From Desulfuromonas sp. (lineage in GTDB: Bacteria > Desulfobacterota > Desulfuromonadia > Desulfuromonadales > UBA2294), in contig PKUH01000014.1 of assembly GCA_002869615.1 (NCBI GenBank), forward strand, positions 1-47,117: a stretch of DNA of 47,117 nt, read 5' to 3'. Each line of letters opens with the position of its first letter. Within the stretch, counting starts at the first letter, position 1. The notes below the pieces were generated by a model. That model saw nothing but the letters and a program-made list of their open reading frames with translations, had not been told where the DNA came from and ran no database searches. A program made the translations under genes and the position numbers. Positions 1 to 47,117 of the stretch are shown one piece after another.

Positions 1-2586
1 ATGGTTCAGTTTGATGAGTTCATGATCGCTGCGGCGGCCGGCGCCTGGAAAAGACCGTCTGTTTACGCACTGGACAACTGGTGTCGTCGTTTAAGCAATT
101 CGCTGAACGGCGAGAGCCGGTTTTTGAATTCTGCGCAATCCGGGCATTTGTGGGAAAGAATCATCCGCCACGATATCGAAACGACACAACATGAATTGCT
201 GCAAATCACTTCTACCGCGCGCAAGGCGGCGCAGGCCTCGGTACTGCTCCACGATTATGATGCCGAACTGAAAACAAAAGGGATCACAGAGGATCATCAG
301 GCTTTTTACCGATGGCATAAAGCATGGAACCTTGAGTTGGGCCGTCTCAATCGCCAAGACCAGAGCACCCGCATCTCTTTTGTCAGCAAAGCCTTTGCGC
401 AGGGTGAACTGTCGCCTCCGGCGAAAATCGTCATGGTCGGTTTTGATGATTTCAACCCGGCGCAAAAAAATCTTCTGCACGCCCTTGCAGAGGCCGGCAC
501 GCAAACGGAAATTTATCCTGACCATCAGATTGAATCTGATATTTCTGTTTATCCGGGTCTCGACCGCGAGGATGAAGTTGCCGAGTGCGCCCGCTGGATC
601 CGGCATCTGCTCAGGGATAATCCGGAATTGCGTATCGGCGTTATTGCGCCCGACCTTGAACGATACCAGTCATTGATCCGGCATCACTTTCTGAGTGAGC
701 TCGATCCATCGGCAGCCCTCGATGGCAGCGGCAGTTCGTTGCCGTACAACATCTCCCTGGGCGGCCGCCTCGACGGGGAGGGCGTTATCTTCTCGGCCCT
801 GCAGCTTCTCTCGTTACCATCGGTACTGTCGATTGATGAATTGAGCCGACTGCTGCTCTCACCGCATCTTGCCGGGTCTGGTGCCGCGTTTGCCAAAAGG
901 AGCCTGGCCGATGTCGAACTAAGGCGGCGCCGACTCGCCAGCTTTCCGCTTTGGAAATTACAACGACTGCTCGAAGATGTCGGATGCGATCACGATTTTG
1001 TCACCATTATCGAATCAATTTCCAGGTTCAACAACAACAGCCACAAGGCGATGCCCGGGGTCTGGGCGGAGAAATTTGCCAATCTCTTGCAGGCCTGCGG
1101 CTGGCCGGGCGACCGCACAATATCGAGCCGTCAATACCAGGCGGTTGAACGCTTTCGAACCCTTTTGGCCGAGATCGCCAGCCTCGATCTGGTTGCCGGC
1201 CCGGTCTCACGGTCTGAAGCGTGCCGCCTGTTGCGGCAGATGGCCGCAGATGTCGAGTACCAGCCAGAGTCGTCCGGTTCGAAGGTCCAGGTTCTCGGCA
1301 TGCTTGAAGCGGGAGGGCTCGATTTCGATTGCCTCTGGATTCTCGGCATGCACTCTTCGGCATTGCCGAAATCGGTACGCCCGAACCCCTTTATCCCGCG
1401 CTCCCTGCAGAAAGAGAAAGGCATGCCGCGCGCCGATGCCGGCCGGGAACTGGAGTACGCCGGGCGGATTATTCAGCGCCTGTTCAATGCCGCTCCATCG
1501 GTTGTCACCAGTTGGCCGGTTACCGATAACGGCGTCGCACAACGACCTTCTTTTTTCATCAACGATTTACCGGCCCGGTCATTACCGGATACGGTTTCAG
1601 CGGCGCCGGCAGCAACGATTTCTGCCTGGAAGGGTGCGCTGGAATACATATCCGATTTTCAAACCAGAAGTCTCTTGTCAAAAAAACCGGTCAGCGGAGG
1701 TACCGCTATCGTCAAGGACCAGGCCCTTTGTCCTTTCCGCGCTTTTGCTCATTACCGGCTGAAGGCACAGGGGATGGAAGATCCTGATATCGGTCTCGAC
1801 AATATGACCCGTGGCACTCTGGTCCACAGCACCCTCGAATTTTTCTGGGAGACGACCAGAACCCACGAAACGCTGTCTCAGCTGAGTGAAGAGGATATTT
1901 CCAGTACCTTGTCGAGAGCTGTTGAACAGGCATTAACCCGGGAGGAGAAACAAAAACGCGCTGACATGCCATCACGGATTCGCGAACTTGAATCACTCCG
2001 CCTGGTGCGCCTCTGCCGAAAATGGCTTGAGCTGGAAAGGAAGAGAGCCCCTTTTACAGTGATCGAACAGGAGCAGTTACACCAGGAAACAATCGGCCGG
2101 CTCCATTTTCGAACCAGAATCGACCGTATTGACCGCCTCGAAAATGGCACTTTGGCGATTATCGATTATAAAACCGGCATCCCCGATCCGAAGCAATGGT
2201 ACGAGCATCGTATCCAGGAACCTCAACTCCCCGTCTATTGCAACGCAATCGAACGCTCAGAGATCGGGGCCGTACTGTTTGCCGTTGTTCGTAACAAGCC
2301 GGCCGAAAGGCGTTTCTCCGGTCTGGCGCGCGCTCCGGAAGAGTTCCCCGGCCTGAGCAGTCATGCCTTGCAGAAGACCTTGAATGAATTCGGTTGGGAG
2401 GATATCGACCAGGTTCTCGGCCATTGGAAAAATGCGCTGCCGGCCCTGGGCGATGCGTTCACCAGCGGTGACGCCTCTGTCGACCCGGTCGACGTTCACA
2501 AAACCTGCCGATATTGCGATCTCACCAGTCTCTGTCGCATCCACGAACGGAATGACTGGCCGCTCTGGGAGGTGCGTTGTGACTGA
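1..2586 (+). CDS. AddB-like PD-(D/E)XK nuclease subunit, 5' partial
   Basis: Probable DNA double-strand break repair nuclease that works with the helicase encoded next. The C-terminal third carries a PD-(D/E)XK nuclease core (IDYKTG at residues 721-726, with an upstream acidic IDRIDR). Four cysteines are placed as in AddB-type iron-sulfur staples: Cys577 before the nuclease domain and Cys836, Cys839 and Cys845 after it. The middle (about 430-510) looks like a degenerate UvrD-like fold without a Walker A motif. The frame is open from base 1, and the usual N-terminal NRRLA-like segment of this family is absent, so the true start probably lies upstream and the first ATG is internal. It overlaps the next gene by 8 nt. 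It resembles the 'probable DNA repair protein' family rather than classical Firmicute AddB. Family assignment is from motifs only. Confidence 0.88.
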   Translation: MVQFDEFMIAAAAGAWKRPSVYALDNWCRRLSNSLNGESRFLNSAQSGHLWERIIRHDIETTQHELLQITSTARKAAQASVLLHDYDAELKTKGITEDHQAFYRWHKAWNLELGRLNRQDQSTRISFVSKAFAQGELSPPAKIVMVGFDDFNPAQKNLLHALAEAGTQTEIYPDHQIESDISVYPGLDREDEVAECARWIRHLLRDNPELRIGVIAPDLERYQSLIRHHFLSELDPSAALDGSGSSLPYNISLGGRLDGEGVIFSALQLLSLPSVLSIDELSRLLLSPHLAGSGAAFAKRSLADVELRRRRLASFPLWKLQRLLEDVGCDHDFVTIIESISRFNNNSHKAMPGVWAEKFANLLQACGWPGDRTISSRQYQAVERFRTLLAEIASLDLVAGPVSRSEACRLLRQMAADVEYQPESSGSKVQVLGMLEAGGLDFDCLWILGMHSSALPKSVRPNPFIPRSLQKEKGMPRADAGRELEYAGRIIQRLFNAAPSVVTSWPVTDNGVAQRPSFFINDLPARSLPDTVSAAPAATISAWKGALEYISDFQTRSLLSKKPVSGGTAIVKDQALCPFRAFAHYRLKAQGMEDPDIGLDNMTRGTLVHSTLEFFWETTRTHETLSQLSEEDISSTLSRAVEQALTREEKQKRADMPSRIRELESLRLVRLCRKWLELERKRAPFTVIEQEQLHQETIGRLHFRTRIDRIDRLENGTLAIIDYKTGIPDPKQWYEHRIQEPQLPVYCNAIERSEIGAVLFAVVRNKPAERRFSGLARAPEEFPGLSSHALQKTLNEFGWEDIDQVLGHWKNALPALGDAFTSGDASVDPVDVHKTCRYCDLTSLCRIHERNDWPLWEVRCD

Positions 2587-5500
2587 CAAGCTGCCGCCTT
2601 CAGACCTCCGGGCGCGCCAGGATGCCCTGGACCCGGAGCGATCTTTTATTGTCCAGGCCCCGGCCGGGTCGGGCAAGACCGAGCTGCTCATCCAGCGCAT
2701 TCTCGGGCTGCTGACGACGGTTCAAAAACCGGAAGAGGTCCTGGCCATTACCTTCACCAGGAAAGCTGCGGCTGAGATGCAAGACCGTCTTCTCGCAGCT
2801 CTTGTGCAGGCCTCCACCGAACCTGAACCGGTTGAAGATTATCGACGGCAGACCTGGCAGCGCGCCCGACGCGTACTGCAGCAGGACCAGCGGCTCGACT
2901 GGAACCTGATACAGAACCCGTCGCGGCTGCAGATCATGACAATCGACAGCTTCTGTTCTTCGTTGTCGCGCCAGATGCCCTGGCTTGCCCGCCTTGGCGA
3001 ACAACCCGGCATTGCTGAAGATGCTGAGGCGCTGTATCGGCAGGCTGCGGAAAACCTGTTATTGAAACTTGAATCCGATTCGCCGGCCAGCCGCCATATC
3101 GAAACCGTTTTGCGCCAGATCGATAATCATCTGGTCAATCTTCGTTCCCTTATTATTTCAATGCTGGCAAAACGGGATCAGTGGATCCGGCATATCATTT
3201 ACGAAAGCGATGGGTCGCGCGGTCTTCTTGAAGAGAGTCTGGGACGTTATGTCGACGGTGTCATCAGTGATTGCAGCAGTCTGTTCGGTCCTGAACTGAG
3301 AAGCGAATTGACTGCCATGGCCCTGTATGCCGCCGAAAATCTTGATGCCGCCGGAGGTGTGAACAGCCTTACATCGTTTATCGGTTACGGGGGCGACCTG
3401 ACCGAGGGGGGATTGTGCCGGGCCCAGTGGGTTGAATTATCCGGCTTGCTTTTGACCGGCAAGGGCCAGCTCCGCAAACAGGTTACCGTGCGTGACGGTT
3501 TTCCGGCCGACAAAACCGAACCGGCCGCTCGCATGAAAGAGCGGATGCTTGCGCTGCTGGAGCAGCTGGCGAGCGACGCCTCTTTTTTGCCGGCACTTCA
3601 ATGGATAAGAAAACTGCCCTATTCACAGTACCAGGAAAGGCAATGGCTGGTGCTGCAATCGCTGGTTCGGCTTCTGCCGCTTGCGGTTATCGAGTTGCGT
3701 GAAGTTTTCCGCGCCGCCGGCCAGATCGATTTTATCGAAGTCGCCGGCTCGGCCCGGCTGGCGCTCGGTTCGGTTGAAACGCCGGAAGATCTGTTGCTGC
3801 AACTCGATGCAACGATTAACCATATTCTTGTCGACGAATACCAGGACACCTCTTATACCCAGTACGATCTGCTGCAGAAACTGACCGCCGGCTGGCAACC
3901 GGACGACGGGCGGACCCTGTTCATCGTCGGCGATCCGATGCAGTCAATTTATCGTTTCCGCGAAGCTGATGTCGGCCTTTTCCTGAAAGCGGTAAAAGAT
4001 GGAATCGGACCGGTCCGGCTCGAACCTCTCGCACTGAGCAGCAATTTTCGTTCGCAAGGGAGTCTGGTGGCCTGGCACAACCGGACCTTTGCGCCGTTGT
4101 TTGCACCAGCCGGTGACATCCTGACCGGCGCCGTCCCCTATACCCGGGCAACAGAAATAAACAGGCACATATCGGCGCAACCGGTCCATTTTACCTGTTT
4201 CGCCGGCAGGGACGATGCCAGCGAAGCCGAGAAGATCCTGGCGATCATCAGGACGGCCCAGGATAGAGACCCGGACGGCTCAATCGCCATCCTGGTCCGG
4301 TCGCGCAATCATCTCGAGGAAACGATAAAGATCCTCAAGAAGAACAGCATACACTACCAGGCCCAGGATCTTGATCAGCTGGGAGATCGTCCGGTTGCAC
4401 ATGACCTCGCCGCGTTAACCAGGGCGCTGCTGCATCCTGCCGACAATGTCGCATGGTTCAGTGTTCTGCGTGCCCCCTGGTGCGGCGTGTCGCTGAACGA
4501 TCTGCTGGTTCTCTCCGGAGAGAATCTGCTGCTGCAGCGAATCCTTTCCGACCAGCCGCAATTCGAGATGTTCGAAACATTGAGTGCAGAAGGAACCAGG
4601 GCATTGTCTCGGCTACGGCAGGTTGTCAACACTGCCCTCGATAAAAAAGGCCGGGTCGGGTTGCGGCAACTGGTTGAATCAACCTGGTTGCAGCTCGGAG
4701 GGCCGGCGGTCCTCGATCAAGCCGGGCTGGCCGATGCCGCACGGGTCTTCAATCTCCTCGATGAACTTGATTATGGCGGCGGCCTCGAGAGCTTCGAATC
4801 TCTGGCTGACGGGCTACGCAAACTGTTCGCGTCACCCGACCCCCTGGCCGGTCCGCAACTGCAGATCATGACAATTCACAAGGCCAAGGGTCTTGAATTT
4901 GATACGGTTATTGTTCCCGGTCTTGGCCGTTCGCCCCGCGGCGACGATAAGCAGTTGTTGCGCTGGCTTGAACATCCCGATTACGGGTTGATGCTGGCCC
5001 CGGTCCCGCCGGCCGGAGATGATGAAGACGATATCTATCGCGCCATTGGCGATATCCAGAAACTTCGGGCCAGCCACGAAACGCTGCGACTGTTCTATGT
5101 TGCTGCGACCCGGGCCAGGAACGAACTGCATCTGCTAGGCCATGTCAGGGAGTCCGGCGGAGAGTTTCGACCTGAGGCAAACAGTCTGCTTGATGCGATT
5201 TGGCCGACCGTCGAAGACAGCGTGGAAATCATTACAACCGAACCGCAAGCCGATGCCGGTATTCGCAATGCGGTCATTCGACGATTGTCGCCGGACTGGC
5301 AACTGCCGGAAATGCCTGATGCGGTTGACGTCACCGATCGCAGCACGATAACCGCTTCGGAAATAGGCGACAAGACCGTTTACGCCAGCAGCCGATTTTC
5401 ACTGCGCAGCGAAGAGGGACGCATCATCGGGACCACGGTTCACAGCTGGCTTGAAAAAGCGGCCAGGCATGGGCTGACAGAATCCTGTATTGAGAAGTTG

Positions 5501-5923
5501 CCCCCTGATATCAGCAGTGAACTCAATATTCAGGGCATTCCGGCCGACCGGTTGCAGCCATGTACCGACAGGGTCATCTCCTGCCTCCGCAACACCCTCG
5601 CCAGTGAACGCGGCAGATGGATCCTTGGCAACCATCGCGCAAGTGAATCTGAGCTTGAATTGAGCGGCATGATCAATAATCAACTGGTTCACGCTTCAGT
5701 CGATCGCACCTTTATCGATGACGATATCCGCTGGGTCATCGATTACAAGACAAGCGCCCCGGGCAAGGGGATGCAAAGGGAAGATTTCCTCGATAATGAG
5801 GTGGAGGCATACGAAACACAGATCAGAACCTATATGGACCTTTTCCGCTGTATTGATATCGACAGGGAGATCCGGGGCGCACTTTATTTCCCGGCAATCG
5901 ATGCCTGGCGGGAAGTTACTTAG
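2579..5923 (+). CDS. AddA-like UvrD-family helicase/exonuclease
   Basis: ATP-dependent helicase-nuclease for double-strand break end processing, 1114 residues. All superfamily 1A helicase motifs are visible: Walker A APAGSGKT (27-34), motif Ia (ITFTRKAAAEM), motif II DEYQDT, motif III (VGDPMQSIYRFREAD), SNFRS, motif V (MTIHKAKGLEFD) and motif VI (YVAATRARNELHL). The C terminus ends in a nuclease core with WVIDYKTSAP, so it is AddA-like rather than plain UvrD. I chose the GTG at 2579, which has GGGAGG about 6 nt upstream and lies 12 residues before conserved helicase sequence. An in-frame extension upstream to 2384 lies inside the preceding gene and has no family similarity. The 8-nt overlap implies translational coupling with the AddB-like partner. 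It converges on the cyclase gene with only 6 nt between stops. Confidence 0.92.
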   Translation: MTDKLPPSDLRARQDALDPERSFIVQAPAGSGKTELLIQRILGLLTTVQKPEEVLAITFTRKAAAEMQDRLLAALVQASTEPEPVEDYRRQTWQRARRVLQQDQRLDWNLIQNPSRLQIMTIDSFCSSLSRQMPWLARLGEQPGIAEDAEALYRQAAENLLLKLESDSPASRHIETVLRQIDNHLVNLRSLIISMLAKRDQWIRHIIYESDGSRGLLEESLGRYVDGVISDCSSLFGPELRSELTAMALYAAENLDAAGGVNSLTSFIGYGGDLTEGGLCRAQWVELSGLLLTGKGQLRKQVTVRDGFPADKTEPAARMKERMLALLEQLASDASFLPALQWIRKLPYSQYQERQWLVLQSLVRLLPLAVIELREVFRAAGQIDFIEVAGSARLALGSVETPEDLLLQLDATINHILVDEYQDTSYTQYDLLQKLTAGWQPDDGRTLFIVGDPMQSIYRFREADVGLFLKAVKDGIGPVRLEPLALSSNFRSQGSLVAWHNRTFAPLFAPAGDILTGAVPYTRATEINRHISAQPVHFTCFAGRDDASEAEKILAIIRTAQDRDPDGSIAILVRSRNHLEETIKILKKNSIHYQAQDLDQLGDRPVAHDLAALTRALLHPADNVAWFSVLRAPWCGVSLNDLLVLSGENLLLQRILSDQPQFEMFETLSAEGTRALSRLRQVVNTALDKKGRVGLRQLVESTWLQLGGPAVLDQAGLADAARVFNLLDELDYGGGLESFESLADGLRKLFASPDPLAGPQLQIMTIHKAKGLEFDTVIVPGLGRSPRGDDKQLLRWLEHPDYGLMLAPVPPAGDDEDDIYRAIGDIQKLRASHETLRLFYVAATRARNELHLLGHVRESGGEFRPEANSLLDAIWPTVEDSVEIITTEPQADAGIRNAVIRRLSPDWQLPEMPDAVDVTDRSTITASEIGDKTVYASSRFSLRSEEGRIIGTTVHSWLEKAARHGLTESCIEKLPPDISSELNIQGIPADRLQPCTDRVISCLRNTLASERGRWILGNHRASESELELSGMINNQLVHASVDRTFIDDDIRWVIDYKTSAPGKGMQREDFLDNEVEAYETQIRTYMDLFRCIDIDREIRGALYFPAIDAWREVT

Positions 5924-5929
5924 GCGGCT

Positions 5930-7117
5930 TCATGTTTTGACGCGATTGCGGCCGGCTTTTTTGGCCCGGTACAGAGCCAGGTCAGCCCCCTTCAAGACAT
6001 CGGCCGGATTTCTTGATTGATCATTTTTCACGGCGACTCCGATGCTGATCGTGACCCGCAGAGATTGACCTTTTTTCTGCTTCTGTTTCGGCTGTTTCGG
6101 TTTCTTGACCGGTCGCATCCTCTGCCGGATAATAAACGGCTCATCGGCAATTGTCTTGCGTAATGACTCCAGGGCGTTCAGGGTCGCTTCGGTATCCTTA
6201 CCCCTGTAAACGATACAGAACTCCTCACCGCCATAACGAAAAGCCAGTCCGTTGCCGGAACCGCGGATCAATCGGGCCGCAACCATTTTCAAAACCTGAT
6301 CACCAATATCGTGACCATAAGTGTCATTGAGCTTTTTGAAGTGATCGATATCAGCCATGGCAATCGCATACTGACCGCCGAGCTTGTTGAATGTCTCCTG
6401 CAGGGCGCGCCGCCCCGGCAGTCCGGTCAGTTCATCACGATAAGCCAGGGTATAAGACATTTCAAAAACCGAAATGATTATTATCAGGGCCGACACAATA
6501 CGAAAGAACGTTGTCTCGATCCCCGGGGTCATCACGCCGGCAATAGCGACACAGAGGATTGACCAGATAAAGGCGGTTTCAACAGGATTGCGATAACGGG
6601 CATAACGGAATGACTGAACCAGCAATGCAAGCAGCACGGCTCCGGCGTAAATATCCGGAATAATCCCGAAATGGGGTGGCAGGTGAGTCTTTTCGAGAAG
6701 GTAGTAGTAACGACCATCCCAGTGCTCAAGCCACCAGTAAACCAGGAAAACCTGTAACGGAATCATGCTTAGATGCAAAAGGCCGTGCCGCGTCCGGATC
6801 CCTTTTTCCTTTATCACGCCAAGCAGGATGAAATTGATCGGGACCAGAACCGCGATAATGGCGTGCGTTGAAACCCTGGACGGGAAGGGGATAAAACTGC
6901 GCTCTATCAAGTCAGCGATCAGTAGCACCAGCAGGGCATACAACAGCCGGTTACGATCAAATCGCCAACTGAGGAACAGACCGAAAACAAGAACGATCAA
7001 GCCGAACAGGTCAATATGGGTCGGGTTGAGGTCGAGCCAGAATTGCGAATAGAGCAGGGCGCAACTGCCGACAAAAAGAATCCCGCCCGGGAACAGTAAT
7101 TGAACTATGAAATTCAT
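5930..7117 (-). CDS. Membrane diguanylate cyclase (GGDEF domain)
   Basis: Predicted to make the second messenger c-di-GMP from two GTP. About seven hydrophobic segments fill residues 1-220, followed by a GGDEF domain beginning at DELTGLPGRR. The metal/GTP motif (DIDHFKKLNDTYGHD) and the active-site loop GGEEF (296-300) are intact. The RxxD inhibitory site that normally sits a few residues before GGDEF is missing (the equivalent positions read SGNG). A lysine-rich insertion (about 335-352) interrupts the region between the signature and the closing SIGVA strand. The ATG at 7117 starts a clean membrane segment. A TTG at 7138 would add 7 residues, and neither has a clear ribosome binding site. 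The ligand sensed by the membrane part is unknown. Confidence 0.9.
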   Translation of the reverse strand: MNFIVQLLFPGGILFVGSCALLYSQFWLDLNPTHIDLFGLIVLVFGLFLSWRFDRNRLLYALLVLLIADLIERSFIPFPSRVSTHAIIAVLVPINFILLGVIKEKGIRTRHGLLHLSMIPLQVFLVYWWLEHWDGRYYYLLEKTHLPPHFGIIPDIYAGAVLLALLVQSFRYARYRNPVETAFIWSILCVAIAGVMTPGIETTFFRIVSALIIIISVFEMSYTLAYRDELTGLPGRRALQETFNKLGGQYAIAMADIDHFKKLNDTYGHDIGDQVLKMVAARLIRGSGNGLAFRYGGEEFCIVYRGKDTEATLNALESLRKTIADEPFIIRQRMRPVKKPKQPKQKQKKGQSLRVTISIGVAVKNDQSRNPADVLKGADLALYRAKKAGRNRVKT

Positions 7118-7147
7118 TCGGGACAAAAGACAACCCAATGGAAAGAA

Positions 7148-7609
7148 TTATTGATGAACGGACGCGTTTCTATGGCACGGCAATTCGATCTCGATAACGT
7201 GGCCACGCCGTTCAATCAGGATTTTCTTGTCGGGAATAACCGGATAGTAGTCGGTTCCGCTACAACGCACCTCATAGCGATTGTTGTAAACGAGCCCGGG
7301 GATAAAGGCCGGGACCTGGTAGTCGATGCTGTCGACATTACAGGTGATGACATCCCGTAATTCAGGCTCATTCTCCCCGCGGATGCCATTCCTGTCAAGA
7401 TCCTCAAAGGCGTCGATAACCAGGATGCCTCTTTCGGTCGGCATCTCGGGCGTTGAGCCGAAGATCAGATCAAGCACCGTCTCTTTGCGAACCGGCCTCT
7501 CCCTGACCTGGAAGTCCTCCGTCGATTCGGAAAAAGCATAAGAGGTCAATACTGAAAGTACAGCGAGGCAGAGCATGGAAATGAGGAGATATTTTCGTTG
7601 CGGGCGCAT
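7148..7609 (-). CDS. Small exported protein with SdrD/EF-hand-like motif
   Basis: I do not recognise this family. The 153-residue product begins with a signal peptide (basic start, hydrophobic core to about residue 24, cleavage near SYAFS). The mature part contains DLDRNGIRGENEPE, which matches the Asp/Asn-rich 'D-x-D-x-NG-x-x-D/E' pattern of SdrD B-like and EF-hand-like calcium loops. Such loops often occur in secreted beta-sandwich repeats. Two mature cysteines (in VITCNVD and EVRCSGT) plus one in the C-terminal ELPCHR could form a disulfide. It sits on the minus strand downstream of bioD and upstream of the cyclase gene, with 45 nt to bioD. The function is unknown. Export and the calcium-loop resemblance are inferences from sequence. 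Confidence 0.75.
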   Translation of the reverse strand: MRPQRKYLLISMLCLAVLSVLTSYAFSESTEDFQVRERPVRKETVLDLIFGSTPEMPTERGILVIDAFEDLDRNGIRGENEPELRDVITCNVDSIDYQVPAFIPGLVYNNRYEVRCSGTDYYPVIPDKKILIERRGHVIEIELPCHRNASVHQ

Positions 7610-7654
7610 GGCGAAGATATTATCAGTTTTTCAACGAAATGCCACCAGCAATCA

Positions 7655-9341
<1,687 letters not shown>

Positions 9342-9369
9342 AGCCGCTCCTCCGGTCAGAATTTGCCCG

Positions 9370-9397
9370 ATTATAAGCATATTTACCGTCATGTCAA
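9370..9397 (-). promoter_or_regulatory. Sigma-70 promoter of bioBD
   Basis: On the minus strand a perfect -35 TTGACA (9397-9392) is followed after 16 nt by a perfect -10 TATAAT (9375-9370). The -10 lies 28 nt before the bioB ATG, leaving a short leader that contains the GGAGGAG ribosome binding site. Confidence 0.82.
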
Positions 9398-9422
9398 CCA
9401 TCCTCGAAGAAGAGGTTGACAA

Positions 9423-9458
9423 TCAATTTAATGTAATTACCATTTTTGTCAATTTAAT
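9423..9458. repeat. Two direct copies of TCAATTTAAT in the divergent bioB/XRE region
   Basis: TCAATTTAAT occurs at 9423-9432 and again at 9449-9458, 26 nt apart start to start. Flanking TTGAC (9416-9420) and GTCAA (9448-9452) make an imperfect inverted pair as well. The spacing of about 2.5 helical turns and the position between divergent genes suggest an operator, possibly for the adjacent XRE-cupin proteins. No binding data can be read from sequence. Confidence 0.4.
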
Positions 9459-9526
9459 CTCATATCTTATTGACAGCTTTCGATTTAGATGATAAAAAAG
9501 CGTTTCATTTCCAGAGGAAATTTTCT

Positions 9527-10093
9527 ATGGTAAAAAAACTAATTGGCAAAAAACTGAAGACAACGCGCCTGAAAAATGACATGACTATTCAGGATTTATC
9601 TGCGTCTTCCAAGGTTTCATCAAATATGATCTCAAGAATCGAACGGGGTTTGACTATTCCCTCGGTCGAGATCCTGATGAAACTTGCCAATGCGTTTGGA
9701 ATGAGCATCAATTTTTTTGTTGAAGAAGCTTCCGCCGGGTCGACGACTGTTTATACCCGAAAAGGAGAAGGCCAACCGATATTCTTCTTCGAGGATAAGC
9801 ACCAGATCACCAGCCTGACGCATGGCTTGCGCGATCCGAACTTTGCAGTATTTTACGATACGCTCGAAAAGGACTGCACGAGCGGCGAGGGGGGGATGAT
9901 TCATACCGGTGAAGAGTTTGCTCTTGTCCTGAGAGGGAGCCTGGCCTTCGATATTGATGGCGAACGATTTGTTCTCGATGAAGGGGATTCCATCACCTTC
10001 AAGGCATCGCTGCCGCATCGCTGGCAAAATGTTTATGATGGTCAAACCGTTGTCATGTGGGTCGTTTCACCAGCTCCCAATGTTGCGCAATAG
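9527..10093 (+). CDS. XRE-family regulator with C-terminal cupin, copy 1
   Basis: DNA-binding regulator of 188 residues. It has an N-terminal XRE helix-turn-helix (about 5-60; recognition region VSSNMISRIERG) and a C-terminal cupin barrel (about 110-185; HTGEEF, then GDSITFKASLPHRW) that would bind a small ligand or metal. The ATG at 9527 has AGAGGA 8 nt upstream. A TTG at 9470 would add residues unrelated to the next copy. The tandem neighbour has the same length and a nearly identical helix-turn-helix, so the pair arose by duplication. The two cupins differ more, which suggests the same DNA target but different ligands. It lies divergent to bioB. The regulated genes are unknown. Confidence 0.9.
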   Translation: MVKKLIGKKLKTTRLKNDMTIQDLSASSKVSSNMISRIERGLTIPSVEILMKLANAFGMSINFFVEEASAGSTTVYTRKGEGQPIFFFEDKHQITSLTHGLRDPNFAVFYDTLEKDCTSGEGGMIHTGEEFALVLRGSLAFDIDGERFVLDEGDSITFKASLPHRWQNVYDGQTVVMWVVSPAPNVAQ

Positions 10094-10108
10094 CCTCCGG
10101 AGAGATTT

Positions 10109-10675
10109 ATGCGGATCAAGAAAATCGTAGGCAAAAAACTCAAGGCGATACGGCTTAAAAGCGACATGACAATCCAGGAACTGGCCGACCTGTCTAATGT
10201 TTCTTCAAACATGATCTCGCGGATCGAACGCGGGTTGACGATCCCTTCGGTTGAAATCCTGATGAAACTGGCCGAGGTTTTCGATAAAAGTATCAACTAT
10301 TTTGTCGAGGAAGTGAAAGCAACCAACGAGGTGGTTTTTTCATCACCGGGGCAGCGAGACAAAACAGTTTACGACGACGCCCACAACATGCACACGGAAT
10401 CATTTACTTCAGGTTTGCGCGACCCGCAATTCATGTCCTTTTACTGCACCGTCAAGAAGAATGGGACAAGTGGCGACAAGAACATGTACCACCCCGGTGA
10501 CGAATTGATTTATGTCCTTGAGGGAACCCTGCAAGTCGACATTGCCGATGAAAAACATATCCTGAATGCCGGAGATTCACTCTGCTTCAAATCGCATCTT
10601 CCACATCGCTGGGACAATATCGGCGACGACGACGCCAGGGTCATCTGGACACTCTCGCCATTCACAACTATCTGA
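10109..10675 (+). CDS. XRE-family regulator with C-terminal cupin, copy 2
   Basis: Paralogue of the preceding gene, also exactly 188 residues and starting 15 nt after its stop. The helix-turn-helix segment (NVSSNMISRIERGLTIPSVE) is shared almost residue for residue with copy 1. The cupin half differs (HPGDELIYVLEG, GDSLCFKSHLPHRW) but keeps the same strand pattern. A start codon with GGAGAG about 7 nt upstream fits. The two proteins could form a heterodimer or compete for one operator. XRE-cupin proteins are often regulators of amino acid, polyamine or stress genes, so a link to biotin is only positional. Confidence 0.9.
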   Translation: MRIKKIVGKKLKAIRLKSDMTIQELADLSNVSSNMISRIERGLTIPSVEILMKLAEVFDKSINYFVEEVKATNEVVFSSPGQRDKTVYDDAHNMHTESFTSGLRDPQFMSFYCTVKKNGTSGDKNMYHPGDELIYVLEGTLQVDIADEKHILNAGDSLCFKSHLPHRWDNIGDDDARVIWTLSPFTTI

Positions 10676-10709
10676 TATCACCTGAAGTTCAACCAATCCA
10701 GACGTCTGT

Positions 10710-10737
10710 TTGACATCTGCAATCTCCAGAGTATAGT
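10710..10737 (+). promoter_or_regulatory. Sigma-70 promoter of the HU/IHF gene
   Basis: TTGACA at 10710-10715, a 16-nt spacer and TATAGT at 10732-10737. It lies between the second XRE gene and the histone-like gene, 52 nt before the ATG, so the HU-like gene is probably transcribed on its own. Confidence 0.65.
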
Positions 10738-10789
10738 TTATTGTAGTTGTCTTCAACATCACGATGACAGTCCGCGTTCTGGAGGTATT

Positions 10790-11065
10790 ATGAATAAATC
10801 TGAACTTGTTGAAGCCTTATCCAACGAAAAAAATCTCACTTACAAAAAGTCGGAAGAAATTGTCAATATAATCTTTGATTCAATGTCTGAAACGCTGTCC
10901 GAGGGTGGAAGGATTGAAATACGCGGTTTTGGCAGTTTTATTGTCAAGGATTACAAAGCCTACATGGGCAGGAACCCGAAAACCGGTGAGATCATCAATG
11001 TCAATCCGAAGAAGCTCCCGTTCTTCAAGGTCGGCAAGGAATTAAAAGAGATGGTTGACCGGTAA
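10790..11065 (+). CDS. HU/IHF-family nucleoid-associated protein
   Basis: Small DNA-bending protein of 91 residues. It has the family core EIRGFGSFIVKDY and the beta-arm motif GRNPKTGE that wraps the minor groove. An N-terminal helical part (NKSELVEAL) completes the fold. The sequence is closer to the IHF-beta type (GGRIEIRGFGSF) than to typical HU, but subunit type cannot be fixed by eye. TGGAGG lies about 7 nt before the ATG. It has its own promoter and is followed by a hairpin terminator. Confidence 0.92.
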   Translation: MNKSELVEALSNEKNLTYKKSEEIVNIIFDSMSETLSEGGRIEIRGFGSFIVKDYKAYMGRNPKTGEIINVNPKKLPFFKVGKELKEMVDR

Positions 11066-11124
11066 GACCAAAGGTTCTGCCGGTTACGTTTTTTGCCGGC
11101 AAACATTCTGGCAATATACCATTT

Positions 11125-11157
11125 AACCTTCCTGCTCCGGTATGGAAGGTTTTTGTT
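11125..11157 (+). terminator. Rho-independent terminator after the HU/IHF gene
   Basis: Arms AACCTTCC (11125-11132) and GGAAGGTT (11144-11151) enclose an 11-nt loop and run into TTTTTGTTT. A weaker TGCCGG/CCGGCA hairpin with a T-run in its loop lies 40-50 nt earlier. Confidence 0.75.
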
Positions 11158-11272
11158 TAGGAAACCGATAATGATTTATTCATGCCTCTATCCCGCAGAT
11201 TTACCGGCTTTGTTCGTTTTATGCGCCGATTATACTCTCCGGGAAGGACATCACTGCATATAATTTCTCGTT

Positions 11273-11287
11273 TGGCACAATACTTGT
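11273..11287 (+). promoter_or_regulatory. Sigma-54-like -24/-12 element upstream of the gamma-CA gene
   Basis: TGGCAC (11273-11278), 5 nt, TTGT (11284-11287) matches the RpoN pattern TGGCAC-N5-TTGC except for the final C. A nearby TATAAT at 11259-11264 has no good -35. The rest of 11158-11326 shows no gene. The call is tentative because the -12 GC is normally well conserved. Confidence 0.3.
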
Positions 11288-11326
11288 TTATAAATCGTAG
11301 TTATTCAACTGGTTTCAGGTGATTTT

Positions 11327-11839
11327 ATGCAAATCGATTACGCTGGCACATCGCCGGTTATTGATGAAACAGCACTGCTCCTGCCAACGGCGACGATTAT
11401 CGGTGACGTTGTGATCGGCAAAGATTCCAGCGTCTGGTTTCAGGTCGTTATCCGGGGCGATGTTAATCATATCAGAATCGGGGACCGGACAAATATTCAG
11501 GACGGTTCCGTCATCCATGTAACGAACAAGACCCATCCGACCGTCATCGGCAACGATGTCACTATCGGCCATAATGTTACGTTGCATGGTTGCACAATCG
11601 GCAATCGCTGCCTGATTGGTATCGGGGCGATCGTTCTCGATGGTGCTGAAATCGGCTCAGATTCTCTGGTTGCCGCCGGCTCGGTTGTCGCTCCCGGAAC
11701 CGTGATTCCGCCCGGCTCTCTGGCCCTTGGCTCACCCGCAAGGATAAAGAGACAACTGAGCGACAAGGAAATTGCGCACCTGCAACAGTCGGCTGATAAC
11801 TATCTCGAATACAAAAAGTCTTATTCCGGGCGGCTGTGA
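11327..11839 (+). CDS. Gamma carbonic anhydrase-like hexapeptide-repeat protein
   Basis: Left-handed beta-helix protein of 170 residues in the YrdA/gamma-carbonic anhydrase family. Hexapeptide repeats ([LIV]-G-x4) run through the whole sequence, for example VIGNDVTIGHNVTLHGCTIG. The metal-ligand histidines of the family are present: HVTNKTHP (two candidates) and TIGHNVTLHG. The early sequence VWFQVVIRGDVNHIRIG is the conserved entry to the helix. Members are zinc- or iron-binding. Many are anhydrases and others act on CoA or carnitine compounds, so activity is not certain. The ATG is preceded by AGGTGA. It is followed after about 75 nt by the OmpA-type gene. Confidence 0.9.
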   Translation: MQIDYAGTSPVIDETALLLPTATIIGDVVIGKDSSVWFQVVIRGDVNHIRIGDRTNIQDGSVIHVTNKTHPTVIGNDVTIGHNVTLHGCTIGNRCLIGIGAIVLDGAEIGSDSLVAAGSVVAPGTVIPPGSLALGSPARIKRQLSDKEIAHLQQSADNYLEYKKSYSGRL

Positions 11840-11913
11840 TTGTCTGTAATATTTGATTTTGTCAACGACAGGTGGTATTTAATGCAGAATATTATCCTGC
11901 AATGGAAACTTCA

Positions 11914-13497
11914 ATGAAATATCAATTCAGGGTCGCTCTAATATCTGCTGTTTTCCTGCTGTCGGTCAACAACGCCTGGTCGATTCCGACCAGTTGCGGC
12001 TCAACCGGACTCCTCACTCAACCGACGGCACAGACCCTGAACTCGGGAAACATCTGTGTCGGGTTGTGGGGGGATCGATCCGATTGGGGGCAGGCTCCGG
12101 CACCGGAGTATGACGCAACCGTTATGCCCTTTGCCATTACCCTTGGTCTGGGGTCCTTTCTGGAAGTATACGGCTCATACCCAAACCTTCTTTTCAACGA
12201 TGAAGAATCTGCCAGCGGCCGGGGTTATTCAATCCTCGGCACAAAAATCCGTTTCCTGGGAAAAAGGTCTTCCCTGATCAATCTTGCAGCCGAAGCTCAA
12301 TTCAGACGCGCTGTTTCAATAGATCCGGCTCTTGACGGCCTGACAGACGTACTGACCAGGGGGATTCTGAGTATCAGAACGAAGCGCTTCGGCCTGCACG
12401 GCTGGGGAGGACTCCTTGACAAGGAAGAGAATCTTTCGGCTGTTCCTTCGATCGGCCCGTACGAAGATATTACCGGTTACGGCGGCGGCCTCGAAATTTT
12501 TCCGACTGATCGGCTGCGGATCATTGCCGAAGCAGAAATGTTCAGTGAAGCGCAACCAGGGATCGGTGAAACCGGCGAGTGGATGACCGGGTTTCAATAT
12601 TTCATTTCCCCACACCTGACGTTAAGCCTCGGATACGGGCAGGCGCTGGAAGGCAATGATACCGGACTCGCGCCCGAATCCCGGATTCTGGTTGGTTTGT
12701 CGACCTGTCAGGGCATTGGCTCCTACAACCAGATCAAACGAACGGCGCTTCCGGAAGAGGTGGTTGCTGAAAAGCCATCGTCGGAGCCGGTTAAAGTCCT
12801 CAAGATCAAAACCTTGTCGCCATTGCTGTCAAAATCGAAACCGGCGGCATCAGCACCGGCGATAACACCGCAATTGCCCGAAACGGACATGCCGACCGAA
12901 AATGTTTCACCGATTATACCTGTAGTTACACTGCCGACGCTCCTTGAATCGGCCCCGGCGACAACAGCTGTAGAGGTACCGGTTGAAGCGAATCGTGAAA
13001 TTGAGCTTGATCCGAAAAATAATATCATGCAATCCGATGCTTATACCCGGGTTGCAGCGCAAAAAGCAGCATCTCCGATCGGTCCGCCGGCCATGGCTCT
13101 GACCGAACGGCCTGAGGCCTCGGCCGGCAAGGCAAGGGTCTACCGACGGTTCCTGCTGCCCGAGTTTTCCTTCAAAGTTGATCAACACTCTCTGACACCG
13201 GAAGGTTCAGCGGCGTTATCAATGATTGCCGTCGAATTGAGTCGTGACAACAAGTGGCATGCCCTGCGCATCGATGGCCATACTGACAGTACCGGATCGG
13301 ATCGCTACAATGACGAACTTGCGTACAACCGTGCAATTGAATATGCCATGCATCTGGTAGCCAAAAACGGACTTGATCCAAGTCGTGTGTTCGTCAGGGG
13401 GTTCGGCGAAAAAGAACCGATTGCACCTAATGATACCGCCGAAGGGCGTGCCCAAAACCGAAGAGTTGAAATATTGATACTGGTCCCGGGTGAATAA
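11914..13497 (+). CDS. OmpA-family outer membrane protein
   Basis: Exported envelope protein of 527 residues. A signal peptide covers about residues 1-23. Next comes a beta-barrel-like region with the opening GLLTQPTAQTLNSGNICVG, typical of YjbH-like or gliding-type barrels. A Pro/Ala/Thr-rich linker (about 285-400) follows, and then a C-terminal OmpA peptidoglycan-binding domain with DGHTDSTGS (from 454) and AQNRRVEI. The domain probably anchors the outer membrane to the cell wall. The ATG at 11914 gives the best signal peptide. ATG at 11902 or an earlier start at 11872 would lengthen it, and none has a strong ribosome binding site. It heads a group of envelope genes. Confidence 0.85.
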   Translation: MKYQFRVALISAVFLLSVNNAWSIPTSCGSTGLLTQPTAQTLNSGNICVGLWGDRSDWGQAPAPEYDATVMPFAITLGLGSFLEVYGSYPNLLFNDEESASGRGYSILGTKIRFLGKRSSLINLAAEAQFRRAVSIDPALDGLTDVLTRGILSIRTKRFGLHGWGGLLDKEENLSAVPSIGPYEDITGYGGGLEIFPTDRLRIIAEAEMFSEAQPGIGETGEWMTGFQYFISPHLTLSLGYGQALEGNDTGLAPESRILVGLSTCQGIGSYNQIKRTALPEEVVAEKPSSEPVKVLKIKTLSPLLSKSKPAASAPAITPQLPETDMPTENVSPIIPVVTLPTLLESAPATTAVEVPVEANREIELDPKNNIMQSDAYTRVAAQKAASPIGPPAMALTERPEASAGKARVYRRFLLPEFSFKVDQHSLTPEGSAALSMIAVELSRDNKWHALRIDGHTDSTGSDRYNDELAYNRAIEYAMHLVAKNGLDPSRVFVRGFGEKEPIAPNDTAEGRAQNRRVEILILVPGE

Positions 13498-13503
13498 GAG
13501 ATC

Positions 13504-13734
13504 ATGAATAAAGCCGTTATTGCAGTCATATTCTTTCTCATAGCAAATTCGGCTTTTGCGGCGGCAGCCCCGGTTGATGACAAATCCGGTAATGCCGATT
13601 CATTACTTGAATCCCGTAAAGTTATCTGTAGAATTGAATGTGAATCAGCAGGATCGCGTAGCGTCGAACTGACTGTCTACGACAACCCTCGGGGAGAAAA
13701 CACCATCCCGGTCGAAATAACCGGCGATAAATAG
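13504..13734 (+). CDS. Small exported protein, unknown function
   Basis: No family recognised. The product is 76 residues with a clear signal peptide (hydrophobic AVIAVIFFLIANSAFA, cleavage after AFA). The short mature part has a CRIEC cysteine pair. It starts 6 nt after the OmpA-type gene and ends 10 nt before the cyclic-nucleotide-binding gene, so it is probably co-transcribed and acts in the periplasm. Confidence 0.65.
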   Translation: MNKAVIAVIFFLIANSAFAAAAPVDDKSGNADSLLESRKVICRIECESAGSRSVELTVYDNPRGENTIPVEITGDK

Positions 13735-13744
13735 ACGGACTGTT

Positions 13745-14221
13745 ATGGCGAAAATTGACGTATCCAGCTTGTCTGACTGCTTTCTATTCAATGATCTCGA
13801 TAAAAAAGAGATTGACGTCGTGGCGTCTCTCTTTTACGAGAAAAAACTGGCCGCCGGTAAAACCGTATTTGTAGAACAGATGCCGGGCGAGTCACTTTAT
13901 CTGATTAAAAGCGGTCGGGTTAAAATTTCAAAACTGATCGCTGAGGGGGATGAGAAAATTCTGGTAACGCTCAATCCCGAGGATGTCTTTGGCGAGATTG
14001 CAATACTCGATGGCGCCCCGAGATCGGCGACCGCCAGGGTTGAAGATGATGCGGTACTGCTGAGTATAAAAAAATCAGACTTTGAAAAACTTTGTGCAGC
14101 CAAACCCAAAATCGCCCTGACCATCATGCGTAACATCATTACGGTTTTTTCATCCCGAATTCGCGAAAACAATGACGAATACAAAGAGATGCTAATGTGG
14201 TCTCTTTCCGAATCTTCCTGA
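13745..14221 (+). CDS. Stand-alone cyclic-nucleotide-binding domain protein
   Basis: 158-residue protein of the CRP/FNR sensor fold without a DNA-binding domain. The phosphate-binding cassette FGEIAILDGAPRSATA (82-97) has the Gly-Glu and the Pro-Arg-Ser-Ala-Thr pattern that contacts the cyclic phosphate, so ligand binding is plausible. After the sensor there is only a helix of about 35 residues, too short for a helix-turn-helix. It may act by protein contact, as other single-domain members do. It sits between an exported protein and a lipoprotein gene, which suggests a local role in envelope assembly. The partner is unknown. Confidence 0.85.
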   Translation: MAKIDVSSLSDCFLFNDLDKKEIDVVASLFYEKKLAAGKTVFVEQMPGESLYLIKSGRVKISKLIAEGDEKILVTLNPEDVFGEIAILDGAPRSATARVEDDAVLLSIKKSDFEKLCAAKPKIALTIMRNIITVFSSRIRENNDEYKEMLMWSLSESS

Positions 14222-14232
14222 CTGGGGGTCAA

Positions 14233-14877
14233 ATGAGATATGCAGCGGTTGTAGGTCTTTTCCTTGCCTTGTTGCTGGCCGGCTGTAGCAGTGTATCCAT
14301 TGTCCCCAAACCGGAAACCGGTGGCATTATCGGCTCGGCTGACAATTCGATCCGAATCGTCGATTCCGGACTCTCTGTTATGACCCGGGTGCAGGATATG
14401 GCAGTCGGTGGTTATGACATTGATACGCCGATTGGCTCATTTTACCTGGTCATCAATAACCTTACCGGTCATGACCTCAATCTTTCTCTCGACAATTTCA
14501 AATTAGTCGATTCCGCCGGCAAGGTCTATCAACCGATGCGCCCGGAAGAGGTCAATGCCATTCTTAATCCTGCAATCTCCTATTTCCTGCCATACCCGTT
14601 CATCGGTTACTATGATGTTGTCGATCTCGAGCAATATCGGGCTTCATCGGCGATGGCGAGTGAGCGGCCCTACGTCGGCTCCGGCATGGCATCTGTCGAA
14701 CGGCTGATTCCGCTCGAGACCGGTCTGCTGAAAAATGGTATGCGTAACTCCGGAAGCCTCTATTTCAACATTGAAATCAGCGACCAGAGTATGGTTATCC
14801 TGCAGGCTGAATTACCCTCCGGACGACCCGGCAAAAATCTTTCCTTTTCATTCCCTTTTTCCATTGAAAAAAAGTAA
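14233..14877 (+). CDS. Outer-membrane-type lipoprotein, unknown function
   Basis: 214-residue lipoprotein. The lipobox LLAGC puts the lipidated cysteine at residue 18. The residue after it is Ser, so Lol-dependent transport to the outer membrane would be expected. The mature region is beta-rich, with a segment (about 70-110) reading GSFYLVINNLTGHDLNLSLD, typical of a small Ig-like or DUF4352-like sandwich. I do not recognise a named family. The ATG at 14233 has GGGGG 5 nt upstream. A start at 14197 would lie within the preceding gene. It is likely the last gene of the OmpA-type group. Confidence 0.78.
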   Translation: MRYAAVVGLFLALLLAGCSSVSIVPKPETGGIIGSADNSIRIVDSGLSVMTRVQDMAVGGYDIDTPIGSFYLVINNLTGHDLNLSLDNFKLVDSAGKVYQPMRPEEVNAILNPAISYFLPYPFIGYYDVVDLEQYRASSAMASERPYVGSGMASVERLIPLETGLLKNGMRNSGSLYFNIEISDQSMVILQAELPSGRPGKNLSFSFPFSIEKK

Positions 14878-14963
14878 CGCATTGATTAGAGTCACACCAT
14901 TCGTTCCACAACAATCCTCACTTTAGCTACGCATTATTCAAACAATCGCTGCGGGAGTTTATC

Positions 14964-16670
14964 GTGCTTGAATTAATCATGGACAAGGATCTGATCTTCG
15001 GTTTGGTCGGCGGCCTCGGGATGTTTCTTTTCGGTATGAAGATCATGTCGGAAGGGTTGCAGAAAATCGCCGGCAACCGCATCCGCAAGATCCTGGCAGC
15101 TTTGACCAATAACCGTTTCATCGGCATGCTGGTCGGCCTCGCGGTTACCGCTATTGTCCAGTCCTCAAGTGCGACAACCGTCATGGTTGTCGGCTTCGTC
15201 AATGCCGGGCTGATGTCGCTGGTCCAGTCAATCGGCGTTGTTCTCGGAGCGAATATCGGTACGACGGTCACCGCACAGTTGATCGCGTTTAAAATCACCA
15301 AATACGCGCTTCCGGCAATCGGTATCGGCGCCGGCCTCAAGTTATTCTCGAAAAGTAAAAAGTGGGTCTATATCGGAGAAATAATGCTCGGCTTCGGTAT
15401 TCTTTTCTTCGGGCTGTCGGTAATGAAGCATGCCTTCGACCCGGTGAAGGGGAGTGAGGCCTTCCAGGCGATATTTCTGCATGTCGGTGACAATCCCCTG
15501 CTTGGTGTTTTAATCGGTGCCATCCTGACGGTTATCGTGCAAAGCAGTAGCGCCACCATCGGCATTACCCTGGCCCTTGCGACCAGTGGCCTGTTGACCT
15601 TTGAAGCCAGCGTAGCCCTGATCCTCGGCGAGAATATCGGAACCACGATCACGGCAAATCTGGCGGCAATCGGCACCAACCTGGCAGCCCGGCGGACCGC
15701 CCTTGCACATTTTTTATTCAATTTTCTCGGCACGGCCTACCTGCTGATTCTGTTGCCATATTATATGGAATTTATCAGTTATATTACCGCCCCTCTGGTC
15801 GGCGGGCCGGCCGACTTCGTCGTCCAGACGGCCGAGCAGGCAGCTGCAATCGGCGCCGCAATCGGCGATAAGCCCTATATCGCCCGCTACATTGCAAACA
15901 CCCATACCATGTTCAACCTCGTGAATGTTCTTGTCTTCCTGCCGTTTGTCGGGATTTTGGCAAAGGTTTCGACGATGATAATCCCGGGCATTGACGAGGA
16001 AGTTGATTTCCATCTCAAGTATCTCGACAACCGTGTCCTGAATACGCCGCCGATCGCCCTCGGCCAGGCCCGTTCCGAAACCAAACGGATGGCCCAGATT
16101 GCCTTGAAGAACTACGACCGGACCATGCAGTTCATTAAAGAAGGGGATCTGAAGCGGGTGCAAAAACTTCAGGAACGGGAAGACCTGCTCGACATCATGC
16201 AGAAAGAGATCACCGATTTCCTGGTTTCCCTGTCGCAGCGGTCGATTGCCGAAGACACCTCAAAAGAGGTCGCTTCGCTGATGCATATGGTTAATGACAT
16301 CGAACGGGTTGGTGACCACTGTGAGAATCTCTGGCGCCTTGGCCAGCGGCGCATTGAAGAGAAGGTGCCGTTCTCGGAAATGGCCCTGAACGAACTGGAT
16401 GAGATATCGGGGCATACCCGGGATTTCCTCAACTATGTGATTACCGCCATGGAAGAGGGTCCATCAGAGGATACCTTTGAAAAATCCGAGGAGATGGAGG
16501 ATCAGGTTGACAACATGGAGCGATCCCTGCGCAATAACCACATCAGTCGTCTTAACACCGGTGAATGCGCAGTCCTCTCCGGCTTGATCTTTATCGATAT
16601 GCTGCATAATTTCGAAAAGATAGGTGATCATACGTTCAACCTGGCGGAAGCGGTTGTCGGGAAGAAATAG
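14964..16670 (+). CDS. Na/Pi cotransporter family protein with PhoU-like domain
   Basis: Predicted sodium-dependent phosphate transporter, 568 residues. The membrane part has the two inverted repeats of the family: QSSSATT (66-72) with GANIGTTVT, and QSSSAT (193-198) with GENIGTTIT. From about residue 340 a helical PhoU-like domain follows (MHMVNDIERVGDHCENLW and FIDMLHNFEKIGDHTFNLAE, each with the E-x-x-GD-H metal motif). The GTG start has GGGAG 6 nt upstream. ATG at 14979 is possible but worse placed. The stop overlaps the start of the next gene (TAGTG), so phosphate transport and the Ppx/GppA enzyme are translationally coupled. Confidence 0.92.
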   Translation: MLELIMDKDLIFGLVGGLGMFLFGMKIMSEGLQKIAGNRIRKILAALTNNRFIGMLVGLAVTAIVQSSSATTVMVVGFVNAGLMSLVQSIGVVLGANIGTTVTAQLIAFKITKYALPAIGIGAGLKLFSKSKKWVYIGEIMLGFGILFFGLSVMKHAFDPVKGSEAFQAIFLHVGDNPLLGVLIGAILTVIVQSSSATIGITLALATSGLLTFEASVALILGENIGTTITANLAAIGTNLAARRTALAHFLFNFLGTAYLLILLPYYMEFISYITAPLVGGPADFVVQTAEQAAAIGAAIGDKPYIARYIANTHTMFNLVNVLVFLPFVGILAKVSTMIIPGIDEEVDFHLKYLDNRVLNTPPIALGQARSETKRMAQIALKNYDRTMQFIKEGDLKRVQKLQEREDLLDIMQKEITDFLVSLSQRSIAEDTSKEVASLMHMVNDIERVGDHCENLWRLGQRRIEEKVPFSEMALNELDEISGHTRDFLNYVITAMEEGPSEDTFEKSEEMEDQVDNMERSLRNNHISRLNTGECAVLSGLIFIDMLHNFEKIGDHTFNLAEAVVGKK

Positions 16671-17590
16671 TGCACGCCTCGATTGATGTCGGATCGAATA
16701 CCGTACGCCTGCTGATCGGCGAGGTTGTTGCCGGTCAAATCAGACCATCGCACTACGAGAGATATATCACCCGCCTCAAAGGTGGCCAAACGGATAAGGG
16801 TCTTGCTCCGGAGGCAATGGAGCGGACCCTTCATGCTTTAAGCCGTTGCAGCGATACAATTCGGCGTTATCAGGTCGAGAGCGTTATAGCGTTCGGTACC
16901 GAAGCCTTGCGTACAGCTTCGAACGCCACACAATTCATCGATAATGTTAAACGGAGATTGAACCTCGACCTGCAGATCATCAGCGGAGAACATGAAGCAA
17001 GAACCAGCGCCGCCGGCGTTCTGTCAGCGCTTCAACCCTGCCCGGAGTCGGCCATAATCATCGACATCGGAGGCGGCAGCACCGAATTCATAATCGTTGA
17101 ACAGGGCAAGGTTGTTTTTCAGAAAAGCACTCCTCTCGGCGTTGTCCGGATCGCTGAGGCTCCGGACAGCGATGACCGGTCAAGCTTCATCGGCCGCGCA
17201 GTGGAATCATTAAAGCGCGTAATTGCAGCGCAGGGGTTTGAACCGCAGCTGCTGAACCCCTCGATTGCTTTTGTCGGCACGGCGGGAACGATTACGACCC
17301 TGGCCGCCATGGACATGGAAATGGCAGAATATGACTGGCGAAAAGTCAACAATCACCAGATGCATCTTGACCGAATTATCCGTTTCAGAAACAGACTTGC
17401 CCCGTTAACAACTTCACAACGTGAAGCAATCCCCGGCATGGAAAAGGGGAGAGGCGACCTGATTATCCCGGGCATCGATATCGTCCTTGAATTGATGTCG
17501 ACTTATCGTAAAAAAACTTTAACTATCAGTGATTTCGGTCTTCTCGAAGGGATCCTTTTGCAAATGGCAGATCCTGCCGCATTTCATTGA
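16670..17590 (+). CDS. Ppx/GppA phosphatase family protein
   Basis: Exopolyphosphatase or guanosine-pentaphosphate phosphatase core of 306 residues, within the ASKHA fold. Phosphate-1 loop IDVGSNTVRLLIGE, phosphate-2 loop IIDIGGGSTEFI and the third nucleotide motif FVGTAGTITTLA are all present. The C-terminal HD-like domain of longer Ppx proteins is absent, so this is the short form. The GTG start overlaps the upstream TAG by 1 nt, and GGGAAGA gives a binding site. The coupling to a Na/Pi transporter supports a role in polyphosphate or phosphate balance, though GppA activity cannot be excluded. The promoter of the next operon lies over its stop codon. Confidence 0.9.
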   Translation: MHASIDVGSNTVRLLIGEVVAGQIRPSHYERYITRLKGGQTDKGLAPEAMERTLHALSRCSDTIRRYQVESVIAFGTEALRTASNATQFIDNVKRRLNLDLQIISGEHEARTSAAGVLSALQPCPESAIIIDIGGGSTEFIIVEQGKVVFQKSTPLGVVRIAEAPDSDDRSSFIGRAVESLKRVIAAQGFEPQLLNPSIAFVGTAGTITTLAAMDMEMAEYDWRKVNNHQMHLDRIIRFRNRLAPLTTSQREAIPGMEKGRGDLIIPGIDIVLELMSTYRKKTLTISDFGLLEGILLQMADPAAFH

Positions 17591-17615
17591 CAATTCCGGT
17601 CCTGTTCAATATCAT
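17587..17615 (+). promoter_or_regulatory. Sigma-70 promoter of the iorAB-paaK operon
   Basis: TTGACA (17587-17592), 17-nt spacer, TATCAT (17610-17615). The -35 overlaps the TGA stop of the Ppx/GppA gene. About 60 nt of leader to iorA remain, with no obvious riboswitch. Confidence 0.7.
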
Positions 17616-17675
17616 AAGCCGCTCAATATCTGTTCGGGTATCGAAATCTATTCAAATATATCAAGAAGGTAGATT

Positions 17676-19448
17676 ATGAACAAAACAATCCTCTCAGGGA
17701 ATGAAGCGTTTGCGCGCGGAGCCCACGAGGCCGGAGTCCGTGTCGCTTCTGCGTATCCGGGCACCCCGAGTACGGAAATCCTTGAAAATATCATCCAGTA
17801 TCCGGAAATTGACGCCTCCTGGGCGCCGAATGAGAAGGTTGCCCTCGAAGTCGCAATCGGCGCTTCCTTCGGCGGCGCCAGAGCCATGGCCACCATGAAA
17901 CATGTCGGCCTCAATGTCGCTGCTGATCCGCTTTTCACTCTCTCTTATATCGGTGTCCGGGGTGGCCTTGTCCTGATCGTTGCCGACGATCCGGAGATGC
18001 ACTCCAGCCAGGATGAACAGGATAGCCGGAACTATGCCAAATTTGCCAAGGTTCCGATGTTCGAACCGGCGGACAGCGAAGAGGCCCGTCTTTACGTTCG
18101 GCTCGGTTATGAAATCAGTGAACAGTTCGACACTCCAGTGCTGATTCGTTCGACAACACGATTGTCACACGGAAAATCGGTTGTCAACCTGGAGCCCCCG
18201 GTCGCCGGACTTCCGGAACCGTCACTGGAACGCAACCCGGGCAAAATGGTTATGTTGCCATCGAATGCGCGCAACCGGCATCCGATCGTCGAGCAACGAA
18301 TCCTCGATATGGAAAAATGGGCCTGCCAACAGCCTTTCAACAGGATTGAAGAGGGCGACAGCAGTCTTGGCATTATCACAACCGGCGTTGCGTATCAATA
18401 TGCCAGAGAAGTCTTCCCGACCGCATCGATATTGAAGCTGGGAATGGTTTATCCGTTGCCGAAACAGATGATCAAGGAGTTCGCCGCGACAGTCGACAAG
18501 CTGGTTGTCGTCGAAGAACTCGACCCCTTTATCGAAGAAGCCGTACGCAACATGGGGATCGAGGTCAGCGGTAAAGACCTGCTGCCGATCTGCGGCGAAT
18601 TTACTCCGGAAAGGATCGAGAGTGCGGTCAAGGGTAAGCCGGTTGACACGGCCTATAAAGTCAGTGAAGAACTGCCGGGGCGCCCGCCAATGTTGTGTCC
18701 GGGCTGCGGCCATCGCGGTATCTTTCATATTCTCAAACAACTCGGCGCTTTCGTGACCGGTGATATCGGATGCTACACGCTCGCAGCCCTGCCTCCACTG
18801 AGTGCCATGGACAGCTGTGTCTGCATGGGCGCCGGGATCAGTAATGCAACGGGTATCGCCAAGGTTCTTCCTGAGAACGAGCGGCAGAAGGTCGTCGGCG
18901 TCATGGGCGATTCGACTTTTCTTCATACGGGCATTAACAGCCTTATGGACCTGGTTTATAACAATTCGACAGCAACGGTCGTTATCCTTGATAATGCAGC
19001 GACCGGGATGACCGGCCGGCAGGACAATCCGGCAACCGGGCATACATTGCAAGGCACCGAAGCCCCGACCGTCGACCTGGAAAACCTGTGCAAGGCGCTC
19101 GGCGTCAAGCATATCAGGACGATTGATCCGAATGACCTCGATCTGACCCGCAAAACAATGCAGGAGATGATGGCAATTCCCGAACCGTCGGTCGTTATCG
19201 CCCGCCGCGTCTGCATGCTTGAAAGACACGGCAACGCAGAGCGGACAACACCTCTGCTCGTTCTCGAAGATAAATGTGTCGGCTGTCGTGCCTGCCAGAA
19301 GATTTGCTGCCCGGCCATCTCATGGCGAGAAGGGGCTGGAGAAAAAGGCAAGGGGCAGGCCGTGGTCGATGCATTGCTATGCACTGGCTGCAAAGTGTGT
19401 GAACAGGTATGTAAATTCGATGCGTTCGGAGAAGTCGATGGCAAATAA
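17676..19448 (+). CDS. iorA: Indolepyruvate:ferredoxin oxidoreductase, alpha subunit
   Basis: Thiamine diphosphate enzyme that oxidatively decarboxylates aryl pyruvates (indole-, phenyl-, p-hydroxyphenylpyruvate) to aryl-acetyl-CoA and reduces ferredoxin. Near the N terminus is the pyrimidine-binding half (AYPGTPSTEI). The ThDP site is GVMGDSTFLHTGINS with the following VILDNAATGMTG. Two [4Fe-4S] clusters are encoded at the C terminus: Cys534, 537, 540, 544 and Cys569, 572, 575, 579. AAGGTAG is placed before the ATG. The 590 residues are normal for IorA. It overlaps iorB by 11 nt. The anaerobic setting fits use of aromatic amino acids. Confidence 0.96.
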   Translation: MNKTILSGNEAFARGAHEAGVRVASAYPGTPSTEILENIIQYPEIDASWAPNEKVALEVAIGASFGGARAMATMKHVGLNVAADPLFTLSYIGVRGGLVLIVADDPEMHSSQDEQDSRNYAKFAKVPMFEPADSEEARLYVRLGYEISEQFDTPVLIRSTTRLSHGKSVVNLEPPVAGLPEPSLERNPGKMVMLPSNARNRHPIVEQRILDMEKWACQQPFNRIEEGDSSLGIITTGVAYQYAREVFPTASILKLGMVYPLPKQMIKEFAATVDKLVVVEELDPFIEEAVRNMGIEVSGKDLLPICGEFTPERIESAVKGKPVDTAYKVSEELPGRPPMLCPGCGHRGIFHILKQLGAFVTGDIGCYTLAALPPLSAMDSCVCMGAGISNATGIAKVLPENERQKVVGVMGDSTFLHTGINSLMDLVYNNSTATVVILDNAATGMTGRQDNPATGHTLQGTEAPTVDLENLCKALGVKHIRTIDPNDLDLTRKTMQEMMAIPEPSVVIARRVCMLERHGNAERTTPLLVLEDKCVGCRACQKICCPAISWREGAGEKGKGQAVVDALLCTGCKVCEQVCKFDAFGEVDGK

Positions 19449-20016
19449 TGTGAAGAGTATACTGCTGGCTGGTGTCGGTGGTCAGGGAACTCTGCTGGCC
19501 AGTGAAGTCCTGGCAGAAGTGCTGATGCTGGCCGGGTTCGATGTGAAAAAAAGTGAAATTCATGGCATGTCCCAACGCGGCGGAAGCGTGACGTCGCATG
19601 TACGCTGGGGGGAGAAGGTGTTTTCACCGCTGATTCCGGCTGGAACCGCCGATATCCTGTTCGGTTTCGAGATCCTGGAGACCTACCGTCATTTACCGAT
19701 GCTGCGTAAGGGTGGGGCAATCGTAGCCAACGATCTCAAAATAGCCCCGGGGCCGGTTGCCAGTGGTACAGAAAGCTATCCGGATGATATCACGGCCAAA
19801 CTGAAAGAACAGGTTGATGATGTTTTGCTGGTTGACGGCATGGACAAGGCCAAACAGGCCGGGAATTACCGTACAGTCAACACGGTCCTGCTCGGTGCGC
19901 TCTCGAAGCGTATGGATATTTCCGAGGAGTTGTGGCTCAAGGCGCTGGAGAAACTGGTTCCGGAGAAGTTCCTTCAGGAAAACCTTAAGGCTTTCGAACT
20001 CGGTCGTCTGGCGTGA
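19438..20016 (+). CDS. iorB: Indolepyruvate:ferredoxin oxidoreductase, beta subunit
   Basis: Gamma-domain-like partner of IorA, 192 residues. It starts with the family's glycine motif GVGGQGTLLAS and has the conserved SEIHGMSQRGGSV segment. The ATG at 19438 has GGAGAAG just upstream and lies within the last codons of iorA. A much longer in-frame version from 19219 runs inside iorA in another frame and is rejected. The two subunits are translationally coupled. Confidence 0.95.
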   Translation: MANNVKSILLAGVGGQGTLLASEVLAEVLMLAGFDVKKSEIHGMSQRGGSVTSHVRWGEKVFSPLIPAGTADILFGFEILETYRHLPMLRKGGAIVANDLKIAPGPVASGTESYPDDITAKLKEQVDDVLLVDGMDKAKQAGNYRTVNTVLLGALSKRMDISEELWLKALEKLVPEKFLQENLKAFELGRLA

Positions 20017-20042
20017 CACCATCTCTTTAACGGGAGAAATCT

Positions 20043-21347
20043 ATGATCTGGAATGATGAATTTGAAACACTGCCGCGGGAAGCGTTGCAATCACTGCAAT
20101 TAAAACGTCTGCAACAAACCCTGCAGCGGGTTTACGAATCGGTCCCATTTTATCGCGATTCATTCAACAAGGCGAACCTGAAGCCGGCCGATGTTAAATC
20201 CCTGGAGGATCTGCAGCGGGTTCCGTTTACGCTCAAACAGGATATGCGGGACAACTATCCGTATGGCCTGTTTGCCGCACCTCTCGACCAGATCGTCCGT
20301 ATTCATGCCTCTTCCGGAACAACCGGCAAACCGACCGTCGTCGGCTATACCCGCAAGGACATCGACAACTGGTCGGAAATGATGGCCCGATCGTTCGCTG
20401 CCGCCGGTGCCCATGCCGGTGATGTCATTCACAATGCCTACGGATACGGCCTTTTTACGGGTGGCCTCGGAGCTCACTACGGCGCCGAAATGCTCGGCGC
20501 ATCGGTCATACCGATGTCTGGCGGCAACACCAAACGCCAGATCATGATCATGCAGGACTTCGGTTCGACGGTCCTGACCTGTACACCATCCTATTGTCTC
20601 TACCTGGCGGAAGCGGCAGCCGAAGAGGGGGTCGATATCCGCGACCTGCCGCTCAGGGTCGGTATCCATGGCGCCGAGCCATGGAGTGAGCAGATGCGGG
20701 ACGAGATAGAAGAGAAACTCGGGATCAAGGCGATCGACATCTATGGTCTCTCCGAAATCATGGGGCCAGGTGTCGGAATCGAATGTATCGAAGCGCAAAG
20801 CGGCCTGCACATCTGGGAAGATCATTTCATCCCCGAGATTATCAATCCGGAGACGGGGGAAATCCTGCCGTACGGAGAGAAGGGCGAGCTGGTGATAACG
20901 ACCATCACCAAGGAAGGGATTCCGATGATCCGCTACCGGACCCGGGATATTACGCGAATCATTCCCGAACCCTGCGTATGCGGCCGGACTCACATCCGGC
21001 TTGAAAGAATGAGCGGTCGTTCCGACGACATGCTGATAATTCGCGGGGTCAACGTCTTCCCTTCACAGATTGAAAGCATTCTGATGAATATCGAGGGGGT
21101 TGAGCCGCATTATCTGCTGGTAGTTGACCGGGACGACAACCTCGATACGCTGGAAGTCCAGGTCGAGGTAAATGAATCGATTTTCTCGGATGAAGTCAAG
21201 GTTTTACAGGGTTTAAACAAGGAAATCAGGTACCAGATCAAGGAATTACTCGGCGTGACCTGTGAAGTCAGGCTGGTCGAACCGAAAACCATTGCCCGGA
21301 GCGAGGGTAAAGCGCAGCGCGTGATCGACAAGCGTCAGGACGCATAA
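20043..21347 (+). CDS. paaK: Phenylacetate-CoA ligase, copy 1
   Basis: AMP-forming aryl-acetate:CoA ligase, 434 residues. The phosphate-binding motif SSGTTGKPT (90-98) and the adenylate motifs [12 protein letters not shown] and YRTRDI are intact, as is [18 protein letters not shown] leading to the small C-terminal domain. It activates aryl acetates, or links aryl-acetyl-CoA made by IorAB to ATP when run in reverse. It is separated from iorB by 26 nt, with GGGAGA before the ATG. A second ligase of identical length follows after an ACT gene. Substrate choice between the two cannot be read here. Confidence 0.94.
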
Positions 21348-21365
21348 TCGAGACAGGGGGTTGCT

Positions 21366-21797
21366 ATGAAGGTAGAACAGATTTCCATATTTATTGAGAA
21401 CAAATCAGGACGCCTGGCAGAAGTAACGCGGGTTCTCGGCGACGCCGGGGTGAATATCCGGGCGCTCTCTCTGGCCGACACCTCCGATTTCGGTATCCTG
21501 CGCCTGATCGTTGACCAGAACGACAAGGCCAAGGAGACCCTGAAAGCCGAAGGGTTTACGGTCAACAAGACCGAAGTTGTCGCGGTTGAGGTTCCCGATG
21601 AACCCAAGGGGCTTTTCAGTATCCTGAATGTTCTCGAAAACGGAAACGTTAATGTCGAGTACATGTATGCATTTGTTGAACGTTGTGGAGAAAATGCCGT
21701 CATCATTTTTCGCTTCGATGATATTGAAAGTGCCATCAAGGTCCTGATTGATAACGGAATCACAGTTCTTAAAGGTGAACGTGTCTACCAGATGTAG
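21366..21797 (+). CDS. Tandem ACT-domain protein
   Basis: 143-residue protein made of two ACT domains: [20 protein letters not shown] at the start and a second from about residue 70 ([19 protein letters not shown]). ACT domains bind amino acids at domain interfaces and control enzymes. Proteins of this type accompany ior/paaK clusters and probably sense aromatic amino acids. It is likely cytoplasmic and allosteric, with no catalytic domain. It sits 18 nt after paaK copy 1 and about 48 nt before copy 2. Confidence 0.9.
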
Positions 21798-21845
21798 TCC
21801 GCTTCAGCACTGTTATCGATCACAGCCAACACAACAGGAATTATT

Positions 21846-23150
21846 TTGAGTAGAATCTGGGCTCCGGAAAAAGAGTGTCTCGACCGTGATGAATTAAGCA
21901 CTCTGCAATTATCAAGACTCAAGAAAACAATTAAAAGAGTCTATGATAAAGTCCCGTGTTATAAGGATAAATTCAAGACCTACGGGATTCATCCCGAAGA
22001 GATCCATCACCTCGATGATTTATCGAGGCTGCCTTTTACAACCAAGGAAGATCTCCGCCTGAATTATCCTTATGGCATGTTTGCAGTACCGCTGAAGGAT
22101 GTTGTCCGCATCCATTCATCATCCGGCACAACCGGCAAACCGACCGTTGTCGGTTATTCGCGAAAAGACCTCGAAAGCTGGACTGAACTTACGGCCCGGT
22201 TCATGACTGCGGCCGGGGTTGACGAAAATGACATCGTTCACATTGCCTTTGGATACGGTCTTTTTACCGGAGCATTCGGACTCCATTATGGCGCCGAAAA
22301 GATCGGTGCATCGGTCATCCCGATGTCGAGCGGCAATACCGATAAACAGATCATGATCATGCAGGATTATCGGTCAACAGCCCTCGTCTGCACCCCTTCG
22401 TACGCATTGACCCTGGCCGACCGGATGGAGAAATCGGGGTATGATATCGACTCCCTGCATCTCAAGGTCGGGCTATTCGGCGCCGAACCGTGGAGTGAAG
22501 AGTTACGCAAGGAGATTGAAGCCCGACTCGGCATTGTCGCAACCGACAACTACGGACTCTCCGAGGTCATGGGCCCCGGTGTCGCCGGAGAATGTCTCAA
22601 CCGGAACGGAATGCACATCTTTGAAGACCATTTTATCCCCGAAATCATCGACCCGGAATCAGGGGAGGTCATGCCGTCAGGCTCTATCGGCGAACTGGTT
22701 CTGACCTGCATCAACAAAGAGGCTTTTCCGATGGTCCGCTATCGGACCCGCGATATAACCCGTCTCGATTACGAGCCATGCGCCTGCGGCCGGACCCATG
22801 TCCGGATGATGAAAACAATGGGGCGCTCCGATGACATGCTGATCATCAAGGGGGTCAATGTTTTCCCGACACAAATTGAAGAGATTCTGTTCCAGGTAGA
22901 AGGGTGTGAGCCGAACTATCAGTTGATTCTCGACAAAAAAGGGGCAATGGACACCCTGGAAATCCATATCGAGGTCAATGAACGGATCTTTTTTGACGAG
23001 ATGAAGAAACAAAGGGAATTCGTCAGCATCCTCGAACGGAAGCTCGCTTCAAATCTCGGCGTCGGGGCAACGGTCAAGCTTGTCGAACCGTCGTCGCTGA
23101 CCCGTCACGAAGGGAAGGCTCAACGCATCATTGACAATAGGAACAAGTGA
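21846..23150 (+). CDS. paaK: Phenylacetate-CoA ligase, copy 2
   Basis: Paralogue of the first ligase, also 434 residues. It shares the motifs [34 protein letters not shown] and [18 protein letters not shown]. It starts at TTG with AGGAA 5 nt upstream; no ATG gives a complete N terminus. The two copies differ most in the N-terminal 80 residues and in the C-terminal domain, which is consistent with different aryl substrates. It closes the ior-paaK operon. No clear terminator follows before the tRNA promoter. Confidence 0.93.
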
Positions 23151-23214
23151 CTTAATACACTGTATTTACTACCTTTTATATCTAAAACATGAATGGCGGA
23201 TAGATTATTGCGGC

Positions 23215-23243
23215 TTGACATTTCCTCCTAAACAAACCATAAT
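23215..23243 (+). promoter_or_regulatory. Promoter of tRNA-Pro
   Basis: TTGACA (23215-23220), 17-nt spacer, CATAAT (23238-23243), 14 nt before the first base of the tRNA. This geometry is typical of single tRNA genes. Confidence 0.75.
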
Positions 23244-23257
23244 CCGACGACTTTAAT

Positions 23258-23334
23258 CGGGATGTAGCGCAGTCTGGTAGCGCACTTGACTGGGGGTCAA
23301 GTGGTCGCTGGTTCGAATCCAGTCATCCCGACCA
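23258..23334 (+). tRNA. tRNA-Pro (anticodon GGG)
   Basis: Complete 77-nt tRNA with encoded CCA. The acceptor stem is CGGGATG/CATCCCG. The anticodon stem CTTGA/TCAAG encloses loop CTGGGGG, giving anticodon GGG for proline codon CCC (and CCU). The T arm contains GGTTCGAATCC. It is followed at once by a perfect terminator. An accessory region begins downstream, so this tRNA is a candidate integration site. Confidence 0.95.
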
Positions 23335-23340
23335 TTCCAG

Positions 23341-23376
23341 AAAACGGAAGTGATTACAATCACTTCCGTTTTTTTA
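23341..23376 (+). terminator. Rho-independent terminator after tRNA-Pro
   Basis: Perfect 13-bp stem: AAACGGAAGTGAT and ATCACTTCCGTTT around the 4-nt loop TACA, then a run of seven T. The A-run on its other side means it could work on both strands. Confidence 0.93.
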
Positions 23377-23380
23377 TCGC

Positions 23381-23408
23381 TTGTCTTCAGAGGAAACAGA
23401 ATTATAAT
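23381..23408 (+). promoter_or_regulatory. Candidate promoter of the PilZ gene
   Basis: TTGTCT (23381-23386), 16-nt spacer, TATAAT (23403-23408), just after the tRNA terminator and 35 nt before the first possible start of the PilZ gene. Confidence 0.5.
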
Positions 23409-23443
23409 ATAAAGCATACATAAACAAAGAGTTTGCCGGTTTC

Positions 23444-23800
23444 ATGCGGGGTTCAATATATAAAGCCATGACTGAGAAAAGAACCGGACAGGATAAACGC
23501 GTCAATATCAAGCTGACGGTAAACTTCGGGACCAGGGATATCAGCAATCTCGGATTTACTGAAGATATATCCGCGTCCGGAATATTCCTGAAAACAGCGA
23601 GAGTATATCCGGTTGGCACAAACCTGAAAATAGAGATTACTACTGATGATGGAGAGATTATCCGGATACTGGGATACGTCCATTGGTCAAAAGAGGTTCC
23701 ACCCAACCTCGTATGGACTGTCAATGATGCGGGGATGGGTATACAGATCATCCGGTTTGTATGTGGACAGGATATCTACTTCAGGCTTTTAAAAGAGTGA
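23444..23800 (+). CDS. PilZ-domain protein
   Basis: Single-domain c-di-GMP receptor candidate of 118 residues. PilZ signatures: a basic cluster near the N terminus (KRTGQDKRV, in the place of RxxxR) and D-x-S-x-x-G as DISASGIFL, followed by the barrel (GTNLKIEITTDDGE, GYVHW, GMGIQI). The basic cluster is not an exact RxxxR, so binding is likely but unproven. Starts at 23444 or ATG 23468 are possible; neither has a clear binding site. It is followed after 20 nt by a small exported protein gene. Confidence 0.82.
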   Translation: MRGSIYKAMTEKRTGQDKRVNIKLTVNFGTRDISNLGFTEDISASGIFLKTARVYPVGTNLKIEITTDDGEIIRILGYVHWSKEVPPNLVWTVNDAGMGIQIIRFVCGQDIYFRLLKE

Positions 23801-23820
23801 AGTAAAGGAGAGGAAGCGGA

Positions 23821-24162
23821 ATGTTTGGGAAGGTAGGCACTGTATCGATTACAATACTTATGCTGAGCGCAATACTGCTGCCGGCAACCCCGGTAAACGC
23901 TGAATACCGGTTCACAGACGGCACGGAAATGGATATCCAATGGTATGAACAGGAGAATAAGATTCTCAACAACAAGGTCTGCTTCAATTACGAGAAAGAT
24001 CGAAGAAAATATCGGCAATGCCGACGTAAGGCAAAAGACTATTTCCGCGAAGAGTGCGACTTTTATGAAATAAAAATCAGAAACACCAAGAAGAAAAAAA
24101 GACACATCTACCAGGACGACAAAGAAAAGTTCTGTTCAGCCTTCGAATCCTACCAACCCTAG
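23821..24162 (+). CDS. Small exported four-cysteine protein (W-x6-IL-x3-VCFNY family)
   Basis: No known family recognised. A signal peptide (cleavage near VNA, residue 27) precedes a charged mature domain with cysteines at 54, 67, 79 and 105. The pattern W41-x6-IL-x3-V-C-F-N-Y, then CRRKA and F-x-EEC, recurs in the gene at 24354-24776 with the same spacing for the first three cysteines (13 and 12 residues). The two are therefore paralogues. The mature protein is rich in Lys/Arg/Glu and probably helical, with two disulfides in the periplasm. GGAGAGGAAG precedes the ATG. It is probably co-transcribed with the PilZ gene. Confidence 0.78.
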   Translation: MFGKVGTVSITILMLSAILLPATPVNAEYRFTDGTEMDIQWYEQENKILNNKVCFNYEKDRRKYRQCRRKAKDYFREECDFYEIKIRNTKKKKRHIYQDDKEKFCSAFESYQP

Positions 24163-24250
24163 AAAATAATCAAATAATGTAAGAAAAATGTAAGATTTCC
24201 ACTGTATAATAAGATGATTTTGAACAACATTGAGGGAGGGGGCCTGAACG

Positions 24251-24439
24251 ATGCGTGGTCATTTGAAAGATGAAATTTACTGTGGTAACTATACTACGAA
24301 AGTTGTTCATGATATTACTCGGGAAAAAACCGAATGCCAGCTGAAGGGATGTATTGAAAATGGTGAGGATATTCCTTTTGAGTCTCTGGAATTGGCAGAA
24401 AAAGCCGGTTATAAAAAATGCGGGTTCTGCCTGCCATAA
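24251..24439 (+). CDS. Ada-like zinc-binding mini-protein
   Basis: 62-residue protein resembling the metal-binding domain found in Ada and at the C terminus of some nucleases. The signature is the end: ESLELAEKAGYKKCGFCLP, matching the family's 'S-x-x-x-A-x-x-AGY-x-x-C-x-x-C-x-P' pattern. Cysteines are at 11, 29, 34, 57 and 60; Cys29 or 34 with Cys57 and Cys60 and His20 are the likely zinc ligands. GGAGGGGG precedes the ATG. No enzymatic domain is attached, so it may be a stand-alone DNA- or protein-binding knuckle. It overlaps the start region of the next gene. Confidence 0.72.
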   Translation: MRGHLKDEIYCGNYTTKVVHDITREKTECQLKGCIENGEDIPFESLELAEKAGYKKCGFCLP

Positions 24440-24776
24440 TATTCGCGCAGCTTTACTCGTCGTTTTGATATGTGCAGTGAGTGCAGCAGCGGTCGCCGCC
24501 CCGGTGATCGATCCGAGTCAGTTACCCGTTGAGACGGACGCACCAGAGCCACTTGAAGTGCTCTGGAAAGAACGTTCGGGAGAGATCCTCCTTGAAACTG
24601 TCTGCTTTAATTATGCAGATGCTCCAGATAAAAAAGAGGGGTGTCGGAAACTGGCCTTGAAGAAATTTAAAGAGGAGTGTGCGCGCAACAAGGAACTCTA
24701 TCTCGATTTCTACTACAAGAGATACAAAGAGGCAATGCACAAGTACTGTGATGCTGCAGACGACTTCGGAAAATGA
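24354..24776 (+). CDS. Four-cysteine exported protein, paralogue, start uncertain
   Basis: Paralogue of the protein at 23821-24162: W71-x6-IL-x3-VCFNY, CRKLA, F-x-EEC and a final Cys132. Cysteines 84, 97 and 109 have the same spacing as in the first protein. From the ATG at 24354, about 30 unrelated residues precede a good hydrophobic signal core (RAALLVVLICAVSAAAVAA), and that stretch overlaps the upstream zinc mini-protein gene in another frame. Another ATG at 24418 opens a frame MRVLPAIIFAQLYSSF that stops at 24466 and would make a normal signal peptide start if shifted by one base. So the start is either an unusual internal codon (for example ATT 24441), or the gene carries an early frameshift or sequence error. 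The mature domain is intact. Confidence 0.6.
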   Translation: MKMVRIFLLSLWNWQKKPVIKNAGSACHNIRAALLVVLICAVSAAAVAAPVIDPSQLPVETDAPEPLEVLWKERSGEILLETVCFNYADAPDKKEGCRKLALKKFKEECARNKELYLDFYYKRYKEAMHKYCDAADDFGK

Positions 24777-24887
24777 TTCATGGCGGTGTTAATCCATTAA
24801 ATCCAGCAACTTCACTTCATCACAAACCCTTGCACCAACTTCGCTCCATACAGAAATATTTTAAGGCCCAGGAAGAAGAGGGGGCAT

Positions 24888-25559
24888 GTGGTTGATTTAA
24901 TGCAATTTATTGACAGTCTAAGTGCTGAAGGGACAACCTTAATACTTCTTTTATTCACAGCACTAGTTTTTGGTTTTTTAATCGGGCGAATTAAGGCCTA
25001 TGTCTTTCATAATCGAGGAGAAGCTTTATTATCGAGTAAAATAAAGCAGAAGTTCCCACCTCCAGACTACCACCTGTTAAACCATGTCACACTTCCGACG
25101 AAGGACGGCTCTACTCAAATAGATCACATTCTAGTATCTCGTTATGGTGTATTTGTAATCGAAACAAAAAATTACAAAGGATGGATTTTCGCGAGTGAAA
25201 ATGCTCGCCAATGGACGCAGGTCTTATACAATACGAAATTCAGGTTTCAGAATCCTTTACGCCAAAACTACAAACATCTTTGTGTTGTTAGGGAACTACT
25301 TGATTTCTTGCCACCAGAAAACATTAATCCGGCAGTTGTCTTCACTGGTGATGCATCATTCAAGAAAGGTATTCCAGATGGGGTATTTACGTTATCTGAC
25401 TTTTTAGACTACGTTACTAGTCGCCCAACTGAGGTAATGTCTTTAAATCGTGTCCAGTTTTGCGTGGGAAGATTGGAAATGAACCGATATTCAGTCACCA
25501 AAGAAACAGATCTTCAACACATCAGTAATCTGAGACGTCGGTATGGAGATTTTAAGTAG
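24888..25559 (+). CDS. Membrane-anchored NERD-domain protein
   Basis: 223-residue protein with one N-terminal transmembrane helix (about 17-36) and a NERD (nuclease-related) domain after it. Family features: GEALLSSKI, then IDHILVSRYGVFVIETKNYKG with the restriction-nuclease-like D and E-x-K (IDH...ETKNY), and FQNPLRQNYKH. These match the catalytic core of restriction-like folds, so nuclease activity is plausible. The GTG at 24888 follows GAGGGGG; ATG at 24900 is an alternative. Base composition from here to about 27000 is visibly AT-richer than in the core genes, which points to transfer. The role is unknown; NERD proteins occur in mobile and defence contexts. Confidence 0.82.
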   Translation: MVDLMQFIDSLSAEGTTLILLLFTALVFGFLIGRIKAYVFHNRGEALLSSKIKQKFPPPDYHLLNHVTLPTKDGSTQIDHILVSRYGVFVIETKNYKGWIFASENARQWTQVLYNTKFRFQNPLRQNYKHLCVVRELLDFLPPENINPAVVFTGDASFKKGIPDGVFTLSDFLDYVTSRPTEVMSLNRVQFCVGRLEMNRYSVTKETDLQHISNLRRRYGDFK

Positions 25560-25621
25560 CTTGAATTCGACATTGACGCATACGTATATATGCAAGCGAA
25601 AATTTACTTGAGTAAAGAAGA

Positions 25622-25655
25622 GGGCGGCCAGATATTTGACCGCCTTTGTTATTTG
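25622..25655 (+). terminator. Probable terminator after the NERD gene
   Basis: GGCGG (25623-25627) pairs with CCGCC (25640-25644), extended by CA/TG across one mismatch, followed by TTTGTTATTT. The rest of 25560-25709 shows no gene. Confidence 0.5.
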
Positions 25656-25709
25656 ATGTAATGTACTGAAAATACTATGAATTACTCTAATATTTGCAGG
25701 GGGTGTTTT

Positions 25710-26231
25710 ATGATGAAAAATATATTGATAGTAGTTTTTTTGACAATCTGTGTTTGTTCAACAGTTTGGGCAGAAAATGAGGTAGAGAAAGTTTCTTATA
25801 AGAAAATGCTCAACCTCAACGCGCAAAACATTCGTCAGATTAAAGAAGGGATGACAATCCCTGAGGTAGTAACCATAATGATGGACTTGCAGGCAAAAGT
25901 AAGGAGCGGTCCATTGAATAATCCTTGGAGAATAGAGTATAAGGGGGATACGGAAATATATCACTATTTAACTCGTGGCCATCCTCCGTTTTTACCCATT
26001 CTTGAGAACCAGGCAATTCCTGTCATATTCGTTGATGGTAAAGTTACAGCTGTCGGTAGACAATTCCTGAAAGAAGCCCGAAGTAAAGCAAGTCTGGATG
26101 AGCCTTTAAACGAAGCACCTGAAGGGACTTTAGAAGAGCGGTTAGCCAAACTTAAAGACTTGCGCGAAAAAGGGCTTATTGATCAACAAGAATATGATTC
26201 CCAAAAGAAACGAATTTTAGACAGCATATAA
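25710..26231 (+). CDS. Exported protein with C-terminal SHOCT motif
   Basis: 173-residue protein. A signal peptide (hydrophobic to about residue 21, cleavage near VWA) precedes a domain with IRQIKEGMTIPEVVTIMMD, the 'GM-x-x-x-E-V' start seen in small SmpA/DUF3192-like periplasmic folds. The last 34 residues are a SHOCT helix pair (EERLAKLKDLREKGLIDQQE), an oligomerisation motif common in mobile and phage proteins. The ATG at 25710 has AGGGGGTG upstream. A longer start at 25677 adds a non-signal stretch. The domain match is approximate. Confidence 0.75.
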   Translation: MMKNILIVVFLTICVCSTVWAENEVEKVSYKKMLNLNAQNIRQIKEGMTIPEVVTIMMDLQAKVRSGPLNNPWRIEYKGDTEIYHYLTRGHPPFLPILENQAIPVIFVDGKVTAVGRQFLKEARSKASLDEPLNEAPEGTLEERLAKLKDLREKGLIDQQEYDSQKKRILDSI

Positions 26232-26261
26232 TAACGACGCGTATTAATAATGAGGGAATTT

Positions 26262-26582
26262 ATGCACTTGAAATTAGTGTGGGGTATTGTCTTAATAGTT
26301 CTAGGTTTAACCCTTTCCTTGTATTGTCTCTTCAATTATCTCCACTTTTCTGGATATGAATATCTTTTCCATGATCTTTCATCCAAAGCTGACGTTGCTT
26401 TAAATCTCGCAATATTTGCTAAAGACGAAAATCAATTAAAAGAGTTCTCTGAAAGAATCATGATTCAATATATTGCTTTTGGAGTACTTGGTGTCATCAT
26501 GCAGATTGTTGGATCATTTTGGATCAGAGACTACACTCAGCATGCTGAGAGGATGCAAAGGCTTTGTAGTGATAAGTTATAA
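26262..26582 (+). CDS. Small two-helix membrane protein
   Basis: No family recognised. The 106-residue protein has two hydrophobic segments: about residues 5-26 (LVWGIVLIVLGLTLSLYCLF) and about 67-88 (YIAFGVLGVIMQIVGSFWI), separated by a loop of about 40 residues. The ATG at 26262 has GAGGGA 5 nt upstream, whereas the ATG at 26250 has no site. It lies 30 nt after the SHOCT protein gene and may be in the same transcript. Confidence 0.62.
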   Translation: MHLKLVWGIVLIVLGLTLSLYCLFNYLHFSGYEYLFHDLSSKADVALNLAIFAKDENQLKEFSERIMIQYIAFGVLGVIMQIVGSFWIRDYTQHAERMQRLCSDKL

Positions 26583-26618
26583 AGATGATCTTATTGAATC
26601 TTTTTGGAGGGGTGTCAA

Positions 26619-26999
26619 ATGCGATCAATTCTCGTTGTACTTTTCTTTTCACTGATACTACCAGCTTCAGCTTTTTCAATTCCCCTTAAAATCACATCTT
26701 ATGTCAGGGAAACAGGAATTATTGACGGCGCGACAATAACCTCTACTGGCTACCTTGAATTTTCTGGAATTAGCCATGGCGAAATTATTGTTAAGAGAGG
26801 TGGCAATTTACTTTCCACAGGAGTTGCAAAAGGTGGTATCTCCAATAATGGTGGAACTGTTAAAATTACCGGCATAACTCCTGTTGTTTTTGCAAATTCA
26901 GGAACGACAACGATTCACGGCATTGTAGATATTGTTAAAGGGAACGGGAAAGTAATATATAAAAGTGGTGCCGTCGTTGGAGGAAAGAAAATCAAATAA
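26619..26999 (+). CDS. Exported short beta-helix-like protein
   Basis: 126 residues with a signal peptide (RSILVVLFFSLILPASAFS). The mature part is a series of short beta turns rich in Gly, Ile, Val and Thr: GATITSTGYLEFSG, ISHGEIIVKRGGNLLSTG, GGISNNGGTVKITG. This resembles the repeating coils of a beta-solenoid (bactofilin- or autotransporter-like passenger), but is too short to assign. GGAGGGG lies 7 nt before the ATG. An in-frame TTG start at 26604 is less likely. Confidence 0.6.
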   Translation: MRSILVVLFFSLILPASAFSIPLKITSYVRETGIIDGATITSTGYLEFSGISHGEIIVKRGGNLLSTGVAKGGISNNGGTVKITGITPVVFANSGTTTIHGIVDIVKGNGKVIYKSGAVVGGKKIK

Positions 27000-27088
27000 A
27001 TCGACAATGACGCATAACGCATAGTTGTGTAACTTAGTAATGATTTCAGGTACATAGCTCTCCCTACCCAAAATCGCTGACCAGGGCT

Positions 27089-27117
27089 TGTCAGACAAAA
27101 GTGCCGAATGTCTGACA
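27089..27117. repeat. Inverted pair of TGTCTGACA downstream of the RHH pair
   Basis: TGTCAGACA (27089-27097) and TGTCTGACA (27109-27117) form a 9-bp inverted repeat with an 11-nt loop, 7 nt beyond the stop of the minus-strand gene. There is no T-run, so it is not a typical terminator. A third copy lies upstream of the RHH gene at 27929. Confidence 0.55.
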
Positions 27118-27123
27118 CAAATG

Positions 27124-27666
27124 TCAAATTTTTTGTGAATAACCTCCTTTCTGATTCTTCGAATTTAGCCTTCCAGAGGCACGAACGATCATCAAAACGA
27201 CCTCGTGGTTGGCCCAGGGATGATTTTGCCGTTTGAGGGCCTGATTCGTTGCTTTAATCGCCTCATGGCGATCCATTCCCTGCTCGAAAAGCTGGTCGAA
27301 GAGGGAGAGAACCTTGCCCTTGAAAGCTTCGGTCTCCAGCCGGCGCTGCTCGATCTCCACTGGATCGACCGCCTTATGCTCGGCCAATTTCATCCGTGAT
27401 TGACGCTCTACAACCCGCATAAACTCGTGCATTGTCGACAAAAAGGTCATGAACGACTTGGTCATTCCGAGCGGTAACGAGAACACCAAATCAACGCGGC
27501 CATCGCGGATCTGCTTCACCTGGTAATCGATCGAGGCGTCAGGGTCCAGGAGGTCGAACGAGCGAATCGGATCTGAGAAATGACGATCGATGTCTTGGAG
27601 GATCCGATCCGCATCCGGTTCACGGCCTCCGGGCGAAGCTCCAGCTGCGGATCGCTTAGTCGTCAT
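27124..27666 (-). CDS. RHH-associated helical protein, unknown function
   Basis: I do not recognise a family. The 180-residue product has an acidic/Asp-rich N-terminal part with DILDPDASIDYQVKQ-like strands (about 35-60), then long helices (about 65-160). The ATG at 27666 overlaps the end of the upstream ribbon-helix-helix gene by 11 nt, so the two are coupled. The pairing of a small DNA-binding protein with a helical partner resembles partition, mobilisation or toxin-antitoxin modules, but no motif confirms any of these. GC content is higher than in the preceding AT-rich genes. Confidence 0.65.
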   Translation of the reverse strand: MTTKRSAAGASPGGREPDADRILQDIDRHFSDPIRSFDLLDPDASIDYQVKQIRDGRVDLVFSLPLGMTKSFMTFLSTMHEFMRVVERQSRMKLAEHKAVDPVEIEQRRLETEAFKGKVLSLFDQLFEQGMDRHEAIKATNQALKRQNHPWANHEVVLMIVRASGRLNSKNQKGGYSQKI

Positions 27667-27877
27667 GACTCAGAACCGTGAGCCCCGGATCTCGAGGAGT
27701 GAACTGCCGCTCATCGAGAAACCTGACGACCAGGTGACGGACCAGGGCCGAGACAGCAATCGATTCATGCCGAGCGATCGACTGTAACCGATCCGCATCC
27801 TGGGACGTGAGCCGGAAGGTGACACGCTCGGGGTAGAAGAGGGACGATCCCCGTCCAAATTGCCGTTTTTTTGTCAT
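27656..27877 (-). CDS. Ribbon-helix-helix (CopG-like) DNA-binding protein
   Basis: 73-residue protein with the RHH pattern: a strand PERVTFRLTSQDADRLQ, then helix A (SIARHESIAVSALVRHLV) and helix B (VRFLDER). RVTFRL is the antiparallel strand that enters the major groove. GGAGG lies before the ATG. TGTCTGACA at 27929-27937, about 52 nt upstream, is a candidate operator. Such proteins act as antitoxins, plasmid copy or transfer regulators. Its partner is the overlapping downstream gene. Confidence 0.8.
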   Translation of the reverse strand: MTKKRQFGRGSSLFYPERVTFRLTSQDADRLQSIARHESIAVSALVRHLVVRFLDERQFTPRDPGLTVLSHDD

Positions 27878-27928
27878 ACAAAAACCTCCGAAAATTGCGT
27901 TTCTGTACTACGAAAACGCCAGTCTGTT

Positions 27929-27937
27929 TGTCTGACA
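27929..27937. promoter_or_regulatory. Third TGTCTGACA copy, candidate RHH operator
   Basis: TGTCTGACA upstream of the RHH gene, with an extra half-site AGTCTG starting at 27921. The same motif occurs twice downstream of the operon (27089, 27109). Autoregulation is an inference. Confidence 0.4.
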
Positions 27938-28036
27938 CGCTAAACTATTGAAATCATTAGAGCGCCATATCGTAAGTTACTGAAATCCTTTAAAAGTAGT
28001 GATTCCCATAAATGGGACTTAGTTCGGGTGTTACTG

Positions 28037-28297
28037 TTACCCGAAGTAGGATTTCGGCACCTGGTCAAAAATCAGCTGACCGAGATCCGCGATCTCCTGG
28101 TCGGTGTAGCCGTAAAGTTTCAACTCCTCGATGAACAGATCCGCGATCAGTTCCAGGTTGTGATCCGGGATCGCTTCGTCACAGATCCTCTGATTGATCT
28201 TGCAGGATCGGTGTAGGGCATTCGAGTACCTGGTACTGAACTCCGGATCATCGAGGAGGTGATCCTGGTCTTTTGAAAGATCGACTTGTGTGTTCAT
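28037..28297 (-). CDS. Small acidic protein downstream of a structured leader
   Basis: 86-residue protein with no family recognised. It is acidic and largely helical (DLSKDQDHLLDDPEF, then DHNLELIADLFIEELKLYG and DQEIADLGQLIFDQVP). Two cysteines (SCKINQRIC) lie close together. The ATG at 28297 has GAAAGGAAA directly upstream, and an inverted-repeat element ends just before that site. A longer start at 28363 would run into the element and is rejected. It is probably part of the mobile-type region with the RHH pair. Confidence 0.62.
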   Translation of the reverse strand: MNTQVDLSKDQDHLLDDPEFSTRYSNALHRSCKINQRICDEAIPDHNLELIADLFIEELKLYGYTDQEIADLGQLIFDQVPKSYFG

Positions 28298-28313
28298 GTT
28301 TTTCCTTTCGTTG

Positions 28314-28439
28314 ATCAATCCACAGTCAGACGCTCGCAGGGCGTACCGGGAGCAGCAGGGCATGCGGCCCGTATTCGCCGCCTGCCGCTCCCGGTACTGC
28401 GCGCTAACGGCCAGAGGCCGTCACTGCCTGTGGATTGAT
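28314..28439 (-). ncRNA. Cloverleaf-like inverted-repeat element (leader of the 86-residue gene)
   Basis: The outer stem pairs ATCAATCCACAG (28314-28325) with CTGTGGATTGAT (28428-28439), continued after one mismatch by CAG/CTG. Inside are three hairpins: ACGC/GCGT (28330-28344), a long central stem ACCGGGAGC/GCTCCCGGT (28345-28353 with 28387-28395) extended by GCAGG/CCTGC, and ACGGCC/GGCCGT (28407-28421). All are seen directly in the sequence. Whether it acts as RNA, as single-stranded DNA or as a recombination site is not known. Strand is given for the downstream gene. Confidence 0.5.
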
Positions 28440-28440
28440 T

Positions 28441-29069
28441 TCTGATTATGTACTCTCTCTACACATAACGTCGCATAAGATATATTATGTAAACTAATAA
28501 GTTATAGAAAGCATCACAGAAAGGTGAAGATGAGTTGGCGGGGATAGCCTATTAATTTAGTGGGCAATTTGACAGTGAAATGTCGATATCGCCTATCGGA
28601 TGAAAACGATACCAAAAAGGCCTATACCAAACCCTTGCCCAGGTCAAGAAAACCGCTTAGAAGGCAAATTTCGCAGCCTATTATTTGCGCAAAACCCTAT
28701 AATTTCAATCATTTATAAATTTTATACCGAGAACAGGATATGTCAAAAATAACGGCTGCATCATTCGTAGCGAAGCGACCCTGGCAGAATTTTCGTTCTA
28801 TTGTTCATTTCGAATCCATACGAAAGCCGTTCCGGATTATTGATCGCACCCAGTATATGGATAATAACGGCAATCCATTGGCGTAGCTGACACTTTGTCA
28901 TCAAATGCGATCATAGTGAACAAGTAAACGCCTTTCAGGGAATCGAAATTTGCTGGACAGGATTGACAAAACAGGCGAGGCAGGGAATTCAGCCGGAACA
29001 GACCTGCACAGGCTAATCACCGAAACGGAACCTCCCTCCCCCTCTTTTCACTCTGCGCCCTCTTCTGAG
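28441..29069. other. Gap of about 630 nt with no clear gene
   Basis: AT-rich and without convincing coding signal. ATTATGT occurs at 28445-28451 and 28484-28490 with the inverse ACATAA at 28463-28468, a possible operator upstream of the structured element. One short open frame is listed separately. recG ends at the right edge. Confidence 0.5.
28740..28886 (+). CDS. Possible small ORF, 48 codons
   Basis: Open from ATG 28740 to TAG 28884-28886. The product has mixed hydrophilic composition (ends in DRTQYMDNNGNPLA) and no recognised domain. AGGAT abuts the ATG, too close for an efficient site. It may be a gene remnant or chance. It contains the 10-nt TTCGAATCCA also found in the tRNA-Pro T arm. 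Confidence 0.2.
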   Translation: MSKITAASFVAKRPWQNFRSIVHFESIRKPFRIIDRTQYMDNNGNPLA

Positions 29070-31163
29070 TCAGCCGATATTCGCCAGCTCAAGACGCGAC
29101 CCCCAGCGCTGCTTCAGGGTATGACGCAGCGCTTCGTACCTTTCTGAGGTCAGAAAATCGGGACGGTTTGCATACTCAAAAGCATCTTCTCGCGCTTCTT
29201 CAAGGATGCGGCTGTCGCGCAACAGATTGGCAATCCGGAAATCAGGAACTCCAGACTGTCTGGTGCCGAGGAATTCCCCCGGGCCGCGCATCTCAAGGTC
29301 AACTTCGGCAATCTTGAAACCGTCATTCGTTTCACACATGGTTTGCAGACGCCGCAGGCCATCATCGGAACATTGCAGGCTACGCATCAAGATACATTCG
29401 GAAATACCGGCGCCACGTCCGACCCGGCCGCGCAATTGGTGCAGTTGGGACAATCCGAATCGCTCAGCATGTTCAATCATCATGATCGTTGCCCTGGGCA
29501 CATCAACCCCGACCTCGATGACCGTTGTCGTGACCAGAACATCCAGTTGACCGTTCTTGAATGAAGTCATCACCGATTCTTTTTCATCAGACTTCATTTG
29601 CCCATGCAGCAGGCCAACCGTTAGATCACTGAAAACCCCTTCCTGCAGCTGACGATGAGCTTCACAGGCAGCAAGCAGGTCCGATTTTTCACTCTCTTCG
29701 ACCAGTGGGTATACGATATAAGCCTGGAATCCCGAATCAACCTGTTCGCGAATCTTTCGATAGGCCCGATCCCGGTTACTGTCTCCAATCATCGTAGTTT
29801 TTACCGGAGTCCTGCCGGGCGGCATCTGATCAATAACCGAAAGCGCAAGATCACCAAATACCGTCATCGCCAGTGTTCTCGGAATCGGAGTGGCCGTCAT
29901 CACCAGGATATGCGGGTTGATCCCCTTTTTTTTGAGAACGGCCCGCTGTTTTACACCGAAACGATGCTGTTCATCTACAATTCCGAGTCCGAGACGCTTG
30001 AATTCGACACCTTCCTGCAAAACGGCATGGGTGCCAACGACCATATCGATACGCCCTTCCTTTATTGCCTGTAGCGTCTCATTCTTGTTTTTTGCTGTCA
30101 TCGATCCGGTCAACCGGGCAATCTTGAGCCCTAATTGCTCAAACCATGGCACAAAGTTCAGGTAATGCTGCTCAGCGAGGATCTCGGTCGGAGCGACAAC
30201 CGCAACCTGGCAATCGTTCTCGATCGCGACGAGAGCGGTCATCAGGGCAACCAGGGTCTTACCACACCCGACATCGCCCTGAACCATCCTGTTCATCGGG
30301 TGCGGTTGCATCAGATCCTTTTTTATTTCGCCGAGAACACGTCGCTGGGCATCGGTCATCGCAAACGGCAGCATCTCGACGAGAGGACGGGTGTAGGTGT
30401 GATTGACCTCAAACGGAATTCCGGGCTCGATAATCACACCGCGTCTTTTCAGGGCCATCCCGAGTTCAAGAAAAAAAAATTCATCGTAAACAAGAGAGCG
30501 CAGCCCAGCATCTAGTCCGCGTTCGAGCTGATCAATGGCTGTGTCGTTTGCCGGCCAATGAACTGAATGAATCGCCTTCTCGATTGGAATGAGATTGCGT
30601 TTTTTGAGCAGTTCTTGCGGCAGATCGGTTTTGATCGTTCCCGCGAAGCGTTCAACAGCATCCTTCCATATCTTTCTTGCCGTCTTCTGGTGCAGACCTT
30701 CGGTCAATGGATAGACCGGAAGGATCCGGCCATAATTTAATGAATTACTTGAAAGGTGGGATTCAAAGGTCTCATTTTCACGTAAGATTTCAACGTCAGG
30801 ATGATGCACTTCGCGGACAGCACCATAACGTTTCACCTCACCAATAAAAAACGCCTTACGGCCGACCGTAAAGCGTTGCTTCATCCATTGTTTTTTGTAA
30901 CGGAACCACTTTAAAGAGATTTGGCCGGAACCATCACCGACAACAACCTCGTAAATACCGCGCCGGGACCGTTTTGTTACCGTTTCTCCGGCAACAAGAA
31001 TTTCTCCGGCAAAAACCTCCTGAACTCCATCCCTGAGTTGCGAGATCTTCCTGATTTCGCGGCGATCCTCGTATCGATGCGGCAGACGATAGAGAAGATC
31101 CTCTACCGTTTCAAGACCCATTTTATTTAATCGCTGCAAGACAGCAGGACCGACACCACTCAA
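29070..31163 (-). CDS. recG: ATP-dependent DNA helicase RecG
   Basis: Branch-migration helicase that rescues stalled forks and processes Holliday junctions. N-terminal wedge/OB domain (GVGPAVLQRLNKMG, VFAGEIL), then SF2 motifs: Walker A GDVGCGKT (about 295-302), DEQH (VDEQHRFGVKQR), MTATPIPRTLA, and the C-terminal QLRGRVGRG. The start is uncertain. TTG at 31163 gives 697 residues but no clear ribosome binding site. The frame stays open upstream, and a CTG at 31205 has GGAGGG at 7-nt spacing and would add 14 residues (ENNRDNSAVLLTG). It follows greA and the DUF1858 gene on the same strand. Confidence 0.93.
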   Translation of the reverse strand: MSGVGPAVLQRLNKMGLETVEDLLYRLPHRYEDRREIRKISQLRDGVQEVFAGEILVAGETVTKRSRRGIYEVVVGDGSGQISLKWFRYKKQWMKQRFTVGRKAFFIGEVKRYGAVREVHHPDVEILRENETFESHLSSNSLNYGRILPVYPLTEGLHQKTARKIWKDAVERFAGTIKTDLPQELLKKRNLIPIEKAIHSVHWPANDTAIDQLERGLDAGLRSLVYDEFFFLELGMALKRRGVIIEPGIPFEVNHTYTRPLVEMLPFAMTDAQRRVLGEIKKDLMQPHPMNRMVQGDVGCGKTLVALMTALVAIENDCQVAVVAPTEILAEQHYLNFVPWFEQLGLKIARLTGSMTAKNKNETLQAIKEGRIDMVVGTHAVLQEGVEFKRLGLGIVDEQHRFGVKQRAVLKKKGINPHILVMTATPIPRTLAMTVFGDLALSVIDQMPPGRTPVKTTMIGDSNRDRAYRKIREQVDSGFQAYIVYPLVEESEKSDLLAACEAHRQLQEGVFSDLTVGLLHGQMKSDEKESVMTSFKNGQLDVLVTTTVIEVGVDVPRATIMMIEHAERFGLSQLHQLRGRVGRGAGISECILMRSLQCSDDGLRRLQTMCETNDGFKIAEVDLEMRGPGEFLGTRQSGVPDFRIANLLRDSRILEEAREDAFEYANRPDFLTSERYEALRHTLKQRWGSRLELANIG

Positions 31164-31221
31164 TCCGGTCAGCAGAACTGCTGAATTGTCACGATTATTT
31201 TCCAGGACCAGGCCCTCCGCG

Positions 31222-31428
31222 TTATTTCAGGAAGTTTTTCACTTCTCTGAGGAGCTCTTCCGGATCGAGTCCATGCGCGATTGCCCCTTTTTCAATGGTT
31301 TCGTGTTCGACACCACCGCAACCGAGGCATCCAAGATTGAATCGATCTTTCAGGAATTTCCCGAGCTGCTGATCCTTTTTGAGCAATTGCCCCAATGTTG
31401 TTTCAAGATTGATTGATTTACTGGTCAT
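31222..31428 (-). CDS. DUF1858-domain protein
   Basis: 68-residue protein of the DUF1858 fold, also found at the N terminus of hybrid redox proteins and ScdA-like proteins. Conserved features are LGKFLKDRFNLGCLGCGG and AHGLDPEELL. The C-x-x-C pair may bind a metal or act in redox. The ATG at 31428 is chosen. A GTG at 31437, overlapping the greA stop, would add three residues. Partner or substrate is unknown. It lies between greA and recG on one transcript. Confidence 0.82.
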   Translation of the reverse strand: MTSKSINLETTLGQLLKKDQQLGKFLKDRFNLGCLGCGGVEHETIEKGAIAHGLDPEELLREVKNFLK

Positions 31429-31433
31429 GTTTT

Positions 31434-31910
31434 TCACTCATAGATAACATCGGTCACTTCGTATACTTTAACACCTGAAGGGACCCGAATTTTAACTTCA
31501 TCATCAACGAAATGTCCGATCAGAGCCTTTCCGACCGGGGATGTCACCGATATTTTTCCGAGCTTGATGTTGGCCTCATCCTCTCCGACTATCTGGTATG
31601 TTACCTCGTTTTCGGTATCGACATCAAAAAGAGTTACCTTGGCGCCAAAAACTATTTTTTCCGTATCGAGTTCTGACGGATCGATAACCTGGGCCCGGGC
31701 AATCTTGTCGTTGATCTCCTGAATCCGCCCCTCAATCATCCCCTGACGTTCTTTGGCGGCATCATACTCAGCATTTTCCGAAAGATCACCGTGACCACGG
31801 GCCTCGGCTATATCGGCCACGACCTTGGGCCTTTCGACGCGAATAAGGTTTTTCAGCTCCTGCTGAAGGCTCTGATAACCTGTGGGAGTCATCGGTACCT
31901 GATTTGACAT
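31434..31910 (-). CDS. greA: Transcript cleavage factor GreA
   Basis: Binds RNA polymerase in the secondary channel and stimulates cleavage of backtracked RNA. 158 residues, the standard length. The N-terminal coiled coil carries ARGHGDLSENAEYDAAKERQ, with the acidic tip (DLSENAEYD) needed for cleavage. The C-terminal globular domain has SPVGKALIGHFVDDE. ATG 31910 has AAGGAA 9 nt upstream. A longer frame to 32027 runs through the carB terminator and is rejected. Confidence 0.96.
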   Translation of the reverse strand: MSNQVPMTPTGYQSLQQELKNLIRVERPKVVADIAEARGHGDLSENAEYDAAKERQGMIEGRIQEINDKIARAQVIDPSELDTEKIVFGAKVTLFDVDTENEVTYQIVGEDEANIKLGKISVTSPVGKALIGHFVDDEVKIRVPSGVKVYEVTDVIYE

Positions 31911-31929
31911 GAGTTTAGTTCCTTTGCAA

Positions 31930-31961
31930 TAAAATGACCGGGCGGGGTAAACCCCGCCCGG
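31930..31961 (-). terminator. Terminator after carB
   Basis: Perfect 11-bp GC-rich stem CCGGGCGGGGT (31938-31948) and ACCCCGCCCGG (31951-31961). On the minus strand it is followed by a T-rich TCATTTTAT. It lies between carB and greA, so greA may depend on readthrough or on a promoter inside carB. Confidence 0.75.
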
Positions 31962-31986
31962 CTGTAAACAAGTCTGTATGTCGTGC

Positions 31987-35244
<3,258 letters not shown>

Positions 35245-35264
35245 CAGTTTTCCAATTCATGCAG

Positions 35265-36392
35265 TTAAACGTTTTTTTTGAAATTATCCATCAAATCAAT
35301 AAAACGACCAAACAGGTAACGGGCATCGTGCGGGCCCGGAGAAGCTTCGGGGTGATATTGTACCGAGAATGCCGGCAAGTTATTGTGACAGATCCCCTCA
35401 ACGGTAAAGTCATTGAGATTTATATGGCCGACCTCGGCCAGGCCTTTGATTGAATCTGAATCAACGGCAAAGCCGTGATTCTGTGAAGTAATCTCGACAT
35501 TGTGGCCGTCCCCTCTCCGGACCGGTTGATTACCGCCACGATGACCGAATTTCAACTTGTAGGTTTTGCCACCGAGAGCGATTGCCAGCAACTGATGGCC
35601 GAGGCAGATGCCGAACAGCGGAACTTTGCCAAGCAGTTGACGGATATTTTCCTGGGCATAAGTAATCGGTTCCGGATCGCCGGGACCGTTGCTTAAAAAG
35701 ACACCATCCGGGTTCATCGCCATAACTTCGTCGGCCGGAGTATCGGCCGGGACAACAGTGACATCACAGCCGTGATCAACCAGGTTGCGCAGGATGTTCC
35801 GCTTGATTCCGAAATCGTAGGCAACAACCCTGTACTTCGGATTTGCCGGCGCCGCCCGGTACCCTGACTCCAGATCCCAGGTCCCCTCGCTCCAGTGATA
35901 CGGCTCCTCACAGGTCACCTCCCGTACCAGGTCACGACCAACCAGGCCCGGTGCCAGACCGGCTTTGGCAACGAGGCTCTCCGGATCGAGATCAATCGTC
36001 GACAGAACCCCGACCTGGGCCCCTTTGGTTCGGATATGGCGAACCAGGGCCCGGGTATCGATCCCTTCAATCCCGATGATATTATTCTCCTTGAGATAAG
36101 AATCAAGAGTCATCTCCGAACGCCAGTTGCTCGGCGTCGAACAGGCTTCCTTGACGATAAAACCGGAGAGGAACGGTCGGCGGGATTCGACGTCTTCAGA
36201 ATTGATACCGTAATTACCGATCTTGGTATAGGTCATCGTGACTATTTCGCCACAATAAGATGGATCGGTCAGGATCTCCTGATAACCGGTCATGCTGGTA
36301 TTGAACACAACTTCCCCGGAAATCTCGCCGGTGGCGCCGATTGAGCGGCCTTTGAAAACGCGGCCATCGGCCAGGGCCAGTAAGGCTTGCAT
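35265..36392 (-). CDS. carA: Carbamoyl-phosphate synthase, small subunit
   Basis: Glutaminase subunit, 375 residues. The N-terminal domain starts [17 protein letters not shown]. The class I amidotransferase domain has the nucleophile in [15 protein letters not shown] and the His-Glu pair in [20 protein letters not shown] precedes the ATG. It lies 19 nt downstream of pyrC and just upstream of carB, both on the minus strand. Confidence 0.97.
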
Positions 36393-36411
36393 ATACGTGA
36401 TACTCCTTTAA

Positions 36412-37686
36412 CTAGTCTCTTGCGTAAACAGTTTTTCCGGCCAGAATTGTCCGGACCGCAGCACCCTTCATGATCCATTCATCAAAAGGTGTGTTCTTGC
36501 TTTTTGAAACCAGATCCTGGGCCGAAACAGTCCATTCGAGTTCAGGATCAATAATCGTGATATCCGCCGTTGCACCGACCGACAGTGTCCCGCGCGCAAT
36601 ACCGAGAGCATCACAGGGACCATTGGTCAGCTTGGCTATGGCGGCGCTGAGATCGAGAACACCATCGGTCACCAGCTGCAGGGTTAACGGCAGGGCTGTT
36701 TCAAGACCGACAATACCGTTCATGGCGATGGCAAATTCAACATTCTTCTCGTCAATATGATGCGGCGCATGATCGGTTGCAATTGCGTCAATCGTGCCGT
36801 CCGCCAGTCCGGCCCGAACGGCATCCATGTCATCGGAACTGCGCAATGGCGGATTCATCTTGGCGTTGGTATTGTATCCGCGGACCGCTTCATCGGTCAG
36901 CGAAAAATGGTGCGGAGTCGCCTCGGTAGTCACGCGAACCCCTCTCTTTTTGGCCTGACGCACGATTTCAACCGCACCCCGGGTCGAGATATGGGCGATA
37001 TGGAGGCGGCCACCGGTAAATTCGGCAAGCATGACATCACGGGCAACCATGGCATCTTCAGCGACCCATGGAATCCCCTTGAGTCCGAGCTCTGCGGCCA
37101 CCGGGCCGTCATTCATCACACCGCCCGCGACGATACTCAGATCTTCGGCGTGAGAAACAATCGCCGCGTTGAACGGCTTGGCATACTCGAGTGCCCGGCG
37201 CATGATTTCACCATCGCTGACCGGGCCGCCGTCATCAGAAAATGCGACACACCCTTCTGCCTTGAGTTCCCCCATTTCCGAAAGAGTCTCACCCTTGGAG
37301 CCCTTGGTAATCGTTCCGACCGGAAAGACATTGGCCGAACCCTGATTTGCAGCTTTATCAAGGATATAGGTAACGACCGCCTTGTTGTCGATCACCGGCT
37401 TGGTGTTCGGCATACAGGCGATAGAAGTAAAACCGCCGGCTGCTGCCGATGCGGTTCCGGAAACGATATCTTCCTTGTACTCGAGACCCGGATCACGCAA
37501 ATGGACGTGGATATCGACCAGGCCCGGCGTCACCAGCAGTCCCCCGGCATCTATCGTTTCATCGGATTTTGCCTTCAGTGATTTACCAACTTCGGCAATC
37601 TTGCCATCCTTGACCAGGATATCAAGGGTATCGTCTATGTTGTTGGCGGGATCAATGACCCGTCCGTTCTGAATCAGCATATTCAT
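36412..37686 (-). CDS. pyrC: Dihydroorotase
   Basis: Cyclises carbamoyl aspartate to dihydroorotate. 424 residues, type I/class I size. Zinc motif HVHLRDPG near the N terminus, then [12 protein letters not shown] and IATDHAPHH with the catalytic Asp. The ATG at 37686 has GGAGAG about 5 nt upstream; 37680 (MLIQNG) is also possible and removes two residues. It is the third gene of the pyr unit. Confidence 0.95.
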
Positions 37687-37718
37687 AAGTCTCTCCATTT
37701 ACCTGAAATTATCCGATT

Positions 37719-38654
37719 TTATTCAACATCCATTTTTTCGGCGCCGCTCACCAGATACAAAAGTGCCATCCGAACGGCGACCCCGTTTTCAACCTGATCG
37801 AGAATGACGTTCTGCGGACCGTCGGCAACAGAGGTCGATATTTCAACACCCCGGTTCATCGGGCCGGGATGCATAACAATCGCATCATCCTTGGCCAGTT
37901 TCAGTTTTTCGGGATTGAGGCCGTAAAAACGGGAATATTCACGCAGGGTCGGCAACAGGGTGTTGGCCTGACGTTCCAGCTGAATCCGGAGCATCATCAC
38001 CACATCAACCCCGGTGATCGCATCTTCGATATTGTCGTAAATGATCGCCCCGTGTTTTTCGAAACCGACCGGAATCATCGTTCCCGGACCGGCCAACCGG
38101 ACTTCCATGCCGAGTTTGGTCATGGCAAACAGATTGGACCGGGCAACACGACTGTGAGCGATATCACCAATAATCGCAATCTTGAGCCCGTCAAATGCCC
38201 CTTTTGACTCCCTGATCGTCATCAGGTCGAGCAGCGCCTGACTCGGGTGCTCGTGCGTGCCATCACCGGCATTAACGATCGAACAATCAACCCGTTCGGC
38301 AAGGTAATGCGGCGCCCCGGAATGATTATGCCGCATCACGATAATATCGGGCGCCATCGCCTCGATGTTCCTGGCTGTATCTTCAAGGGTTTCCCCTTTA
38401 CTGACTGATGAGCCCGAGCTCGAAATATTGACCGTATCGGCGGAAAGACGCTTGCCGGCGATTTCAAAAGAAAGACGGGTCCGGGTGCTGTTTTCGAAGA
38501 AAGCATTGATGATGGTTTTGCCACGCAGGGTTGGAACCTTCTTGATGTCACGCTGGTTGATCTCCTTGAAACTCTCAGCCGTATCAAGGATAAGTTCAAT
38601 GTCTTCGCGGGAAAGGTCCCTGGTCCCGAGGATATGCTTGTGGCGGAATGACAT
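37719..38654 (-). CDS. pyrB: Aspartate carbamoyltransferase, catalytic subunit
   Basis: Condenses carbamoyl phosphate with aspartate, the committed step of pyrimidine synthesis. 311 residues. Carbamoyl-phosphate motif [13 protein letters not shown] (Ser56-Arg60), [11 protein letters not shown] and [12 protein letters not shown] are intact. The ATG at 38654 has GAGGAGG 7 nt upstream. A longer frame to 38810 overlaps pyrR and has no family match. No PyrI regulatory subunit is present, so feedback is probably through PyrR. Confidence 0.96.
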
Positions 38655-38673
38655 CGTTGACCTCCTCTGTTCC

Positions 38674-39210
38674 TTACTGTTTTTCCAGTCGGACTTCGAC
38701 CGGACAGTTATCGTCATCAAATTCGACCTGCACCTTTTCGTTGCGGGTGGTCGGGATGTTGCGGCCGGTGTAATCAGAACGGATCGGGAGCTCGCGGTGG
38801 CCGCGATCAATCAGAACCGCCAGCTGGATTGAACTCGGCCGGCCAAAATCCATTAACGCATCCATGGCAGCCCGGATCGTCCGGCCGGTAAAAAGCACAT
38901 CATCGACCAGCACAACCTTCTGTTCATCGAGGGCAAACGGGATATCGGTTTTCCCGACCGGCAAAGATCCCCTGGAACCGAGATCATCCCGATACATGGT
39001 GATATCGACAGCACCGATATTCAATTTCACTCCTTCGATTTCATTAATACGGATTGCAATCTGTTCTGCGAGATAGGCTCCACCGCTCCGGATCCCGACC
39101 AGAACCAGGGACTCGGTCCCCTTGTTGTTTTCAAGAATCTCATGAGCAATCCGGGTCAAAGCCCGCTTGACCCCGGCTTGATCAAGAATAACAGTATCCT
39201 TAACCGACAT
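38674..39210 (-). CDS. pyrR: Bifunctional pyr operon regulator/uracil phosphoribosyltransferase
   Basis: RNA-binding attenuator protein that senses UMP/UTP. It can also have uracil phosphoribosyltransferase activity. 178 residues. The PRPP-binding loop is [17 protein letters not shown] (99-115). [13 protein letters not shown] near the N terminus and the basic surface around HRELPIR fit the RNA-binding dimer. GGGGAGGA precedes the ATG. The leader just upstream contains its binding stem-loop and a terminator. Confidence 0.96.
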
Positions 39211-39241
39211 CTGTATCCTCCCCGTTCTGATAATCAGGCAC

Positions 39242-39276
39242 AAAAAAATACCTTTTCGCACACGCGCAAAAAGGTA
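39242..39276 (-). terminator. Attenuator terminator in the pyr leader
   Basis: On the minus strand TACCTTTT and AAAAGGTA (within 39249-39276) form a stem with an inner CGC/GCG pair and a small bulge, followed by seven U. It lies about 32 nt before the pyrR ATG. Its left arm ACCTTTT can instead pair with AAAAGGT from the PyrR-loop stem, giving an antiterminator. Confidence 0.9.
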
Positions 39277-39315
39277 CTGTTATCATTTTCTGGTGAATCC
39301 GGATCATATTTACCA

Positions 39316-39348
39316 CCTTTTCTGACCTCTCTGGATCAGATTAAAAGG
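39316..39348 (-). promoter_or_regulatory. PyrR-binding RNA stem-loop (anti-antiterminator)
   Basis: The minus strand contains GATCCAGAGAGGTC, matching the PyrR recognition consensus ARUCCNGNGAGGYU. It is carried on a stem: CCTTTT, AA bulge and TCTGA pair with TCAGA and AAAAGG. Binding of PyrR with UMP would hold this stem and let the downstream terminator form. Confidence 0.9.
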
Positions 39349-39383
39349 ATTGGACCGTTAAAGGTCTAATTTCGATTTTGTGG

Positions 39384-39412
39384 AATATATCGTGTCAGCT
39401 TAATTCAGTCAA
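39384..39412 (-). promoter_or_regulatory. Promoter of the pyr operon
   Basis: Minus-strand TTGACT (39412-39407), 17-nt spacer and TATATT (39389-39384). It is placed upstream of the PyrR stem-loop, so transcripts would carry the full attenuator. The -35 lies 28 nt past the lepB stop. Confidence 0.78.
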
Positions 39413-39439
39413 TACCAGATTTCGTGTTTTCATGAAAAA

Positions 39440-40162
39440 TCACTCGATCAACTGACCGATCCGTTTCCAGCGAACATTGGTGTCTCGATTGTCCCACGAC
39501 CAGTACTTGATAAAAGCGAGCCCCTTGATATTGTCGCGCGGAACAAAACCCCAGAAACGACTGTCGCGGGAGTTATCCCGATTATCACCGAGGACAAAAT
39601 AGCGGTCGGCCGGCACGGTCACTTCGTTCATGCAGTCGCGAACGCGTTCGGACGCCGATCGGGTCCAGCTGCCGATGTCACTGCATCCCGGGATGAGATA
39701 AGGAGACTTGTGAACTTCCTGATCAATCCGGTAAGGCTCACCATTGACAAATACCTGTTTGTCCCTGATCGAAACCGTGTCGCCCGGAACACCAACGATT
39801 CGCTTGATAAAATCCTTACGGGTAAAGTAATTCAGATCCTTATTGACCGTATCAACCGGCCATTCAAAAACGATAACATCACCGCGTTGCGGGTTGCGGA
39901 CGGGAAAATAGCGTTAGTTACCGACAAAGGGGATCTGGGTTCCGTATATGAATTTATTAACAAGCAGGTGATCGCCAACCAGCAGCGTATCCTCCATCGA
40001 ACCTGACGGAATCTTGAATGCCTGGATCACAAAAGAGCGGATAATCAAGGCCAGGATACCGGCAACGATAATCGCCTCGGACCATTCCCGGTACCAGGGC
40101 TTTTTCGGACGCCCCTTCTTGTCCAATTCTATTTTCTGTGTTCTTTCATGGTCTTTTGACAT
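39440..40162 (-). pseudogene. lepB: Signal peptidase I, interrupted by in-frame TAA
   Basis: The reading frame runs from ATG 40162 to the stop at 39440 (240 codons) and encodes an ordinary LepB, except that codon 83 is TAA (39916-39914). Before it are the membrane anchor ([16 protein letters not shown]) and the catalytic Ser55 in PSGSMEDTL. After it are GDVIVFEWP, the catalytic Lys120 in KDFIKRIVGVPGD and the box LGDNRDNSRDSRFWG. No frameshift is needed and nothing else is missing, so this is one nonsense change (one base from a sense codon) or a sequence error. As written, neither fragment can be active. It starts 5 nt after lepA. Confidence 0.88.
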
Positions 40163-40167
40163 TAACC

Positions 40168-41967
40168 CTACTCTTTCACTTTAAGTATTGCCAAGAAGGC
40201 TTCCTGCGGCAACTCAACGCTGCCGACCTGCTTCATCCGCTTCTTACCCTCTTTCTGCTTCTCGAGAAGTTTCCGCTTCCGGGTGATATCACCACCATAA
40301 CACTTGGCCGTAACATCCTTGCGTAGAGCCTTGACCGTTTCGCGCGCTATTACTTTATTGCCGATTGCCGCCTGAATCGCAACGACAAATTGCTGTCGCG
40401 GAATAAATTCTTTCATCTTGGAGACCAGATCGCGACCGCGAAATTGCGATTTATCACGATGCACAATCAAAGAAAGCGCATCGACAATCTCGCCGTTGAT
40501 CATGACATTCAGGCGAACAAGGTCGCTCGGGCGATAATCGAGTGGTTCGTAATCGAGCGAACCGTAGCCACGCGATATGGTTTTCAGACGATCATAAAAA
40601 TCGAGGACAATTTCATTGAGCGGCAGTTCATAGGTCACCATAACCCGGTTTGACGAGAGGTACCTGAGTTCACGCTGAATGCCTCGCTTCTCTTCGCACA
40701 GGGCGAGAACGCCGCCGACAAAGTCATTCGGCACATGTACGGTTGCCAGGATGAACGGTTCTTCGATTTTCTCAATATGCTGGACATCGGGCAGCTTGTT
40801 GGCGCTATCAACATTAAAGAGGTGCCCCTTGGTATCAGTCACCTTGTATACGACAGTCGGTGCCGTGGTGATCAGATCGATCCCGAACTCGCGCTCAACC
40901 CGCTCCTGGATGATTTCCATGTGAAGCAAGCCGAGAAAGCCGCAACGAAAGCCAAAACCGAGGGCCACGGAATTTTCCGGCTCGAATGAGAATGATGAAT
41001 CATTGAGACTCAGTTTTTCCATCGCATCGCGCAGAGCGTCGTAATCGCCGGTATCAATCGGATAAAGACCCGAAAAGACCATTGGCTTGACTTCCTTGAA
41101 GCCCGGCAACGGCGCGGTTGCCCCATGTTTTTCATGGGTAATGGTATCACCGACCTTGGCATCCTGAACCGTTTTGATGCCGGCGATAATAAAACCGACC
41201 TCGCCGGCCGCAAGTGATTTCATTTCAACCATGTGCGGGGAGAATACGCCGAGTTTGAGCACTTCATACGACTTACCGCTCGCCATCAACTTGACCCGGT
41301 CGCCCTTTTTCAGTTCCCCCTCTTTCAGACGAACGAGGATAACGACCCCTTGATAGGAATCATACCAGGAGTCGAAAATAAGGGCCTTGAGCGGTGCCGT
41401 GGCATCACCCTCCGGCGGCGGAAACTTGGTTACGATCGACTCGAGGATGTCGTGAATGCCGATACCGGCCTTGGCGCTGGCGTGAACAGCATCAGAAGCA
41501 TCGATACCGATAACCTCTTCAATGTCGGCCTTGACCGATTCCGGGTCGGCACTCGCCAGGTCAATCTTGTTGAGAACCGGAAAAACCTCAAGATCCTGGT
41601 CGATCGCCAGGTAAACGTTGGCAAGGGTCTGGGCCTCGACTCCCTGGGAGGCGTCGACAACCAGCAGCGCGCCTTCGCACGCCGAAAGGGAACGACTGAC
41701 TTCGTAATTAAAATCGACGTGTCCCGGGGTGTCGATCAGGTTGAGGATATAAACCTCTCCGTCATCAGCCTTGTAATTGAGACGGACCGACTGAGCCTTG
41801 ATCGTAATCCCGCGTTCACGCTCAAGATCCATCTTATCGAGGAACTGGTCAGTCTTCTCCCGATCGGTGAGCGCACCGGTCTCATCAAGCAAACGATCGG
41901 CAAGGGTCGATTTGCCATGATCGATATGGGCAATGATGGAAAAATTTCGGATATTACTTTGCTTCAT
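40168..41967 (-). CDS. lepA: Elongation factor 4 (back-translocating GTPase)
   Basis: Ribosome-associated GTPase related to EF-G. 599 residues, the normal length. G1 motif AHIDHGKST (13-21), G3 [12 protein letters not shown]4 NKIDLA. The distinctive C-terminal domain is present (MIEIRQ-free end with [19 protein letters not shown]). It forms a unit with lepB, as in many bacteria. A TTTACA-N17-TATCTT pair lies upstream. Confidence 0.97.
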
Positions 41968-42008
41968 CTCAATATTTCTGTCTGGCCGGGGAGAAATGGT
42001 AACGTGGT

Positions 42009-42037
42009 AAGATATAGGTTAAGCGACTGCTTGTAAA
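42009..42037 (-). promoter_or_regulatory. Candidate promoter of lepA-lepB
   Basis: Minus-strand TTTACA (42037-42032), 17-nt spacer, TATCTT (42014-42009), about 42 nt before the lepA ATG. The match is moderate. Confidence 0.4.
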
Positions 42038-42096
42038 GGGATTATCGATTTTGCAAGCTGAAAATTCCGATTCAAATCCTTGAGCCATGACAAGCA

Positions 42097-42133
42097 CGAA
42101 CGGGGTCCGGCAGAAATGACCGGACCCCGTTCG
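42097..42133 (-). terminator. GC-rich hairpin after tpx
   Basis: Perfect 14-bp stem CGAACGGGGTCCGG (42097-42110) and CCGGACCCCGTTCG (42120-42133) with a 9-nt loop, 21 nt past the tpx stop. There is no long T-run, but the stem strength supports termination. Confidence 0.7.
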
Positions 42134-42154
42134 CCAGCGATTAGAATCAGGTTG

Positions 42155-42646
42155 CTAAATTGCTGCCAGCGCAGCATCGTAATCAGGTTCCTGGGCGATC
42201 TCCGGAACCTGTTCGGTATAAACAACCTGGCCATTTTCATCAACAACGACGATTGCCCGCGAAAGAAGCCCGGCGAGCGGACCGGTCGTAATGGTCACAC
42301 CATAATCCTGCCCAAAATCTCCGTTTCTGAACACTGAAAGAGGTTCGACGTTATCCAGACCCTCTGCGGCACAAAAACGTTTATGAGCAAACGGCAGATC
42401 AGCCGAAATACAGAGCACTGTCGCCTGGCCACTCGCTTCTTCGTTGAACTTACGGACCGACGCAGCGCAAACATCAGTATCGATGCTCGGAAAAATGTTC
42501 ATCACGACTTTCTTACCTTTCAAGTCAGAAAGTTTCTGTTCCGCCAAATCGGTTTTAACCAGTGTGAAATCGGGAGCAGCCGTCCCGGAAGCCGGCAGCT
42601 GGCCAATGGTTTCAATCGGATTCCCTTTCAGGGTAATGTTTGCCAT
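42155..42646 (-). CDS. tpx: Thiol peroxidase
   Basis: Atypical 2-Cys peroxiredoxin that reduces hydroperoxides with thioredoxin. 163 residues. The peroxidatic cysteine is Cys60 in [10 protein letters not shown], and the resolving cysteine is Cys92 in HKRFCAAEG, as in the Tpx family; Cys79 is an extra cysteine. PDFTLV and the C-terminal [10 protein letters not shown] strand are typical. TTAGGAGGTT precedes the ATG; a longer frame to 42706 has no family match. It is relevant to oxygen tolerance in an anaerobe. Confidence 0.96.
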
Positions 42647-42671
42647 GTGGAACCTCCTAAACGTTGAGCAG

Positions 42672-43052
42672 TTATGATTTACGAACCACCTCAACCCGAT
42701 AGCCATCGGGGTCGGTAACGAAGTAAAATTTCGCCTGGCCGCCGGCCAGGCCCTTGAGATCGGTCATCTCAAGCCCCATCTCCTTATGCTTCTGGTGAGA
42801 ACCTTCAAGGTCCTCGACGCTGACCGCGACATGGGAGTAACCATCGCCGATCGTGTAAGGCTCTTCCTGACCATAATTATAGGTCAATTCTATCTCAAAA
42901 TCAGAACCGGGCGCTTTCAGATAAGAGAGTGTAAAATCTCCGGGAAAATCCTTTTTGCGTGAAATTTCAAAGCCGAAAGCTTCAATGTAGAATTTTTCCG
43001 ATGCCTCGAGATCGAGTACGCGATAGCAGACATGAATCATCGGGTAATGCAT
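42672..43052 (-). CDS. Glyoxalase I-like VOC protein
   Basis: 126-residue vicinal-oxygen-chelate protein. The four metal ligands of glyoxalase I are in place: His7 (IHVCYRV), Glu in FEIELTYN, His in YSHVAVSV and Glu in [22 protein letters not shown] is the family's C-terminal signature. It therefore probably converts the methylglyoxal-thiol adduct to lactoyl thiol. AGGAGGTGG precedes ATG 43052; a GTG at 43058 would add two residues. It lies 25 nt upstream of tpx and downstream of the DjlA-like gene. Confidence 0.9.
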
Positions 43053-43064
43053 TTCCACCTCCTG

Positions 43065-43805
43065 TTATGTTCGACTGGCCATGATCGACTCATAGGCCTC
43101 GTTGATTTTTTTAAACTTATCCTCCGCAAATTTCTGGAAATCTTCAGGCAAACCCTGAGCTATTACTTTATCAGGATGATATTCGTTTGCGAGTTTTCGA
43201 TATGCTTTTTTGACTTCGCCATCGGTTGCGGCTTCCGAAAGGCCGAGCATGGCATATAACGGAGAAAGATCATTGACCAACTGTTTATGTAAGTTATTGA
43301 AGCTGCCGGTCGGCAGTTTTAATAACTGCGGAGCCAGCTTGAGCAGCCGCTCTTCAGCCGGATGCAGCACGCCATCGGCCATAGCCAGGGTGAAAAGCAA
43401 TTCATAAAACATCTGGCGGAGTTGCGGTTCGTGATAAAAAACGTGGCCAAACTGGGTCGCATATGCCTCGAATGAGTCATTGGTCGAATCCTTGGCTTGG
43501 TTAAAAATCCCTATTGCTACTTCACGGGCCCTGGGCTCAAGCTGAAGATTCTGAGTCATGAACTTCTCGACAACCCGCAGTTCGTCTTTAGTGACCACCC
43601 CGTCGGCTTTTGCCATCTTGCCGAGCATGGCAAATACCGCGGTAAAGAACAGGGCCTGCTTCCGTTCCTGATCTGAAAAAGCGGACCGGTTCGACTGCTG
43701 CTGATCGATCAGGGTGTGACCGATTGCGGCTCCGAGTATCGCCCCGAGAGGACCACCCAGCATCATTCCGATTCCACCACCAAATATTTTACCAATCCAT
43801 GACAT
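43065..43805 (-). CDS. djlA: DjlA-like membrane co-chaperone (TerB + DnaJ)
   Basis: 246 residues. A short glycine-rich hydrophobic N terminus ([22 protein letters not shown]) is followed by a TerB-type helical domain ([36 protein letters not shown]) and a C-terminal J domain with HPD (YHPDKV) and KKINEAYE. This is the DjlA arrangement and would stimulate DnaK at the membrane. The Gly-rich anchor could also form a dimer. Confidence 0.9.
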
Positions 43806-43963
43806 TTATCCGACTCCGCTGAAGAAGATGATTCTGGTGCAGAAAATTCAAACTATTTACATCATCCGGGACACTTTGGTACACAGCTGCGCAGCCCTTG
43901 ATTTGGCGCCAGCGTAAACCGCAAACAGAATGATTTCGATATATCCCGGGATTGAGGGCGCGA

Positions 43964-44746
43964 CTACTTGCCTTTGAAAACGGCGGCCCTCTTCTCGACA
44001 AAAGCCAACATCCCTTCGCGCTGGTCCGGCATTGCGAAGCAGAGGGAAAACAGATCGGCTTCATACTTTTCAGCCCGGGCAACGTCCATCTCCAGGCCAT
44101 TGTCGATCGCCTCTTTACTCAGGCGTACGGCGGTTCGGCTGCGCTGCGCAATAATTGAAGCCATCTCCTGACAGCTTTGCATCAGTTCATCGGCGGCGAC
44201 AACCTTGTTGACCAGGCCGATGCGATGAGCTTCAGCGGCATCGAACATCTCACCGGTAAAGATGATCTCCTTGGCCTTGCCTTTACCGACCAGACGCGAA
44301 AGGCGCTGCGTTCCGGCGAAACCGGGTATAATGCCGAGCTTGACTTCCGGTTGACCAAACAGGGCTTTTTCCGAAGCGATCCGGATATCGCAGGCCATCG
44401 CCAGTTCGCAACCACCACCGAGGGCATAACCATTAATGGCGGCAATGACCGGCTTCACTGAGGCCTCAATTTTATTCAAAACACGTTGCGCCAAATGGGC
44501 AAAATCGCGGGACCACTCAGGCGTCGCCTCGACCATCCGGGTGATATCGCCGCCGGCCACGAAAGCCTTGTCGCCGGCACCGGTCAGGATGATGACGGCA
44601 ACATCATCATCCTGCTCAAGATCATCAATGGTCTCTTCGAGTTCGACAAAAACAGATTCGGTCACAGCGTTTAAACTCTTCGGACGATTGATCGTAATCG
44701 TCGCAATCTGATCCTCTATATTGACCAACAGGTTTGATTCACTCAT
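43964..44746 (-). CDS. Enoyl-CoA hydratase/isomerase (crotonase)
   Basis: 260 residues. Crotonase fold with the oxyanion-hole strand (AFVAGGDI) and both catalytic glutamates: Glu114 (GGGCELA) and Glu134 (FGQPEVKLG). This points to a true hydratase, for example of short-chain or crotonyl-CoA, rather than an isomerase. ATG 44746 has AGGAG upstream; a longer start at 44764 is less favoured. It is followed by a 158-nt spacer with no gene, then djlA. The neighbouring dehydrogenase and thioesterase suggest acyl-CoA metabolism. Confidence 0.92.
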   Translation of the reverse strand: MSESNLLVNIEDQIATITINRPKSLNAVTESVFVELEETIDDLEQDDDVAVIILTGAGDKAFVAGGDITRMVEATPEWSRDFAHLAQRVLNKIEASVKPVIAAINGYALGGGCELAMACDIRIASEKALFGQPEVKLGIIPGFAGTQRLSRLVGKGKAKEIIFTGEMFDAAEAHRIGLVNKVVAADELMQSCQEMASIIAQRSRTAVRLSKEAIDNGLEMDVARAEKYEADLFSLCFAMPDQREGMLAFVEKRAAVFKGK

Positions 44747-44769
44747 ATAATTCGGCTCCTCCATATCCG

Positions 44770-45531
44770 TTATTTCTCTTCAGAACGATGGATATTGAAC
44801 GGCGACCAGGCCTGGTTGGTTGCCATCAACTCCAGGGTATTAACATTGACATGCGGCGGCAGATGAACAACCCAGTGCACCGCTTCGGCGATATCCTTGC
44901 CGGTCAGGGGTTGAATCCCCTTGTAGACATTGGCCGCCTTTTCCTTATCTCCCTTGAAACGGTTGATCGAAAATTCGGTTTCAGCCATTCCCGGTTCAAT
45001 ATTCGTAACCCTGACATTCTTGCCGAGCAGATCACAGCGCAGGTTGCGTGAAAACTGCTGGACAAAGGATTTCGTTGCACCATACACATTGCCGCCGGGA
45101 TAAGGCCAGTTTCCGGCCACAGAACCGATATTTACAATTGAACCATTCTTGCGGTCGACCATCCCCGGCAACAGGGCGCGGGTGCAGTAAAGGACACCTT
45201 TAATATTGGTGTCGACCATAACCTCCCAATCTTTGATGTCGGTCTCCCAGGAAGGTTCCAGTCCGAGGGCGAGTCCGGCGTTATTCACCAGGACATCTAC
45301 CGTCTGAAAAGGTTCGGGAAGATTGGCAAATGCCGTAAATACCTCTTCGCGGTTCCTGACATCGAGCGGCAAAAGATGAACATCGTTATCCGGATACTGC
45401 TCCTGTAACTCAGCCAGACGTTGTTCACGACGTCCGACCAATATCATTCTGCAGCCGTCACCGGCAAAACGCTCGACACAGGCTTTGCCGAAACCGGATG
45501 TCGCACCGGTTATTACAACCGTCTTTTGCAT
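44770..45531 (-). CDS. Short-chain dehydrogenase (YdfG-like)
   Basis: 253-residue SDR. NAD(P) loop TGATSGFG (8-15), NNAG (83-86) and the catalytic triad Ser137, Tyr150 and Lys154 (YGATK). The Arg-rich LVGRREQRL after the second strand favours NADPH. It resembles YdfG, which acts on 3-hydroxy acids such as serine. ATG 45531 has GAGGAG 8 nt upstream. The alternative 45537 overlaps the upstream stop and is too close to it. It is coupled to the thioesterase gene. Confidence 0.92.
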   Translation of the reverse strand: MQKTVVITGATSGFGKACVERFAGDGCRMILVGRREQRLAELQEQYPDNDVHLLPLDVRNREEVFTAFANLPEPFQTVDVLVNNAGLALGLEPSWETDIKDWEVMVDTNIKGVLYCTRALLPGMVDRKNGSIVNIGSVAGNWPYPGGNVYGATKSFVQQFSRNLRCDLLGKNVRVTNIEPGMAETEFSINRFKGDKEKAANVYKGIQPLTGKDIAEAVHWVVHLPPHVNVNTLELMATNQAWSPFNIHRSEEK

Positions 45532-45533
45532 TG

Positions 45534-45947
45534 TCATTTCTCCTCGTCTCCAAGTAACATGACTTTAATTTCAGCTTCAGCCAACAGATCGCCACCGGCT
45601 GTAAGCACGGATTTAACCTCAGCCAGGTTGCGGCGAACAGATACGACCTCAGCGGAAACCTTGACTTCCTGATCGACCTGTACCGGTTTGCGAAAACGAA
45701 CCAGCATTTTCATCGTCACAGCATGCAGCGACTGTGGCCGACAGGCATAGATCGCAGCCTCATCCAGCAGGGCTGAAATGATACCACCATGAACGACCCC
45801 TTGCCACCCCTGAAAACTTTCCGCCAGGGACGTTGTTGCTTCAGCCCGGTTCTTTACCGGATCGATTGTGAACCTTATGTTGAGCCCCGATTCATTATCC
45901 GGACCACAGACAAAACATTTACGATCAGCAGACAGTTGCATAGCCAC
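45534..45947 (-). CDS. PaaI-type hotdog thioesterase
   Basis: 137-residue hotdog protein. FQGWQGVVHGGIISALLDEAA is the family's active-site helix start, with the HGG and catalytic acidic residue, and the later strands (VRFRKPVQVDQEVKVSAEV) fit. It probably hydrolyses aryl or acyl-CoA. The GTG at 45947 has AAAGG upstream; ATG at 45941 removes two residues. It heads a minus-strand group with the dehydrogenase, with a 4-nt overlap at the alternative start of that gene. Confidence 0.88.
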   Translation of the reverse strand: MAMQLSADRKCFVCGPDNESGLNIRFTIDPVKNRAEATTSLAESFQGWQGVVHGGIISALLDEAAIYACRPQSLHAVTMKMLVRFRKPVQVDQEVKVSAEVVSVRRNLAEVKSVLTAGGDLLAEAEIKVMLLGDEEK

Positions 45948-45991
45948 CTGTTACCTTTCCTGAATCCTAGTCCCGAAGCCGGGAATGTTTA

Positions 45992-46020
45992 TTGATCTTT
46001 CAACTTCATATTGATAAGAT
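45992..46020 (+). promoter_or_regulatory. Candidate promoter of the Rossmann-domain gene
   Basis: TTGATC (45992-45997), 17-nt spacer, TAAGAT (46015-46020), 35 nt before the ATG. Confidence 0.45.
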
Positions 46021-46054
46021 ACCGGATTAATTGCAATTTACAAAGGAGGTTGAC

Positions 46055-46444
46055 ATGGCAGATCATGTAAGCGTTGCACTGATAGGTGCCGGCAGGACCG
46101 GGACGCCGCTACTCAAGGAAATGGTCAAATATAGCTACATCAATATCGTTGGTGTCGCTGATCTTGACGCCGAAGCCGAAGGCATGAGCGTCGCTAAAGA
46201 GAATGGCATCTTCACCACGACCGATCCGGTATCGCTGATCAGCAAGGGCGAAGAGATCGACATCCTGGTCGAAGTCTCCGGTGACAACTCATTGAAAAAA
46301 GTCATCAAGGATTACTTCCAGAACACCAACAACCGAAAGACGATCATTATGCATGATCTGGTTGCCCGACTCTTCATCAGCATGACGACCCGTCAGTCAG
46401 ACCTGATACCGAGCTTCCACCCGGATGATGTCGGCGTTGGCTGA
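46055..46444 (+). CDS. Stand-alone NAD-binding Rossmann-domain protein
   Basis: 129-residue protein beginning with a Rossmann strand-loop-helix (VALIGAGRTGTPLLKEM, GAGRTG at 11-16). The next strand ends in acidic ADLD, favouring NAD over NADP, and EIDILVEVSG resembles the dinucleotide domain of oxidoreductases and homoserine dehydrogenase. It lacks a catalytic domain and ends at HPDDVGVG. It may be a redox sensor or regulatory subunit, or the remnant of a larger enzyme. AAAGGAGGT precedes ATG 46055, and it has its own terminator, so it looks like a complete gene. Confidence 0.8.
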   Translation: MADHVSVALIGAGRTGTPLLKEMVKYSYINIVGVADLDAEAEGMSVAKENGIFTTTDPVSLISKGEEIDILVEVSGDNSLKKVIKDYFQNTNNRKTIIMHDLVARLFISMTTRQSDLIPSFHPDDVGVG

Positions 46445-46463
46445 CCATTCAACATTTTGCGCA

Positions 46464-46498
46464 TAAAAAGGACCGCTTCGACAAGCGGTCCTTTTTAT
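46464..46498 (+). terminator. Rho-independent terminator
   Basis: Arms AAAAAGGACCGCTT and AAGCGGTCCTTTTT around CGAC, then a T-rich end. It closes the Rossmann-domain gene. Confidence 0.92.
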
Positions 46499-46499
46499 A

Positions 46500-47117
46500 T
46501 GGTTCATCACATTTTACCGGGAATTAATTCGTGCGCACTCAAATTCCGGCATACTTTTCAACCGCACCCTGAAGACATAATTCAAGTTCGCCGGTATCGC
46601 CCGGCTTGCTCCTTACTTTTCTTACCTGTCCTGAGCCAGCCGAAGGGCTTGTCCAAGAAAAGTAAGCAAAAGAAAGACACCCCAGCTCACCCGCCTGATG
46701 ATCAGGTTCCCTCACTGCGCAGATTCCAATCCGTCAGTCACTGTCGTTCCCTGAACGCCGGATTAAAATCCGCTCGCTCGGCGGTCTTACATATAAGACA
46801 GCTGTAAGTTTTAAGCTGTCAGCTGTCAGAGAGAGTCAGGAACAAATCTCAATACTGTCAAAAGCAAAGCCTTTGACTTACCCCCGTTGCTCTTGAGGTC
46901 GCTTCCGGTAGCGCGATCACTGAATCGTAGCCCAACCGCAACCGCCACGAAGACGTTTCGCGTTTGCCTCAAGGCAAACTCCCCGGCATCATAATTGAAC
47001 AGAAACAATCCAGACCGCACAAAAAAGCCCCCTGCAAGGGAGCGGTTTCTTTGGTTCGTTTCTTTATCGCTCAATAAAGAAATGAACCCGGCTGCCGGGC
47101 CGGGACCCGGCGGTTCT
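46500..47117. other. Repeat-rich region without convincing genes
   Basis: No gene I can support. Short open frames exist but have odd composition and no starts with good sites. The region contains an inverted pair (listed separately) and low-complexity tracts, and looks like dispersed intergenic repeat material. Confidence 0.5.
46612..46666. repeat. Inverted repeat CTTACTTTTCTT/AAGAAAAGTAAG
   Basis: Perfect 12-bp arms at 46612-46623 and 46655-46666, with an inner AGCC/GGCT pair in the spacer. The outer arm extends imperfectly (TGCTCC against AGCA). Probably one copy of a dispersed structured repeat. Confidence 0.55.

Follow-up and report, generated by a model that had tools for sequence, protein, structure and literature searches.

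IMEX and inovirus satellites are both already known. Two reviews describe several classes of IMEX, in all of which the XerC arm is kept (PMC5357621, PMC4246890), and in TLC-phi the incoming single-stranded DNA is converted to double-stranded DNA ahead of Xer integration (PMC4246890). Complementary-strand initiation on rolling-circle intermediates is carried out by host enzymes and does not need Rep (PMC5714925), and an autonomous plasmid acting as an inovirus satellite is the subject of work cited in PMC11389934. The literature that we searched holds no description of Rep-less dif elements of 1.3-1.9 kb or of the cloverleaf signal described below, which is weak evidence given that most subscription journals lay outside it. 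The stretch analysed here (the window; 47,117 nt from Desulfuromonas sp.) carries an apparent 1.46-kb Xer-exploiting integrative element at dif.

An apparent Xer-exploiting element at dif

The features of the element are as follows.

27007..28478, no strand assigned: proposed Rep-less Xer-exploiting mini-element, a 1461-bp repeat unit
27007..27034, plus strand: candidate outer end (degraded attL), ATGACGCATAA-CGCATA-GTTGTGTAACT
27124..27666, minus strand: 180-aa protein, hallmark of the mini-elements (relatives in the order, tree, structure model)
27656..27877, minus strand: 73-aa ribbon-helix-helix-like protein (weak NikA-like, RHH_5 and RHH_1 matches below cut-offs)
28037..28297, minus strand: 86-aa ORF, family unassigned, in the slot where mini-elements carry their variable gene
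28301..28309, minus strand: ribosome-binding site GAAAGGAAA of the 86-aa ORF
28468..28495, plus strand: dif site, inner end of the element (XerC arm 28468-28478, centre 28479-28484, XerD arm 28485-28495)

The dif site (ACGTCGCATAA-GATATA-TTATGTAAACT) lies 28 nt past the closing stem of the fold described below, and nothing else in the genome matches the dif pattern. It resembles the published dif of Geobacter sulfurreducens (ACGTCCCATAAGATATATTATGTAAAGT; PMC2731167), sits at the cumulative GC skew maximum of the profiled stretch, and adjoins recG, as it does in several relatives. A genome of the same genus (G001) has the identical 28-mer dif and lacks the element. The candidate outer end agrees with dif at 9/11 positions of the XerC arm, 3/6 of the centre and 5/11 of the XerD arm, compared with 17/17 in most relatives. 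It is the sole plus-strand site besides dif in the 47 kb with at least nine XerC-arm matches and at least 17 in total, and a match this good within 300 nt has a probability of about 0.003. It lies 117 nt beyond the stop codon of the 180-aa gene (about 117-168 nt in relatives), and GC content climbs nearby from about 0.40 to 0.55.

Three further features were seen in the window. A 17/19 direct repeat (25564-25582 and 26998-27016, spacing 1434 bp) includes the XerC-like GACGCATA and might represent the outer end of a former insertion, older and more decayed. From tRNA-Pro to the element (23258-27000) the DNA is AT-rich, encodes NERD, PilZ and SHOCT proteins together with small ORFs without family, and is possibly another island. 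Rfam also recognises a PyrR binding site at 39241-39351 on the minus strand.

Like an IMEX, the element has an intact dif at one end (28468-28495) and no recombinase of its own, its only three ORFs being those of the 180-aa, ribbon-helix-helix-like and 86-aa proteins. No Rep, integrase, coat or morphogenesis gene is recognisable in it, so that it can probably spread only if others help. The window proteins gave no confident family in Pfam, PHROGs, NCBIfam or PADLOC. The 180-aa protein is predicted to form a beta hairpin, long helices and a helical C-terminus (mean pLDDT 71, about 92 in residues 110-160); a PDB fold search with this model returned nothing significant, and the protein was found neither in plasmids nor in IMG/VR. 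In size and layout the element is like the 1450-bp element of Desulfuromusa kysingii, and relatives have a ribbon-helix-helix-like ORF at the equivalent place. The 86-aa protein has no homologue in 147 genomes or in plasmids, and no detectable relationship to the 81-aa protein in the equivalent slot of D. kysingii. Neither the window's genome (a draft, 98% complete) nor that of D. kysingii contains Zot, Rep_trans or a G2P-type rep; a helper would therefore have to come from outside, or the window copy is stranded.

A fold on the minus strand

Adjacent to the dif end lies a strongly structured stretch with the following parts.

28314..28439, minus strand: cloverleaf with closing stem 28314-28329 / 28424-28439 (RNA/DNA folding, arm complementarity)
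28428-28434 (TCCACAG, minus-strand reading) and 28319-28325 (CTGTGGA): conserved cloverleaf core within the closing stem
28405..28423, minus strand: short 8-bp hairpin within the cloverleaf (minimum-energy fold)
28343..28397, minus strand: long hairpin with 3' bulges within the cloverleaf (17-nt arms 28343-28359 / 28381-28397)

An earlier note on this DNA had described a cloverleaf-like element upstream of an ORF, and folding confirms a structured element there. The minus strand at 28310-28443 reaches -82.7 kcal/mol as RNA versus -51.5 +/- 4.0 in shuffles (z -7.75, and -9.2 with DNA parameters), and none of 200 shuffles folds equally well. The closing stem, given in that note as 12-16 bp, has arms of 16 nt each with 94% complementarity. 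It does enclose hairpins, of which the minimum-energy fold has two (one short, one long and bulged) and not the three proposed. The ribosome-binding site and the 86-aa ORF agree with the earlier description, the cloverleaf ending 5 nt ahead of the former. The fold was held not to be a known tRNA, and indeed ARAGORN finds no tRNA or tmRNA at it; no Rfam family matches it at gathering score, and the folds of relatives have no Rfam match even at a laxer threshold. A folded attP(+) of the CTX-phi type was also considered and rejected, since it requires two inverted dif-like sites and no XerC- or XerD-like arm lies within the fold.

Mini-elements at the dif sites of Desulfuromonadia

Relatives of the 180-aa protein are encoded in 22 of the 136 genomes of the order and are absent from the same-genus genome. 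Wherever dif is on the examined stretch, these genes adjoin it or its outer repeat. A search for copies of each local dif located stacked elements of three tiers.

Tier 1: inovirus prophages, 5.8-8.5 kb, with Zot in G139, G073, G069, G140 and G051
Tier 2: Rep-only elements, about 2.3-3.6 kb, initiator either HUH G2P-type or Rep_trans
Tier 3, mini-element: Desulfuromusa kysingii, 1450 bp, perfect ends
Tier 3, mini-element: G123, 1898 bp
Tier 3, mini-elements: G138, 1726 and 1697 bp
Tier 3, mini-elements: G170, 1310 and 1646 bp
Tier 3, mini-elements: G185, 1619 and 1567 bp
Tier 3, mini-element: G172, 1487 bp, XerC arm 9/11
Tier 3, mini-element: G047, 1621 bp, mirror type, centre and XerD arm 16/17
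Tier 3, mini-element: G003, 702 bp, truncated

Besides the window element there are thus 11 dif-bounded mini-elements in eight other genomes (0.7-1.9 kb, some in tandem), and in G139 a mini-element is stacked against the inovirus. The typical ends are an intact dif and an opposite copy of the XerC arm and centre with a diverged XerD arm, and several mini-elements have perfect 17-bp ends. They carry a gene for 160-217 aa and in most cases one of ribbon-helix-helix-like type, and the third gene varies or is missing. Genes for replication, integration or coat are not recognisable in the mini-elements of the nine genomes. Set against six homologues that are solitary or come from Rep elements, the 180-aa-type proteins of ten mini-elements formed one clade (support 100/99), although this clean clade depends on omitting two very long branches (G179_rep and G139_ino) and is blurred with them. 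Between tandem copies dS exceeds dN (0.33 and 0.012 in G138, 0.57 and 0.115 in G170, 0.051 and 0.003 in G185), a sign of purifying selection that speaks for a function kept up within the family; the window copy may still be immobile.

Five elements are mirror images, with the centre and XerD arm repeated (16-17/17) and the XerC arm diverged: two Zot inoviruses, two Rep elements and one mini-element (L066 8228-10580, L026 5751-7399, L120 3981-7571, L065 9408-17030, L071 1981-10487). Short homologues of the 180-aa protein (about 135-149 aa) lie 28-96 nt from dif and point away from it in 11 genomes (L030 6883-7323; also L059, L060, L061, L063 and L068). The outer repeat was not found in several of these genomes, some short homologues occur without other element genes, and on this pattern they may be leftovers or domesticated.

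The window locus might instead be a fossil: an inovirus or an Xer element with a Rep gene would have decayed, lost its other genes and become immobile. Its degraded outer end, the lack of a helper in its genome, the truncation of the 702-bp element and the solitary short homologues beside dif, which resemble leftovers, all point that way. Against it stand the single layout of mini-elements in many genera, their separate clade of 180-aa proteins, the purifying selection between tandem copies and the perfect 17-bp ends, evidence that bears on the family more than on the window copy. We regard this reading as unlikely, albeit the strongest of the alternatives to a helper-dependent mini-element.

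The cloverleaf in other mobile elements

Most mini-elements have their top structured stretch, or one of their two top ones, 30-150 nt from the dif end; in G185 the most structured stretch lies further in. A covariance model trained on seven cloverleaf copies, one of them the window copy (28311-28443, minus strand, 93 bits), found copies outside the training set in G015, G185 (two), G179, G172, G046, G095 (two) and G047, with roughly calibrated E-values per genome between 4e-10 and about 8e-3. The resulting 16 copies are distributed over mini-elements (eight), Rep-encoding dif elements (five) and conjugative elements (three), the last from two genomes, G095 (MobA-type relaxase and TrbL) and G046 (TraU, TraW and TrbC). 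In the Rep-encoding elements the cloverleaf is downstream of rep, often without a gene right behind it. The core, TCCAYAGG ... CGTYTSCYTGTGGR, encloses a long hairpin whose 3' bulge is often GCACGT. A weak match in G039 (E 0.044) has equal architecture, and a gene near it weakly resembles phage G2P proteins. Several kinds of mobile DNA form the cloverleaf as single strands; the fold is real and conserved.

The model motif is absent from the mini-elements of G138, G123 and G003, which have other folds instead, and the Zot inoviruses examined gave no convincing match (L069 at E 0.4 only). An exact DNA pattern of the core had no match in viral contigs, and one conjugative-element copy had only short, chance-like matches in plasmids. 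Searching the whole phylum with the model returned two weak matches without the core motif, which we judged to be chance. A short-word comparison of elements with and without Rep for a common nick site yielded pieces of dif, coding sequence and cloverleaf. We also observed a pair of cloverleafs, one on each strand with a spacing of about 500 nt, just behind trbL of a conjugative element (L105 5138-5213 and 5722-5887), and, in the strong dif-side fold of the 1898-bp mini-element (L024), a swapped order of the closing-stem motifs (CCTGTGG before TCCATAGG), as if permuted.

Selection on one strand

Across the 16 copies, standard pairs make up 89.8% of the closing stem, versus 76.4% when shuffled and 32-48% when slid. 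Its covariation score is 0.391 versus 0.173 shuffled (reached in 0 of 500), nine of 16 pairs have changed on both sides, and there are 26 G.T pairs versus 7 A.C. Kinship among the copies inflates the shuffle tests, and the slid control and wobble count weigh more. The called strand folds better in all 16 copies, an outcome that strand choice by the model favours, and it is the coding strand in each of the 13 dif-element copies. Covariation and wobble pairs favour selection on one single strand, and, as in ssi and sso, the conserved fold belongs to a single strand, in elements with a single-stranded DNA stage.

Proposed mechanism and alternatives

The signal is found with different initiators (G2P-type, Rep_trans, relaxase), so a host factor probably reads it. 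Taken with the host-run initiation of complementary strands and the conversion step of TLC-phi, this leads us to propose a single-strand origin: we consider it fairly probable that the cloverleaf is a host-read signal for initiating the complementary strand in an ultra-small, Rep-less, satellite-like element. The element would reside at dif via the host XerC/XerD system and become single-stranded after rolling-circle replication or transfer, whereupon the (+) coding strand would fold into the cloverleaf, where a primase, a primosome or the RNA polymerase of the host would begin the complementary strand. The resulting double-stranded circle would then be inserted at dif by XerCD. As no Rep, integrase or coat gene is recognisable, (+)-strand replication and transfer would be supplied by a helper, for example an inovirus, a conjugative element or a dif element with its own Rep. 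Binding to element DNA, to regulate or recruit, is the probable role of the 180-aa protein and of the ribbon-helix-helix protein. The priming role, the helper dependence and the mobility of the mini-element are what we infer from these comparisons. More tentatively, it is quite possible that Desulfuromonadia harbour satellites of 1.3-1.9 kb without replication, integration or coat genes, which borrow XerCD to integrate, the Rep and transfer machine of a helper, and a host-read cloverleaf origin that conjugative elements share with rolling-circle phages and plasmid-like elements.

The earlier note had offered three roles for the fold, and that of a single-stranded DNA signal as in plasmid leading regions is the best supported, given the coding-strand copies in rolling-circle elements, the copies in conjugative elements, the covariation and the wobble pairs on one strand. 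The cloverleaf itself is no recombination site, though dif is only 28 nt away, and a 5' leader did not hold up either, the signal being tied neither to the 86-aa gene, for which the 147 genomes offer no homologue, nor to any one gene. Of the checks it suggested, the covariance model finds copies in further genomes, the alignment has compensatory changes in the closing stem, and the association with the 86-aa gene family is absent. It would have given way had both other copies and covariation been lacking; both exist.

In filamentous phages imperfect hairpins act as packaging signals, and the cloverleaf might be one, an inovirus helper packaging the element while the complementary strand is begun elsewhere. 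Inoviruses of relatives occupy the same dif sites and the folded strand is the coding strand, yet relaxase- and T4SS-bearing conjugative elements also have the cloverleaf, and it scores convincingly in none of the Zot inoviruses examined, which makes this role rather doubtful. Domestication of the genes as a host locus acting at dif, e.g. by modulating Xer recombination, would suit the 135-149 aa homologues that 11 genomes have at 28-96 nt from dif, pointing away from it and in some cases with no other element gene; it is improbable in view of the patchy occurrence (22/136 genomes of the order), the tandem copies and end repeats, and the absence from the same-genus genome. An RNA leader controlling translation of the 86-aa gene fits the 5-nt distance to its ribosome-binding site and is very improbable, as that gene has no relatives and in Rep elements the fold stands downstream of rep, often with no gene right behind.

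If the proposed single-strand origin is real, a class of minimal dif-resident element is defined, together with a model, in sequence and structure, of a single-strand origin that serves unrelated mobile elements of one bacterial class. Few natural gene-bearing hitchhikers would be smaller than the mini-elements, and both the host enzyme that reads such signals outside model species and the limit of satellite stripping compatible with spread would become testable. In Desulfuromonadia, dif sites hold stacks of elements that were not found among the viral contigs or plasmids searched.

Comparison with known systems

RS1 and other inovirus satellites are likewise small, dif-resident, located beside filamentous prophages and devoid of morphogenesis genes, which the window element also lacks. 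RS1 has replication genes, whereas the mini-elements have none, no Rep is present in the window element, and none of the mini-element proteins matches RS1-type families. In its predicted activity the cloverleaf is like Frpo of F-like plasmids, a host-read folded single strand that starts the complementary strand. It is equally like sso and ssi, folded single strands read by the host that start the complementary strand (PMC5714925). It differs from all three in a sequence and architecture that match no Rfam family.

Among the known systems closest to the element as a whole are IMEX of the TLC-phi and GGI type (Vibrio, Neisseria), which also integrate at dif with no integrase of their own and keep the XerC arm and centre with a diverged XerD arm at one end (PMC5357621, PMC4246890). 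TLC-phi, however, has an autonomous replication module (PMC4246890) and the GGI spans 57 kb with a T4SS (PMC5357621), compared with 1.3-1.9 kb and no rep in the mini-elements. While TLC-phi and the GGI keep the XerC arm, some relatives are of the mirror type and keep the XerD arm.
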